DNA from: Rugamonas sp.
Lineage (GTDB): Bacteria; Pseudomonadota; Gammaproteobacteria; Burkholderiales; Burkholderiaceae_D
Length of the DNA: 64,000 bases
Assembly: GCF_025354735.1 (NCBI RefSeq)
Contig: NZ_JANXMI010000134.1
Span: forward strand, 62,001 to 126,000
Direction of reading: 5' to 3'
Shown: positions 1 to 64,000 of the stretch, in pieces
Layout of the letters: each line of letters opens with the position of its first letter
Position numbering within the stretch: position 1 is the stretch's first letter
Program-made: the position numbers and the translations under genes
Notes under the pieces: generated by a model
Seen by the model: only the letters and a program-made list of their open reading frames with translations
Told to the model about the DNA's origin: nothing
Databases searched by the model: none

Positions 1-57
1 CACCACGGGAGGGGCGCGGTCTCGGCCTATATATAGCACGGCGATTGGCTGAGGAAA

Positions 58-2058
58 ATGATGCGACTTTGGAACTGGCTCCTGCAGATAGCGATGGCAT
101 GGCGCGCACGTTCGTACTTGCCTTCGGAAAAAAAACCGACTAGTCGGGAAATTGCAGATGCCTCTGCAACGTGTGGATCTGAAGTTCAGAGAAAAGAGGA
201 AAACTTGTCGCTCATTATTGCAAAAGCAGTCGTTATCGACGATGCGTTTGGCCCACCCGCTTCAGGCGCTATCACTTCTTTAGAAAAAGATGATTGGGGT
301 GACTTCGTCGCGAAAGACTCAAATGCATTGAGTTCGCTACGTGCCGCATTTGGTGATCTTGTTGATCTATCTGACGACGAAATGATTGTGCGACTCAGTG
401 GGGAACCGGCCAACCTGCGCAAACTGTGGATCAGCTACAAAAAGAAGGAGCTAGTTGACGCCCAGCTCGGTCGCCTTTTTGACATGGCGAATCAAGCTCT
501 AATAGCAAAGGCAGATAAGGCGAACACAGTGGTTGACGTGCTAAGCGGTCTGATAGGCGCTCAAAATGTGTCATATTTCGACAGTTACGAGGACGCAGCC
601 GGAGCGCTCGCGAGTGCTGACCTGGCAGTTGTCGATTTTTATCTCGATAACAACGACGACGAGGCGACAGCTTTGCAGCGGATCGCAGATGCTGCGCCCG
701 TTCTGATGAAGCCGAAACTCTTGTTCTTTATGTCGTCTGTCGCCTCCCTTGATCTTCAAAAAAAGGTCCGTGGCAAAATTAATCTTCGAACGGCCTTTTT
801 CGATGTAATGCGGAAAAGCGAAATTACGGCAGACTTTCTAAAAGCGAAGGTTGAAGCGAGACGAAGTTCGTACGAGAGCAACCTCGCACTAGAATCGATA
901 ATTGATGAGGCGTTGAAGTCTACGAAACAAGCCGTGGAAGAGTTTCAAATAGCCTGTCAAGAATTGGAAGTGCATGATCTGCGGCTATTAGACCTCACTC
1001 GTCTGGACGCTGAGAACGAGTCACTTCAAGAATATTTGACGTGGCTCTTTTCCGAAGCTCTCGCTGCTAAAGCACGCCGTCTTGCCTTACCTAAAATTAT
1101 TCAAAAGTCCATCGCACCGCAGTCCATCGGTTTTTCCGGCCAGGTAGAGCAAGGGCAGATTCTTTTCGACTTGTACTCTGAAGTCGTTTTCGCGCCGCCA
1201 ATAGCTCAAGGAAAACCTATTCGCTTTGGCGAATTGCTTCGTACTGAAGGCGAAGACGAGAGATTTCTTCTTGTTCTTACCCCGGCTTGTGATCTTCAAC
1301 GTTGTGAGCCGACGAAGATGGTGCTGTGCACAACAGCGACCTGCACCGCATACAGTAGTCCGAAATCCTTGGCAAAAGACAAGCTTTTCGGAAAACAGGC
1401 CGACGGTCGATTGTGTCATCTGTTCACAGAACGAAAGAATCCGGAAACTCCCGACTTCATACTTCTTGATTGGCAAGTGGAGAGCGTCGAGACACATACA
1501 GTAAGGGACTTATTAGGGCCCAATTACGAACGAGTTGGTGTCATGAATGAACTTTTCGCTCATGAAGTTAAAGAAGAAGTACTCCGAGCTATTGGGCGTG
1601 TTGGAACTCAAATCGATCCGCCCCCTCCGTTGGCGCTACGGGCAAGTATTCGCTGGAAGAAAAAGGATGGGGCAGACGATGCGGCAGTCACGGCTAGAAT
1701 GCCAACCAACGCTTTCGCCGCAGCGATCCTTACCTACTCTGAACAGAAAGAAAAGCCAAAAAAAGTACCTACGGTCATTCTTTCGGATAATTTTCGCCAA
1801 TGGGTAAAAGATACGGTGACGGCTTCGTTTGAGGGGCAGGAGATTCCGGCGAAGCTGACGAACGCGCTAACGTCCGTGCAGAACGGTATTCAGTTTAAAT
1901 TGAGCAAAACTACGTTCACGTGCAATGAAAACGGCTTGATCATAAAAGTGCTGGAGCCCGGTGAAGACCCAGCCCCCGATCCAAAAGCGTGGCTTGAAAT
2001 CACGCTTGTTGGCGGAGAGGAAGCTATCCAAGCTCCCGCTGAGGCCTTTGCGGCATGA
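58..2058 (+). CDS. Receiver-like (response receiver domain-type) putative effector of a two-component conflict/defence system
   Basis: 666-aa ORF. Central segment resembles a receiver fold (VVDFYLDNNDDEATALQRI...PKLLFFMSSV), followed by an unrelated C-terminal half with LVLTPACDL. An upstream ORF ending TTGGARSRPIYSTAIG* (stop 50-52) looks like the tail of a histidine-kinase ATPase domain. Confidence 0.45.
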   Translation: MMRLWNWLLQIAMAWRARSYLPSEKKPTSREIADASATCGSEVQRKEENLSLIIAKAVVIDDAFGPPASGAITSLEKDDWGDFVAKDSNALSSLRAAFGDLVDLSDDEMIVRLSGEPANLRKLWISYKKKELVDAQLGRLFDMANQALIAKADKANTVVDVLSGLIGAQNVSYFDSYEDAAGALASADLAVVDFYLDNNDDEATALQRIADAAPVLMKPKLLFFMSSVASLDLQKKVRGKINLRTAFFDVMRKSEITADFLKAKVEARRSSYESNLALESIIDEALKSTKQAVEEFQIACQELEVHDLRLLDLTRLDAENESLQEYLTWLFSEALAAKARRLALPKIIQKSIAPQSIGFSGQVEQGQILFDLYSEVVFAPPIAQGKPIRFGELLRTEGEDERFLLVLTPACDLQRCEPTKMVLCTTATCTAYSSPKSLAKDKLFGKQADGRLCHLFTERKNPETPDFILLDWQVESVETHTVRDLLGPNYERVGVMNELFAHEVKEEVLRAIGRVGTQIDPPPPLALRASIRWKKKDGADDAAVTARMPTNAFAAAILTYSEQKEKPKKVPTVILSDNFRQWVKDTVTASFEGQEIPAKLTNALTSVQNGIQFKLSKTTFTCNENGLIIKVLEPGEDPAPDPKAWLEITLVGGEEAIQAPAEAFAA

Positions 2059-2076
2059 GGTGAGAAATGAGAATAG

Positions 2077-2100
2077 TAGGCCTTCGGTACCGAAGGCCTA
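2077..2100. terminator. Perfect 24-bp palindrome taggccttcggtaccgaaggccta just after the 58..2058 stop codon
   Basis: Read directly; taggccttcggt/accgaaggccta are exact reverse complements. Terminator role inferred from position. Confidence 0.5.
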
Positions 2101-2251
2101 ACCTCAAGGTTTCGAACTTCAATGCCCTGTCTCCCACTTTAATGGCAGGGAACAAGCGTCGTGCCCATACATTATTGGCAGAAAACAACAGAACATTTCC
2201 GACCAACTTTATTCGGGCCCGACCAACTTTATTTGCTCTTGTGCGGTAAGA

Positions 2252-2269
2252 GAACAAAAGCGCTTCGCG
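2252..2269 (+). repeat. Left-end TnsB-site-like repeat L1 (gaacaaaagcgcttcgcg); degenerate copies follow at 2270-2282 and 2416-2433
   Basis: 18-bp exact match to the reverse complement of 52271-52288. Further copies aaagtgcttcgcg and ggcaaaagcgcttcgtcc. Confidence 0.75.
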
Positions 2270-2512
2270 AAAGTGCTTCGCGCCTCACAGGATTCAAATC
2301 TAAGTTATTGATATTCATAAAGAATTCTGTTATTTTCGGGAAGATTTTTTCCCTGGAAGATTAGGTCAAAACACCCCCTGCATTTTGGACGAGAATCATT
2401 TTGCACGTCCCAGACGGCAAAAGCGCTTCGTCCCAGTGCTGGCGGCCGCTCCTGCCCGGCACCACCCCTGTTTGCTCCCGGCGTGGCGAAGTAGGGCTCG
2501 AGATGGCGTGCT

Positions 2513-2707
2513 TTAGCGCCTCAGCCCAATTTCGTACATCCACGATTGCACTTCCCCAACCCACCATCTCAGCATATTGTTCTTAGGCAGATGCATCTTC
2601 GGTGGCGCTTTCTCCTGAGCGTTCTTCAGGTCTTTTCGTAGGGTACGAACACATTGACCGAGAACTTCAGCCAACTCATCAATATCCAAATATTTCGTCA
2701 ATTGCAA
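2513..2707 (-). CDS. Small HTH DNA-binding protein (AlpA/excisionase-like)
   Basis: 64 aa, MQLTKYLDIDELAEVLGQCVRTLRKDLKNA...WWVGEVQSWM. Confidence 0.5.
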   Translation of the reverse strand: MQLTKYLDIDELAEVLGQCVRTLRKDLKNAQEKAPPKMHLPKNNMLRWWVGEVQSWMYEIGLRR

Positions 2708-3366
2708 GGCCTTAGATTTTTACACGCGGGAATACAAATATTCCCATCGGCATGATTGGGTATTAAACCGCCGGTTAAACTCGCACCTTCTTACCTCGAT
2801 GTCACTCGCAGAGCGGTGCGCTCTGCTGCAAGGCGCGTCCTCCGCCCGCATCGACGTCTCCATCAAGGGGAATGCACTGTCACCTCCAAGGCCACGAAGC
2901 GCGCTCCGACCGAGTCCGTCGTGAAGGCGACTTGGCCCGTCTATGCGGCGTTCATCCATCTTCGCTAAACGGCGCCGGCGCCACGTTCGAAGACTGCCGG
3001 GAGGCTAAAGCCAAGTCGCCGCTGCGGCCGCAACCCAGTATTGCAGAGCCCGTTCGGATGCGGCGCACGGGCACTCGACTGCCTCACGCAAAGCCGCCAC
3101 GCGCGCCAAATCCGGGGCGACGCGCTTGAGCTCACCCTGCAGCATGCACGTTTAGTTAATGAGCCCGTCGATGTCAGGTCTAGTTCTTGTGGTCAGCGCT
3201 GGTTCGCGCGTGGAGGCAGCGCAGCAAATTTAAGATTTTCGCTTGCTACACTAAAATACAGCAACGCTATTGGGGTATTAATTTCGATAGTTTTAATGGA
3301 TTTCTTGGCAGTTCTCGACTAAGCTTACCTAGGAGCTTTCGCATCGGGAAGACGAGATGGTGCCAT

Positions 3367-3744
3367 ATGTCAATACTTGAACAAAACAGCAAGCTTTTAG
3401 CGCGTTGGTTCCGACACCGGCCCGACGCGATTAGCTTGAAACTGGATAGTAAGGGATGGGCTGTCATTTCAGAGTCGCCGGGGAAGGCTCGTTTAGCGGG
3501 CGCGCCCATCACCCATCACAAACTGATGCAGGTGGTGGCTGATAATGACAAGCAACGATTTTCTATCGGCTCCGAGAGGTTGCGCGGTCAGGTCGTTCAA
3601 GGGCATTCCGTCGATGAACTATGTAATATTTCTGTCGTGTTGCGAACGTTTAATAGGCGCCCGCGCCTTCCGTTGGCCAAGGGCGTTGCTTTTGCAATTC
3701 GACGCTTTTGTTGCCTTACTAAAGCACGGAGATGTAACAGATGA
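3367..3744 (+). pseudogene. RNA 2'-phosphotransferase (KptA/Tpt1)-like N-terminal part, apparently truncated or frameshifted
   Basis: MSILEQNSKLLARWFRHRPDAISLKLDSKGWAVI...LMQVVADNDKQRFSI..ERLRGQVVQGHS matches the KptA N-terminal pattern; the residues after QGHS do not. Confidence 0.6.
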
Positions 3745-4253
3745 GTAGTGCTGAAGAGCCGCCTCGGGCGCCGCTCTGGGTCTGCTATTGCGACTACGAT
3801 GGTGTGGCGCATGACGACGAGGTGTATTGGTCACCTAAGAAGGGCATCCATATGCGCACGCCAGGACGAACACTATTTGAATGGCTTCCTTTTTTGGAAG
3901 AGCTCTTGGCCCCGTATCCGGACGTCAAAATTGTGCTGAGTACATCTTGGGTGAGGGTGAAAAGTTTCGGATTCGCAAAGAGCCAGCTGACGCCGGCGTT
4001 GCAATCGAGAGTTATAGGCGCGACATTTCACAGCAGAGCGACTCAGAAGTTTCAATTTGACAATATGTCTCGCGGTAGCCAGGTCTGGGCAGACGTTGAG
4101 CGCCGCAAGCCGGAACGGTGGTTCGCGATTGACAATGATGAGCGCGGGTGGCCGGACTGGTGCCGAGACCAACTCATTAAGACTGACGACCATCTAGGAC
4201 TTAGCGACCCTCGAGTGCAGGACTCAATTCGCAAGCTCTTAGCTTCGTTTTGA
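3741..4253 (+). CDS. HAD-superfamily protein of the RNA-repair-associated (HAD_SAK) type
   Basis: CDYDGV (motif I), VLSTSW (motif II), AIDNDERGWP (acidic motif). Confidence 0.6.
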   Translation: MSSAEEPPRAPLWVCYCDYDGVAHDDEVYWSPKKGIHMRTPGRTLFEWLPFLEELLAPYPDVKIVLSTSWVRVKSFGFAKSQLTPALQSRVIGATFHSRATQKFQFDNMSRGSQVWADVERRKPERWFAIDNDERGWPDWCRDQLIKTDDHLGLSDPRVQDSIRKLLASF

Positions 4254-4302
4254 AGTTCTGTTCTCCCCGATACGAGTCATGGCCGCCTAGAGAAACGCGT
4301 CA

Positions 4303-4371
4303 ATAGCTACCATCGCCATTGGTGGCCTAATCACCTCCACCATCTTGACGCTGTTTGTCCTGCCGGCATAA
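4303..4371 (+). pseudogene. C-terminal remnant of an RND (CzcA/CusA-type) pump
   Basis: Translation IATIAIGGLITSTILTLFVLPA* is the typical TM12 region of HME-RND pumps. Confidence 0.5.
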
Positions 4372-4607
4372 CTGGCATTGTGTTACGTCGCCGTAAATCC
4401 AAGGGTGCAGAGATGCCCGCACCTTCTTAAGGAATTTGAGATGACGACTCCTTCGTGGCAACAGCGATGTATGGTCGCGGCTTACCGACAATTCTACCGT
4501 CGTTGACTATGGGCCTTGCGTTGGTGCGCGGCGTTCCAAGCACATAGGGGCCGGTTATATCCAGCTGCTGTTCCTTTCTGGTGATGCGGCTTTAAAATTA
4601 GCCGTTA

Positions 4608-4631
4608 GGAGCCTCCAGATGTGGAGGCTCC
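4608..4631 (-). terminator. Hairpin ggagcctcca-gatg-tggaggctcc downstream of cusA
   Basis: Perfect 10-bp stem with tetraloop, after the cus operon end. Confidence 0.6.
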
Positions 4632-4665
4632 GACGACTTTAGCTACCGTTCGCTTTGCACATAAA

Positions 4666-7600
4666 TTAGACCGCTTTCTGTTTCTTGCGAAGTTTCCACT
4701 TTTGAAGAATCTGCCACGCGGAAGGGATGACGAAGAGGGATAGAAGTGGTGCGGTAATCATCCCGCCTACCATGGGGGCCGCGATGCGGGCGATTGCCTC
4801 AGAGCCGGCACCGTGCCCAAACAACATCGGAAGCAATCCAGCTAGAATAACCGCGACTGTCATAGCCTTCGGCCGCACGCGCTGAACCGCGCCTTCCCGT
4901 ATAGCTTCCAGAATCAGCTCTTGCGTCAAAGGTTTACCCGCGGCGAGTCGAGCGTCCAATGCGTTGCGCAAGTAGACCATCATCACGACGCCGAATTCCG
5001 CAGCTAGTCCGGCCAGCGCGATGAAGCCGACAGCAGTGGCCACCGATACCGCGTGTCCGAGCAACCAGATGAACCAGAACCCGCCAATGAGCGCGAAGGG
5101 AACGGTCACCATCAAAAGCGCTGCTTCTGCGGTGGATTTAAATGCGAGGTATAGAAGCATGAAGATGACCAGCAGAGTCAATGGCACCACTGTCTTCAGC
5201 TTGGCGGTCGCGCGCTCTAGGTATTCGAATTGCCCCGACCAGCCTATCGAGTAGCCCGGCGGTAGTTTGACATCGTGCTCAACCCGCGCCTGCATCGCCC
5301 GTACAGCCGTCAAGAGGTCGGTGCCCCGAACATCGACATAGACCCATCCGGACAATCGGGCGTTTTCACTGCGAATCATGGGCGGTCCGTCGTTGACCGC
5401 AATGCCCGCGACATCGTTTAGGCGTATCTGAGCCCCGCGTTCGGTCACAATCGGCAGCTCCCTCAATGACTGGACCGAGTCGCGGTAGTCCTGCGGGTAG
5501 CGAACATTGATAGGAAAACGCTGGCGACCATCCACAACCTCACCTACTGTCTCTCCGCCGATAGCAGACGATACAACCGACTGGATATCGGCCACCGCGA
5601 GACCGTACCGTGAGGCCCGTGCACGGTCAATACTGACGTCGATATAACGTCCGCCACTGAGGCGTTCGGCCAATGCGGAAGTGACACCCGGCACGGTCTT
5701 TACCGCTGCTTCAATCTGCGTGGTGATTTTGTCGATTTGTTCCAGACTTGCGCCGGAAACCTTTACCCCTACAGGGGTCTTAATTCCCGTGGACAGCATA
5801 TCAATACGATTGCGGATTGGTGGCACCCATACGTTCGATAGGCCCGGCACCTTGACCACTTGGTCAAGTTCATCGATGAGCTTGGTCGGCGTCATCCCTG
5901 CGCGCCACCGGTCGCGTGGTTTAAACTGGATTGTGGTCTCGAACATTTCCAGGGGCGCTGGGTCTGTTGCTGATTCCGCGCGGCCAGCCTTGCCGAAGAC
6001 TGTCGCTACTTCCGGGACCGTTTTGATGAGCCGGTCGGTTTGCTGCAGCAGTTCGCCAGCCTTTGCAGCTGAGAGTCCGGGCAGGGCCGAAGGCATGTAC
6101 AGCAAGTCGCCTTCATTCAACGGTGGAAGGAATTCGCCACCTAACCGTGAGATGGGTATGGCCGTCAGAATCAGAGCAACTACCGCGATGCCGATGGTCC
6201 AAATTGGATTCTTCAGGCTGGTTTCAAGCAGCGGCCGATAGGCCCCAATCAGAATGCGATTAATCGGGTTGGAAGCCTCACTTGGTATCCGGCCACGGAT
6301 AAGGTATCCCATCAAAACCGGAATCAACGTAATTGCTAAGCAAGCTGCGGCAGCTAAGGTATAGGTCTTCGTGTACGCCAGCGGCGCAAAAAGCTTGCCC
6401 TCTTGGGCCTCCAGCCCGAACACGGGGATGAACGACAATGTAACGATGAGGAGTGAAAAGAACAGCGCGGGGCCGACCTCAATGGACGCCTTCGCAATCA
6501 ACGCCCATCGCTCTTCACTGGTCATCGGGCGTCCTGGGTGCTCGTAAGCATAAGCCTCAAGATGCTTGTGCGCGTTTTCGATAAGCACGAGCGCGGCGTC
6601 TGTTGCCGCGCCCACTGCAATTGCAATCCCGCCCAGCGACATGATGTTCGCGTTAACACCCTGGTAACGCATGATGATGAAAGCGACGAGCACCCCCAGC
6701 GGCAAGGATACTATCGCGACAAGCGCACTACGGATGTGAAACAAGAAGATGGCGCACACGATAGCGACGACTACAAATTCCTCAATGAGCTTGTTGCGTA
6801 GATTCTCGACCGACGCCGATATCAGCTTCGAGCGGTCATAGGTTGTTACGATTTCGACGCCGTTTGGCAACGATGCCTTGAGCGATTCCAATTTTGTCTT
6901 GACGGCGTTGATGGTCTCCAGCGCATTTTTACCTGAGCGCATGATGACTACGCCGCCGGCGACCTCACCTTCGCCGTCAAGTTCGGCGATGCCACGACGC
7001 ATTTCGGGGCCGAGTCGGATGGTGGCGACGTCGCGTAGAAGTACAGGCGTCCCCGCATCGCTAGCGCTGAGCAGGATATTTTTGAAGTCTTCCAGCGAAC
7101 GCAAATAACCGTGCGAGCGAACCATGTATTCGGTCTCGGCCATCTCAACGACGGACCCGCCAGATTCCTGGTTCGCCTTCGTGACTGCATCGAGCACTTT
7201 TGCATGCGACATGCCCAGTGCGCGCAGCTTGTCCGGGTCTAGGACGATTTGGTACTGACGGACCATCCCGCCGATGCTGGCGATTTCCGCGACATCAGGG
7301 ACGGTCTTCAATTCGAATTTGAGGAACCAGTCATTGAGTGCGCGCAGTTGGCCAAGGTCGTTGTGGCCGGTGCGGTCAACCAGCGCATATTCAAACACCC
7401 AGCCGACGCCGGTGCCGTCTGGACCCAGTTCGGCACGCACGCCTTGCGGCAAGCGGCTCTGCACCTGGTTGATGTACTCAACGACGCGCGAGCGCGCCCA
7501 ATACAAGTCGGTCGAATCGTCAAAAAGCACGTAGACGAAAGAGTCTCCGAAGAATGAGTAGCCGCGGACCGTCTTTGCGCCTGGCACGGACAGCAGTGCA

Positions 7601-7812
7601 GTCGTGAGCGGATACGTGACTTGGTCCTCGACGACCTGAGGGGCTTTGCCCGGATACTGAGCCCGGATAATCACTTGGGTGTCCGACAAGTCTGGCAAAG
7701 CGTCTAGGGACGTCTTCTGCAGCGATATGACACCCCATCCAGCTATCAGTACGGCGGCAATCAGAACCCAAATTCGGTTGGCTATGGACTCGCGAATTAT
7801 TCGAGCTATCAT
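4666..7812 (-). CDS. cusA: Heavy-metal efflux RND permease CusA
   Basis: 1048 aa HME-RND protein ([35 protein letters not shown]). Confidence 0.92.
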
Positions 7813-9317
7813 TTCTTAGCTCCGCCGGTCAACTTCACGTTCTCTAGCATGTAGCCATCCTTGCCGTCTCTGAACGAGAATTCCACGCTCTGGCCTGGCT
7901 TTATATCTGAAAACGCATCTGGTCGAGGCTTCTTGAAGTCCATCGTCATAGCGCCCCACTGAAGCTCCGGAATCGGCTGGTGTGACAACGTGAGCGCGTC
8001 TGAAGTCACTTTCTCAACTTTCGCTGTGCCGTGAAGTACCGGCCCTGAGTCCATCGATTTACTTAAGGTAGGTTTCGATTCTGAGGCGTTCGCGAACTTC
8101 GGCAGGATGCCCTTCAAACTCGCTTCTGAATCAATCAGGAACTGTCCGGATGCGACGACTTTCTGACCTTCGCTGAGGCCGCTTGTGATTTCGGTATCAC
8201 CAGAATTTTCTAGGCCGAGCGTCACGACAACGGGGCGCATGCTGTTGTTTGGGCCTGCGACAAGCACCACCGAGCGTTTGCCGCTGGTGATGATGGCTTC
8301 TGAAGGAACGACCAGGCGCGATACCGGCGTTGCTGCCGTCAACTGAATTCGCATCAGCTGCCCTGGAAGCAGGCTGCCATCTTTGTTGTCCAATTCAAGG
8401 CGGGCCTGGACGGTGCGCGTGGCCGTGCTTACACCAGGCAGTATTTCCCGCACGTGCCCAGTGTATTTGCGAAGTGGGTCAGAGGACGATGTGGCACTCA
8501 CCGCCATGCCCGCGCGCGCACTATTGACTAGCGCCTCTGGAACCTCGGCTAGCAGCCACACCTTGCTCGTGCCGGAGACTTTAGCGACGGACATTCCTGG
8601 CGAAACCATTGCACCGTCACGAACTCCCAACTCGGAAACAACGCCGCTCACCGGAGACGTAAGCGTCAAATGGTTTTGCGCTTTGCCGGTCCGTTCGGCT
8701 TGTGCAACAAGCGCTTCAGGAATCGACATTGCTCGCATGCGCTGTCTCGCTGCATTCGCCAGTGGCTCATTGCCGCTTTGCTTCAAGGCGAGGTACTCTT
8801 CTTGAGGAGCTATCCAATCGGGAACAAACATTGACGCTATCGGCTCACCTCGTTTGACGCGCTGCATTGGCGAGCGAGTGTAGAGGTGGTCAATGTAGCC
8901 TGTGACTCGGCTTTGAACGACCTCGGCGATGCTTTCATCAAATTGCGTTGTGCCGACCAGTTCAAGCGTGTCTTTGCTCTCGATACGCCGGACCTCCGCC
9001 AAACGGATACCTAAATTTTGTTGCAGCGACGGTGAGATTTTTACCCCCGCATCCTCGCCGGCGTCGGCGTACACAGGAACGAGCTGCATGTCCATGAATG
9101 GACTCTTACCTGGCTTGTCGAACTTGGTCGCGGGCACCATAGGGTCATGCCAGTAAAGCACCTTCTTCCCAGATTTCGGGGCGGCACTGGCGTTGTCGGT
9201 TTTCTCCACTCCTTCGGATTTTGACTTCTCATGCGAGCCCGCCAAATAGCCGCCGAAAGCAAGAGCTGCCCCGGCAATGAGCAAAGCAATCGCCTTTTTT
9301 GTGAACGCTGGCTTCAT
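7809..9317 (-). CDS. cusB: RND periplasmic adaptor CusB with C-terminal CusF-like domain
   Basis: [29 protein letters not shown] heavy-metal-binding segment, adaptor core, C-terminal [11 protein letters not shown] CusF-like part. Start taken at MKPAFTKK. Confidence 0.88.
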
Positions 9318-10630
9318 TGTTCGCTCCCAGCTGCGTTTGGCATGTCGTGTGGGATGACGTGCAGTTCGAGCTTCGCCCAAGTCGTTGCCGCCGCTTTTTC
9401 CAACTCATTTATTTGCAGCTGTTTCTCTAGCAAGGTCCGCTTCGCCTTGAACACCGCCGTTAAAGTGCCGCCATTGGACCGATAGGCTGCGACGGCCAAT
9501 GCAACCTGCTCGCTTGCGGGCGGAAGCAGGTCTGACTTCAATTGGGCGATACGCTCTTTTAGGCTATCGAGGTCTGCTGAAAGCATTTGGATTTGGGCCT
9601 GTTGCTCTAGCACAGCGTCTTCATATCGCAGGCGAGCTTTCGTTCCCATTGCTGATTTTTCGGCGACGTCACGGTCTTGTCGCTGGGCGCGGTTGACGGC
9701 GAGAGGGATGCTGATGCCGAAAGAAATCATGTTGGAATATTGGCTGCCGCGTTGGGCGAATCCTGCCTCGAATGACCAATCTGGGTTGCGCTCTTTCGCG
9801 GCAACAGTCGTATCGGCGTCCGCCAGAGTGACGGCACGACGTGCGTTAAGGACCATTGGGTGGTACTTTTCCAAGTCTGCTACCGCAACATCGGCAACGT
9901 GCTTGGTCATCGGAGGTGAGGCGTCTGCGACCAGCTGCACGGGTATTCGTAGCCAGCGCGAAAGCCCGATGCGCGCTGATTTGAGTTCTTGCTCGACTTT
10001 TCGCGTGTCGTCTTTTCCCTGAGCTAATTCCAGCTGTGCCTGAAGCACGTCGCTTGCCGCGGCTTTTGCTCCCCGGTGGGCTGCTTGTGCCGCGCCGAGG
10101 TCCTCGCCCATCTCTTTCTCGATAAGCCTGTATAAGGCAGCTGCTCGCTGCGTGAATAGAACGGCTATCCAGGCCTTCCCAGCCTCTTCGCGGACCTTGG
10201 CTACATTCTCAAGGTATGTGCCTTCCTCGGCCTCTACGGCGCGTTTAGACTGCTCCAGGCGTGCATTTCGTTTGTCGGAGGAGACCCATTGCTGTTCGAT
10301 GCCGATACGACGCATGGTCATGAAGTCGGCCGTTGTACTGAATTTGTCTCGTCCCGTAACTGGGAGATTGTCCAGCCCGACTTTGAGTGTGGGGTCTGGC
10401 AATTGGTCAGCCTTCGCGGAAGCTTCCGTGCTGGCGACGACGGAAGCCTGGGCCGCCTTGTTTGATGCCGACGCGGTCGTTGCTATTTGAAGTGCTTGGT
10501 TCAACGTCAAGCCCGTTGCCTGGGCGTGGGCGAGGACAGGAATGAGCGTACACGCAAGGATAGACGCCATGCGATTTGCGAGACGCAAACGCTCAGTTGC
10601 AAATGAATGCGTTTTGAATTTTGAAGACAT
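9314..10630 (-). CDS. cusC: TolC-family outer membrane component CusC-like
   Basis: 438 aa TolC-like sequence, overlaps cusB by 4 nt. Confidence 0.82.
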   Translation of the reverse strand: MSSKFKTHSFATERLRLANRMASILACTLIPVLAHAQATGLTLNQALQIATTASASNKAAQASVVASTEASAKADQLPDPTLKVGLDNLPVTGRDKFSTTADFMTMRRIGIEQQWVSSDKRNARLEQSKRAVEAEEGTYLENVAKVREEAGKAWIAVLFTQRAAALYRLIEKEMGEDLGAAQAAHRGAKAAASDVLQAQLELAQGKDDTRKVEQELKSARIGLSRWLRIPVQLVADASPPMTKHVADVAVADLEKYHPMVLNARRAVTLADADTTVAAKERNPDWSFEAGFAQRGSQYSNMISFGISIPLAVNRAQRQDRDVAEKSAMGTKARLRYEDAVLEQQAQIQMLSADLDSLKERIAQLKSDLLPPASEQVALAVAAYRSNGGTLTAVFKAKRTLLEKQLQINELEKAAATTWAKLELHVIPHDMPNAAGSEQ

Positions 10631-10700
10631 AGAACCCCCATGAATGAAGACGAACGCCGACTACGGCAATAAGCCGGCCGGCGAAACCATTGGGGGTAAA

Positions 10701-11081
10701 TCAGATTCTGAAGCGCTGCGTCTGAACGTAAGGAGGGTCGGTACTTGGCAGGGTCACCGTGTTATCAAAAAAGGCTTCGACATCGCGGGGGATGAAGAGC
10801 GCCGGTACGGGGAAAACGAACGCTACCGAGATGGCGGCCAATTCTGGTGGCGTACCCAAGTGGTCGGAAGAGGCTTTCGCGCCGGACTTGTATTCTCCAC
10901 AATGAACTGGATTCTCTTTATCCATGCCTGCGCATGGCATTCCCTCCATCATGCGTGCTTGTGCAGGGCTTGTCGTTAGTTGAGGACAGACGTAAGCAGC
11001 CATCGCCAGTCCCGAGTTCATGATGGTCATGACAAGGAACAGTGCAACCAAACGGAAAAATGAGGGGAAAGTGCGACGCAT
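10701..11081 (-). CDS. Small exported Cys/Met-containing copper-island protein, unknown function
   Basis: N-terminal signal-like segment, then CPQLTTSPAQARMMEGMPCAGMDKENPVHC; upstream of cusCBA. Confidence 0.5.
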   Translation of the reverse strand: MRRTFPSFFRLVALFLVMTIMNSGLAMAAYVCPQLTTSPAQARMMEGMPCAGMDKENPVHCGEYKSGAKASSDHLGTPPELAAISVAFVFPVPALFIPRDVEAFFDNTVTLPSTDPPYVQTQRFRI

Positions 11082-11195
11082 GAGGGACTGCTTCTATGAT
11101 TGTGCGAATTGTAGTTATGCGTTTTGGTCAGCCAATGGTACCAGACCTTACAAATTTCCCGATGCAAGACTTTCTTTATTTTTTCCACTAAGAAT

Positions 11196-12248
11196 TCAGT
11201 GGGGATGGCGGTGATGGATGTCTGGGTAATGGACGTGGGCGTGCGTCTGTGGCGAATGCCTGTGTGGATGTGCGTGCGCTGACTTTCCATCCCACGGAAA
11301 GTCATGTTCATGCCGATGATGTTCGTCGTGAGAGTGCTGATGGGCGTGCTCCATTTCCTCGTGCGCGTGCTCGTGGCCATGGCTTTCAGTGAGATGCAGC
11401 CAAATGCCAGCGCCCATCAGAGCCGCAGCGAGCCAGAACCCAGCGGCCGGTGTCTCGCCCAGCAGCATCAATGAAACCACTGCTCCAACGAAGGGAGCCG
11501 CTGAAAAATACGCTCCAGTTCGGGCTGTCCCCAAATTCCGAAGGGCCAAAACAAACAACACCAAGCTGAGGCCATATCCACAGAATCCAACTATTCCCGC
11601 TAGCACGGCGGTCGTCAGCGAGGGCAAAGCGAGGCCGAGCGAGGCGCCGATGGTGAGATTCACTGCCCCGGCGACCAAACCTTTTGTCGCTGCGATTTGC
11701 ACGGCATCACTGGCCGACACCTTCCGAGTAAGGTTGTTGTCGATGCCCCAGCAGAGGCACGCACCAACGATTGCGAACGCGCCCCAAGGAAGTCCCGCAG
11801 CGGGTACTTGGTCCCATGTCAGTGCGATACCTCCCGCTACGATGAGCAGCATTCCGACAAATATGCGGCGGTCAAAGTTTTCCTTGAATACAAACCAGGC
11901 AAGGAGCGAGGTCAAGACTCCTTCCATATTCAGGAGCAAGGAAGCATACGAGGCTGGAGTCAAGGTTAGGCCAAGCATGAGGAGCGCGGGGCCGGCGACC
12001 CCGCCAAACAGCGTCGCTCCGGCCAACCATGGCACGTCACGGGACGTGATTCGGTCGCTGGACGCTTTCATGTCTTTCGCCGTCAGGGCACGAATTGCGA
12101 ACCAGATTGACAGCCCAATCCCACTGCCGAGATACAACAGACCAGCAAGCTCAAGTGGCGCGACTTGGCCGACCAGCAACTTGGCAAAGGGAGTGCTGGC
12201 ACCGAACGTGATGGCAGCTAGAAGCGCGTAGCTAACACCTTTCTTCAT
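11196..12248 (-). CDS. EamA/DMT-family transporter with extended His-rich C-terminal tail
   Basis: Two EamA-like halves, then SHGHEHAHEEMEHAHQHSHDEHHRHEHDF...HPHRHSPQTHAHVHYPDIHHRHPH. Confidence 0.8.
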   Translation of the reverse strand: MKKGVSYALLAAITFGASTPFAKLLVGQVAPLELAGLLYLGSGIGLSIWFAIRALTAKDMKASSDRITSRDVPWLAGATLFGGVAGPALLMLGLTLTPASYASLLLNMEGVLTSLLAWFVFKENFDRRIFVGMLLIVAGGIALTWDQVPAAGLPWGAFAIVGACLCWGIDNNLTRKVSASDAVQIAATKGLVAGAVNLTIGASLGLALPSLTTAVLAGIVGFCGYGLSLVLFVLALRNLGTARTGAYFSAAPFVGAVVSLMLLGETPAAGFWLAAALMGAGIWLHLTESHGHEHAHEEMEHAHQHSHDEHHRHEHDFPWDGKSAHAHPHRHSPQTHAHVHYPDIHHRHPH

Positions 12249-12368
12249 TTGAACTCTTTCGTTAGTCGAGACCGTGATTGTATCCCCAACGCGCGCCGCC
12301 GAATCGGCCGTTGCGGTAGCTTCTCCCTACGACTACTTCGTTGTATGGAACACGTACAGAGAGAAATT

Positions 12369-13001
12369 ATGAAAAATTACGTAATGGCAATTTCACTGGG
12401 ATGCTTAGTTTGTTCAACTGCGGTTTTTGCGCAAGAAAAAGCGGGGATGAAGCCCGGCGCGTCGATGCCGATGAGTTCCGCAAGCGGGGGCATGGAAGAT
12501 TCGAGCATGATGAGCTCAAAAGGCGCCTCACAGGCACCCTACGACCTGCAGTTCTTGGACACCATGGCAATGCATCACCAAAGCGCGGTGGATATGGCCA
12601 AATTGGCCGACGACCGTTCTGAGCAGGCTGAACTGAAAGCCATGGCAAAGAAGATGATATCTGACCAACAGGGCGAAATATCGCAATTGAAGGCATGGCG
12701 GGACCAGTGGTATTCGGGTAAGAGCCCGGCAATGAACATGGAAATGCCTGGCATGATGGGTTCCATGAAGGGCATGTCGATGGCTAAACTCGCAGCAAGC
12801 AAGGGCAAGGAGTTTGACGCGATGTTTTTGGACATGATGATTAAACACCATGCCGGCGCCGTCAAAATGGCGAAATCGGCGGAAACGAAAGCTCAGCACC
12901 AAGAGGTAAAGGACATGGCAAAAAAGATGGTATCGGCCCAGCAGGATGAAATCGCGCAGATGAAGAAATGGAAGGCTCAGTGGAAGCTTGCTGTCAGCTG
13001 A
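12369..13001 (+). CDS. DUF305-family periplasmic Met/His-rich protein
   Basis: Two DUF305-like repeats (FLDTMAMHHQSAVDMAKLA; FLDMMIKHHAGAVKMAKSA). Start at MKNYVMAIS. Confidence 0.82.
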   Translation: MKNYVMAISLGCLVCSTAVFAQEKAGMKPGASMPMSSASGGMEDSSMMSSKGASQAPYDLQFLDTMAMHHQSAVDMAKLADDRSEQAELKAMAKKMISDQQGEISQLKAWRDQWYSGKSPAMNMEMPGMMGSMKGMSMAKLAASKGKEFDAMFLDMMIKHHAGAVKMAKSAETKAQHQEVKDMAKKMVSAQQDEIAQMKKWKAQWKLAVS

Positions 13002-13043
13002 GGCGCTGCTTAAAGCCCGTCGATATGTTGTCGGAGATGTCAA

Positions 13044-13472
13044 TCACTTGGATTTACGGGACGACCAGTGGATGTGAACGATGACCCACTTCTCACCCTG
13101 CTTTTCGAGAAGTGCGGTTTCCGTCCCGAATAGGTGAACATTGCTGCCCTTGTACTTTCCTGTCGTTTCAGTCTCTTGCATTACTACTGCGAGTTTGCCG
13201 TCGATGCGTTCGCTTTGCTTGAGCACCTTATTCTTCGTGAATTTCGCGAACTCGACATCGGACTTGAGATGGTGGCCGGTGTACTCTTCGCGGGAGCGTT
13301 CGACATAGCCCGATTCGTAAATTTGAATTTCGGGGCTCAGCAGTTCACTCGCTTGCCCAGATTTTCCAGCGGCGAGCGCCTCATGGAACTCTGCTAGCGT
13401 CTCCGATGGAGTTGCTGCGAAAAGAGGCGCGCTGACGGCCGACAAGACGAGTAGGGAAATTGGCAGGCGCAT
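13044..13472 (-). CDS. SnoaL/DUF4440-like exported protein
   Basis: Signal peptide, ETLAEFHEALAAGKSGQASELLSPEIQIYESGYVE...HIHWSSR. Confidence 0.65.
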   Translation of the reverse strand: MRLPISLLVLSAVSAPLFAATPSETLAEFHEALAAGKSGQASELLSPEIQIYESGYVERSREEYTGHHLKSDVEFAKFTKNKVLKQSERIDGKLAVVMQETETTGKYKGSNVHLFGTETALLEKQGEKWVIVHIHWSSRKSK

Positions 13473-13579
13473 CACGTCTCCAGAAATTGTTGTTGAAATA
13501 TTGAGTCTGTGCAATTTAAGCGGTGATGAGTACTTCCTGCAAGGTCAATGCGCAACTTGTTGCTGCCTGGCGAATTCGC

Positions 13580-13610
13580 TTGACCTTCCTCCCGTGGGAA
13601 GGTGTAGGCT
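13580..13610 (+). promoter_or_regulatory. CueR/MerR-type copper promoter: ttgacc - 19 bp - taggct with dyad accttcc-tcccgtg-ggaaggt
   Basis: Dyad at 13583-13603 spans the 19-bp spacer, the hallmark of MerR-family promoters; upstream of the copper operon. Confidence 0.75.
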
Positions 13611-13658
13611 AATCAAACTTGGCTTTCTTCGAACGTCTAAGGTACTATTTCAAGGCTC

Positions 13659-14081
13659 ATGAACATATTTGTCCGTTACCTGCTCTGGATTCTGATTGCA
13701 GCCCTCCCGTTGCAAGGGGGAGCCGTTGCTTTCATGTCGTGCGGTTCGGGTTCTGGACAAACTCAATCGTCGTCGCATCACGAGGACGAGAATGCCACCG
13801 ATGTCCACGCTGACACTCATCACGAGGACGAAACCGCCATTGCGGTCCACCTTGACGCTCATCACGAGCATTGCGACGACGGTGATTCTGTCCACGCGGG
13901 CAGTCCGCATGGAAAATGTAGCCATTGCGCGAGCTGCTGTATCGGTGCCGCTGCGCCCCCAGCCATCCCTTCTGAAGTGTTTCCGACTAACTTCACCACG
14001 TTCGCCACTGCAGCAGTCGAACCTTCGATGACTGCTTACATACCCGCCACTCTCGAGCGTCCGCCTCGTCGCCACTCCTAA
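13659..14081 (+). CDS. CopL-like Cys/His-rich exported protein
   Basis: HHEDEN..HADTHHEDE..HLDAHHEHCDD and CSHCASCC; first gene behind the CueR-type promoter. Confidence 0.5.
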   Translation: MNIFVRYLLWILIAALPLQGGAVAFMSCGSGSGQTQSSSHHEDENATDVHADTHHEDETAIAVHLDAHHEHCDDGDSVHAGSPHGKCSHCASCCIGAAAPPAIPSEVFPTNFTTFATAAVEPSMTAYIPATLERPPRRHS

Positions 14082-14161
14082 ATATCACTGAACTAGCGGT
14101 CTAGCGACCGCAACACCTTGGGCAAATTCGCCTAGGTGCCAGTACATTTTTTAGGACAATC

Positions 14162-14506
14162 ATGAACCGCTTTCGTCTACTGCTTCTGGCAGTGGCTGGC
14201 GCGCCTATGGTCATCTATGCACAGCCCGTTCGTGTATCGACGGCTGTGACAGATGCCAGCGCCGCAGTGCCGCCGCCAAAATATCAATCTGCTTTCGCGG
14301 ATTACAAGCCTTCCGTCGACTCTCCGGTGTCGCCCGACAAATTATGGATTCAGGCAAATCAAGAGGTTTCTGGTGAGCCTGAGCACGGCGCGCATGGAGG
14401 TTCTTCCATGCAGATGACACCTACGCCGTCGGACTCGGCTAAGCCGGCTTCAGCCCCCGTTGTTGACCCGCACAAAGGGCACGACATGAAAAAGAAAGGT
14501 CAATAA
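14162..14506 (+). CDS. Small exported copper-operon protein, unknown
   Basis: Signal peptide, His/Met-rich C-terminus, translationally coupled to the TolC-family gene. Confidence 0.55.
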   Translation: MNRFRLLLLAVAGAPMVIYAQPVRVSTAVTDASAAVPPPKYQSAFADYKPSVDSPVSPDKLWIQANQEVSGEPEHGAHGGSSMQMTPTPSDSAKPASAPVVDPHKGHDMKKKGQ

Positions 14507-15879
14507 TGTCCCGACTTCAAATGCCAAAGGCTGCGCGAGTTGCGGTCGGCCTCTCTGCCATTTTCCTTGCCGGATGCTCGACTCTGTCGGCCGACGGCGG
14601 GCTAAATGACGTCTCGTCCCTCACCCAAAGCCGAATCGGCCAAACGGCGAACTTCAAGAAGGATAGCGGCGACAAAAGTGCTGAAGTTCAGGCGTTGCTG
14701 GACAAGCCTCTGACCGCTGAATCGGCAGTCCAAATTGCGTTACTCAATAACTCAGCCTTGAAAGCATCATTTGCCGAGTTGGGCGTTGCTGAAGCCGACT
14801 TCGTCCAGGCGGGCCGTATGCGCAATCCCAGCTTTAGCTTCGGCCGTGTCAAAGGTGGCGGCGATGCGGAAATCGACCGCAGTGTTATGTTCGACATCGC
14901 GGGATTGCTGACCCTGCCTACCCGCAAACGCATTGAGCAGGGACGCTTTGAGCAAGCGAAACTGCAGGCTGCCTCGCAAGCCACTCAGCTGGCGGCCGAC
15001 ACGCGCCGTGCGTATTTCATGGCAGTCGCAGCGGCCCAGTCTGCAGCCTTCGCTGAGCAAGTCCGCGGTGCCGCTGAGGCTTCCTCACAGCTGGCCGAAA
15101 GCATGGCCAAGGTGGGTAACTGGAGCAAGCTCGACCAAGCTCGAGAGAGGGCCTTTTACCAGGACGCAGTGACGCAGTTGGCAAGGACAAAGCACGAAGC
15201 AATCGCCAGTAGGGAACAGCTCATTCGACTGCTGGGCCTCTGGGGCGCGCAGCAAAATTTCTCATTGCCCGACCGATTGCCTGACTTGCCTTCTCAACCC
15301 AAGGAGATAAACGATGCTGAAGCACAGGCGCTGTCGCAGCGGTTGGATGTTCTTGCAGCACGACGGGACACTGAGGCAACAGCATCGGCGCTGGGTCTGA
15401 CAAAGGCGACGGCGTTTATCAATGTCTTCGATACCGGCTATGCAAACAAGAGTACCACCGGCCTACCGCGCGAGAACGGGTACCAGGTGTCTCTTGAACT
15501 GCCTATTTTCGATTGGGGTGGTGCCAAGGTAGCTCGCGCAGAGGCGCAGTACATGCAGTCCGTACACCGGACCACTGATGTCGCAGTTCGGGCTCGTTCG
15601 GAAGTTCGGGAAGCCTACTCCTCTTACCGCACCACCTACGACATCGCGCGCCACTATCGTGATGACGTCGTCCCTTTGCGCAAGAAGATTTCCGACGAGG
15701 TTCTCCTTCGCTACAACGGGATGCTCGCTAGCGTATTCGAGCTACTGGCCGACTCGCGCGAGCAGCTCATGAGTGTGAATACCGCTATTGAAACTCAACG
15801 CGATTTTTGGATAGCTGAGACCAAACTGAAATCCGCCATCAGCGGTGGAAGCAATAACGATACAAGGACCATGCCATGA
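14506..15879 (+). CDS. TolC-family outer membrane lipoprotein
   Basis: Lipobox FLAGCSTL; TolC-like repeats; inside copper operon. Confidence 0.82.
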   Translation: MSRLQMPKAARVAVGLSAIFLAGCSTLSADGGLNDVSSLTQSRIGQTANFKKDSGDKSAEVQALLDKPLTAESAVQIALLNNSALKASFAELGVAEADFVQAGRMRNPSFSFGRVKGGGDAEIDRSVMFDIAGLLTLPTRKRIEQGRFEQAKLQAASQATQLAADTRRAYFMAVAAAQSAAFAEQVRGAAEASSQLAESMAKVGNWSKLDQARERAFYQDAVTQLARTKHEAIASREQLIRLLGLWGAQQNFSLPDRLPDLPSQPKEINDAEAQALSQRLDVLAARRDTEATASALGLTKATAFINVFDTGYANKSTTGLPRENGYQVSLELPIFDWGGAKVARAEAQYMQSVHRTTDVAVRARSEVREAYSSYRTTYDIARHYRDDVVPLRKKISDEVLLRYNGMLASVFELLADSREQLMSVNTAIETQRDFWIAETKLKSAISGGSNNDTRTMP

Positions 15880-17267
15880 TTTCACGTAGAGATTTTTTCA
15901 AAGGCGCTGGCGCGGTCGCAGTAAGCGCAGCAGCGGTCAGCAAGGCTGGAGCAGCATCGCTGCCGGAGGCGATGTTGATGAACAACGCGAATACACAGGT
16001 GCCGCCGCTGCCGCCGAATGGGCGACCATTTAATCCGGTGGTGACACTCAACGGCTGGTCGCTTCCATGGCGTATGAACAGTGGCGTAAAGGAGTTCCAC
16101 CTGGTAGCCGAGCCAGTGGTTCGCGAACTTGCACCTGGCATGAAGGCCAATCTTTGGGGCTACAACGGCCAGTCGCCAGGGCCGACCATCGAAGTGGTGG
16201 AAGGCGACCGCGTCCGCATATTCGTCACAAACAAACTACCAGAGCACACAAGTGTGCATTGGCATGGCCAACGCCTACCCAACGGAATGGACGGCGTTAC
16301 CGGTCTTACGCAACCTGGCATCGCTCCAGGTAAAACCTTTGTGTACGAGTTCGTTGCGAAGCGCCCAGGTACGTTCATGTACCACCCACACGCTGACGAG
16401 ATGGCGCAGATGGCAATGGGAATGATGGGCTTTTGGGTAACGCACCCGAAGGACCCGTCGCTCCACGCGGTCGACCGTGATTTCGTCTTCCTGTTGAACG
16501 CGTATGACGTCGCCCCTGGCAGCTATACGCCGAAAATCAACACGATGCTGGACTTCAATCTGTGGACCTTCAACAGTCGGGTCTTCCCAGGTATCGACTC
16601 GATGCCCGTACGCCAAGGTGACAAGGTGCGCATCCGCGTCGGCAACCTGACAATGACGAACCACCCGATTCATGTGCACGGTCACGAGTTCTTCGTCACC
16701 GGCACTGATGGCGGATGGACGCCACCCGCATCTCGTTGGCCAGAGGTGACCACCGACATTGCGGTCGGCCAGATGCGCGCCATCGAATTTGTCGCTACTG
16801 ACTTAGGCGATTGGGCCTTCCACTGCCACAAGTCCCATCACACGATGAACGCGATGGGACACGATGTTCCAACAATGATAGGCGTGGACCAGCGAGGCGT
16901 GGCAGAAAAGATTAACAAGATTGTGCCGGATTATATGAGCATGGGGGACAAAGGCGGTTCGATGGGAGGAATGGAAATGCCGATACCCGAGAACACCTTG
17001 CCGATGATGTCGGGGGATGGCCCCTTTGGCGGCGTTGAAATGGGCGGCATGTTCACCGTGCTAAAGGTTCGCAAGGACCAAAAGCGCGGCGACTATTCGG
17101 ACCCTGGCTGGTACAAGCATCCAGCTGGCACTTTGGCGTACGAGTGGACAGGCAATTTGCCTGAGCCTGAACGCAGCACGAGCGCCGGCGGTCAATCGAT
17201 GCCAGCAATGAATATGCCAAACGTCGAGATGACGGTTCGAAAACCGTCCGGACATGGCGAGCACTAA
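15876..17267 (+). CDS. copA: Multicopper oxidase, copper resistance type
   Basis: TAT signal SRRDFFKG; copper motifs HWHGQR, HPHADEMAQ, HPIHVHGHEF, HCHKSHHTMNAMGH. Confidence 0.88.
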   Translation: MISRRDFFKGAGAVAVSAAAVSKAGAASLPEAMLMNNANTQVPPLPPNGRPFNPVVTLNGWSLPWRMNSGVKEFHLVAEPVVRELAPGMKANLWGYNGQSPGPTIEVVEGDRVRIFVTNKLPEHTSVHWHGQRLPNGMDGVTGLTQPGIAPGKTFVYEFVAKRPGTFMYHPHADEMAQMAMGMMGFWVTHPKDPSLHAVDRDFVFLLNAYDVAPGSYTPKINTMLDFNLWTFNSRVFPGIDSMPVRQGDKVRIRVGNLTMTNHPIHVHGHEFFVTGTDGGWTPPASRWPEVTTDIAVGQMRAIEFVATDLGDWAFHCHKSHHTMNAMGHDVPTMIGVDQRGVAEKINKIVPDYMSMGDKGGSMGGMEMPIPENTLPMMSGDGPFGGVEMGGMFTVLKVRKDQKRGDYSDPGWYKHPAGTLAYEWTGNLPEPERSTSAGGQSMPAMNMPNVEMTVRKPSGHGEH

Positions 17268-17295
17268 TTTTCTATTTCATCTGAGAGGAAGCATC

Positions 17296-17625
17296 ATGAA
17301 ACATCTGCAAAAAGTTATCTTCGCCGTCTCCATCGGTTTCTCGTTCGCCGCTGTGGGGCCCATCGCCTACGCACAGGAGGCGTCTGCTTCTGTCAATCAA
17401 GCAGCAATGAGCGAAGGCGAAATCAAGAAGGTCGACAAGGACGCCGGCAAACTCACCATCAAACATGGTGAATTGAAAAACTTGGGTATGCCCGGGATGA
17501 CGATGGCGTTCAAAGTTCAAGACCCTGCCATGCTCGATAAAGTAAAGCAGGGAGATAAAGTTCGCTTCGTGGCGGACAAAGTCGGTGGCGCGCTTACGGT
17601 CACATCAATCGAAGCAGCAAAGTAA
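17296..17625 (+). CDS. CusF-like periplasmic copper-binding protein
   Basis: GEIKKVDKDAGKLTIKHGELKNLGMPGMTMAFKVQD. Confidence 0.85.
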   Translation: MKHLQKVIFAVSIGFSFAAVGPIAYAQEASASVNQAAMSEGEIKKVDKDAGKLTIKHGELKNLGMPGMTMAFKVQDPAMLDKVKQGDKVRFVADKVGGALTVTSIEAAK

Positions 17626-17647
17626 TTTCAACAAGGAGAACTGAAAA

Positions 17648-18016
17648 ATGAAAGCACTGCACAACGTAATTTTCGCGACCGCCGTGGTTGCTGCGACGCT
17701 GGCTAGCCCTTTTGCTTCGGCACACGCAACACTGAAAAGTTCGAATCCAGAAGCTGGCGCCACGCTGGCTGCGGCGCCGAAGGAGATATCGCTGACTTTT
17801 AACGAGAAGATTGAAGAGGCATTTAGCACCATTACTTTGGCAGATAGTCAGGGTAAGGAAGTCGCTGCGGAGAAGGCGAAAGTTGACGCTGCTGACCCAG
17901 CTGTTTTGCGCCTTGTAGCCCCAGTGCTATCGCCTGGCTCATACACCGTCACATGGGCCGTTGCCGGACACGATGGTCACCGCCGCAAGGGTGACTTTAA
18001 ATTTACGGTGAAATAA
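17648..18016 (+). CDS. copC: Copper resistance protein CopC
   Basis: HATLKSSNPEAGATLAAAPKEISLTFNEKIE...VAGHDGHRRKGDFKFTV. Confidence 0.9.
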   Translation: MKALHNVIFATAVVAATLASPFASAHATLKSSNPEAGATLAAAPKEISLTFNEKIEEAFSTITLADSQGKEVAAEKAKVDAADPAVLRLVAPVLSPGSYTVTWAVAGHDGHRRKGDFKFTVK

Positions 18017-18916
18017 ATGGATGCAGTCTCGTTGCTACAGATAGGCTCGGCATTTTTGCTTAACGTCAGCTTTGCCTGGCTTGTCGGGTCGTGGTTCGCA
18101 CGCTACTGGATACAGTCCAATGGCACTGACCGTGACGAATGTGAGCCGGCGCTTCGAAAGCTCGACTTACTAGCTTCGGGACTGGGTGCGGTTTGTAGCG
18201 CGGTAGCGCTGCTGGCCGCAACTGCGGTTATGGGTGGGGTTGGCCTCCGCGAGGCTTGCCCGATGTTCTGGATGATGGTATCTAGTACGGACTATGGGCA
18301 CGCGGGCTCCATCGCCACCTTGGCAATGATTGTCGTGTTTAGCGTTCGGTCACTTGGAAGTGTTAGTCACGTCAGCGACCTTGTAGTGGCGATGACCTTA
18401 ACCGCATTCGCGGTGACTCGCGCATCTATGGGACATGCTGGCGAAGAAGGCTTTTGGACGCTAACACTCGCAGCCGAGGCCGTGCATTTTTCTGCCATTG
18501 GACTCTGGACTGGTGCGGTTCTGGTTTCGGCTTGGTTCACGTTGAATAAGGCGCGGGTTGCCACCTTTGAAATTGGTGCCTCCGACCGATACCTGGACCT
18601 GATGTCGCGAGCCGCGATGGTCGCGGTCATTGCAATTGCGGCCACTGGCATCTTCAGCGCTTGGCACAGAGTAGGCACTTCGGACAATCTATTTCATACC
18701 TCCTTTGGCGTGACCTTGCTCGTAAAAGTAGCCCTGGTTTTGGCTGCCGTTGCCGTGGGTGGTTATAACAAATTCATCGGCTTGCCTACCGCAAGTCGGT
18801 CTCATAGCGGCGTTAGGCTGGTTCGTGCGGCACTTCAGTTTGAGAGCGTTCTTTTGCTTGGTGCCCTTCTTGCGGCGGCGATTTTGACTTCTCAACAGCC
18901 ACCGTCAGCGATGTAG
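18017..18916 (+). CDS. copD: Copper resistance membrane protein CopD
   Basis: Directly follows copC; multi-TM with GHAGEEGFWTL..AVHFSAIGLWTGAVLVSAW. Confidence 0.85.
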   Translation: MDAVSLLQIGSAFLLNVSFAWLVGSWFARYWIQSNGTDRDECEPALRKLDLLASGLGAVCSAVALLAATAVMGGVGLREACPMFWMMVSSTDYGHAGSIATLAMIVVFSVRSLGSVSHVSDLVVAMTLTAFAVTRASMGHAGEEGFWTLTLAAEAVHFSAIGLWTGAVLVSAWFTLNKARVATFEIGASDRYLDLMSRAAMVAVIAIAATGIFSAWHRVGTSDNLFHTSFGVTLLVKVALVLAAVAVGGYNKFIGLPTASRSHSGVRLVRAALQFESVLLLGALLAAAILTSQQPPSAM

Positions 18917-19058
18917 CGAAAGTTCAGCATCCAGATTGAGGGTGCAGGTTGCGGCGGGTCCCGCACATGTCTGCTGCTGAGCAAGCGGCGCGCTGCTGTA
19001 GGCAGGTAGTGTTTAAGATACAGATACGGTTGGGTTCACAATCTCTGACGGAGGCTAC

Positions 19059-21488
19059 ATGAGCGGTAACGAGACAGGGCAGCACGAGCACGGCCATAGG
19101 CATGCCGCCATTGATGTTACCGGCGCAACCGGCCCGGCGTCGACTGTCGACAAGCCATTCACCGACCCTGTCTGTGGCATGAAGGTAGGTGCGGATAGAG
19201 AACGAGAAATTTCGTACAAGCAGGTGGTCTATCATTTTTGCAGCGCGAAGTGTATGGCAAGGTTCAACACCACTCCTGAGGCCTTTCTCACCAAAGAAAA
19301 TGCCGAAAGACCGACGGCTGCGCCAGCGCAAGACGGAGCCGTTTACACGTGTCCGATGCATCCAGAGATTCGGCAGCCCACACCTGGTAGCTGTCCGATT
19401 TGCGGAATGGCGCTCGAACCAGTCATGCCTAGCCTGGACGATGAGGAAAATCCTGAACTCGTTGATTTTCGCCACCGGTTTTGGTGGACCCTCCCGCTTA
19501 CCGCACTCGTATTCGCCTTAGCGATGTTCGGCCACATGATTTTTCAGGGCGGATTGGCTGGCCAGAACTGGATTGAATTTGCGTTGAGCACGCCGGTGGT
19601 ACTTTGGGCGGGTTGGCCGTTCTTCGAACGATGGGCGCAGTCGCTGGTTCGTATGAGCCCCAACATGTGGACACTAATAGGCACGGGGGTAATCGCTGCT
19701 TACGGATACAGCGTACTCGCAACGCTTGCTCCCGGGCTGTTTCCGCCAACCTTCGCTGCTCACGGTAGCATTGACGTCTACTTTGAGGCCGCTGCCGTCA
19801 TAGTTTCGCTAACCCTCTTGGGGCAGATACTTGAGTTGCGCGCGCGCTCCCAGACATCCGCGGCCATCAAGTCGCTGCTCGGGCTTTCGCCGAAGAACGC
19901 ACGCCGTATTCGCGAGGACGGCACTGAAGAAGATATTCCGCTCACTGACGTGCATGTTGGCGATGCGCTACGCGTCCGTCCAGGTGAGAAAGTTCCAGTT
20001 GACGGCGTTGTCGCCGAAGGCGAGAGCTCGCTGGACGAATCGATGCTGACTGGCGAACCGTTGCCGGTTACTAAGCGTGCCGGCGACCGGTTGATTGGTG
20101 CGACCATCAATACGAGCGGCAGTCTTATCATGCGCGCCGAGAAAATCGGCAGCGACACCATGTTGTCGCAAATCGTGCAGATGGTCGCGCAGGCACAACG
20201 CTCGCGTGCGCCAATGCAGCGCTTGGCCGACAGCGTCGCTGGCTACTTTGTAGCCGTGGTGGTGGTCATAGCGTTGCTCACGTTTGTCGTTTGGGGTGTG
20301 TATGGCCCAGAGCCAAGCTGGGTATTCGGTTTCGTCAATGCTGTTGCTGTGCTCATCATCGCTTGTCCATGTGCGTTGGGATTAGCCACTCCTATGTCAA
20401 TTATGGCCGCCACTGGACGTGCGGCAACTATGGGCGTCCTGTTCCGCGACGCCGCTGCGATTGAAGACTTGAAGAAAGTCGATACGCTTATTGTCGATAA
20501 AACGGGGACGCTCACGGAAGGTAAGCCATCCTTTAATAGCGTGGTGGCAGCTGAGGGTTTCAAAGACGAGGATGTCTTGCAGATTGCCGCTAGCATTGAC
20601 CAAGGTAGTGAGCACCCATTGGCGCACGCCATCGTCAGCGAGGCGCACAAGAGGAAGTTGGTATTGACCAAACCCGACTCCTTCGAATCTGCCAGCGGAA
20701 TCGGCGTTCGTGGAGCTCTGAGCGGCGAAAAAATCGCTCTCGGAAATACCGCTCTCATGGACGCTGAGGGCGTTGATTGGAAGCCGCTTGCGGATGCGGC
20801 CGAGAGCCTGCGAGCAGATGGGGCGAGCGTCATGTACCTCGCCTCTCAAAGTCGCTTGGTTGGCCTGATAGCGGTGTCTGACCCCATCAAGGCAAGCACC
20901 CAAGAGGCCTTGCAGGGTCTCCGCGCTGATGGCCTCAACGTCATCATGGCTACTGGTGACGGCGTGACGACTGCGAAAGCGATTGCCGCTAAACTAGGTA
21001 TCGAGGAGTATTATGGCGAGGTCAAACCTCAGGAAAAACTTGCCTTGGTTGAAAAGCTGCAGAAACTGGGCAAGATTGTAGCAATGGCCGGTGACGGTAT
21101 TAACGACGCCCCCGCGCTGGCCAAGGCCAACGTGGGCATAGCTATGGGTACTGGAACGGACGTCGCCATCAATAGCGCGCACATTACCTTGGTCAAGGGT
21201 GACCTTCGTGGGATAGCGCAGGCGCGGTTAATTTCTGTCGATACCGTCCGCAACATGTGGCAGAACCTGGGCTTCGCGTTTGTCTATAACGCGCTCGGGA
21301 TTCCCTTGGCCGCAGGCGTGCTGTATCCGTTCACAGGCCAGCTACTCTCGCCAATGATAGCTGCACTGGCCATGAGCTTGAGCTCCGTCTCAGTTATTAC
21401 AAACGCGCTTCGGTTGCGTGGACACGTCAAGGTATCGAAGCCCGACTACGAGCTCGACGCAGCAGCACAGAAAGCTGAAAATGGTTGA
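19059..21488 (+). CDS. Copper-translocating P1B-type ATPase with N-terminal YHS and metal-binding (CPMHPEI) segments
   Basis: [33 protein letters not shown] motif (IACPCALG), [19 protein letters not shown]. Confidence 0.93.
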
Positions 21489-22884
21489 GACGAAAAATTC
21501 TGACTTGAAGGACTTATCGCCTATCAGCGCGGAAGCCTTGCTTCCCGCCGAGATGCTTAACGACAGCTGCTTTTGCAGTAGCCTGGACAAGGACGCTTTG
21601 CTACAAGCGCTTTCTGACGACTTCGACTCGGCCGCGCTTTACGACTTGGTCGAGTCGCGGTGCCCGTTTTTGTTTTCGTCTCGGCCTATCTTTGTTTCGA
21701 ACAGCCAAAGTGAACGCATAGAGCGTGTCATTGAGGCGATTGAGTCCGTGATTGCTCTTCCGGCGTACCGCGCAAAGGTCTTGGCTGGTGCGCCTGAAAT
21801 AGCTCAGTACGATGCCGGCGGTGCGAAGGGCGTTTTCTATGGGTACGATTTCCACCTTCGGGGCGACACTCTAGCGCTCATTGAAATTAACACCAATGCG
21901 GGCGGGGCTATGCTGAACGCCGCTATGGCAAAGGCCCATCGTTCCTGCTGTTTGAGCGCACCAGCATTAGCTGCTGCCATTGCCTCAGGGGCAGCGCTCG
22001 AGGACAGCATCTTCAAAATGTTCGAGGCGGAGTGGGCATCTTCGATGCATCAACGCCCCCTTCGAACGGTCGCCATCGTGGACGAGGCTCCAGAGCAGCA
22101 GTATCTTTATCCCGAGTTCATTTTGTTTCAGCGCCTGTTCGAAAAATTTGGCGTGCGTGCTGTCATCGCTTCGCCATCGGAGTTGACCTTCAGTGCCGGT
22201 GTACTGCGTTACGATAAGCTGGCAATCGACCTCGTCTACAACCGGCTCACCGATTTTATGCTGGCGGCGCCCGACTGCACGGCACTCCGTTCTGCCTACC
22301 TTGAGCGCGCAGTGGTACTCACGCCTCACCCGCAGGCTCATGCACTGTATGCAAACAAGCGCAATTTGGCGTTGCTTTCGGATGACCTGCAGTTAGAAGA
22401 GATGGGCGTGCCAAGCGATGTGCGGAAAGTCCTGGTGGAAAACATCCCACATACTGAGCTGGTCGACGTGGCGAACGCAGAGCGCCTTTGGGCCAACCGC
22501 CGCAAGCTGTTCTTCAAGCCGTTGGCTGGTTACGGCGGCAAGGCCGCATATCGGGGTGAGAAGGTCACGAAACGTGTGTGGGAGGATATCCTCGCCGGCT
22601 CGTACATCGCTCAAGCGCTAGTTCCACCAGGGGAGCGCGTCAATGGTACCAAGGCGAACCCGGTGCCGCTTAAGTTCGACTTGCGCTGCTACGTTTACGA
22701 TGGCCACATACAGTGGACCGCTGCACGCGTGTACCAAGGGCAGACTACTAATTTCCGTACGCCGGGCGGTGGCTTCGCGCCGGTTTATAACCTCGACGAT
22801 GCAAGCACCGCTACGGAAATTAATGCTCTGTCGTCTGCATCCGGTTCAAAGGGAGATTGCTGTTCAGGTGCGTGTTCGATGTAA
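21481..22884 (+). CDS. ATP-grasp (glutathione synthetase-like) enzyme with Cys-rich C-terminus
   Basis: [51 protein letters not shown]; tail [10 protein letters not shown]. Overlaps the ATPase gene by 8 nt. Confidence 0.65.
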
Positions 22885-22951
22885 GCTTGAGCAAGTGCGC
22901 TTCTTTCGGGAATTTCCCAAAGCGTGACTATTCGGCATGGCCTGGATTCGC

Positions 22952-22982
22952 GAGCATCATCGTGCTGGTGGTGATGATGCTC
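22952..22982. terminator. Hairpin gagcatcatc-(11 nt)-gatgatgctc downstream of the ATP-grasp gene
   Basis: 10-bp perfect inverted repeat. Confidence 0.5.
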
Positions 22983-23050
22983 TTCCTCATGCTCGCGGTG
23001 TCGCCGGTGCCAACCTTGGTCCCGGTGCTCTCGTTAGCCTAAGCGACGTT

Positions 23051-23581
23051 TCACTGGCCAGCGGGCTCGTTACGCTTTGCGATTTCGTTGCCGACATAGC
23101 CGCCGCCGACCGCGCCAGCAATTGCTGCGAGCGTCCTGCCATTGCCGCCGCCAACATGACTACCCACCAAGCCACCGACAAGAGCACCAATTCCTATGCC
23201 AAGTGGGCTGTTTTGGGCAACAGGCGCAGGCTGCTGGTATGACGGAGCTGGACGGTAGTCGTGGGCTTGCTCGGCTTGACCCAATTGTGGGCGGTCGCCG
23301 TCATAAGAGGTCTGGATATGACGAGGATACTCATGGTGAACAACAGTCTTGTAACGAACTACTTCGCGTACCACTGGAGCAGGTGTCGACTGTTGTGACA
23401 GTTGAGCGCTTCCGGTACTCGCCATTTCCGTCGCCGGATTTGCTGCCGCAGCGCCATGTGAACTTGGCAGAAGTCCCGCAATCGCGGCGGCCCCGACCAA
23501 GCTGACCACTGTCAGCGAAACAGCTGCGGCAGCCATCAATGGGTTGATGCGATTCGAGGTAGCGGTGGTTTCCATTTTCAT
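23051..23581 (-). CDS. Glycine-zipper 2TM domain protein
   Basis: GIGIGALVGGLVGSHVGGGNGRTLAAIAGAVGGGYVGNEIAKR. Confidence 0.75.
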   Translation of the reverse strand: MKMETTATSNRINPLMAAAAVSLTVVSLVGAAAIAGLLPSSHGAAAANPATEMASTGSAQLSQQSTPAPVVREVVRYKTVVHHEYPRHIQTSYDGDRPQLGQAEQAHDYRPAPSYQQPAPVAQNSPLGIGIGALVGGLVGSHVGGGNGRTLAAIAGAVGGGYVGNEIAKRNEPAGQ

Positions 23582-23866
23582 TCTCCGGTATGGCGCTGAT
23601 ATCGCGCTGATAGACCAATAACGCTCGTGGTCCTAAATGGGATGTACGAAAGATGTTTCCCGGGTAAGCAGACGTAACACGAACAAAAAATTGGCTTAAT
23701 TCATCCTCCGCCTCCGCCCTAGGCTTTACCAACCTAGCGTAGTAGAGGAGGCAAACGATATGCCGTGGAGGACGTCTGTGGATGGCGCCTTGCAGTCGCC
23801 CCTGAAAACCATGGAAGAGTGAAGGAAATTTATGCCCGCATTTAGGGAGCCGCTGTTCGTAGGGTG

Positions 23867-24829
23867 CTATCGATGATGGATTTCGATGGTCGTGTGAACT
23901 ACTTCTTCATGTACCGTTATTTGCTCTCGCAGCGTCTTAGCGGTCAAGGTCCGGTCGGTTGTCACAACGCTGAGTGCGCAAGAGTACAGCCCCTTACCGA
24001 CCCGCCAGACGTGGAGGTCGACAACCTTCGTTTCATGCCCTTCGCGGCCTACCTCAACTGCCTCTCGAATTTCCTCCACGACCGGGTGGTCCATCTCTCT
24101 GTCGAGAAGCACTTTGCCAGTTTGAACGATGAGACTTTTTGCCCATACCGCGACCACGACCGCACCGACAATACCCATGACTGGGTCGAGCCAACTCCAA
24201 CCGTAAATCCAACCGCCTGCCAGCGCGAAGATGGCCAACACCGACGTCGCGGCATCTGCAATGACGTGAACGTAAGCAGACTTCAAATTGAGGTCGTGGT
24301 GGTGCTCGTGATGGCCGTGCTTCTCATCGTGTTGTCCGTCGTGAGCATGATGCTCATGACCGTGGTCATGTGCACCACCCAATATCGCAACGCAAATCAC
24401 GTTGACTATTAGGCCGACAATGGCAATCGTGATGGCTTCCTGGTAGTGAATCGGCTGAGGAGAGAGAATGCGTTCCAACGAGCCGAATATCATCAAAGCG
24501 GCTATCCCCAACAGGAATATGGCGCTGGTATAACCTGCCAAAATCTCAATCTTCCAAGTGCCAAAAGCGAACCGTGAATCCCTGGCGTACTTGCGAGACG
24601 CAGCGTACGCAACTGCGCTGAGTCCAATGGCCAGAGCGTGAGAGCTCATGTGCCAACCATCTGCCAGCAGCGCCATCGAATTGAACCAGTAGCCCGCACC
24701 TATCTCCACGACCATCATGGTTAGAGTAATCCACGTAACGGCGCGTGCACCTCGTTCTGCGGCTTGATTCCCGGTCTCGAACACATGCTCGTGCGACCAT
24801 GCCGCCAAATCTTTTAGTTGCCCTGCCAT
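23867..24829 (-). CDS. dmeF: CDF-family Co/Ni efflux transporter, DmeF-like
   Basis: CDF membrane core with His-rich loop HDHGHEHHAHDGQHDEKHGHHEHHH; next to an RcnR-like gene. Confidence 0.85.
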   Translation of the reverse strand: MAGQLKDLAAWSHEHVFETGNQAAERGARAVTWITLTMMVVEIGAGYWFNSMALLADGWHMSSHALAIGLSAVAYAASRKYARDSRFAFGTWKIEILAGYTSAIFLLGIAALMIFGSLERILSPQPIHYQEAITIAIVGLIVNVICVAILGGAHDHGHEHHAHDGQHDEKHGHHEHHHDLNLKSAYVHVIADAATSVLAIFALAGGWIYGWSWLDPVMGIVGAVVVAVWAKSLIVQTGKVLLDREMDHPVVEEIREAVEVGREGHETKVVDLHVWRVGKGLYSCALSVVTTDRTLTAKTLREQITVHEEVVHTTIEIHHR

Positions 24830-24830
24830 T

Positions 24831-25034
24831 TCATGCCTCTTTTGTTTCGATTGATTGTGGGATAGGACGCACCTTGGACTTTCGGCGTTTCGCGTCGTTC
24901 AGTATCTGGTGTCGTTTGAAATCGGTCATCTTTTTCCACTGCCTCGATTCGTCGAGCGTGCGTAGACACCCCACGCAAAAGCCAGTCGGACAGTCAAAGA
25001 TGCAAACGTCAATGCAAGGTGATTTTGCTGCCAT
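24831..25034 (-). CDS. DUF1289-like Cys-rich small protein
   Basis: [41 protein letters not shown]. Confidence 0.75.
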
Positions 25035-25043
25035 CTCATGCGC

Positions 25044-25319
25044 CTACTTTAGGTATGTGCGAACGACGTCGAGAAGCTCTTCGGCTCCATGTTTTCGGTC
25101 GGCGTCACTTAGTAAAGGGCTGGCGACATGCTCAAGGATGTGGTCTTCGATGACTTCGCCCATCAGGCCATTGATGGCGCCTCGTGTGGCGGCAATGAGG
25201 TGCAGAATCGCAGAGCATTCGCCTTCGCTTTCGAGTGCCCGTTCAATGGCGTCTACTTGCCCTCGAAGTCGACGAACGCGGTTCAGCAGCTTGGTTTTTT
25301 GTTTGGCGGTATGACCCAT
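25044..25319 (-). CDS. RcnR/CsoR-family metal-sensing repressor (DmeR-like)
   Basis: MGHTAKQKTKLLNRVRRLRGQVDAIERALESEGECSAILHLIAATRGAINGLMGEVIEDHI; start trimmed to MGHTAK. Confidence 0.85.
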   Translation of the reverse strand: MGHTAKQKTKLLNRVRRLRGQVDAIERALESEGECSAILHLIAATRGAINGLMGEVIEDHILEHVASPLLSDADRKHGAEELLDVVRTYLK

Positions 25320-25638
25320 GTATGTGCTGTTAAAAATAGGGTAGGTGGGTATAGTATCACGAGGGAGGCTTGGGTCAGATTCAATCACCGCCTTTCCTAG
25401 CTCGCAGCACGCATGGCAGCAATTTAAACGCCAATTCTGGGGCCCTGAACGGCTACTCCGGCCGTCCAAGGCCTACGCTCAAGCGTACGTGCTGCGTCAG
25501 CGGCTACATGAATCAAGGGTATTCCGTAACTGGTCCCTAACAAGAACGTCATCCACAGCTTCGATGAGCCTTCCTTTTAAAGATGGGAGGACTGCGCCGA
25601 GCGGCAAGATGCCTTCGGAAAAAGCCTTCCCAGGCATC

Positions 25639-25663
25639 GGGGCCGCCGCCGGTTGGCGGCCCC
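25639..25663 (+). terminator. GC-rich hairpin ggggccgcc/ggcggcccc followed by a T-rich tract
   Basis: 9-bp perfect stem then aactattttt. Confidence 0.55.
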
Positions 25664-25693
25664 AACTATTTTTCATAAATGGTATAAATCGTT

Positions 25694-26056
25694 TTATTGG
25701 GCCTGGCTAGATTGGTAATGAGCGGCGCCGCGCATGTTCTCGTGCTCGGGTAGGTCGAGCGTGCGCTGTGGGTCCTGCTGTTGCATGTCGAGGCCGTTCT
25801 TGAGAATGGCCTGCACGCTTTTCCAGCTGACCGCGCTGTGCTTGAGGACGTGCGCGGAGGCCGTCTCCAGCCGGCCGCTGCCGTACTTCTGCCCCAATGA
25901 CAGCACGCCAAAGCAACTGCGGAACGCCTGGTGCTGCCGCCGATGCAGAAGCCGTTCCACCAGCAGCGCGCCAGTGGAATGCGTGTCCAATTTGCGCTGG
26001 ACTATGTGTACAGTTTGCCGTGGAATGGGTGTCCAGTTTGGCGCGGAAAACGCACC
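25694..26056 (-). pseudogene. IS21-family remnant: terminal repeats fused to the IstA C-terminal region
   Basis: VERLLHRRQHQAFRSCFGVLSLGQKYGSGRLETAS..AVSWKSVQAILKNGLD...HENMRGAAHY resembles the IstA C-terminus; IS-end sequence 26011-26056 is shared with 41179-41224. Confidence 0.7.
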
Positions 26057-26095
26057 TTTTCTTCCGCGGTCATTGCTGGTCATAGAACAGCTTTG

Positions 26096-26776
26096 CTAAA
26101 TCGTCGCTTCTTCAACTGCAAACTGGACCCGGTAGGTCATCCGCTTCAGACCAGGAATCGCCGTGGCCGCGTATCGCACAGGTTCTGGAAATCCGCTTGC
26201 AACTAAGATGGCCCTTGGAAGTTTTCCATCTTGTTTTGCATACCATCCCATGTATCGGGCGATTTGGCCAATTGATGAATCTTTGGCCTCACCTGCTTTT
26301 AATTCTATGATGACCATCCGCCCGTCGCTGTCACGTGCGAGCAGGTCTACGCGGCCGACATCGCTCGATTCTTGGCGTGATACCAGCGTTAACCCGGGTT
26401 CGAGCACTTCCAGATGATTGAGAATCTGGTCCTCAAGGTCGCGCTCAAGACTAAGGCTGCTTTCGACGTATTCCGTCAGCGCTTCGGGGGTCGACTCGCC
26501 GACTACCGCTGCGGCTAGTTCGCCCGCGTCAACTGAGTCATCGAGCGTGAAAACCGTGTGCTTGGCTTTGAAGTCTGGGGAGGCGCGGCGGCCAGCATCT
26601 AGCCAGAATCGTGCGTGCGGCTGACTCGACGCTTTATTTGCCCACCAAGCACCGTACTGCTTTGCCGAGTTCGGCAGCCCGCCCTCAACAATCGAATCCA
26701 GTTCAGCAAAAGAGAGCGTAATCCGTGGCGCTTTGCTTGATTGCAGGTGCGCAGTAAGCCGGGAGTATCGCGACAT
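26096..26776 (-). CDS. NucS-like (PD-(D/E)XK) endonuclease with N-terminal DUF7662-like domain
   Basis: C-terminal half: GRVDLLARDSDGRMVIIELKAGEAKDSSIGQIARYMGWY; N-terminal GGLPNSAKQYGAWWANKASSQPHARFWLDAGRRA. Start trimmed to MSRYSRL. Confidence 0.65.
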   Translation of the reverse strand: MSRYSRLTAHLQSSKAPRITLSFAELDSIVEGGLPNSAKQYGAWWANKASSQPHARFWLDAGRRASPDFKAKHTVFTLDDSVDAGELAAAVVGESTPEALTEYVESSLSLERDLEDQILNHLEVLEPGLTLVSRQESSDVGRVDLLARDSDGRMVIIELKAGEAKDSSIGQIARYMGWYAKQDGKLPRAILVASGFPEPVRYAATAIPGLKRMTYRVQFAVEEATI

Positions 26777-27021
26777 GTTGACCCTTGATATTTGCACTAA
26801 GTTATTATCAACAGCATAGCGGTTGTGCTCTTCGGTTGACAATACGAAACTGGTGGCTCTTTCATGGACCGTCTCTGACATCGTATGTAGCCAATCACTA
26901 ACTTGATAATCGACCGTGGCGTGATAGGAGGGCACACTTCGCAGAATTGGAGAAGTGGCTGCCCAAACCTCACAATTGCCTGCGATAATGAACAGCACAA
27001 CTCCACAAGGAAAATTGCGCT

Positions 27022-28038
27022 ATGGCAAAACTTTTCTTCTCTTATTGCCATGCCGACGAGGCATTGCGCGACCGCCTCGAAGTACACCTTTCCCTGCTGA
27101 AGAACCAAGGGCAGATTTCGACCTGGCATGACCGGGGCATTGTTGCGGGCTCCAATGTGGACGTGGCCATTGATGAAAATTTGGAAAGTGCTGACGTCAT
27201 CCTTTTGCTCGTGAGCGCAGACTTCATCGCATCTCGTTACTGTTACTCCATCGAAATGAAACGAGCCCTTGAGCGAGACGCTGACGGTACCGCACGTGTA
27301 ATCCCGGTGATTCTTGAGCCATGCGATTGGCATACCGCTCCGTTCGGCAAGCTGCTCGCTGTTCCCAAAGACGGCAAGGCTGTCACGACTTGGGCGAACC
27401 AGGCGGAAGCCTGGACTGATGTCGCGCGTCAGATTCGCAAGGCTATCGAGGACTTGGGACTCGTGCAGTCGGTAGCGCAGCCTACGACAGGTGGAGTGCC
27501 GTCGGGGTGGGGCATGGCTCAACCTGCCACCAAGCTGGGCCAGGCCACCCCGGTTGATGCTGGTGGCATGCACCTGGGTCAAGAACAGCCGAGGTCAAGC
27601 AATTTACGGTTGAAGAAGGAATTCACCGACTACGACCGCGATAAATTTCTGCACGACTCGTTTGACTATATGACTAAGTTTTTCGATGCGTCCTTGGACG
27701 AGCTAGCTGCTCGCAACCATGGCATCCAAGTGCGTTTTCAGCGCCTGGACGCACAGCGCTTCTCCGCTGTAGCGTACCGAGAAGGCAAGTCGGTCGCCGA
27801 GTGCTCAGTGCGGGTCGGTGGCCTCGGCGGCCGGTCTCCGTCGCTATCCTTTTCTTATGATGCGAACGCATCCGCGAACACGTCGAACGAGTTCATGTCG
27901 GTCGAGTCCGATACGCAATGTATGTTCTTCGAACCGATGGGTATGCAATCCCGGGGCGGGCAGCAGAATTCTGGGCTCTCAGAGCAGGGCGCCGCCGAAT
28001 ACTTTTGGGGATTGTTCATTGACCGCTTGCAGCGATAA
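27022..28038 (+). CDS. TIR-domain protein with uncharacterised C-terminal domain
   Basis: KLFFSYCHADEALRDRLEVHLSLLKNQGQISTWHDRGIVAGSNVDVAIDENLESADVILLLVSADFIASRYC. Confidence 0.75.
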   Translation: MAKLFFSYCHADEALRDRLEVHLSLLKNQGQISTWHDRGIVAGSNVDVAIDENLESADVILLLVSADFIASRYCYSIEMKRALERDADGTARVIPVILEPCDWHTAPFGKLLAVPKDGKAVTTWANQAEAWTDVARQIRKAIEDLGLVQSVAQPTTGGVPSGWGMAQPATKLGQATPVDAGGMHLGQEQPRSSNLRLKKEFTDYDRDKFLHDSFDYMTKFFDASLDELAARNHGIQVRFQRLDAQRFSAVAYREGKSVAECSVRVGGLGGRSPSLSFSYDANASANTSNEFMSVESDTQCMFFEPMGMQSRGGQQNSGLSEQGAAEYFWGLFIDRLQR

Positions 28039-28117
28039 GCAGGCTTATCCGCCGGAACTGACTGCAGCTTTGATTTTTTCCCCTCACGCGCGCCCCATCG
28101 TAGCTCCTTTGTAAAGA

Positions 28118-28949
28118 ATGCACATGAAAATCGTTCGGTTTCTAATGGGTCTTCTGCTCCTGGTCTCAATGGGAGCGTGGGCGCAAAATCCTCAGCTCCA
28201 AGAAAACTTCAGGAGCTGCGATGGCGGCTATATGGGTTGCAATCAGTCGCTGTTGACTCCGGCCCAACAGGAGCAAGTACAGCGGTCGGCGCTCCGAAGA
28301 AATTTCGTCGCTTGCGATGGTGGTTACACTGGCTGCGTTGATTCTCTGCTGTCAGAGGCTCAGAAGGAACAAGTTCGAAAGTCAGCGCTACTGCGAAACT
28401 TTGCCAGCTGTGATGGCGGGTACTCAGGCTGCAACCAAGCACTGCTTACGCAGGCGCAGCAAGCCCCAGGTGGATGCCGCCGCACTGGCGCGAAACTTTA
28501 AGAATTGCGATGGGGGGTACTCCGGTTGTAACGTCGGCCTTCTGACTGCCGAGCAGCGTGCAGTCGTCGAGCAATCCGCAGGTCGTCGCAATGCTTACAA
28601 TTGCGCACACGGATTTAGCGGCTGCGTGCCGAACGCGGTCTCCGCCAGTGCGCCGCGGGCTAATACGCTGCCTAAATCGGCAGCTGTACGGCGGGAGCCG
28701 GCAGCCGTGTCGCCGAGCAGCTCTCTTGGACAACCGTCAGCCAACAGCCTTGCCGCGTACGACCGTACGACGGAAACCGTAGCAACTCCTGCCACTCTGG
28801 TAGTAGCTCCAGCGGTTGCAGGCTGCGCTGAAAACGGCTCCTGCTACGGCGATATCAGTGCGGCGACTGGACGGGCCAAAACTACTCACGTCAACGGCTA
28901 CACGCGTAGCGATGGGACCTACGTTCGTGGGCACTATCGTAGCAAGTAG
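28118..28949 (+). pseudogene. Secreted Cys-repeat protein (5 x RNFxxCDGGYxGCxxxLLTxxQxxxV), split by a one-base frameshift
   Basis: Repeats continue from ORF 28118..28501 into the frame of ORF 28317..28949; the break is at the cccc run 28464-28467. Confidence 0.7.
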
Positions 28950-29063
28950 GCGACACCACTACGCAGTAAGACGGCGTATGCAGAGCGCCTCACCCACGCG
29001 GACGGCAGATACGCAGGCTGCTGTTATGAATGCAGGCACGCCGGAAGTTCTCGGCTTAACGAA

Positions 29064-29588
29064 CTATGGAATGAAACCCAACCACACCTGCGTACGCACT
29101 TCAGCGAGGAACTTGGTGTAGTGTTGAGGTCCCAGCTGCGCCAGTTTTCCGCGCGAAGTGTTTGCGCTCACGAGCAGCTCTTCTAAGGACACGAGATGGT
29201 CGAGCCATCCCGGCAGTTTGCAAAATGCAATTGCGCCTTTGTCGGCCGTGCTGACGACTTTGAAATTCCCGAGCGGCAGCTCATGAGCATTCAGATAGGC
29301 GAACAAGTTAAGTTCTCCCGGGTCGAGGACAGCCACGGTCGGGTAGTCGCGAAGGAGCTTGTTCCTGTCCTGCCGGGTGACCGGGTATGGCGGCATAGCC
29401 AGGCCGCCTAGCAATTCAGTACGGTCCATCAGGACATGGCCCCGCCGACTTGTGTCTCCTGTCATTGCCTCCGTTATTACTTCGTCAACGGTCTCAAGCT
29501 TATGGCCTTTTGATAACTCAGTCCAAACTCCAATTTTGAAGCATTCAATGATGACGTTCGTATCCAGGAAAACTCGTTGAGGGGCCAT
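29064..29588 (-). CDS. PIN-domain protein (DUF4411-like putative toxin)
   Basis: VFLDTNVIIE start; partner gene is XRE-ImmA/IrrE. Confidence 0.6.
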   Translation of the reverse strand: MAPQRVFLDTNVIIECFKIGVWTELSKGHKLETVDEVITEAMTGDTSRRGHVLMDRTELLGGLAMPPYPVTRQDRNKLLRDYPTVAVLDPGELNLFAYLNAHELPLGNFKVVSTADKGAIAFCKLPGWLDHLVSLEELLVSANTSRGKLAQLGPQHYTKFLAEVRTQVWLGFIP

Positions 29589-29597
29589 CGTCCGCGC

Positions 29598-30716
29598 CTA
29601 CAGTTCGAAAGGAGCCGCCAAATCGTACGCCTCAAAAAGTTCTGTCAATTCGAATAGCGGCAGACCCAGAGTCTTTGCCGCCTTGCGCGCGGAAAGCCGC
29701 CCTTTGTCCAGTGCCACGTGAAGTTTCTCCACGAACCGGGCTGAGAAGAGCTTAGGTACCTCTTGTGTATCCTGACTTCTTTCCTTCGCAAGTGCCAGTC
29801 GGGTGGGCTCATCAATTCGCCCAAGATTTACCAATCGCCAACCGAGAGCGTAGGTTGTGACCTGCAGCTGCTCCGCAACGTTGGCCAGATGCTTAACGTC
29901 CATTGCGCGTGCAGGGTCAATGAAGTGGTCGAGCGAGCCACTGGGCATAAGCAGGGCACTCGCGAAATTGTTTGCCAGTTGCTCAACGCGCTTGAGCTTT
30001 GAACGGTGCTCGACAGCATTCGATTCACGACGACTTGGGGGCATTGCCTCCCACGTTAAGGCATGAAACAGCTCGTGAGCTAAGTCAAAATTACGCCTAA
30101 ATGCGCTCTCGCGCCGATTGACCAAAATCACACTAAAAGCGTTCACTTGGCAAGCAGCTCCAGAGATAGCATGCGGTTGCAAGCCTGGCGCTGTGTCCAC
30201 AAAGAGGACCGGAATGCCAAGTTTTAACTCAAGGCACTCCGGCAAAGTAGCTGCTGGCACCGTGCCGAGCTTAAGCAAGCTTGCGAGAGCCTCACCAAAG
30301 CTTTGTGCCTGTTCGAAACTGCTACTCTCGCTGAGTCGAAGGCTGAGTAAGCCGAGGTCTGGCGCCTTGTCTTGGTCCTGCAGGTGGAGCCAACGGAACA
30401 TCCCTACCCACCCGTTAGCGGTCGCCTCGAACTGGTCGAGTTCTTCCTTTGGTAAATCATCGCTCGCGCGCCAAGAGTAGTGAGCCTCAGCGACTACGTT
30501 GAATGGGTCGAGAAAGAACTCCAATTCTTGATTGAGCGCATCACTCAACTCGAGTAATTCGTCAGTCTTGAGCGCACGTTTACCGTTCTCGATATCCGAG
30601 ATGGTCTGCCGGTCATTGAAGCCCAGCGTGGCCGCCAGGGCATCTTGCGTAATGCCCAGCAAATCACGAGCGTGTTTCACTCGAGGGCCGACATGGAAGG
30701 AGGTAGCGCTAGTCAT
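29598..30716 (-). CDS. XRE-HTH/ImmA-IrrE metallopeptidase-domain protein (putative antitoxin)
   Basis: HTH: HARDLLGITQDALAATLGFNDRQTISDIENGKR; peptidase motif DLAHELFHAL. Start trimmed to MTSATSFH. Confidence 0.75.
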   Translation of the reverse strand: MTSATSFHVGPRVKHARDLLGITQDALAATLGFNDRQTISDIENGKRALKTDELLELSDALNQELEFFLDPFNVVAEAHYSWRASDDLPKEELDQFEATANGWVGMFRWLHLQDQDKAPDLGLLSLRLSESSSFEQAQSFGEALASLLKLGTVPAATLPECLELKLGIPVLFVDTAPGLQPHAISGAACQVNAFSVILVNRRESAFRRNFDLAHELFHALTWEAMPPSRRESNAVEHRSKLKRVEQLANNFASALLMPSGSLDHFIDPARAMDVKHLANVAEQLQVTTYALGWRLVNLGRIDEPTRLALAKERSQDTQEVPKLFSARFVEKLHVALDKGRLSARKAAKTLGLPLFELTELFEAYDLAAPFEL

Positions 30717-30885
30717 TTGATGGCAAGGCTCTGTGGGTGAGGTTACTTGCGTATAGGTACATGCAGTATATTCTTGCGAAATGCCTTTTGCAAGGCGAGT
30801 GCGATTGTAACACGCCCCCAAGCTAGTGGTTTTTTCTGCGACGGTGACTTTAATATTGCCTGCAAGAGAACATTTCACATCTCTA

Positions 30886-31194
30886 AGCCCGCGTCAGCCT
30901 GCCAAGCTTCCAGTTCTCGAGCACCTTCACCGCAGGTATGACGAACAGGGGCAGTAGCGGTGCCGTAATCATTCGGCCGACCATCGGCGCTGCGATGCGA
31001 GCAATTGCTTCGGACCCGGCGCCGTCCCCGAACAGCATAGGTAGCAGCCCCGCCAAGATGACCGCGACGGTCATCGCCTTGGGGCGGACCCTAAGCAATG
31101 CGCCTTCACGCATCGCTTCTAGTATCAGCTCCCGCGTCAGTGGCAGGCCGGCGGCGAGACGTGCGTCCAGCGCGTTACGCAGGTACACGAGCAT
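30886..31194 (-). pseudogene. Isolated C-terminal fragment of a second cusA-type gene
   Basis: [80 protein letters not shown] closely parallels the CusA C-terminus. Confidence 0.8.
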
Positions 31195-31238
31195 GGCCGC
31201 CGACGAAACGAAGTGCTCCTCGCACCTGCAGTGTGCCT

Positions 31239-32189
31239 TCACTGACCCGTCATGAGGTAGTCGTGAACGCGCGCGATGTGATGTTGAATCTGACGCTCTT
31301 TATTTTTCGGCAAGCCGGGGAAGTGCGAATCATTGTGGTTCTGAAGATAATCGTTAAGAGCCGCGTTTGCACCGAACTCAGCTGGCCGGCCGTGGTACTC
31401 GGCCGCGAATTTTGCTATGGCTTGTAAAAATTTCTCGCCCGTGGTGCCGACTCCCATGTCCGTGTCGTCGGAAACGAAGTGCTGGACCCACAAGTTGCCG
31501 TCGGTCCCGCTCCTGTATGTGATGTGGACAGCCACTGCAGCGGGCTGCCCGCCACCCAACTGCACTTCTGAACCAGTGATGGTGTAGTCGCCGAAGCCCG
31601 CTCCATGCTCAGCGAACGAGATGTGCTTGTCGGTGAAGTGCTCCTCACCAGCATAGTCGGCATTCCGCGCCTGCTTGTTGAAGTGGTCATAGATATGTAC
31701 CTTCTTCGCGTGGGGAAGCAACGCAATCTGCGAGCTCGGAACTTTCCCCTGAAGCGCAATGTGGTACGACACGTTCGGTACGGATGCAAGCGACTGAACA
31801 ACCGCATCGGGAAGGCCAGAATTGTGATAGAGAAGCGCAACCTCGCGCTTGGCGTATTTTGTCAGGAATGTTGAAATCGCTACAGGTGTGACACCAGGGC
31901 GGCATAAAAATGCTGGGACGATAGTAGGATGGGCGGCAAGCGCCGCATCTACAGGGCCCGCCCAGGCCGCCCCCGGTCCACCTTTCAGCTCGCCCTGCGA
32001 AGGGTTGGTGATGATAATGGCTTTTTGCGCTCGCTCGCCCATCTCTTCGATGGATTTAATGAGTGCTGCTGGTTTTGCGACGATTGGTTCAATGACTGGC
32101 GTCACCAGCCCGGAGGACAGGAAGTTTTTACTACTGCTGCGGATAGCAAGCAACTCTGACGCACGGCCAAAAACGTATGGAAAGTACAT
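31239..32189 (-). CDS. sce7725-family protein
   Basis: [17 protein letters not shown]...PVIEPI pattern; adjacent to sce7726-like gene. Confidence 0.65.
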
Positions 32190-32235
32190 TGACGGACTCC
32201 GGCTGGGTTAGCGACTCACCACCGGCTTCTCTTCT

Positions 32236-33111
32236 TTAATGGGGTAGCTGAACCGGCCTCGCCAGAGAATCTAATAACGAAGTGCGTTGACGTCCAGAGA
32301 GGGGCGTCGCATACCCTAAAGCGCGTAGAGACGATGGTAATCTGGAAACAAAGTCTACATGAGATTTGTCTGTAGTACGAGCTTTAAGGGCTTTAACAAA
32401 TGCACTGTGGGCTTGCCCTGTGGTCAACTGCTTGAACAACATTTCACAATAGGCACCGATTAACCCATTGGGCATGGCAGGAACTGCGCCTATATGTGAC
32501 TCGATAGCGCTAATGTATTCGTCTCGACGCATACACCGGAAGATGGTTCTGGGGTCCACGTTTTCGGCATTGGCACTCGCTTCACGATAGGGCGTCAATG
32601 CGCGTTTCTCCGAAAGGACGATTAGCCCGACGCGCGGGTCAAGCTCGCGTTCGTAACGTCCAATGTGAGCGGGGTGAGTAACGACGTACACCTTGTCAAA
32701 GGCCTTAAGGTAGTCGTTGGTCTGCGAGGAGAGCCGTCGAGCGGTATCGAACTCAGTTTTGATTTCATAGGCTGTCGTCGTACCATTCGCGACAACGACA
32801 TCGGCGATTGAAGCGCCGACCCGCAACTCAACCTGGAAGCTTGCAGTACGGGGGCTGTGACGCTTGAAAACCAGCCTTGTGGCGAGCTCGTTCTTGTAGA
32901 CGTACTCGTTACGGTACCTAGAGGCCAAGAGGCTCCAGCCGCGTTCAAACAAGTCGTCCAGGCGAAGCCCTGCGACATCATCGCCCACCTGACCATGCGC
33001 GAGCAGAAGGTCTGTCACCGCCCGCGCGTCTCCCGTTCTGGCCAGCTGAGTAAGCATTGGCCTCGTGTAGGCCCGGGAGAGCAGGCGGAGAGAGTCGAGC
33101 GTCGTGGTCAT
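32236..33111 (-). CDS. sce7726-family (nuclease-like) protein
   Basis: RNEYVYKNELATRLVFKRHSPRTASFQVELRVGASIADVVVANGTTTAYEIKTEFD; PD-(D/E)XK-like I-A-D-V...Y-E-I-K. Confidence 0.65.
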   Translation of the reverse strand: MTTTLDSLRLLSRAYTRPMLTQLARTGDARAVTDLLLAHGQVGDDVAGLRLDDLFERGWSLLASRYRNEYVYKNELATRLVFKRHSPRTASFQVELRVGASIADVVVANGTTTAYEIKTEFDTARRLSSQTNDYLKAFDKVYVVTHPAHIGRYERELDPRVGLIVLSEKRALTPYREASANAENVDPRTIFRCMRRDEYISAIESHIGAVPAMPNGLIGAYCEMLFKQLTTGQAHSAFVKALKARTTDKSHVDFVSRLPSSLRALGYATPLSGRQRTSLLDSLARPVQLPH

Positions 33112-33412
33112 GTTCGATTGCGGTTTAACGGATATATCGTATAGCCATCAGGTACCCGCTTTCGAGCGACCAAATGGAAACAGGGCATTTTACCAGCATG
33201 CCTCTTCGCGTTGCGGCGTTGGATAACCCGACGCATACCCGCATCAGACAAGGCGGCCCCCACCAGACTACTATTAATCACCTGCCTATGGCACAATGAT
33301 TTGCATACGACAACAATCTGTCCAGGATGCTTTTTCGGTTTTCATCGAAAGCCGGTCACACAGCAACCGGACTTTGCCGCCGCTAAACCCAAAAAACGAC
33401 AATATCGACTAC

Positions 33413-34720
33413 ATGATTACGGCGCCAACTGAACCTCCTCTCCAGCAAGTCGCATCGGACCTGTTCCGAGACTTCAAAGGGGATGAAGTCGGGGGAAGGC
33501 ATGCTATCCGTGGATTCAGCTTTTAGGTGTGGCATGCGGTACTGGAAGCGCTCCGTGCCCACCGGACCGGCGACGACTACGCAGTCGTACTTGAGTGGCA
33601 GCAGGACGTCGCCGTCCTGGACTCATCCGTAGCCCCGACCGGGGTTCGCTTCGTGCAGCTCAAGAAGCACGAGGTATCGACTCATTGGAAGCTCAATCAC
33701 CTCATTGCCTCCCCCAAGGGGAAGGACGATGATGCGCAAGCAGAGGCAGATGAACCCGATGACTCCGGAGCTAGCGGAGTCCCGACGGCGCCGCTCCCTG
33801 AGCCAGTCAAGAGCGGGAAAGGAGCGAAGGTGAAGGCAGCCAAAAAGCCGAAGCCGTCAATTCTGGCCAAGCTATACGCTCATCGGCGCCGATTTAAATC
33901 ATTAGGGAAATCTCGCCTGGAGTTCGCCTCCGACGCCCAGTTTGAAATGCCAGATGGGACTGGCGCCAGCCCGTTGCGCAGCAGTGTTGAGCTTTCTGCC
34001 GCCGATTCTGCCGTCCAACAGGCCATCGAAGCAAAGCTGAGAGAGCAGCTGGGCCTTGACCCGGCCGAAGCAGTGGACTTTTCGGACTTCGCTCTCGTGG
34101 TGAGCGACTGCCCGGTGAACGAACCACACAAGTACCTCGCCGGTGAACTCGCACAGATGCAGCTCGACTCTGAGCTTAATCTCAGCGGCAAGGCCACTAT
34201 TCTCGCGGTCCTCATCATCGCTTCTTACGTGTATCTCAGGGCCGGTAGTACTCGCTACGCCAAAAATTTCCCTGAGTTGTTAGGCCGCGCAGTCACGCGG
34301 AGCGACATCGACCTCTATCTGGCTGCTGCCGACGAAGAAACGGTCTCAGCACGGGACCTCGTGGAAGAGGTTATCCAAAGGCTGAACATCGAGGCGGCAC
34401 CATTCTCGCTGGTCAAAAATATGAAGAAGCACGTAGTACGTGCGTGTATGGAAATCACGAACCGTGCCGGCCCAGTGCCGGTCGTAACGGCGTACCTTAA
34501 AGCGCTATACGAATTGAATTCGGAGTACGACTCTCTACCGCGGGTTACCGATATCTTCTCCGCTTGGTTCGAGGACTTCCAGCAGTTGCAGTTAAGCGAA
34601 GCTCGCCCTTACAGCCGCGAGTACATTTACTGTCTAATGTCCATGATTACTCAAAATGCAAACCCCACAAAACAACTACCATCTGTTCCGGCTGGTCCGC
34701 AACCTGAGGACTCGGAATGA
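33413..34720 (+). pseudogene. DUF4297/Cap4-like nuclease-type effector, interrupted by an in-frame TAG at 33524-33526
   Basis: MITAPTEPPLQQVASDLFRDFKGDEVGGRHAIRGFSF[TAG]VWHAVLEALRAHRTGDDYAVVLEWQQDVAV; same frame on both sides of the stop. Confidence 0.65.
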
Positions 34721-36528
34721 GGCAAACCGTCACCTATCACGAGCTCTGGCTGGTATCCGAAAGGGACGAGAGCGCCCGATTCCTGACGTTCAATCCGCGC
34801 AAGAACCTGCTGGCGGGAACGAATGAAACGGGCAAATCTCGCATCCTAAAGCACCTCGTTTGGGCGCTCGGCGGCGAGCCATCCACGCGCATCGCTGGGA
34901 ACTGGGACGTCAATATCGCGGCAAGCGTCGGCCTAAGCATCGGGCAGAAGCGATTCACGTTCCTGCGTTCGGGGCGTGACGAGCGCGCGGTCTTTGACGC
35001 AGAAGGCAAGCTCATCCTGGCTACGGAAAGCGCTCAAACTTGGGCGCGCTTTTTTGCTGACACTTTCGAGTTCCCTTTGAAGCTGCAGCGCCATCAGGAG
35101 GGTGCGTTTGCCTTGGCAGGGCCTGAGTATGCCCTGCTGCCGTTCTACATTGACCAGGAGGGCGGCTGGGCAAGGAAATGGGGAAACTTCATGCGGCTGA
35201 CCCAGTTTGCGCGGTGGGAGCCAGTCGTTTTCGAATCCTTCCTCGGCTTGCGGCCGCAGCGCTACTTTGATGCTCAGCTCACGCGTGACGAACTTGTCTT
35301 CAAGCTGCGCGAACTGCGTCTGCAAGCCAAGGTGCAGGCGACCGCCTATCAGCACGTCAAAGCAATGCTGCCCGCGTCTGATGCGACGCTCGACGAAAGC
35401 GTGTTCGCCAAAGAGCTGCAGCAGGTTGCCAGCCAGGTCGAGGCCTTGGTCGACGACGAGAACCAGGTCCGCGACGATTTATTCGCAATCGCCCAGGAAC
35501 GGCAGGAGCTGACTGGCCAATTGCAACTGGCGGCCCGGGCTGAGCAAGACTTGGTGGAGGACTTGGCGTACCTGTCCAACTATTCCGATGACGAGCAGTT
35601 GAACTGTCCAACGTGCGGTCAGGCGCACGGCTTGTCCTTCCGCGCGAAAGTTGAACTCGCCTCGGACGCGAACGACGCACATCAACTGTTCTTGAGTGTA
35701 CGCAGTCAGCTGGACAAGTTGAGTAAGCGCGAGGAGGGCTTGCGCGGCAAGCTCACTAGCGTCACCAAACAAATGGAGCGCCTGCGCGTTTCGACGGAGC
35801 GGAAGCCAGGGCAGGGCGGTATCGCCGAAATCGTTGCCGCGAAAAGCTTGGCCACCATTGAAGAGGCATACGGGCAGACCCGCCAGCAACTTTCGGACTC
35901 CATTGACGAACTCGATGAAAGCCGAACCGAGCTCCAAGCTGAACTGGACGCGTTGACGGATGCTGAGCGAGTGAAAGAGGTACGAGCCTTTTATAAGGCC
36001 GCAGTGAAATCGTGCGCTGACCGTCTCGGCATCGACAAGGCGGAAATTGCTTCTGTCAAAATTGGAGCGCGGCCGGCGATGGGGGCTGGTAGCTCCGGCC
36101 CACGAGTCTACTTAGCAATGCACATGGCAATGCTGGAGACCAATGCAAAGTACGGCAGCGGGCCGCGCTTCCCCTTCATTGTCGACACCCCTCGTCAGCA
36201 AGGATTAGATGACCCGAACACAGGAAGGCTCCTCAGCGCCGTCTACAACCATGCGCAAGCAGAGCAGATTTTCATTGCGAATGAATCCGTGCCGGCCGAC
36301 TGGACACCCCCGCAAGACTGCACTGTTCAAACCTTCACGGAAAAGCGCCACTTCCTGCGTGAAGACGAATATCGCGCTGGAGTTGAGCAGTTAGCGCCCT
36401 TGGTGGAAGCAATGCGTGACGCAATTGCGGCCGAGCGCGAAAGCGCTGCGGAGATAGACGCGGAGAGCGAAGTTATTGAACCGGCGGTCCAAGATGACGC
36501 CCGTGACCCTGACGAAGATGACGACTGA
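34717..36528 (+). CDS. SMC/Rad50-like ABC ATPase with zinc hook (Lamassu LmuB- or ABC-3C-type)
   Basis: Walker A-like GTNETGKSR; CPTCGQ hook inside coiled coil; late IVDTPRQQGLDD Walker B/D-loop region; overlaps upstream gene by 4 nt. Confidence 0.7.
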   Translation: MRQTVTYHELWLVSERDESARFLTFNPRKNLLAGTNETGKSRILKHLVWALGGEPSTRIAGNWDVNIAASVGLSIGQKRFTFLRSGRDERAVFDAEGKLILATESAQTWARFFADTFEFPLKLQRHQEGAFALAGPEYALLPFYIDQEGGWARKWGNFMRLTQFARWEPVVFESFLGLRPQRYFDAQLTRDELVFKLRELRLQAKVQATAYQHVKAMLPASDATLDESVFAKELQQVASQVEALVDDENQVRDDLFAIAQERQELTGQLQLAARAEQDLVEDLAYLSNYSDDEQLNCPTCGQAHGLSFRAKVELASDANDAHQLFLSVRSQLDKLSKREEGLRGKLTSVTKQMERLRVSTERKPGQGGIAEIVAAKSLATIEEAYGQTRQQLSDSIDELDESRTELQAELDALTDAERVKEVRAFYKAAVKSCADRLGIDKAEIASVKIGARPAMGAGSSGPRVYLAMHMAMLETNAKYGSGPRFPFIVDTPRQQGLDDPNTGRLLSAVYNHAQAEQIFIANESVPADWTPPQDCTVQTFTEKRHFLREDEYRAGVEQLAPLVEAMRDAIAAERESAAEIDAESEVIEPAVQDDARDPDEDDD

Positions 36529-36613
36529 TACATCCTTTGATGAACGGGGGAATAACAACCCAATTACCAGGCCAAGGTGCGGTCTGACCAACGGCCCATA
36601 GAGAAGGAAAGTC

Positions 36614-36982
36614 GTGGCAGGATTCGAAGAAGTACGTCCATTCGACTGCATGTGGACGCCGCTCAGGGCGCGCCTCGAGCTGAGGCAGATGTTCGAGCGC
36701 TGGTTGCCGCGGTCGCGTTACCTCCGTGCCACCGTCGGACCGGACGAAACGGTCGACGAGCTGCGCATCCTCGACTTATGCCAGCACTACCGATTGGAGT
36801 ATCCGGGCGGCGCAGAGGACGTTGCCAGCATCTGGGACGAATCCGAGCAGCGCTTGGCAGACGGCGGCCCGACATTCGCCGACCTCGCTGGTTTGGGCTG
36901 GGTGTTCTTCGACGGCGGGCGCTGGCTTACCTGCGCTGCGAAATTCTTGAACCTCCCGATTATGAAACAAGTGGATATATAG
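36614..36982 (+). CDS. Small uncharacterised protein, possible third component of the SMC operon
   Basis: 122-aa ORF in same orientation, 86 bp after the ATPase gene; no family recognised. Confidence 0.4.
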   Translation: MAGFEEVRPFDCMWTPLRARLELRQMFERWLPRSRYLRATVGPDETVDELRILDLCQHYRLEYPGGAEDVASIWDESEQRLADGGPTFADLAGLGWVFFDGGRWLTCAAKFLNLPIMKQVDI

Positions 36983-37258
36983 CGACCTATCGTGCTGACC
37001 ACCGGGAAGTCGCGGTAGTTTTCCTTGTTGCGGACCTTAAGGCTTAGGACAGTCGGGTAGTGGAGGTGGCCGGTCCGAACAATTTGGTCGGCCGCACAAA
37101 CGCCCAGTGCAAGCTACTTCCCATACGCTTTGCCACCTCGACATATCGTGAGGAGCTATACGCGTTTGCATTCCCAGGGCATCGCTAAGCGTCTCCCAGC
37201 TGAGCCATCTACTTATGAGCGCCGACCCATGCGTCAGCGGTCCCGGCTTGAACTTTGG

Positions 37259-38746
37259 TCACTGCGAAGGGGTTAGTAATTTGAAGCGCGTCAAGGATTT
37301 TTCGAACGCATTGCAGGCTTTCATTTCAGCAATCACTTTATCGATATCCTCGTAGTCAAACGCACTTGTCCACTTGTGTATCTTTTGCATTGCGTCCAAG
37401 AAGGGGACAGGATTGCCTTCGCGTGTCAGTACGCGCAGGCAATCGAGGTACTCCTCCCGAAACAAGGTTGGGATAATAATCCGGCAGCTGCCCACAACTG
37501 ATAACTCCGCGTTCATCACGAGTCGCGCCAGCCGGCCATTTCCATCGCTGAACGGATGGACTTCGGAAACAAGAAACATCGCAAACAGTGCTCGTGCGAT
37601 ACCTGGAGGCACAGTGGGGAGGAGTTGTGAGCCTTCCGTCAGCGTTCCTCGAACAAGGCGCGGCGCCACAAACTCAGTATTCCCCGCCCGGTTCGCTGTC
37701 GCTTTGAATTCCCCTGGCCCCACCTCGGGTCGCTCCCTCATCTGGTCGGCATGTCGCTCTTGCAATTGCGTGAGGATAGAGCGTCCGGAGCTCAACGTCT
37801 GGTTGGCCCAACCTTGGTTTAGCGCCTGACGGAAGACACCGAGAATGTCATGCGAGTCTTTTGGCCTTTCTGTGATTGGCTTGCCTTCCAAGACAAAACC
37901 TTTTGCTTCCGCAACTTCGAATTCCGTGCCTTCAATGAAGTTGCTGAAATAGGACTCGAGGAACGCGAAGTGCGTTCGGCCTTGCTCCGTTTTTACGACG
38001 CTGGGTGGTTGAGGCAAAGGAATGGAGCGGAGGTGCTGAGCAAGTTTCTCAAAAAGGGCTAACCTGTTGGCGTCGTAAGGAATCGTGGCCACCATTGCCT
38101 TGCCGGCGACGGTGGACATCTCCGATTTTCTTGTGCCCAGAATTCCTCCGATGAGCCCGTCAAGGATAGCGAACTCGCGCTCCAACTTCAGTGTCGGCGC
38201 CAGAGCCCTTGCGCTGTCGCGCAGAGCGACAAGTTGCTCCTCACCACGAGCTTCGCAGATTTCAATTAGGCGCTGCTCAACGGCAGCTCGGCCTACAGAC
38301 TTCTGGACCTTTCCCCGAGAAACTGTGAGGTTTTCCAGAAGGACGCGTGCGCCGGAAGGGAAATAGAGCTGACGACCCATCATGGGCATATCTCCCGGCG
38401 CCGACGCCGACCCATCTAGTAATTGCACAGCCAACCCCGGCAATTGCACACGCTTTGTGTACGTGTATGTGAGATAGATAACTCCGTCGCTCGGCGCTCC
38501 CCCTGAAAAGGCGCTCCGTGGACCGATAACTGCATCTGGGTATAGAGCCGCGAGTACTCGTATCCGCTCGCGCGCGATTAGGGCAGGCCAAGACTCTTCA
38601 GGGAGGGAGGTGAGAATACCGGTGGCGACCCGTTTTAGCTCGCCGCTTTTTTGCCGCCGTTGAGCGGCTCGGATGTCCGATGGTGTCAGCTCTGCATAGA
38701 GCACTAGCGTGTCGTCCGTTGTCGTATTTTTTTGGCGTTGGGGCAT
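37259..38746 (-). CDS. Fic-domain protein with N-terminal AbiEi-like region
   Basis: HPFSDGNGRLAR Fic motif; SNFIEG matches the (S/T)xxxE(G/N) inhibitory motif; N-terminal winged-helix AbiEi-like segment. Start trimmed to MPQRQKN. Confidence 0.75.
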   Translation of the reverse strand: MPQRQKNTTTDDTLVLYAELTPSDIRAAQRRQKSGELKRVATGILTSLPEESWPALIARERIRVLAALYPDAVIGPRSAFSGGAPSDGVIYLTYTYTKRVQLPGLAVQLLDGSASAPGDMPMMGRQLYFPSGARVLLENLTVSRGKVQKSVGRAAVEQRLIEICEARGEEQLVALRDSARALAPTLKLEREFAILDGLIGGILGTRKSEMSTVAGKAMVATIPYDANRLALFEKLAQHLRSIPLPQPPSVVKTEQGRTHFAFLESYFSNFIEGTEFEVAEAKGFVLEGKPITERPKDSHDILGVFRQALNQGWANQTLSSGRSILTQLQERHADQMRERPEVGPGEFKATANRAGNTEFVAPRLVRGTLTEGSQLLPTVPPGIARALFAMFLVSEVHPFSDGNGRLARLVMNAELSVVGSCRIIIPTLFREEYLDCLRVLTREGNPVPFLDAMQKIHKWTSAFDYEDIDKVIAEMKACNAFEKSLTRFKLLTPSQ

Positions 38747-39010
38747 CTTGGCACCACTCCTGGCGTGATTTTTTAGTTTTAAGCCTATTATCGTCGTGTT
38801 TTTTCTCTTGCTCTCAAGGCGGCCACCGCTCCCCTTGTCGCATTTTTTCAAGGTCAGGAACTTACGAAACGATATCTGTCGCGAAAATTGTATCAGAAAT
38901 TCTATTTTGTCGCAGATTTTTAATTAACTTACATTGTCCAAAGTACGTAGGTGCAATCCATGAGACATGTCGCCAGCGCTGCCAATAGGCTGGTTGTGTT
39001 GCTTAGAGTG

Positions 39011-39076
39011 CATGGGAGCATCGAAGTGTACTTTGAAGCCGCGCCGTCATTGTCTCGCTGACGCTGCTGGGCAGAT
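39011..39076 (+). pseudogene. Short fragment of a copper P-type ATPase gene
   Basis: catgggagcatcgaagtgtactttgaagccgc... = HGSIEVYFEAA, matching [11 protein letters not shown] of the 19059..21488 ATPase, with matching downstream nucleotides. Confidence 0.6.
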
Positions 39077-39299
39077 ACGTCGATGATGCAAAAAATACCA
39101 ACAGGCGGCCGGGAACACATTCGACGGAAACCATGCCGTTTTATCGAACCCACTTCGACGATGCTTGGCATTCAACGTTGGGACGGCAAGCTCTCCAATC
39201 ATACTTTTAGTACGTCCTTAGCAAAATGAACGATTTGACGAACTTACCAGTTTAAAGTTTTGCCCAGAAATTGGTAAAATTTAAGATAAGATTGCATGT

Positions 39300-40613
39300 A
39301 TGGAAACTGCACTTTTTACTAATAGGATTGTCCCTGTCGGTGTTTTTCAACGCTTGCGGGAGTCGCCGGATGACCGTGCGACTTGCCCTGTCTGCGGAGA
39401 AGACGTTTTTTTGTCTGCGGCTAATAGCGTCGTTAAGACGGCAAGTTTTAACCACTTGCCGCGCGGCGACGAGGAGGAGCGATGCCCGCTGTCCTATCCT
39501 TATCATCCATCGTATAGTTGGCTTCAGAACGTCGACCTGGAAGTAGTTCAGCTCCGAGCAGATAGGCTTAAATCCTAGTTCTATGAACCGGAAAACTTAA
39601 AACGTGCATTCACGTTCTTAACGACACTCACAGGTAAAGGTGCGGTGAATAGCTCTGTATTCGCGCTGCTTTTACGAAAGGCCGACCAGTTCGGCATCTG
39701 GAAGTACGCCGGTCTGCCAGTCTGGGCAGTACCATACATCATGCTGACTTTTACCGACTTCGTAGTTCGTCGTCCTGCAAAGCCAGCGTATGTGATTCGT
39801 TTTATTATTGACAAGCCTGCGCGGTCAAAATTGAATACGACATGGCTGCACCCAGGCCAGTGCTCCCTTGCTAAGTACTTCGTTAACGGCGGAAAGGCGA
39901 CGAAGCTGTTCGGAGCTGGAAAAAGCCAGGTGCGACCTACATCAACAGCGGCGTCAACGTTCCCCGCTATCCCTAATCCACTTCCGTTCAGCGAGCCAGA
40001 GTTTCTGAGACTTACCGCTGACACTTCGTGGATTTCAAGTGGATTGAAAAACCTACTTGCGGAGATGGCGATGGTAGCCTCTGTCGAGGGCGCCTGCCCG
40101 GCAGATGGGACGGCCACACTTGCGGTAGCGCCTACGAGGGAAATCGCACGGCAAAAGCAGGAGGGTGAGCATATTTCGAAACAGCGCGGGCCGGCGAGTT
40201 CAGTTGCCGAGTTGAAGCAACACGCCCCCGTAGGTGACTACCTTGTGCGAGATGTCACAGCGGTGCCAACGGCAGAGAGGGGTTTAGCGGCTCCGGCGGC
40301 ATCGCAGCGCGTAGTCGTGGAGCGTAAAGTGCCGGTGGGCTATCAGCTTGAAACGTCAGCATCGCAGCCGTTAGATACGTCAACGGCATCGGCACATCCA
40401 ATGAAACAAGTCGCTGACGCTGCCCCTCGCCTTTCTTCAAACAGGGATTCGCATGACGGGAGGATACCAGCGCCTAGCGTCGGCGGCATTCGTCACGGCG
40501 ATGCCCGGCCTAGCTCGTCAAGGAAAGGCCCGTCTCGGAATGTTAAGTATGAGACAGTAGAACCAAACCGCGTGCGCGGATTGTGGGCTTGGTTGAAGCG
40601 ATTGTTATGCTAG
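39300..40613 (+). pseudogene. Zn-ribbon (CoiA-like) protein of unknown function, interrupted by an in-frame TAG at 39576-39578
   Basis: ORFs 39300..39578 and 39645..40613 share frame; readthrough gives ...LRADRLKS[TAG]FYEPENLKRAFTFLTTLTGKGAVNSSVFALLLRK. N-terminal CPVCGEDVFL...FNHLPRGDEEERC. Confidence 0.5.
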
Positions 40614-41224
40614 CGCGCAACGCACGGCGTGGAAAGCAGGAGGCCCAATGATAGTTGCCCTCTTGTGGAACAGGCGCTCGTCCGTAGTGTGGGATTGCCG
40701 CATCGACGTCGTCTGTTGCTGGGGCCAGCGTCGGTAGTGCTCGCAAAGTGCGCTGTACCCGTAGCCGTCCGGTTGCTCGGCCTTGTACTCCTGCCACAGA
40801 AGTTCCAGCGTCACGCCTTTGCGCCCCAGTTCGTTGTGCAAAGTCGGCCCAGCGGGCGCCAACCGCTGCACCGACGACGGCTCGCTGGGCGGGAACAGCA
40901 AGCGCTTCAGGAAGGCGTCGTCGCAATCGGGTGGCAACGGCGAGAACAGGCCGGCCAGCTTGGCCCGGGCCTCGTGGTTGGAGGCGGTGGGGGGAGACGT
41001 TGATGACGCGGGCGATTTCCCGCTTGGAGCGGCCGTGTTCGAAATGCAGCCGCAGGACTTCACGGATTTTGCGCATGGATAACCTTTTATTGGTCAAGCA
41101 GCCCTCCGGATGAAATCCGGCAGGTTGCCACAGTTATCCCGTTTGCCATTGGCCCTACTCAGGCCGCTGCAAACAGTCCAGTTTGCAGTGGAATGCGTGT
41201 CCAGTTTGGCGCGGAAAACGCACC
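40605..41224 (-). pseudogene. IS21-family remnant: terminal repeats plus frameshifted IstA N-terminal region
   Basis: MRKIREVLRLHFEHGRSKREIARVINVS (one frame), then LHNELGRKGVTLELLWQEYKAEQPDGYGYSALCEHYRRW (another frame). Confidence 0.75.
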
Positions 41225-41345
41225 CTCGTCTCCAACTATGGGCAAACTCAGCATATCTAAGCGCTCTATCCATCTCCCCCACAACACTTATGGTCGAGAA
41301 CCCTAGACCGCGGTAAACGACTGCCGGACGCGTAAACGCTACAAT

Positions 41346-41879
41346 GTGGCCAAGATGCAGACAATCGTATTTCTCGATTTTGATGATGTACTGGCAGTCC
41401 ACCCGGAGCACACGTCACAGCATGTGGTCGCGGCCCTCAGGTCAGGCAGTCCCGACCAATTTGCTGAGCTATGGGCTAACGTGTTTCACGAGGCCGCTTG
41501 CAAAAACCTGAGGGCTCTCTATGATGAGTTCACACCGCATTTCGTCATCAGCTCGTCCTGGGCAACTTACCTATCGCGCGGAGAGGTCGGTGACGTACTC
41601 GTTCGTGGCGGCCTAGATTTTGTCGCTGCCGCACTGCATTCCGACTGGCGAAGCGCCACGGATGTGGGTTCGTTCCGCGCGACCGAAATCAACTCCTGGC
41701 TAAAACGCCAAGGCGGCCCGCAAGGGTTTGCCTACGTAATTTTGGACGATACGGCTAGCGGTCATACGCTGTACGGAACGCTTCTCAAGGCCCAAACCGT
41801 GTTCTGCGATGAGTGGCAGGGCTTTTTGGACATTCGCCTTGCGGAAGCACAGAAAATTCTGCGCCACCAACTGTCGTGA
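41346..41879 (+). CDS. HAD-superfamily protein of the RNA-repair-associated (HAD_SAK) type, second copy
   Basis: TIVFLDFDDVLA, FVISSSWATYL, YVILDD. Confidence 0.65.
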   Translation: MAKMQTIVFLDFDDVLAVHPEHTSQHVVAALRSGSPDQFAELWANVFHEAACKNLRALYDEFTPHFVISSSWATYLSRGEVGDVLVRGGLDFVAAALHSDWRSATDVGSFRATEINSWLKRQGGPQGFAYVILDDTASGHTLYGTLLKAQTVFCDEWQGFLDIRLAEAQKILRHQLS

Positions 41880-41900
41880 AACGATAGTACCGGTGTGGCC

Positions 41901-42308
41901 CTACCCCTGCGGGGAGTCGGGCTCAATTGACGATTGTGGGGCCGTCCACTTTGCCAGGTCAGCTGCACGGCGAATCACCCAGCGCATCTCGGCGTCAGAG
42001 CCCCAGCCAGTTTTTAGCAGGCGCTTTAGGTACTGGTCGAGTATTTCGCTTTCGGTCATGTGCGCCCGTTTTCCGCTCTTGCTGTCGAGTGACGCCTGGC
42101 AGAACTGTCGCGCCAGGTCCTCGCAAACATCCCATCTTTCCCAAATTTCAGGAGGCGTACACCCCGGTGAGTAGAACCGGTTGTTGTACGCAACCATCAA
42201 CAGTTTGGGCTGCGCGCCTGGAACTGCTCCCAGGTGCTTGGGACGTGGAAAGTCTGCCGGGACCTGGGCATATCGCGCATCTTCGTCTGCTGCAAGTTTG
42301 TTGCTCAT
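41901..42308 (-). CDS. Conserved-looking hypothetical protein co-oriented with the tns operon
   Basis: 135-aa ORF: PPEIWERWDVCEDLARQFCQASLDSKSGKRAHMTESEILDQYLKRLLKTGWGSDAEMRWVIRRAADLAKW. Confidence 0.55.
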   Translation of the reverse strand: MSNKLAADEDARYAQVPADFPRPKHLGAVPGAQPKLLMVAYNNRFYSPGCTPPEIWERWDVCEDLARQFCQASLDSKSGKRAHMTESEILDQYLKRLLKTGWGSDAEMRWVIRRAADLAKWTAPQSSIEPDSPQG

Positions 42309-42912
42309 AGAAAACCCCTAGTGACTGCGATTGACTAAGACCCTTCGACTCCGGAAGCAGGGCTAGCCCTTTAACCAAACGGCCTAAACGCTCTGCAAAG
42401 CCAGCCGCGCAGATGAGCACTTCCTGCACTCGACCTTCGGCGAGTGCCTGTAGCGGAGTCATTCCTAGCGATAACGATTCGCTGATGAAAAAGAAGTATT
42501 TGCCTGGGCCCGGTAAACGGGGAAGAACTTTCGAAACTCTGCCGAGAGCGCGTCTGTCGTACGAGCTCTCGGCAAAAAATGAAGGGAAGTAACCGCCCCC
42601 GGACGGCGCCTGCAGCGAGAACACGCGTCCGGCCTTGAGCGCGTTGTTTACCCAGCGGCGGTTGCCTCCAACACGCGTTACCAACTCGTCCTGGGTGATT
42701 AGTTCACCGCGCTCGATACGGGACAGTAATGTGGCTTCCGAGGCGCGGTGCATTTCTGCCATGAACCTTTCGCCATCGCGAATCGACTTTTCCGTCACCA
42801 TCGGTGCCGGCGGCCGGCTGCGCGCCTCGCGAAGAATTTTCTCAACCATAAGCTCCTCGGCCACTGCCTTGGCAACATCTCCTGGTGGCAGGTTGCTGAG
42901 GTCTATCGGCAA
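42148..42912 (-). CDS. Hypothetical protein, MbcA/ParS-antitoxin-like C-terminal region, co-oriented with the tns operon
   Basis: HTH-like LITQDELVTRVGGNRRWVNNALKAGRVFSL; SLGMTPLQALAEGRVQEVL. C-terminal ~50 codons overlap the next gene and may be artefactual. Confidence 0.5.
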   Translation of the reverse strand: MPIDLSNLPPGDVAKAVAEELMVEKILREARSRPPAPMVTEKSIRDGERFMAEMHRASEATLLSRIERGELITQDELVTRVGGNRRWVNNALKAGRVFSLQAPSGGGYFPSFFAESSYDRRALGRVSKVLPRLPGPGKYFFFISESLSLGMTPLQALAEGRVQEVLICAAGFAERLGRLVKGLALLPESKGLSQSQSLGVFYEQQTCSRRRCAICPGPGRLSTSQAPGSSSRRAAQTVDGCVQQPVLLTGVYAS

Positions 42913-43108
42913 TGTAATCGTCAGCTATTTCGGCATGCTATTTGCTCTTCATCTCATTCAAGTCTCTTCCGTCACAGAAGTTGCGCTGTCGGCGCCGGCG
43001 TTAGAAAAGGCAGCAGGCGACGCAACAGAGTGCGTCTCCGTACGCGCTCAAACGCCCGCTTCACGGTGCGACACACGCAATTGCATTCGCATCAGCGTCT
43101 GGCCAAAA

Positions 43109-43972
43109 TCACCAGTCCATGTCATTCGACAAATCGGCTGGATTAGGTTTCCTATAGCCAACCAAAGAATCCGTCTCGACGGTCGCACTATCATGCGCCG
43201 GCCGGCCGACGGGATACAGTTCCTGCAGCAGGGCGTTGTTACGAAACGCGTCCTCCTGCATCTCAGCATGCGCCGCTGCCCTGTTCGCACTCTTCACCCC
43301 CTTCGCAGGCTTTTTCCGCGGAAGCCCATCAACTGCTTGAATAGCTTTTTCCTTCGCAGCAGAAAACGTTCCAGACATCGCCTTGGCTGCCCGCTGTACG
43401 CGCTCCGCAGAGTTCTTGAGCATATTGACAAAACGCAAAAGCCAACGGCTACGGTCCTCATAGTTCGGCTTAAACCGGTCCATATTGCGGAGCGTTACCC
43501 ATGTCCCATCATCCCTTTCCCACAGGAGAATGGCATCAGTCTCAGCAAATTTATAGATTACGACGGTCGGCGCAGATACCCGCTTTGTTGGACCTCCGTT
43601 GTAGTGCTCGTAATACGACGTCAATTCGTCGGCTTGATATTTCTGTTTGTCGACTGTTACGACGCCACCCGTGGCTTTGACCTCATCCCAGTCAAGCAGA
43701 TTCTTGTACAGCGCAGCCGCCGGCCACTCATAGCTGGCGTCGCCACGTCGCCGCCCCCTGTGGTACATGAAAATCTCTTTAGGGTTCGGAGGGACTTCCG
43801 CTTTGACCATCTTAGCGTCGAGCAAATGACCGGCCATCATAAAGTTGTTATGGTCGCTGATAGCGTGAAGCAGCAAGGCCATGAATTCATCAAACTCCAG
43901 CTTCGCCGCAGCCTCTGCGTTCTTGTGTGTATCCTGGTCGCGCACCGCCCCAGTGCGCCTATACCCCCCCAC
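43109..43972 (-). CDS. tnsB: TnsB C-terminal part (separate frame)
   Basis: Continues the TnsB reading when one G is removed from the run at 43964-43970: VGVGGGYRRTGAVRDQDTHKNAEAAAKLEFDEFMALLLHAISDHNN. Confidence 0.75.
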   Translation of the reverse strand: MGGYRRTGAVRDQDTHKNAEAAAKLEFDEFMALLLHAISDHNNFMMAGHLLDAKMVKAEVPPNPKEIFMYHRGRRRGDASYEWPAAALYKNLLDWDEVKATGGVVTVDKQKYQADELTSYYEHYNGGPTKRVSAPTVVIYKFAETDAILLWERDDGTWVTLRNMDRFKPNYEDRSRWLLRFVNMLKNSAERVQRAAKAMSGTFSAAKEKAIQAVDGLPRKKPAKGVKSANRAAAHAEMQEDAFRNNALLQELYPVGRPAHDSATVETDSLVGYRKPNPADLSNDMDW

Positions 43973-45311
43973 CGACGCCTACAATCGAATTCTCGAGGAG
44001 GCCAATGATATTTTCAACCACTCCCTTCCCTTTCCCCTCCCTAGGTCGGGTTATCAAACCATCTACACGGATTCTTTCGGTGAGGGCCCTTGATACCGAA
44101 ACGGAGATACCGGGACCTCGGTCGAAGAAGGCCTGGTCACAAACACCGTAAACAAAGCCGGTAAGGTGTCCAACGTCGTAGCGGGCAAGCCAAGACTCTT
44201 TCGAAAGAAACGCATTGAACAGGCAATGCTTGTACGCGTATCCGTTCTCCCGTCCTAGCCAAACAAACCAACCAACAATTGCGCGACTCTTCCGCTCCAC
44301 AGCAAACAGGGCGCTGGGCTTCCCCGCATGGGTCTCCCCGTAGAGAATCTCACAGTTGAACTCGGTTCCGTCGAAATCATAAATCTCAATTATCCCCCGC
44401 GCCAAGTCCTCGGCATGTCCGCGCTTACCCGCGAAATCGTTGCCCCATTCAAGATGACCCAATTTCTTCCGCTTTAGTTCCAATTCTTTGATGATGGCGC
44501 TTCCGTGCCGAAGAAATAGGGCGCGCTCCGGCAGCTTTTTGGGAGAAATCGGCCACGAGACAATCTTCCCGTCCTTATCTCTATTGCGTATTCGTAGTCG
44601 AAGAAGCAGAATTTCGTAACATTCCGTTACACTTTTATTCCCAAGAACATATTCTTCCTCGAGCACCTGTGTCCAAATTCGCAGATAACGTCGGGACATA
44701 TTCCTTCCGGCATACTCCGTCTCTGGGTCCAAGACTTTGTTATCATTCGGTCGTCCCATCTTTACTTTAGTCGAATCGAGCCTTTTTACGCCCTTCGCAC
44801 CCTTGAATTTACTGAGGTTCATTAATGCGTTGGGATGCCTGCCAAAATAGAAATGGCGCGTTAGCAAGGTTCGAATCCAAGGCTCAGTTACGCCCGCATC
44901 CTTCGCCGCCTGCTTGATGAGGCGTGCACGTACCGTCCCATCGGTGACAAGCGCATCTCCTCCCTCGTCAACTATCCAGGCAATGTTGTTCCATTTCAAA
45001 GCCAGTTTGAAGGATTCATTCTCGTTCAGGTGAGCTTTCAGCATCCATGGCGGGATAATTTTTTCTTCAATCTCCTTAATCGCGGACCCGAAAAGCGCGA
45101 TATTTTTACGCAGCGGCCACTGAGCAATCGGGCGCGAGTTTCTCGGTGGCTTCCCAAGGTGGGTCTCCATGACATACATATATTGCTCATCCGACAACAG
45201 GTGTCTCCAGTAAGTCTTTTTGCCGCCAGGCGACACCCGCTCGAGCAGCGCTGACCGAGGAAACCCTAAGACTGGTGTGACAAACTCTTTATCCATTGCA
45301 TTCTCCCGCAT
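43959..45311 (-). CDS. tnsB: TnsB transposase N-terminal and DDE catalytic part
   Basis: DDE-type residues in IYDFDGTEF, VCDQAFFDRG, KGVVENIIGLLEN; adjacent to tnsA. Confidence 0.8.
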   Translation of the reverse strand: MRENAMDKEFVTPVLGFPRSALLERVSPGGKKTYWRHLLSDEQYMYVMETHLGKPPRNSRPIAQWPLRKNIALFGSAIKEIEEKIIPPWMLKAHLNENESFKLALKWNNIAWIVDEGGDALVTDGTVRARLIKQAAKDAGVTEPWIRTLLTRHFYFGRHPNALMNLSKFKGAKGVKRLDSTKVKMGRPNDNKVLDPETEYAGRNMSRRYLRIWTQVLEEEYVLGNKSVTECYEILLLRLRIRNRDKDGKIVSWPISPKKLPERALFLRHGSAIIKELELKRKKLGHLEWGNDFAGKRGHAEDLARGIIEIYDFDGTEFNCEILYGETHAGKPSALFAVERKSRAIVGWFVWLGRENGYAYKHCLFNAFLSKESWLARYDVGHLTGFVYGVCDQAFFDRGPGISVSVSRALTERIRVDGLITRPREGKGKGVVENIIGLLENSIVGVGGGV

Positions 45312-45352
45312 GAAATCTTAGAAAGACCGTTATCTGTGTCGCGTGCGCGAAG

Positions 45353-46279
45353 TTACGGCAGTAAAACGAGTGGCAAATCTATATTCAATGGAAATCGGTG
45401 GTCCAGCCATAGGTAACCGAGGAATACCGCAACTCCGACGAGCCGATACGAGCCATCGCGGTCGTGCCCGAACCGCCGTCCAATCATCGTCAAGACACGC
45501 TCGAGCGAGCCTTTGGCATTGCTTTGCATGACTGCATGCGCAAATTCGTACGCAGCATCCATATGCGCGGCAATGTCGGTCCATAGGAACCATTGCTTGA
45601 GCAGCAGGTAGTTGTCAAACTCGCGGTCGGGGACGGTGAACTCGTCCATTACTTCATGAGTGCCCCCCCATGTCCAAATCCTCGAGACCTCGCGTCGATG
45701 CCGCCTAATCGTTTTAGGCGCCTCAATCTCTGCCCTTCGTTTTCCGGAAATTCCGTGGTAGTGGTAGTGCGGCAAACCTGGTATCCTAAGTGTCACCATG
45801 AAGTCGATTGTCATTACCTTATTTTTGGGGAACCTCTTGTCCGCTTCGTAGTAGCGCGCGTACTCCTCTTGGCTCCAAGAAGGGTACTGCGTCCTGAACT
45901 CGACTACAAACGGGCACATGTCTAAGTAGGCGTGTATCCGAGCCTCCAACATCGAATGGCAGGCGTTCATGCGGCCAGTTTTGATGCTGAACCAATTCCC
46001 AGAAATCCCCGTCCGCCCGTCTCGCGCCTTTTTCCAACAATCAAAATCGCGGCCCATCGCGACTCCTCTTGGGTCGGCAGCTGGCAATTGAATTGGCCAT
46101 TGCAGAATCGGCCGGCCCATGAGCTCACGCAGCCGCAGTCGCGGGTGCGCGTCGTCGTCCGTTGTCTGAGACAAAATGATGTCTCGGATTTTCGCTTGTG
46201 ACTGGTATGGGCTGGGTCTTTCCCTAATAAAAGGTAAGGAGGACCCGTCCGTTATGTAGAAGCATTTGCGCGAAGCCAT
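45353..46279 (-). CDS. tnsA: TnsA endonuclease
   Basis: SMLEARIHAYLDMCPFVVEFRTQYPSW...KVMTIDFMVTLRIP; adjacent to tnsB. Confidence 0.8.
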   Translation of the reverse strand: MASRKCFYITDGSSLPFIRERPSPYQSQAKIRDIILSQTTDDDAHPRLRLRELMGRPILQWPIQLPAADPRGVAMGRDFDCWKKARDGRTGISGNWFSIKTGRMNACHSMLEARIHAYLDMCPFVVEFRTQYPSWSQEEYARYYEADKRFPKNKVMTIDFMVTLRIPGLPHYHYHGISGKRRAEIEAPKTIRRHRREVSRIWTWGGTHEVMDEFTVPDREFDNYLLLKQWFLWTDIAAHMDAAYEFAHAVMQSNAKGSLERVLTMIGRRFGHDRDGSYRLVGVAVFLGYLWLDHRFPLNIDLPLVLLP

Positions 46280-47877
46280 TTTCGTATCCTTTCCTTAAAG
46301 CGTTTGTGTGATTGGTGTGAACGGGTATATGCGTCCAGGTCCCGATGAAAAGGTGCTTCTTCTGAGAGCAAGAACGCGTAGTCCAATAGAATTTCAGCCT
46401 CTCGGATTCTCCAAGACTCAATGGTCTCGACGCATAATTTCAACGCTTGCCTTGCTTCTGGGTATTGGTGCAGAGCGGCTTTACTTCTGCCTGCAAGTGG
46501 CCATCCTTGCATTAAACGCCGATGGGTGATTCTTGCTGGCAAGCGAGCGGCACGGAGGTGCGTACTACGTGCATGCACATGGTCAGCTATCGCCCCTCCG
46601 GTCCGGGAACGCTTCTTCTTATTTGCCTGGATTCGTTCCGAAGTGAACGGACGCCGCGGCAATGCAGCATCAAACCACTCCTTGTCAAATTCCCGCAAAA
46701 AATAATATAACTCCCGTTCGCCGGTCTCCCGTAAGTTCATGCGTTTAAGGTTGGGGAAACCGTCCTTCAAACCTAATAATCTCGCTCTGAAAATATCGCG
46801 GAGCTCCAAAACTTCCTGCTTATTTTTCGAGTGAAAATAGTGAAAACGATTTGGACGACCAGCCCGACTCTTTACTTTTAGGCCATTCTCAAAATAATGA
46901 GGGGTACTCGACTCGACATCAATCTCCTTGCTCGCTATCAATAATTCGTCTAGTCCATTGAATAGGGTAAGTATTAATATTATGTTATGGACCGGATTCC
47001 TAGACAGACGCTTTCCCTGAAGGCTAAAGTGAAATAACGAGCGAGTACTGGATACGAATTTATAGGAATTGATTACTTCGGCACCGATACGATGTACCAA
47101 AAGCGAACGGATTTTCGCTAGTCCGCCAGGTTTCCCGAAACCGAGCTGTTTCGCGCGTCGCGCAATAGCTGACAGAATGTTTTTGCTCCCGACCGCGGCT
47201 AACTCGCCATTTATTAATATTTTTCTAACTGTTTTTGAAATCGCAACCTCAACTTTACGGCCCTGTTCCGACCTCAAAACTCGCCTAGGAGTTAGTTCGG
47301 CCCCACATTCGCAAAGTGTCTTCGGTATCCACACAGCCAGCGATTGTCGAAAGCCGGTCACGCATTCACCGCAATAGTTGTATAAAGTTTCAAGATGGAC
47401 GGGACAAAGCGCAAGCCCGGGAGTGAAATGCGAGGTCCTCCAATACGGTAACCCCTTCTGTCTATCCTCGTCGATACACGCAAGACAAACCGGCAAAGAG
47501 CTCGATGGGCCGCAGGAATTAAAGCCGCAGATTGCGGCGATGCCCGGCGTTGGGCCGGCGAGATAGTGTGCACGTACTTGTGCGACCGAGTCATTCGCCA
47601 AAAAAGGGCGGATAAGCGGGAAAAGCGTATTGTTCTGCAGCAGAGATTCCGCTATGGGCATTGTTGCACCATAAGTTTTCGATAAACGTTCGAGTCCCGA
47701 CGGAAATAGCCATGCGAGCTTATGCGCCGGCTTGTTTAGAAGTCTCAGTGTCATTTCGACTCCCTGATGGGTGGCGAAGACTGAGATTCGGGAGACATAT
47801 CCGGTGACATTTTCGCCGACGTGTATTGCTGGTTTGAATAAAAAAAGTGCTGCGGACTCTGATGCTGCTGATGACAT
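46252..47877 (-). CDS. tniQ: TniQ/TnsD-family target selector (shorter paralogue)
   Basis: FLFKPAIHVGENVTGYVSRIS, CGPSSSLPVCLACIDEDRQKGLPYWRTSHFTPGLALCPVHLETLYNYCGEC zinc-finger pattern. Confidence 0.8.
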   Translation of the reverse strand: MSSAASESAALFLFKPAIHVGENVTGYVSRISVFATHQGVEMTLRLLNKPAHKLAWLFPSGLERLSKTYGATMPIAESLLQNNTLFPLIRPFLANDSVAQVRAHYLAGPTPGIAAICGFNSCGPSSSLPVCLACIDEDRQKGLPYWRTSHFTPGLALCPVHLETLYNYCGECVTGFRQSLAVWIPKTLCECGAELTPRRVLRSEQGRKVEVAISKTVRKILINGELAAVGSKNILSAIARRAKQLGFGKPGGLAKIRSLLVHRIGAEVINSYKFVSSTRSLFHFSLQGKRLSRNPVHNIILILTLFNGLDELLIASKEIDVESSTPHYFENGLKVKSRAGRPNRFHYFHSKNKQEVLELRDIFRARLLGLKDGFPNLKRMNLRETGERELYYFLREFDKEWFDAALPRRPFTSERIQANKKKRSRTGGAIADHVHARSTHLRAARLPARITHRRLMQGWPLAGRSKAALHQYPEARQALKLCVETIESWRIREAEILLDYAFLLSEEAPFHRDLDAYTRSHQSHKRFKERIRKWLRANAST

Positions 47878-49640
47878 TGTTGAATCTTATCGTTGACAAT
47901 ATTGATGACAGATTGGCTTCCGGCCAGCCGAACGATAGAACTCGTGCGCAGCCTGGCGCTCTTCGCCCAGCGCCATGGCTTCATCCCACTAGTGAAGGCC
48001 GGCCGAAGCGCCACCCAAAGGAGACGGCGCAGTACGAATGTTGGTTGAGTTTCGGGTACAAATCCCTCTGCGAGCTCACGGTCCATGGTCCGAAGGCGCG
48101 AGAGCGCGTATTCCGACAGTCCGGTTATGGCCTGGAGACGATAGGCGCTACGCCGCTCGGGAAGGAAGGTCGCAGTCTCGCATCCGTGCCAGCCTCTCCC
48201 GACCGCCTCCGCGGCCAGTTCCAGCAACGATTGCGGAAGTTGTACAAGGTCCTTTTTCGCGTGGACTCTCCTGCCCTGAGGAGTGTGAAGTACCAGCCAT
48301 TCGCGGTCGTGTCTGTAAAGGTAGGACCAGTCCGCCAGATGGCGGTGTCGCAACTCTGTCGCAGTGCAAAGCGGATGCTGCGCGAGGGCGCACTGCCACA
48401 CCTGACGTGCCGCAAGTAGCCGGGTCTTCGATTTTGTTTCCTGATTGGCCGCTTTACCACCAGGTGTGCTAGCCGTGACACGGTAGACCGTTGACAACGA
48501 AACACCGCACTTCGTCGCAATTTCGGCGGTCGATATACCCAGCAATACCTGCTCGGCAATCTCACGCCGTTTAGCCCCGAAAATCCGCTTGGGCCGGGTG
48601 CTGACCGGTATCCCATGTTCATGACAGAGGCATATCAGCGAATTCTTGGGAACACCCAAAAGGTACGAGGCCTGCGTGACCGACGGAGAGCATCGGAGCA
48701 CGCGCAATCGACTCTCTAAGCTTGGAACGGATTTGTGCCGTGAGGGATGCTGGACGTTGCGCCGAGAACGTTCGACAGGGCGCGCTCCGTCCGCCAGCCA
48801 TTTGAACAAGACGCACCAGACAGGGTGAATATTTCGGTCGGTTCGAAAGACCGAACGTAGGGCACTCTCGGCATATCGGGGCTCGGAGCAGAGCAAGCGT
48901 AGCCGCTCGTCACCGAATGCATCATTGAAGGTTTTGTGGAACGAATCAAGGAATGCGCTCACCGCGCATCGCCGACTCTCTGAAATCCACCCCCTCTCAG
49001 ATAGATGGTCAACCAATCTGGTGCGACGGTAGTTGGACGTAAGCCACGGAAATTCTATTGAATCGGCCATTCGGACAGCGAACTCTTTGGTAGCCTCATC
49101 AGACCCTTTTCCGCTCTTTCTGCACATCTGGTCATACCCGGTATTGCGCCGGTGAAGGGGCTCCAACACGGTGCCGTGCCAAGGGCAAACCGCTACAAAA
49201 GCTGCCGAGTGCTGCCTATAGGTAAAACTGAAGCCATATCGCGCTCGGTTTACCTCATCACAATCAGCGCAATGAAGAGATTCTTGTTCACCATGGCCAA
49301 AAAATAGTGGGAGGCGTGCCGGGCGCAGGGGGCCTCGTGAATCGCTCAGCAGCCTCGTCCGAAACTCATCCGTTCGACCTTGGACAACGCCACATGCAAA
49401 ATGATTGAAGAGAGTATGGTCTTCAAGCAGTTGTAATTCGTTGCCGTAAATACCAAATGCTTGACTAATTCTATGTATTGAGCACGGCAAAGCATCGAGC
49501 AGAGGACGTGACCGTTTGAGCAACTGAAGGCATTCGGCCCGCAACGTGCCACCGAAGTTACACACGGCGCTCCTCTCCAATAAGCTGTTTATCGTCTCGT
49601 CCTTGGGAAAGGCAGGCTTAATAATCAAGTGTTCAGTCAT
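47751..49640 (-). CDS. tnsD: TnsD-type target selector (longer TniQ-family protein)
   Basis: FPKDETINSLLERSAVCN; HCADCDEVNRARYGFSFTYRQHSAAFVAVCPWHGTVLEPL; multiple HTH-like segments. Confidence 0.8.
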   Translation of the reverse strand: MTEHLIIKPAFPKDETINSLLERSAVCNFGGTLRAECLQLLKRSRPLLDALPCSIHRISQAFGIYGNELQLLEDHTLFNHFACGVVQGRTDEFRTRLLSDSRGPLRPARLPLFFGHGEQESLHCADCDEVNRARYGFSFTYRQHSAAFVAVCPWHGTVLEPLHRRNTGYDQMCRKSGKGSDEATKEFAVRMADSIEFPWLTSNYRRTRLVDHLSERGWISESRRCAVSAFLDSFHKTFNDAFGDERLRLLCSEPRYAESALRSVFRTDRNIHPVWCVLFKWLADGARPVERSRRNVQHPSRHKSVPSLESRLRVLRCSPSVTQASYLLGVPKNSLICLCHEHGIPVSTRPKRIFGAKRREIAEQVLLGISTAEIATKCGVSLSTVYRVTASTPGGKAANQETKSKTRLLAARQVWQCALAQHPLCTATELRHRHLADWSYLYRHDREWLVLHTPQGRRVHAKKDLVQLPQSLLELAAEAVGRGWHGCETATFLPERRSAYRLQAITGLSEYALSRLRTMDRELAEGFVPETQPTFVLRRLLWVALRPAFTSGMKPWRWAKSARLRTSSIVRLAGSQSVINIVNDKIQQCHQQHQSPQHFFYSNQQYTSAKMSPDMSPESQSSPPIRESK

Positions 49641-51034
49641 GGCCGTTTTTGTTTGACTGGGGAATCGGCGCGCGCTCTGGGCTTCGTTTCCAACAATTCG
49701 CGAGAGGTCCCGGAGAACGCGGCAAACGGAAGGTAATCGGCGTGGTACAAATCCGCCGGAGTTGGGTTTGGCATCGGCTCAGACTTCTTCTGGTTCTGAA
49801 TCCTCTTCAGCAACATTAAGGGCTCGTCGAACATCCGAAGCCAGAGGCCAAGCAAATATGCGACCTCAGATGCAGGTGCATTAGCGAAGAAACGTGGTTC
49901 ATAGACAGCGTGATGGAGTATCGCGTCGAACCCCTGCGCAAACACTCTCATGTTGCCCAAAGATGCTCCCCACATCATTGTTGGGAGGTACTCAGGCATA
50001 TGAATGTCAGCGGCATGAAAGCCGAGCCCCCAAAACCACGTACACATAGCGTCCCAATTGGCACCTGGGGGCTCCAAGTCCCAATACTCTTGACCTAACG
50101 AGCCAAAGTTTGCATGTTTGCTTCCACCTCGAGCGATGAGTTGCAACGCAGGATAGGTGCAACAGACAATCGTTGGGATGCCAGTTCTCGCTTTAAACGT
50201 GGCGATAAAATCGAGGATTTCTTTCGGGTCCCCATACAGTGATTGCTTGCACATACCGTCGACTGCGAGCAGTCCCAAGTTCAAAAAAACGCAAGTGGCA
50301 ATCGCAGCGCTCGGTCCGAATGGGCCAAGTAAATTTGCAAAGGCATTTTCACTTGTTTGCGAACAACCCAATTCTCCGATAAGTGCGTTTCGCAGGTTAG
50401 CAAGAAGCCCAAATAGCGTGCCGCAATCCGGCCAACGGAGTATCAGCATCGGTACAAAAATAAACTCAGCAGGAGCGTCTCCAATGCCTATAATTTTTGT
50501 GTGACGCTCGCCCACAAGTGCTCGCAGACGTTGCAGAAATACTGTTTTTCCGGAACCAGACGGGCCCGCCAACAAAAAGCCGGCGCCGGTCAAGCTCTCT
50601 AAAAATTCTGGCATCGGCTTAATTTTTCCGCCACGCATTACATCGGCTTGGTCGTAATAAAAGCGCAAATAGCGTGGGTCTTGAGGATTGCGCAATTCCA
50701 GTGAAACATGCATTTGCATAACGACACGCTGCGCAAATCGAGCAGCGTCAATCGTTGGGCGATAGGCCCGTGGCAGAGACGCCAGTGCTAGAAGCTTCTG
50801 TTCCATCGACAGACCATCGTTGTTGTCGACCCTCGGCACACCCCGATGGTGCAGGAGTTTTTTTACCTTCAATTCCGGTAGCTGAGATTGAAGCAACCTC
50901 AACAGCGGGTTTTCAATCGCGCCTGTTAAAACCGGTGGAAATCGCTCGATGCAGCCAGCGTTAGCGGACTGTGCAGCGATATCGGCGCTAATGGCCCGGG
51001 TTTTATCAACTGGGTCAAATTCGACATTGTTCAT
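49637..51034 (-). CDS. tnsC: TnsC AAA+ ATPase
   Basis: Walker A GPSGSGKT; position in tns operon; overlaps tnsD by 4 nt. Confidence 0.8.
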   Translation of the reverse strand: MNNVEFDPVDKTRAISADIAAQSANAGCIERFPPVLTGAIENPLLRLLQSQLPELKVKKLLHHRGVPRVDNNDGLSMEQKLLALASLPRAYRPTIDAARFAQRVVMQMHVSLELRNPQDPRYLRFYYDQADVMRGGKIKPMPEFLESLTGAGFLLAGPSGSGKTVFLQRLRALVGERHTKIIGIGDAPAEFIFVPMLILRWPDCGTLFGLLANLRNALIGELGCSQTSENAFANLLGPFGPSAAIATCVFLNLGLLAVDGMCKQSLYGDPKEILDFIATFKARTGIPTIVCCTYPALQLIARGGSKHANFGSLGQEYWDLEPPGANWDAMCTWFWGLGFHAADIHMPEYLPTMMWGASLGNMRVFAQGFDAILHHAVYEPRFFANAPASEVAYLLGLWLRMFDEPLMLLKRIQNQKKSEPMPNPTPADLYHADYLPFAAFSGTSRELLETKPRARADSPVKQKRP

Positions 51035-51365
51035 GCTCTTTCCTTAATTGCGCGTGGCAAATCAAGAAGCAAACGGGTAGCGTCAGTCGGGCGCTTGGCC
51101 CTAAGTTGGGAAAACGCTGACGGGACCGGGTAGTGTGCATACACCGTCAGGTGGGATGAGCTCCCAGGGGGTATCCCGCCATGAGGATGGGAGGCGATGC
51201 GCGCGGGCATCAAACGATTAGGCGAAGCAGAGTTCATGTATCAGCGTATGTTGTATGGACAAGTTCGTCCATTCCGCGTCCGTACTTCTACGGGCGGCAG
51301 TTGACGGCCGGCGTCAGCCGTGCAACACTACGCATCTACTAGGCGGGGTGTCGTAAGGCTCACCG

Positions 51366-51398
51366 GGAAAAAGGCGGGGCGGCAACCCTGCCTTTTTT
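51366..51398. terminator. Rho-independent-like hairpin aaaggcggggcggcaaccctgccttttttc
   Basis: GC-rich inverted repeat with T-run on + strand (A-run on the other side). Confidence 0.55.
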
Positions 51399-51783
51399 CG
51401 TTTACGTTTGGCTATATTAAAAGTTCGTTTTTCTTACATCGATTTAGGATTCCTTAAGCAGTGTGTTTTACTGTAGCAAAGACTATAGAAAGTCGAAAAA
51501 ACCTTTAGGATTCAAAGGCTTAGAGAAAGTCACCAATTCTATTCGAGCCTTCCGTTTGTCTGCAAGCAATTTCCAAATCAAATCGTAAAATAGTCGTCGT
51601 GCCGTTCGAAAAGTCTTGCGAACGCTCCACTATTCAGTGCCGGCGTGGGAACATTCTTCCGCCACGCCACGGTAAAATCACGTAACATTTCATCTCCTCC
51701 AACCGTCATTATTTATCATATACGATAACGATGATAACTCAAGGGAGGCAAGGCACTTTTCTAACTTACTGAGCAGACGACTG

Positions 51784-52020
51784 ATGGATTGGCACATCGA
51801 GGCACGGCGCATCCTGCGCGCTGAATTGGTGCGAAAAGGAATTTCCGTTGGGGAGCTCGCTCAGAGACTTGCATCGGGCGGTATCGATGAATCCCCCAAA
51901 TCTTTGGCAGTGAAAATTTCGAGGGGGAAGTTTCAGCTCGCGTTTTTTCTGCAGTGCCTGGCCGCTATGGGCAACGACACAGTGACCATCAAGCTTCCAC
52001 CGAAGAGCACGATGGAATAA
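51784..52020 (+). CDS. DUF6471-like small protein, between tnsC and the right end
   Basis: LRAELVRKGISVGELAQRLASGGIDESPKSLAVKISRGKFQLAFFLQCLAAMG. Confidence 0.6.
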   Translation: MDWHIEARRILRAELVRKGISVGELAQRLASGGIDESPKSLAVKISRGKFQLAFFLQCLAAMGNDTVTIKLPPKSTME

Positions 52021-52192
52021 GCGCACGGATACAGTTAGAACGAACGTAGGCGTAGGGACTTTCGAAAGACGAAGACCTCGAAAAACCGCACCGCAATATC
52101 TTCTTTGCAACTATAGTTGCCTATTTTGCGTAGATTATTGGTCGTAAAGTGGAGGTGTTTTTGCGCGTAAGACACTATAAATGAGTCAGCCC

Positions 52193-52288
52193 GTAAAAGC
52201 GCTTCGCATCAGCAGTGCCGTGGGTTATGGCGTACTAATACCCCCTCCGCGAAGCGCTTGCGGGAGAGGCCGCGAAGCGCTTTTGTTC
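52193..52288 (-). repeat. Right-end TnsB-site-like repeat cluster (52271-52288, 52247-52264, 52193-52210)
   Basis: cgcgaagcgcttttgttc, ccgcgaagcgcttgcggg and gtaaaagcgcttcgcatc share the aagcgcttcg/cgaagcgctt core with the left end. Confidence 0.7.
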
Positions 52289-52322
52289 GCATACTGCACT
52301 TGTCAAAGTCTCGATTGCGGAC

Positions 52323-54152
52323 CTACTCGACCGTGACCGATTTCGCCAGATTGCGCGGCTTGTCCACATCGGTGCCGCGTGCCAGCGCCGAGTGGTAGGC
52401 CAGCAATTGCAGCGACACCACGTGCAAGATCGGCGACAGCAGGCCGTAGTGTTCCGGCAGCCGGATCACGTGCACGCCTTCGCCCGAGGTGATGCGCGAA
52501 TCGACGTCGGCGAACACGTATAGCTGGCCGCCGCGCGCGCGCACTTCCTGCATATTCGATTTCAACTTTTCGATCAGCGCGTCGTTGGGCGCGATGGTGA
52601 CGACCGGCATTTCCTCGGTGACCAGCGCCAGCGGACCGTGCTTGAGCTCGCCCGCCGGATAGGCTTCGGCGTGGATGTAGGAAATCTCCTTGAGCTTCAG
52701 CGCGCCTTCCAGCGCGATCGGGTAGTGCATGCCACGGCCGAGGAAGAGGGCGTTTTCCTTGCGCGCGAAATCGTCGGCCCAGGCCATGATTTGCGGCTCC
52801 AGCGCCAGCACCGCGGAGATGGCGACCGGCAAGTGGCGCATCGCCTTGAGCTGGGCCGCTTCTTCCTCGTCGCTGAGGCGGCCGTTGATTTGCGCCAGCG
52901 TCAAGGTCAGCAGGAACAGCGCGGCCAGCTGCGTGGTGAAGGCCTTGGTCGAGGCGACGCCGACTTCGACGCCGGCGCGCGTGATGTAGGCCAGCTTGCA
53001 TTCGCGCACCATGGCGCTGGTGGCGACGTTGCAAATGGTCAGCGTGTGTTCCATGCCGAGGCCGCGCGCGTGCTTGAGCGCGGCCAGCGTGTCGGCCGTT
53101 TCGCCGCTTTGCGTTATGGTCACGACCAGCGTGTTCGGGTGCGGCACGCTGTCGCGGTAGCGGTATTCGCTGGCGATCTCGACGTTGACGGCGATTTTGG
53201 CCACCGATTCGATCCAGTATTTGGCCGTCAGGCCGGCGTAGTAGCTGGTGCCGCAGGCCAGGATCAGCACACGGTCGATCTGCTTGAAGACGGCGTAGGC
53301 GCCGTCGCCGAACAGCTCGGGCATGATGCCGGTGACGCCTTCGAGCGTGTCGCCGATGACGCGCGGTTGTTCGAAGATTTCCTTTTGCATGTAGTGGCGA
53401 TACGGGCCCAGCTCGGCGGCGCCGGTGTGGGCGTGCACGGTTTTGACTTCGCGCTGCGCGGCTTTGCCGTGGACGTCGACGATCCAGGTGCGGCCCAGTT
53501 GCAGGTCGACCACGTCGCCTTCTTCCAGGTAAATGATCTGGTCGGTGGTCCCGGCCAGGGCCATGGCGTCGGAGGCGACGAAATTCTCGCCCTGGCCGAT
53601 GCCGACGATGAGCGGCGAGCCCTGGCGCGCGGCGACGACGCGGTGCGGTTCTTCCCGGCAAAACACGGCGATGGCGTAAGCGCCCTGCAGGCGCTTGACG
53701 GCCTGCTGGACGGTCTCGAACAGGTCGCCGTTGTACATGTGGTCGACCAGGTGGGCGATCACTTCGGTGTCGGTCTGGCTCTGGAACACATAGCCGAGGG
53801 CGCTCAGTTCGGCGCGCAGGTCGTCGTGGTTTTCGATGATGCCGTTGTGGACCAGGGCGATGCGGGCCAGGTCGGCGCTGGGCGAAAAGTGCGGGTGGGC
53901 ATTGTGCGACAGCGGCGCGCCGTGCGTGGCCCAGCGCGTGTGGGCGATGCCGGTGAATCCTTGCATGCCGGCCTCGTCGATCTGCTGCTCCAGGTCGGCC
54001 ACGCGCGAGGTGCTGCGCGAGCGCCGCAATTGTCCATCGACGTGCAGCGCCACGCCGCACGAGTCATAGCCGCGATATTCCAGCCGTTTCAGGCCTTCCA
54101 GCAGGATGGGGGTGATATTGCGTTGCGCTACCGCGCCGACGATGCCGCACAT
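52323..54152 (-). CDS. glmS: Glutamine-fructose-6-phosphate aminotransferase GlmS
   Basis: [15 protein letters not shown] domains; C-terminus NLAKSVTVE. Confidence 0.98.
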
Positions 54153-54321
54153 AAAGGCCTCTTGGATGAGTTAAGTGATGAACGATTAAGCAGTTCAGGC
54201 ATCGTAGTGCAGAGGTGATGAAATAAGCTGTCTTATTGAGCCTATTTTTGAAATTAAATTTCACCTCATCGTAGACATGAAATATTATTTCATTTATTCA
54301 TATTTTATTTCCTATTTCATC

Positions 54322-54795
54322 ATGACCGATACCGCGATAGCCTTGGACGACATCGATCGTCGCATCCTGAACGCCCTGCAAATTGACGCGTCACAAACCA
54401 ATAGTGAGCTGGCGCAAGCGGTGCACGTGTCGGCGCCGACTTGTTTGCGGCGGGTCAAACATTTGACGGCGGCGGGCGTCATCACGCGCCAGGTGGCGAT
54501 TGTGGCGCCTGAGAAAGTCGGCGCGCGGCTGACGGCCATCGTCGAGATCACGCTCGACGTGCAGGCGGCCGAGCGCATGGATGAGTTCGAGCAATACATA
54601 GGCGCCGACGATGCCGTGTTGCAGTGTTATCGCGTGTCGCCGGGGCCGGATTTCGTGCTGATTATCCAGGTGGCCGATATGCCGGCTTATCATGCGCTGG
54701 CCCATCGTTTATTCGCCGCGCAGACCAATGTGCGCAATGTGAAGACGTATTTTTCCACGTTCCGCAGCAAATTCGAGACCAAAATCGCGCTGTGA
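54322..54795 (+). CDS. Lrp/AsnC-family regulator
   Basis: LDDIDRRILNALQIDASQTNSELAQAVHVSAPTCLRRVKHL; start trimmed to MTDTAIALD. Confidence 0.9.
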   Translation: MTDTAIALDDIDRRILNALQIDASQTNSELAQAVHVSAPTCLRRVKHLTAAGVITRQVAIVAPEKVGARLTAIVEITLDVQAAERMDEFEQYIGADDAVLQCYRVSPGPDFVLIIQVADMPAYHALAHRLFAAQTNVRNVKTYFSTFRSKFETKIAL

Positions 54796-54822
54796 CGACT
54801 TATCCCATCGTTGTTCAGCCGC

Positions 54823-55248
54823 TTATGCACAGCGTTATGCACAAGTGGTGCGTCGGTGGCATGAGGGCGCGCAAGTTGTCCCGCGATACCCACCGGTTTT
54901 CCCAGCGCTTTCAGCCCACTTAATCACAGAGTTATCCACACAAATAAGTTATCCATGCTTATCCTGGCTATTTTCCACAGGCTTATGCACACGATATGCA
55001 AGATATCGTGCCCATGAGCCCGCTAGCCCGCCGACGCTCAATTTCCAGCTCTGAAATCTATCCCGTCGCGACTTATCCCGCACTTTTCCAGCGCTTATAC
55101 CGCTGTTTCCCCTGGCTTCCCAGCCTACTTTTCCACAACATTATCCACAGTACGAATCGCCGGATTTTGCGGCGGGAAAAGTTGTCGTAAAAAAAGCCGG
55201 GAAAGTTATCCCGGCTTGCGCACAGACTTCTCAACAGCGTTATCCACA
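54823..55248 (+). promoter_or_regulatory. DnaA-box cluster: six perfect TTATNCACA sites, all on + strand
   Basis: ttatgcaca at 54823, 54835, 54983; ttatccaca at 54932, 55141, 55240; near matches ttttccaca at 54971 and 55129. Confidence 0.7.
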
Positions 55249-55262
55249 AGGGATGGCCACGC

Positions 55263-56627
55263 CTACTGTTTGATTTTGACCGGGCGGGTCCAGCCGTCCA
55301 CCGTCACCTGGCGCGCGCGCGACAGCGTCAGCTTGCCGGCCGGCGCATCTTTCGACAGCGTGGTGCCGGCGCCGATGGTGGCGCCGCGGCCCACGGTCAC
55401 CGGCGCGATCAGCTGGGTGTCGCTGCCGATGAAGGCCTCGTCCTCGATCACGGTGCGCGATTTGTTGACGCCGTCGTAATTGCAGGTGATGGTGCCGGCG
55501 CCGATGTTGACGCGCGAGCCGATGGTGGCGTCGCCGATGTAGCTCAGGTGGTTGGCCTTGCTGTGGGCGGCGATCTGGCTGTTCTTGACTTCGACGAAGT
55601 TGCCGACGTGGACGTCCTCGGCCAGCTCGGTGCCCGGCCGCAGCCGCGCATACGGTCCGATGACCGAGGCCGCGCCGACGACGGCCTGTTCGATGTGGCA
55701 GAAGGGCTTGATGACGGCCCCGGCCGCGATGCGCGCGTTGACGATCACGCTGTGCGCGCCGATGCTGACGCCGTCCGCCAGCTCGACCTTGCCTTCAAAC
55801 ACGCAGCCGACGTCGATGCTGACGTCGCGTCCGCAAACGAGTTCGCCGCGCACGTCGATGCGGGCTGGATCGGCCAGCGTGACGCCGCGTTCCAGCAGCG
55901 CCAGCGCGATATTGCCTTGATGGATGCGCTCGAGCTGGGCCAGCTGCACCTTGCTGTTGACGCCGGCCACTTCCCACTGCGCGTCCGGCTGGGCCGAGAC
56001 GACGCGCACGCCGTCGCCGACGGCTTTGGCGACGATATCGGTCAGGTAATACTCGCCCTGGGCATTGTTGTTCGACAAACTCGCCAGCCAGCGCTTCAAC
56101 TGCGCGGTGGGTGCGACCATGATGCCGCTATTGATTTCCTGAATCGCCCGTTGCGCCTCGCTGCCATCTTTTTCTTCGACGATCGCAACGATTTCGCCGT
56201 TTTCACGGATGATGCGGCCCAGGCCGAAGGGATCGTCCTGCACCACGGTCAGAATGCCGAGCTGATCGTCGCCGGCCGCGTCGACCAGGCGACGCAGTGT
56301 CGCGGCCGTCGTCAGCGGCACGTCGCCGTACAGTATCAAGGTCGGCACGTTGTCGTCGAGTTCCGGCAAAGCCTGCATGACGGCGTGGCCGGTGCCCAGC
56401 TGCGGTTCCTGCAGCGCGGTGGCGACCACTTCGCCCCGTTTGGCGAGCAGATCCAACACGGCTGCGCCGCCATGACCGTAAATCACGCATAATCGCCCCG
56501 GAGACAGGCTGCGCGCGGTATCGATAACATGCGACAGCAGCGGCTTGCCAGCCAATGGATGCAACACTTTCGGCAGCGCGGACTGCATGCGCTTGCCCAT
56601 GCCAGCGGCGAGGATGACTACATTCAT
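55263..56627 (-). CDS. glmU: Bifunctional UDP-GlcNAc pyrophosphorylase/GlcN-1-P acetyltransferase GlmU
   Basis: [31 protein letters not shown]; hexapeptide-repeat C-terminus. Confidence 0.97.
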
Positions 56628-56656
56628 AAGCGATCGATTAAGGTTAAGTTCATAAT

Positions 56657-57544
56657 ATGAAAAAGTTTAACATGCAGCCAGGCGGCGCTCGTCCCTTTGC
56701 TCGTTATTTGCTGCTGGCCGCCATGTTGCTGCTGGCCGCCTGCAGTTCCCTGCGCCTGGCCTACAACCATAGCGATACTTTGCTGTACTGGTGGGTCGAC
56801 GCCTACGTCGATCTTGATTCGGATCAAAAGTCATGGGTCAAGAAGGATATCGATGACTTGATCCTGTGGCATCGCAAGACGCAGCTGCGCGATTACGTGC
56901 AGATCTTGCAGACCGCGCAAAAACAGTTGCAAGGCAATCCTACCCAGGCCGAGTTACAGGCCGATTACGACGACATCAAGAAACGCTCGCAGACGCTGTT
57001 GCTGAAGGCGCTGCCGCAACTGGCCGACCTGGCGCAGTCGCTGAAGCCGGAGCAGATCGAACAGATGCAAAAGAAATTCGCGTCCAACAATGACGAATTC
57101 CGCAAAAAGAATATGAAGGGCGACCGCGAGCGGCAGCAAAAGTACCGCTATCAAAAGTCGATGGAGCAATTCGAGCTGTGGTTCGGCAATTTCAGCGATG
57201 AGCAGGAAGCCGTGATCCGCAAGGCATCCGACGCCCGGCCGCTGGACAATGGCATCTGGCTGGCGGAACGGATGCAGCGGCAAAAAGAGGTGCTCGATCT
57301 GGTGCAGAATGTGCAACGGGAAAAACTGTCCAAGGAGGCGACCATGGCCCAGATCCAGAGTCTGATCCGGACCAGCTTCCAGCGCATCGAACATTCCGAC
57401 CATCAAGCTTTCACGGATGCCTACAACGACGGCACGCTGCAACTGATATTGACGGTGATTAAGATCGCGACGCCGGAACAGAAAGCCCACGCGCAACAGC
57501 GCATGCAGGGCTGGATCGACGACTTCAAAAGTCTGGCGGCCTAG
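56657..57544 (+). CDS. DUF6279-like lipoprotein
   Basis: Lipobox [33 protein letters not shown]. Confidence 0.8.
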
Positions 57545-57617
57545 CGCGGCCGACCAGCGCCAGCAAGCGTCTATGGTATAGTGAGTCCTGTTGAATCAAT
57601 GACTTAGCTACTAACCC

Positions 57618-58283
57618 ATGCCAAAGAAGCCCGCCAGCAAAGCCGCCAAACCCGCCAAAGTCCCGGTCCACGGACCGCAACACAGCAATCAGGTGCGCAT
57701 CATCGCCGGCGCCTGGAAGCGCACGCCGCTGCCGGTGCTGGCGGCCTCGGGGCTGCGGCCGACGCCGGACCGCGTGCGCGAAACGGTGTTTAACTGGATT
57801 AATCACCTGCGCGACGGCAACTGGACGGGCGCCCAGGTGCTCGACCTGTTCGCCGGCAGCGGCGCGCTCGGCTTCGAGGCCGCCAGCCGCGGCGCGCAGT
57901 CGGTGACGATGGTCGACAGCCACACGCCGGTGGTGCGGCAGCTGGAAATGGTCAAGGACAAGTTGAAGGCCGAGAATGTGCAAGTCATGCGCGGCGACGC
58001 GCTGGCCGTGGCGCAGGCGGCGGCCGCGCGCGGACAGCGCTATGATGTGATTTTCCTCGATCCGCCGTATCAGCAAGAGTTTCTGGAACGCGCGCTGCCG
58101 CTGTGCAAGCCGCTGTTGAAAGAGGGCGGCCTGATTTACGCCGAGTCCGGCGCGCCGCTGACCTTCGACGAACACAGCGAGGAAGCCGTGCCGGACTGGC
58201 TGGCGCCGTGGGACGTGATCCGCGCCGACAAGGCCGGCATGGTTTATTTCCATATACTAAGATACAAACAAACCGCCGTCTGA
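57618..58283 (+). CDS. rsmD: 16S rRNA (guanine966-N2)-methyltransferase RsmD
   Basis: VRIIAGAWKRTPLPV...RPTPDRVRETVFNW...DLFAGSGALGFEAASRG; DPPY. Confidence 0.95.
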   Translation: MPKKPASKAAKPAKVPVHGPQHSNQVRIIAGAWKRTPLPVLAASGLRPTPDRVRETVFNWINHLRDGNWTGAQVLDLFAGSGALGFEAASRGAQSVTMVDSHTPVVRQLEMVKDKLKAENVQVMRGDALAVAQAAAARGQRYDVIFLDPPYQQEFLERALPLCKPLLKEGGLIYAESGAPLTFDEHSEEAVPDWLAPWDVIRADKAGMVYFHILRYKQTAV

Positions 58284-58342
58284 GTCCGCCGGGGCCGGGC
58301 GGCCCGCCCCAAATGGAGGCAATGCCCGAATTTCAGGCATAA

Positions 58343-59149
<807 letters not shown>

Positions 59150-59325
59150 TCGCCATGTCCGGCTACGCCCAGGGCGGGCCCGATTGTCTCCAAAATAGTA
59201 TGACCGTGCTGGATTTTTTGACACGCACGCGTTTCCGCACACGCCACAATGGTATATTTCACCAGCGCCAACATCACGGGCGGGATGCGGGCAGCCCTAT
59301 CTATAAACCTGGAGACGGAATAACC

Positions 59326-59922
59326 ATGAATCGCAGAAATATCCTCACTACCCTGCTGGCCACCGCCGTGCTGGCATCTAGCTTCAACCTGCCCGCCTTC
59401 GCCGCCACCGAAGTGGCCGGCATCAAGTTCGACGACAGCGCCACCGTCGGCGGCAAGGAATTGAAGTTGAACGGCGCCGGCCTGCGCACCAAGTTCGTGT
59501 TCAAGGTCTACGCCATGGGCTTGTATTTGCAGGAAAAGCGGACCACGACGGCCGACATCCTCGCGTCGCAGGGACCGCGCCGCGTCAACCTGGTGATGAT
59601 GCGCAGCCTGACGTCGGAGGAATTCGGCGACGCCTTCATGGCCGGCCTGAACGGCAATAGCGACCAGTCCGAGCGCACCCGGGTCTTGCCGCAGACCATG
59701 AAGTTCGGTGAAATGTTCGCCCAGATCCCGGGCCTGAAAAAAGGCGATGTGCTGACGGTGGACTGGTTGCCGAACGAGGGCACGCTGTGCCTGCTGAACG
59801 GCAAGAAAATCGGCGAAGCGGTGCCGGATGTGGCCTTCTATAACGCCATACTGCGGATTTGGATCGGCGACAAGCCGGTCGACAGTACGCTCAAGCCCGC
59901 GCTGCTGGGTGCGGCGAAGTAA
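59326..59922 (+). CDS. Chalcone isomerase-like exported protein
   Basis: Signal peptide; TKFVFKVYAMGLYLQEK...PRRVNLVMMRSLTSEEF. Start trimmed to MNRRNILT. Confidence 0.82.
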   Translation: MNRRNILTTLLATAVLASSFNLPAFAATEVAGIKFDDSATVGGKELKLNGAGLRTKFVFKVYAMGLYLQEKRTTTADILASQGPRRVNLVMMRSLTSEEFGDAFMAGLNGNSDQSERTRVLPQTMKFGEMFAQIPGLKKGDVLTVDWLPNEGTLCLLNGKKIGEAVPDVAFYNAILRIWIGDKPVDSTLKPALLGAAK

Positions 59923-59987
59923 TCGTTGAGCCGGCGCGCCCTAGCAGGCGCGCTTATTGCATGCAGATGACGCAGGCGGGCTGGTGA

Positions 59988-60296
59988 TCAGGCGTGGGCG
60001 GCCAGGGCGCGCAGTTCGGCGGCATGGCTGGGGGCGCCGTCCATGGCGTTGAGCATGCGGCTGAGCATCAACGCGTCGCGCATCTGGCGGCGGTGCAAAC
60101 GCTGTTCCTTGCTCAGTTTGGGTTTCAGCAGCAAGACCAGGGCGCGCGCCAGGCCCACCAGCAGCGGACGAAACAAACGCAGCAGGGCGGCGGCCAGCGC
60201 CAGGCCGAGAGCGATCTCGACCATCGAGTACAGGGAAATGTTCAACGTTGCGGCGTGAACGGCGGAGATGAAGGTAGACATGATGTTCCGGTGCAT
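59988..60296 (-). CDS. Small membrane-associated hypothetical protein
   Basis: 102 aa with one hydrophobic segment, then KPKLSKEQRLHRRQMRDALMLSRMLNAM. Confidence 0.5.
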   Translation of the reverse strand: MHRNIMSTFISAVHAATLNISLYSMVEIALGLALAAALLRLFRPLLVGLARALVLLLKPKLSKEQRLHRRQMRDALMLSRMLNAMDGAPSHAAELRALAAHA

Positions 60297-60451
60297 TTAG
60301 AATCAGGCGTTACTATAGTGCAGCGCAGCATAAGCATCCAATTTCAATTCCCGATAACAATTATACGATCGGTGAATGTGATACCGCCGCTATTCCGGAT
60401 TTTCGAATATCCTTGTGACATTGTTGTCAATCATTACCTACCTGAGTCGCC

Positions 60452-61420
60452 ATGAGCTTTTTGACGCTGGACTTGAATTTGTTGCGCGTCTTCGACGCCG
60501 TGATGACGGAACAAAACCTGACCCGCGCCGCCGGCCACCTGGCGATGACGCAGCCGGCCGTGTCCAACGCCATCAAGCGGCTGCGCGAAAGCCTGGGCGA
60601 CGAATTGCTGATCCGCACCGCCTACGGCGTCAAGCCGACCCCGCGCGCCGAAGCGCTGTGGCCGTCGGTGCGCAGCGCGCTGGCCAGCCTGGAAGCGGCC
60701 GTCGCGCCGGAAACCTTCGACGTGTCCAAGGCCCACGCCACCTTCCGCATGGCCATGGCCGACGCCACCGCCGCCTTCTGGCTGCCGTCGCTGATGCGCT
60801 CGATCGAACGCGAGGCGCCCGGCGTCAACGTGCGCATGGTACCGCTAACAACGCGCGAACCCAGGCCGATGCTGTTGCGCGGCGACATAGACCTCGCCGT
60901 CGGCTTCTTCCCCGGCGTCGCGGCCCAGCTGTCGTATGAAACCGGTTCGCCGATCCGCCACGAGCGGCTCTATTCCGGCCACTATGTGTGCGTGATGCGG
61001 CGCGACCACCCGCTGGCCAAGGTGCCGCTGACGCTGGAAAACTATTGCGCCGCCAACCATTTGCTGGTGAGTTTTTCCGGCCGCGCCCACGGCTTGGTCG
61101 ACGAGGCGCTGGCGCAAATCCAGCGCGAACGGCGCATCTTGCTGACGGTGAATCAATTCTTCACGGCGGGGCGCGTGGTGGCGAACTCGGACTTGATTAC
61201 GGTGCTGCCGCGCCATCTGATCGCCTCGACCGGCATGACCGATGCGCTCATTTCCAAGGAATTGCCGTTCGTATTGCCGGCCGTCCATCTGGACATGCTG
61301 TGGCACGAGCGCGATGCCCGCAGTCCGGCGCACAAATGGCTGCGCCTGCATCTGGAAGGCATGAACGCCGCCACCAAGCTGACCGCGCCCGGCACGGCGC
61401 CGCGCATCGATATCGATTAA
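60452..61420 (+). CDS. LysR-family regulator
   Basis: LDLNLLRVFDAVMTEQNLTRAAGHLAMTQPAVSNAIKRLRESLGD. Confidence 0.95.
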   Translation: MSFLTLDLNLLRVFDAVMTEQNLTRAAGHLAMTQPAVSNAIKRLRESLGDELLIRTAYGVKPTPRAEALWPSVRSALASLEAAVAPETFDVSKAHATFRMAMADATAAFWLPSLMRSIEREAPGVNVRMVPLTTREPRPMLLRGDIDLAVGFFPGVAAQLSYETGSPIRHERLYSGHYVCVMRRDHPLAKVPLTLENYCAANHLLVSFSGRAHGLVDEALAQIQRERRILLTVNQFFTAGRVVANSDLITVLPRHLIASTGMTDALISKELPFVLPAVHLDMLWHERDARSPAHKWLRLHLEGMNAATKLTAPGTAPRIDID

Positions 61421-61426
61421 AACAAT

Positions 61427-63037
61427 TTACGCCCCGCTGGAGCGGTAGCCGATGCGGAAACCGCCCCAGTGCCGGCCGTCGACATAAATCGGCGCCGACA
61501 GATCGTGCATGACCTCGCCCGTATCGCGCTTATAGGTCTGCAACAGGAAGGCTTTCGTATTCGAGCCGCAACGCTTGCCGGTGCGGTCGCTGAAGATGCG
61601 CTTGGTGCGATTGTTGACGATGTCGACGGCATAATCGCCCGTCAGCGGCTGGGTAAACTTCTTGTTATGCGTGGGGAAATAACCATTGTTATCCACAGCG
61701 CCGGCATAAGCGAGCTGCGGCATACGCAGCAATAAACTCTCTTGCACATCGGGCAGCACGCGGTCGGTGAAGGCGTCGAAGGCCGTCGTATGCTTGGGCG
61801 GATCGGTGTTCGGGATCGCCGTGTAGCGGCGCTCGAACAGCGCCTCGCGGGAAATCTTGCCGGAAGCCACGGCGGCGGCGAAGATCCGGCCCACTTCCCG
61901 GGCGGCGTCCTGGGCCGCGATGCGGATCGCGTCGTGGGCGGTCTCGATGTTGGCGTCGCCGAGCGCGCCGGCGATCATTTCGGCCCGTTCCGCCAGCGCC
62001 ATCGCCGAGCCGGCCGCGCGCGGCAATTCGGCCCCGGTCGACATCAGGCTGTCGCGGATCTGTTCGATGGCGGCGGCGATGCGCTGCGTCGTCGCGACCT
62101 GCTCGCGCGAGGCCCGCGCGATCTGGGCGATTTCATTTTCGGACACGCCGGACGAGCGCTCGATATTGCCCAGCAGCCCGTGCACGGACGCCACATTGCC
62201 GGCCGCCGCGCTGACGCCGCTGGCCAGCGAGGCCATGCCGGCCGAGGCTTTTTCCGCTTCCTCGTTGATGATGCGCACCATCTGGCTGATTTCATCGGCC
62301 GCCTCGCGGGTGCGGAAGGCCAGCTGGCGCACTTCGCCGGCGACCACGGCGAAGCCGCGCCCATGTTCGCCGGCCCGCGCCGCCTCGATGGCGGCGTTCA
62401 ACGCCAGCAAATTGGTGCGCGCCGAGATTTCCGCGATGGCGACGGTAAAGCCATGGATGCGGCGCGATTTTTCTTGCAGGCTGACCATCACCGACGCCGC
62501 CGACTGTGCCGCGCTGCGCACGGCGTTAATGCGCTGCAAGCCTTCGTCGGCCTGCTCGCGCCCGCTCACGGTTTCGCTGCGCACCTGGGCCGCGACCTGG
62601 GCCGCCCTTTCGGCGTTGGCCGCGATGCGCTCGGTGGTGCTGGCGTTGGTGTCGGAGCTGGCGACGATGTCGCTGGCGGTCTGGACATCCTGTTCGATTT
62701 TCTTTTTGACGGAGTCGACAAAATAAGAGGTTTCGGCCGCGCCTATCATGATGGCGTCGATTTCCTCGCCGACCGTGTGGGCGAAATCGCGCACGCCGCC
62801 GTCTTCCCGGCCGCCCGGCCCCGCCAGGCCCAGCTGCGATATCAGCTGTGATACCAGCGCCGCCGCCAGCGCCGCGGCCGTCGCGGTCAGCCACACGCTG
62901 GCGCCAGCCTGCTGCGTCAGCCATGCCGCGCCGACGCCGACCACTGTCGCGCCCGCGATCGAGGCGATGCGCGTGGTCCGCCCCAGCGAACCGACAGGCG
63001 TGGCGCGGCGCGCCGTCCTCTGCTGCAATTGTGTCAT
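61427..63037 (-). CDS. Methyl-accepting chemotaxis protein
   Basis: Signalling core [41 protein letters not shown]. Confidence 0.93.
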
Positions 63038-63149
63038 TTGTCCCCCATCGAGCGTGGCCGGATCTGCGTCCGGTCATGATGCTGTTCAAGCTGGTTCCAA
63101 CGTATAACAATTTCCCGAGCGCCGCTATCGCTTTCTGAAAAGCAATCGA

Positions 63150-63605
63150 TTATTTGATCGGCAGGCGCGTCGTGTTCTTAACTTCTTCCATCACCGCGTA
63201 AGTGTGGGTTTCCCTCACCCCTTTTTGCAACAGCGTCTTGCCCAGGAATTCGCGGTAGGCGGCCATGTCCTTGACGCGCGCCTTGACCAGGTAATCGAAA
63301 CCGCCAGCGACCATGTGACATTCCAGTACCTCCGGTATCACTTGTACGCTATGCTTGAAGGCATCGAACACTTCCGGCGTGGTGCGGTCGAGCACGACTT
63401 CGATGAAGACCAGCAGCGACACGTCGAGCAGCTGCGGATTGAGCTGGGCCGTATAACCCATGATGTAGCCGGACTCGTGCAATTTGCGCACCCGTTCCAG
63501 GCAGGCGGCGGGCGACAGGTTGACGCGCGCGGCCAGCTCGACGTTGCTGATGCGGCCGTCACTTTGCAATTCCATCAGGATTTTTTTACTGATCTTGTCC
63601 AGCAT
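63150..63605 (-). CDS. Lrp/AsnC-family regulator, divergent to putA
   Basis: MLDKISKKILMELQSDGRISNVELAARVNLSPAACLERVRKL. Confidence 0.92.
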   Translation of the reverse strand: MLDKISKKILMELQSDGRISNVELAARVNLSPAACLERVRKLHESGYIMGYTAQLNPQLLDVSLLVFIEVVLDRTTPEVFDAFKHSVQVIPEVLECHMVAGGFDYLVKARVKDMAAYREFLGKTLLQKGVRETHTYAVMEEVKNTTRLPIK

Positions 63606-63816
63606 GTCTCGCCTCTCAATTTTATTTGGTTAAATTGTCTCACCAAAAACTATCTATGGCTAGTCCTCAGTAATACCAGAATTAATCCAGAAGAATACGC
63701 TTTACAATCGAATCATCAGCAGTCGACAAACTTCACATTCGCCAGCCACTGGCCGGGAATGTGATTTGTCGCGTGCTTACTCCTTTATTTTCTCCTTTTT
63801 CCTAAGAGTTCCCCCT

Positions 63817-64000
63817 ATGTCATCAGCCGCCAAGCCGGTTTCCTCCCTCACGCCATTCGCCGCGCTGCAAGCGGAAGTCATGCGCAATCCAACGCCGTTG
63901 CGGGCCGCCGTCACCGCCGCCTACCGCCGCGACGAAGTCGCTGCCGTGCAATGGCTGCTGACCCAGATCGAGCCGGGCACGGCGGAAACGCAACAGCAAT
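63817..64000 (+). CDS. putA: PutA proline dehydrogenase, N-terminal part (runs off the window)
   Basis: MSSAAKPVSSLTPFAALQAEVMRNPTPLRAAVTAAYRRDEVAAVQWLLTQIEPG; beside an Lrp-type regulator. Confidence 0.7.
   Translation, partial: MSSAAKPVSSLTPFAALQAEVMRNPTPLRAAVTAAYRRDEVAAVQWLLTQIEPGTAETQQQ

Follow-up and report, generated by a model that had tools for sequence, protein, structure and literature searches.

Head-to-tail double DnaA boxes between an Lrp/AsnC-family gene and glmU form a conserved array near the predicted replication origin of Rugamonas and its relatives

The window, a 64,000-nucleotide stretch of a Rugamonas sp. contig, contains a 467-bp gap bounded by the stop codons of two convergent genes. 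According to ORF and domain calls, the left neighbour encodes an Lrp/AsnC-family regulator (54322..54795, + strand) and the right neighbour is glmU (55263..56627, − strand). A probable glmU terminator was read from the sequence and an alignment at 55189..55217: on the − strand, the hairpin AAGCCGGGA..TCCCGGCTT, which is kept in relatives, leads into a T run. On the other side of the Lrp gene, the divergent glmS/lrp gap (54216..54320) is AT-rich by base composition, with a GC content of ~0.26 over the 110 bp preceding the gene. The sequence-only reading had mentioned this AT-rich stretch in connection with the DnaA boxes described below. The stretch is real, but its link to the boxes did not hold up, as the glmS/lrp gap of relatives that have no boxes is equally AT-rich (GC 0.15–0.39). 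We therefore assigned the tract to the glmS/lrp divergent promoter region and did not count it as an unwinding element.

The left part of the window (1–52300) has a lower GC content, 0.50–0.57 vs 0.60–0.63, and probably represents a Tn7-like island in the attTn7 site beside glmS. Two TniQ/TnsD-like genes (46252–49640) and an ATPase-like gene (49637–51034) lie just beyond the glmS stop codon (3′ end at 52323). The cargo includes RND efflux, multicopper oxidase, metal P-type ATPase and cation efflux genes, as well as a Cap4-nuclease-domain gene (33527–34720) and a Fic-domain gene.

Scanning the window for TTATNCACA identified six perfect matches in the Lrp-glmU gap, at 54823, 54835, 54932, 54983, 55141 and 55240, all on the + strand. 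The sole perfect match outside this cluster is at 61689. In 5000 dinucleotide-preserving shuffles of the gap, the mean number of perfect + sites was 0.018 and the maximum was 2. Allowing up to one mismatch, the gap contained nine sites on the + strand and none on the − strand; allowing up to two, the numbers were 12 and one, respectively. These data confirm the earlier description of six perfect same-strand sites with near matches, placed between the Lrp gene and glmU and far above chance. The cluster is nevertheless more ordered than that description held, a strict 12-bp pairing of the boxes having been missed.

More specifically, nearly all of the strong boxes have a same-strand partner exactly 12 bp away, leaving 3 bp between the two, and thus form head-to-tail double boxes. 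The start positions of the resulting 12-bp ladder are 54811/54823/54835, 54920/54932, 54971/54983, 55129/55141 and 55216/55228/55240. According to box scans, the array (54811..55248, + strand) comprises six double boxes, each a 9-mer, a 3-bp gap and a second 9-mer, and every double box of the window is inside the gap. No double box was found in 340 kb of far-arm sequence of one relative. The array is divided into five modules, all on the + strand. Module 1 (54811..54843) has a weak box, TTGTTCAGC, at 54811, followed in 12-bp steps by TTATGCACA at 54823 and 54835. Modules 2 to 4 are TTAATCACA-gag-TTATCCACA (54920..54940), TTTTCCACA-ggc-TTATGCACA (54971..54991) and TTTTCCACA-aca-TTATCCACA (55129..55149), respectively. 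Module 5 (55216..55248) consists of TTGCGCACA, TTCTCAACA and TTATCCACA at 12-bp steps. Across 38 related genomes with the array, a 12-bp partner, defined as at least 6 of 8 bases matching at 12 bp on the same strand, was present for 158 of the 159 perfect boxes. Alternative spacings of 9–20 bp yielded partners for only 0 to 9 of them, while the 24-bp spacing, the next step of the ladder, was enriched too.

In E. coli, ChIP-seq located DnaA in vivo mostly at double boxes with a 2–3 bp gap, and the insertion of 1 extra bp between the boxes largely abolished binding (PMC11317965). At the sequence level, 158 of the 159 perfect boxes in the 38 genomes have this arrangement. Module 2 is nearly identical to the double box of E. 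coli datA, TTGTAAACA-gag-TTATCCACA (PMC11317965), having the same gap and the same strong box. By analogy with these E. coli ChIP data, the double boxes of the array are expected to bind DnaA in Rugamonas.

To judge from an alignment of relatives, the array is under selection, since box bases are kept far better than spacers: the mean major-base frequency was 0.95 in the boxes, 0.92 in their partners and 0.72 in the spacers. The array is present in relatives from Rugamonas, Janthinobacterium, Duganella and Pseudoduganella, and is absent at the locus in several Massilia. In two relatives, G028 and G020, most of the perfect boxes are gone and the same-strand double-box ladder is kept. G008 carries an insertion of just under 3 kb that divides the array; both halves are retained. 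The array is the sole cluster of at least three same-strand double boxes across 400–540 kb in G028 and G031; G020 has one further such cluster, at the mtnN module described below, and the two in G008 are the array's own halves. Close relatives differ in how many perfect boxes their genomes carry, from 20 to 73 (G028, G020 and G032 vs G008, G031 and G023), and the array is weaker in the box-poor genomes.

DnaA regulates genes in E. coli (PMC11317965), and the array might accordingly serve in DnaA-dependent control, or in a transcription block, of glmU, glmS or the Lrp gene. We consider this very improbable. Control of a promoter by the array is unlikely because the gap sits between convergent genes and contains just their 3′ ends. 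Moreover, the array survives in G008, where the insertion parts it from one of its neighbours.

The source genome is in 334 contigs, and closed relatives of the same genus stood in for it in mapping the origin. In all seven of these, the Lrp-glmU locus is about 310–425 kb from dnaA. Each of the seven has one dif site. The antipode of this site is about 4–50 kb from Lrp-glmU; its distance to hemE-priA exceeds 120 kb, and that to dnaA exceeds 260 kb. Six have two or three exact parS sites, all 26–31 kb beyond the Lrp gene; no exact parS site was found in G021. Plain GC skew from 20-kb samples was too noisy to place the origin. We relied on fourfold-site skew, calculated per gene and compared between oppositely directed genes, which corrects for gene direction; the gene set consisted of open reading frames that passed a filter on codon-position G+C. 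According to this corrected skew, which resolves tens of kb, the best change-points in G031, G028, G020 and G008 were 368, 366, 244 and 358 kb from dnaA, respectively, with Lrp-glmU at 411, 358, 354 and 392 kb. The positions of dnaA and of hemE-priA each fell below the best change-point by 4.9 to 36 log units in the four genomes. Together, the dif antipode and the direction-corrected skew place the origin near the Lrp-glmU locus and far from dnaA. The sequence-only reading had looked to skew and to the position of dnaA to judge the cluster, and the array proved not to be distant from the skew minimum: in the closed relatives, the change-point and dif antipode are within about 4–110 kb of it, a resolution too coarse to separate the array from the mtnN module 13–17 kb away.

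This second locus, on contig C132 of the source genome, contains three tandem DnaA-trio modules (L007, 3640–4105 and 6850–6905) by an mtnN-like nucleosidase gene (Pfam PNP_UDP_1); two of the modules lie immediately upstream of this gene. After the three copies of TTATCCACAG come a spacer, then CTA/TTA trios and an AT-rich tract, a layout that matches the basal unwinding system (BUS) described in PMC8287927. The motif TTATCCACAG-N11-TTTACTAY occurs at the mtnN place in all eight genomes of the genus that were searched. With up to one mismatch, it occurs in 111 of 295 genomes of the family, representing 12 of 44 genera, although a few of these matches, which lack the GTTTACTA portion, seem fortuitous. 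Of 30 loci fetched from other genera, 26 have an mtnN homologue adjoining the motif. The module is 13–17 kb from Lrp-glmU in the seven closed relatives, and the modules are about 350–420 kb from dnaA there. In the source genome, contig C298 ends 9.7 kb past the array and C132 starts within putA; synteny with G031 puts a minimum of 13.4 kb between the array and the first module. Among the source-genome loci scanned, mtnN was the only one with trios: no DnaA-trio run was found in the array, at hemE-priA, at xseA-exbB or at the dnaA locus. In four closed relatives, the DNA within 50 kb of the mtnN module is enriched in perfect boxes. Based on the motif, the skew and the symmetry of the chromosome, oriC is predicted to be at mtnN.

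Three other loci were considered as oriC and rejected. The dnaA locus of the source genome has one perfect box upstream and no trios, and the skew in the four genomes was against it. In this group, oriC should not be presumed to be at dnaA. The AT-rich hemE-priA gap (L005, contig C189, 5947–6694) contains five perfect boxes, the first two 177 bp apart, in an arrangement that recurs in 30 of 30 genomes. Raw octamer and hexamer strand-bias minima were nearer to hemE-priA, but were discounted because raw measures are confounded by gene direction; once direction was corrected for, the fourfold-site skew rejected this locus, which is also devoid of trios. Finally, the other large double-box cluster of the source genome occupies the xseA-exbB gap (L006, contig C250, 6529–7742), where repeat modules of ~150–200 bp each have a TTATCCACA-type box and then a TGTGCAGAA motif, and where seven double boxes occur in total. 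As this gap is between divergent genes and has no trios, a regulatory site or an additional DnaA-binding array is the likelier interpretation.

The array could itself be oriC, or one half of a split origin in which filaments begun at the array help opening at an unwinding half located at mtnN. We regard this as unlikely, and its narrower form, in which the array is the separate, distant half whose DnaA filaments help to open the mtnN trio modules, as somewhat more so. The dif antipode, about 4–50 kb from the array in the seven closed relatives, is consistent with such a role, as is the skew: the log-likelihood deficit summed over the four genomes, which share ancestry so that their likelihoods are not independent, was 12.9 for the array vs 25.6 for the mtnN module. 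Skew alone thus slightly favours the array, although the change-points miss both loci, by up to about 110–125 kb in G020. Bipartite origins are also known elsewhere, for example in H. pylori. By contrast, no DnaA-trio run occurs in the window and no unwinding element was found beside the boxes, the AT-rich tract lying beyond the Lrp gene. In addition, 13 kb would be far for a single initiation complex. While the trio module occurs in 12/44 genera of the family, the array is not kept at the same place in all relatives, as would be expected of oriC, several Massilia being without it. Given the conserved unwinding module at mtnN and these Massilia, the array itself is disfavoured as oriC and is probably not its core. 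A split origin would mean that the group has a two-piece origin, both pieces being far from dnaA.

We also weighed whether the array is a functionless remnant of a former origin. It is near the skew change-point, and an AsnC-family gene, glmU and glmS are also near oriC in E. coli, which we counted towards this reading. Nevertheless, conservation of the box bases well above the spacers makes a remnant very unlikely, and the occurrence of the trio module across several genera suggests that the origin has long been at mtnN.

Computation showed directly the boxes and their register, how well these are conserved, that the flanking genes converge and that the locus lies close to the predicted oriC. 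These features are best explained, in our judgement, if the Lrp-glmU gap carries, rather than the core of oriC, an origin-proximal array of DnaA-binding sites through which DnaA is titrated or inactivated, a reading we consider probable. The role in titration or inactivation is suggested by analogy with known systems. On the double boxes, DnaA would assemble cooperatively into head-to-tail dimers or short filaments. At ~13–17 kb from oriC, the array would be duplicated within seconds after initiation; being copied so early, it would be well placed to take DnaA from the pool or to inactivate it. The doubled array could soak up free DnaA or, as datA does, promote ATP hydrolysis in the DnaA oligomer, and the resulting decrease in active DnaA would hinder re-initiation.

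Because the boxes share one direction, the array would suit head-to-tail ATP-DnaA oligomers, as at datA and not as at DARS. A DARS-like site that reloads DnaA with ATP would also be a DnaA-box cluster outside the core origin. However, the DARS core is three boxes with a head-to-head pair (PMC5742627), and the array has no such pair, the − strand being devoid of boxes with zero or one mismatch, rendering this possibility extremely unlikely. Thus, of the identities proposed by the sequence-only reading, namely part of oriC or a locus resembling datA or DARS, the datA-like one is better supported, by same-direction double boxes, convergent genes and a distance of 13–17 kb from the predicted oriC; neither DARS nor oriC itself is favoured.

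In the literature searched, we found no description of this array or of oriC in the Rugamonas-Duganella-Janthinobacterium group. The locus offers an evolutionarily replicated example of a predicted DnaA-binding array next to a predicted oriC. Its strict double-box register in many species, together with natural variants that are intact, weakened, insertion-split or absent, would allow a test of whether titration by origin-proximal arrays times replication, a question opened only recently, in E. coli (PMC12371093).

Like E. coli datA, the array is a non-coding, intergenic cluster of same-direction boxes, downstream of genes and on the origin side of the chromosome. It differs in having more boxes and a stricter 12-bp ladder, and in being ~13–17 kb from the predicted oriC, whereas datA is several hundred kb from oriC in E. 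coli. The essential boxes of datA likewise all point one way, but datA requires an IHF site between its boxes (PMC5742627). No convincing IHF site was found in the gap, where the sole match to WATCAANNNNTTR with up to one mismatch overlaps a DnaA box, although a consensus scan may miss weak sites. For this reason, the array should not be filed as datA. An oriC with a BUS shares with the array consensus boxes and tandem pairs spaced by 3 bp; by contrast, the array has neither trios nor an adjacent AT-rich tract, and mtnN, where the BUS lies, is on a different contig. In Bacillus subtilis and Streptomyces coelicolor, DnaA-box clusters repress untimely initiation and are described as datA analogues, as cited in PMC5742627. 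These clusters, from other phyla and likened here by description, are also chromosomal boxes outside the unwinding site. Lastly, DnaA boxes in E. coli are concentrated near oriC, where they are expected to titrate DnaA, and are reported to prefer the lagging strand (PMC12371093), a preference not seen genome-wide here. The E. coli enrichment is a broad density of single boxes and the array is one compact cluster; each is near an oriC, a predicted one in the case of the array.
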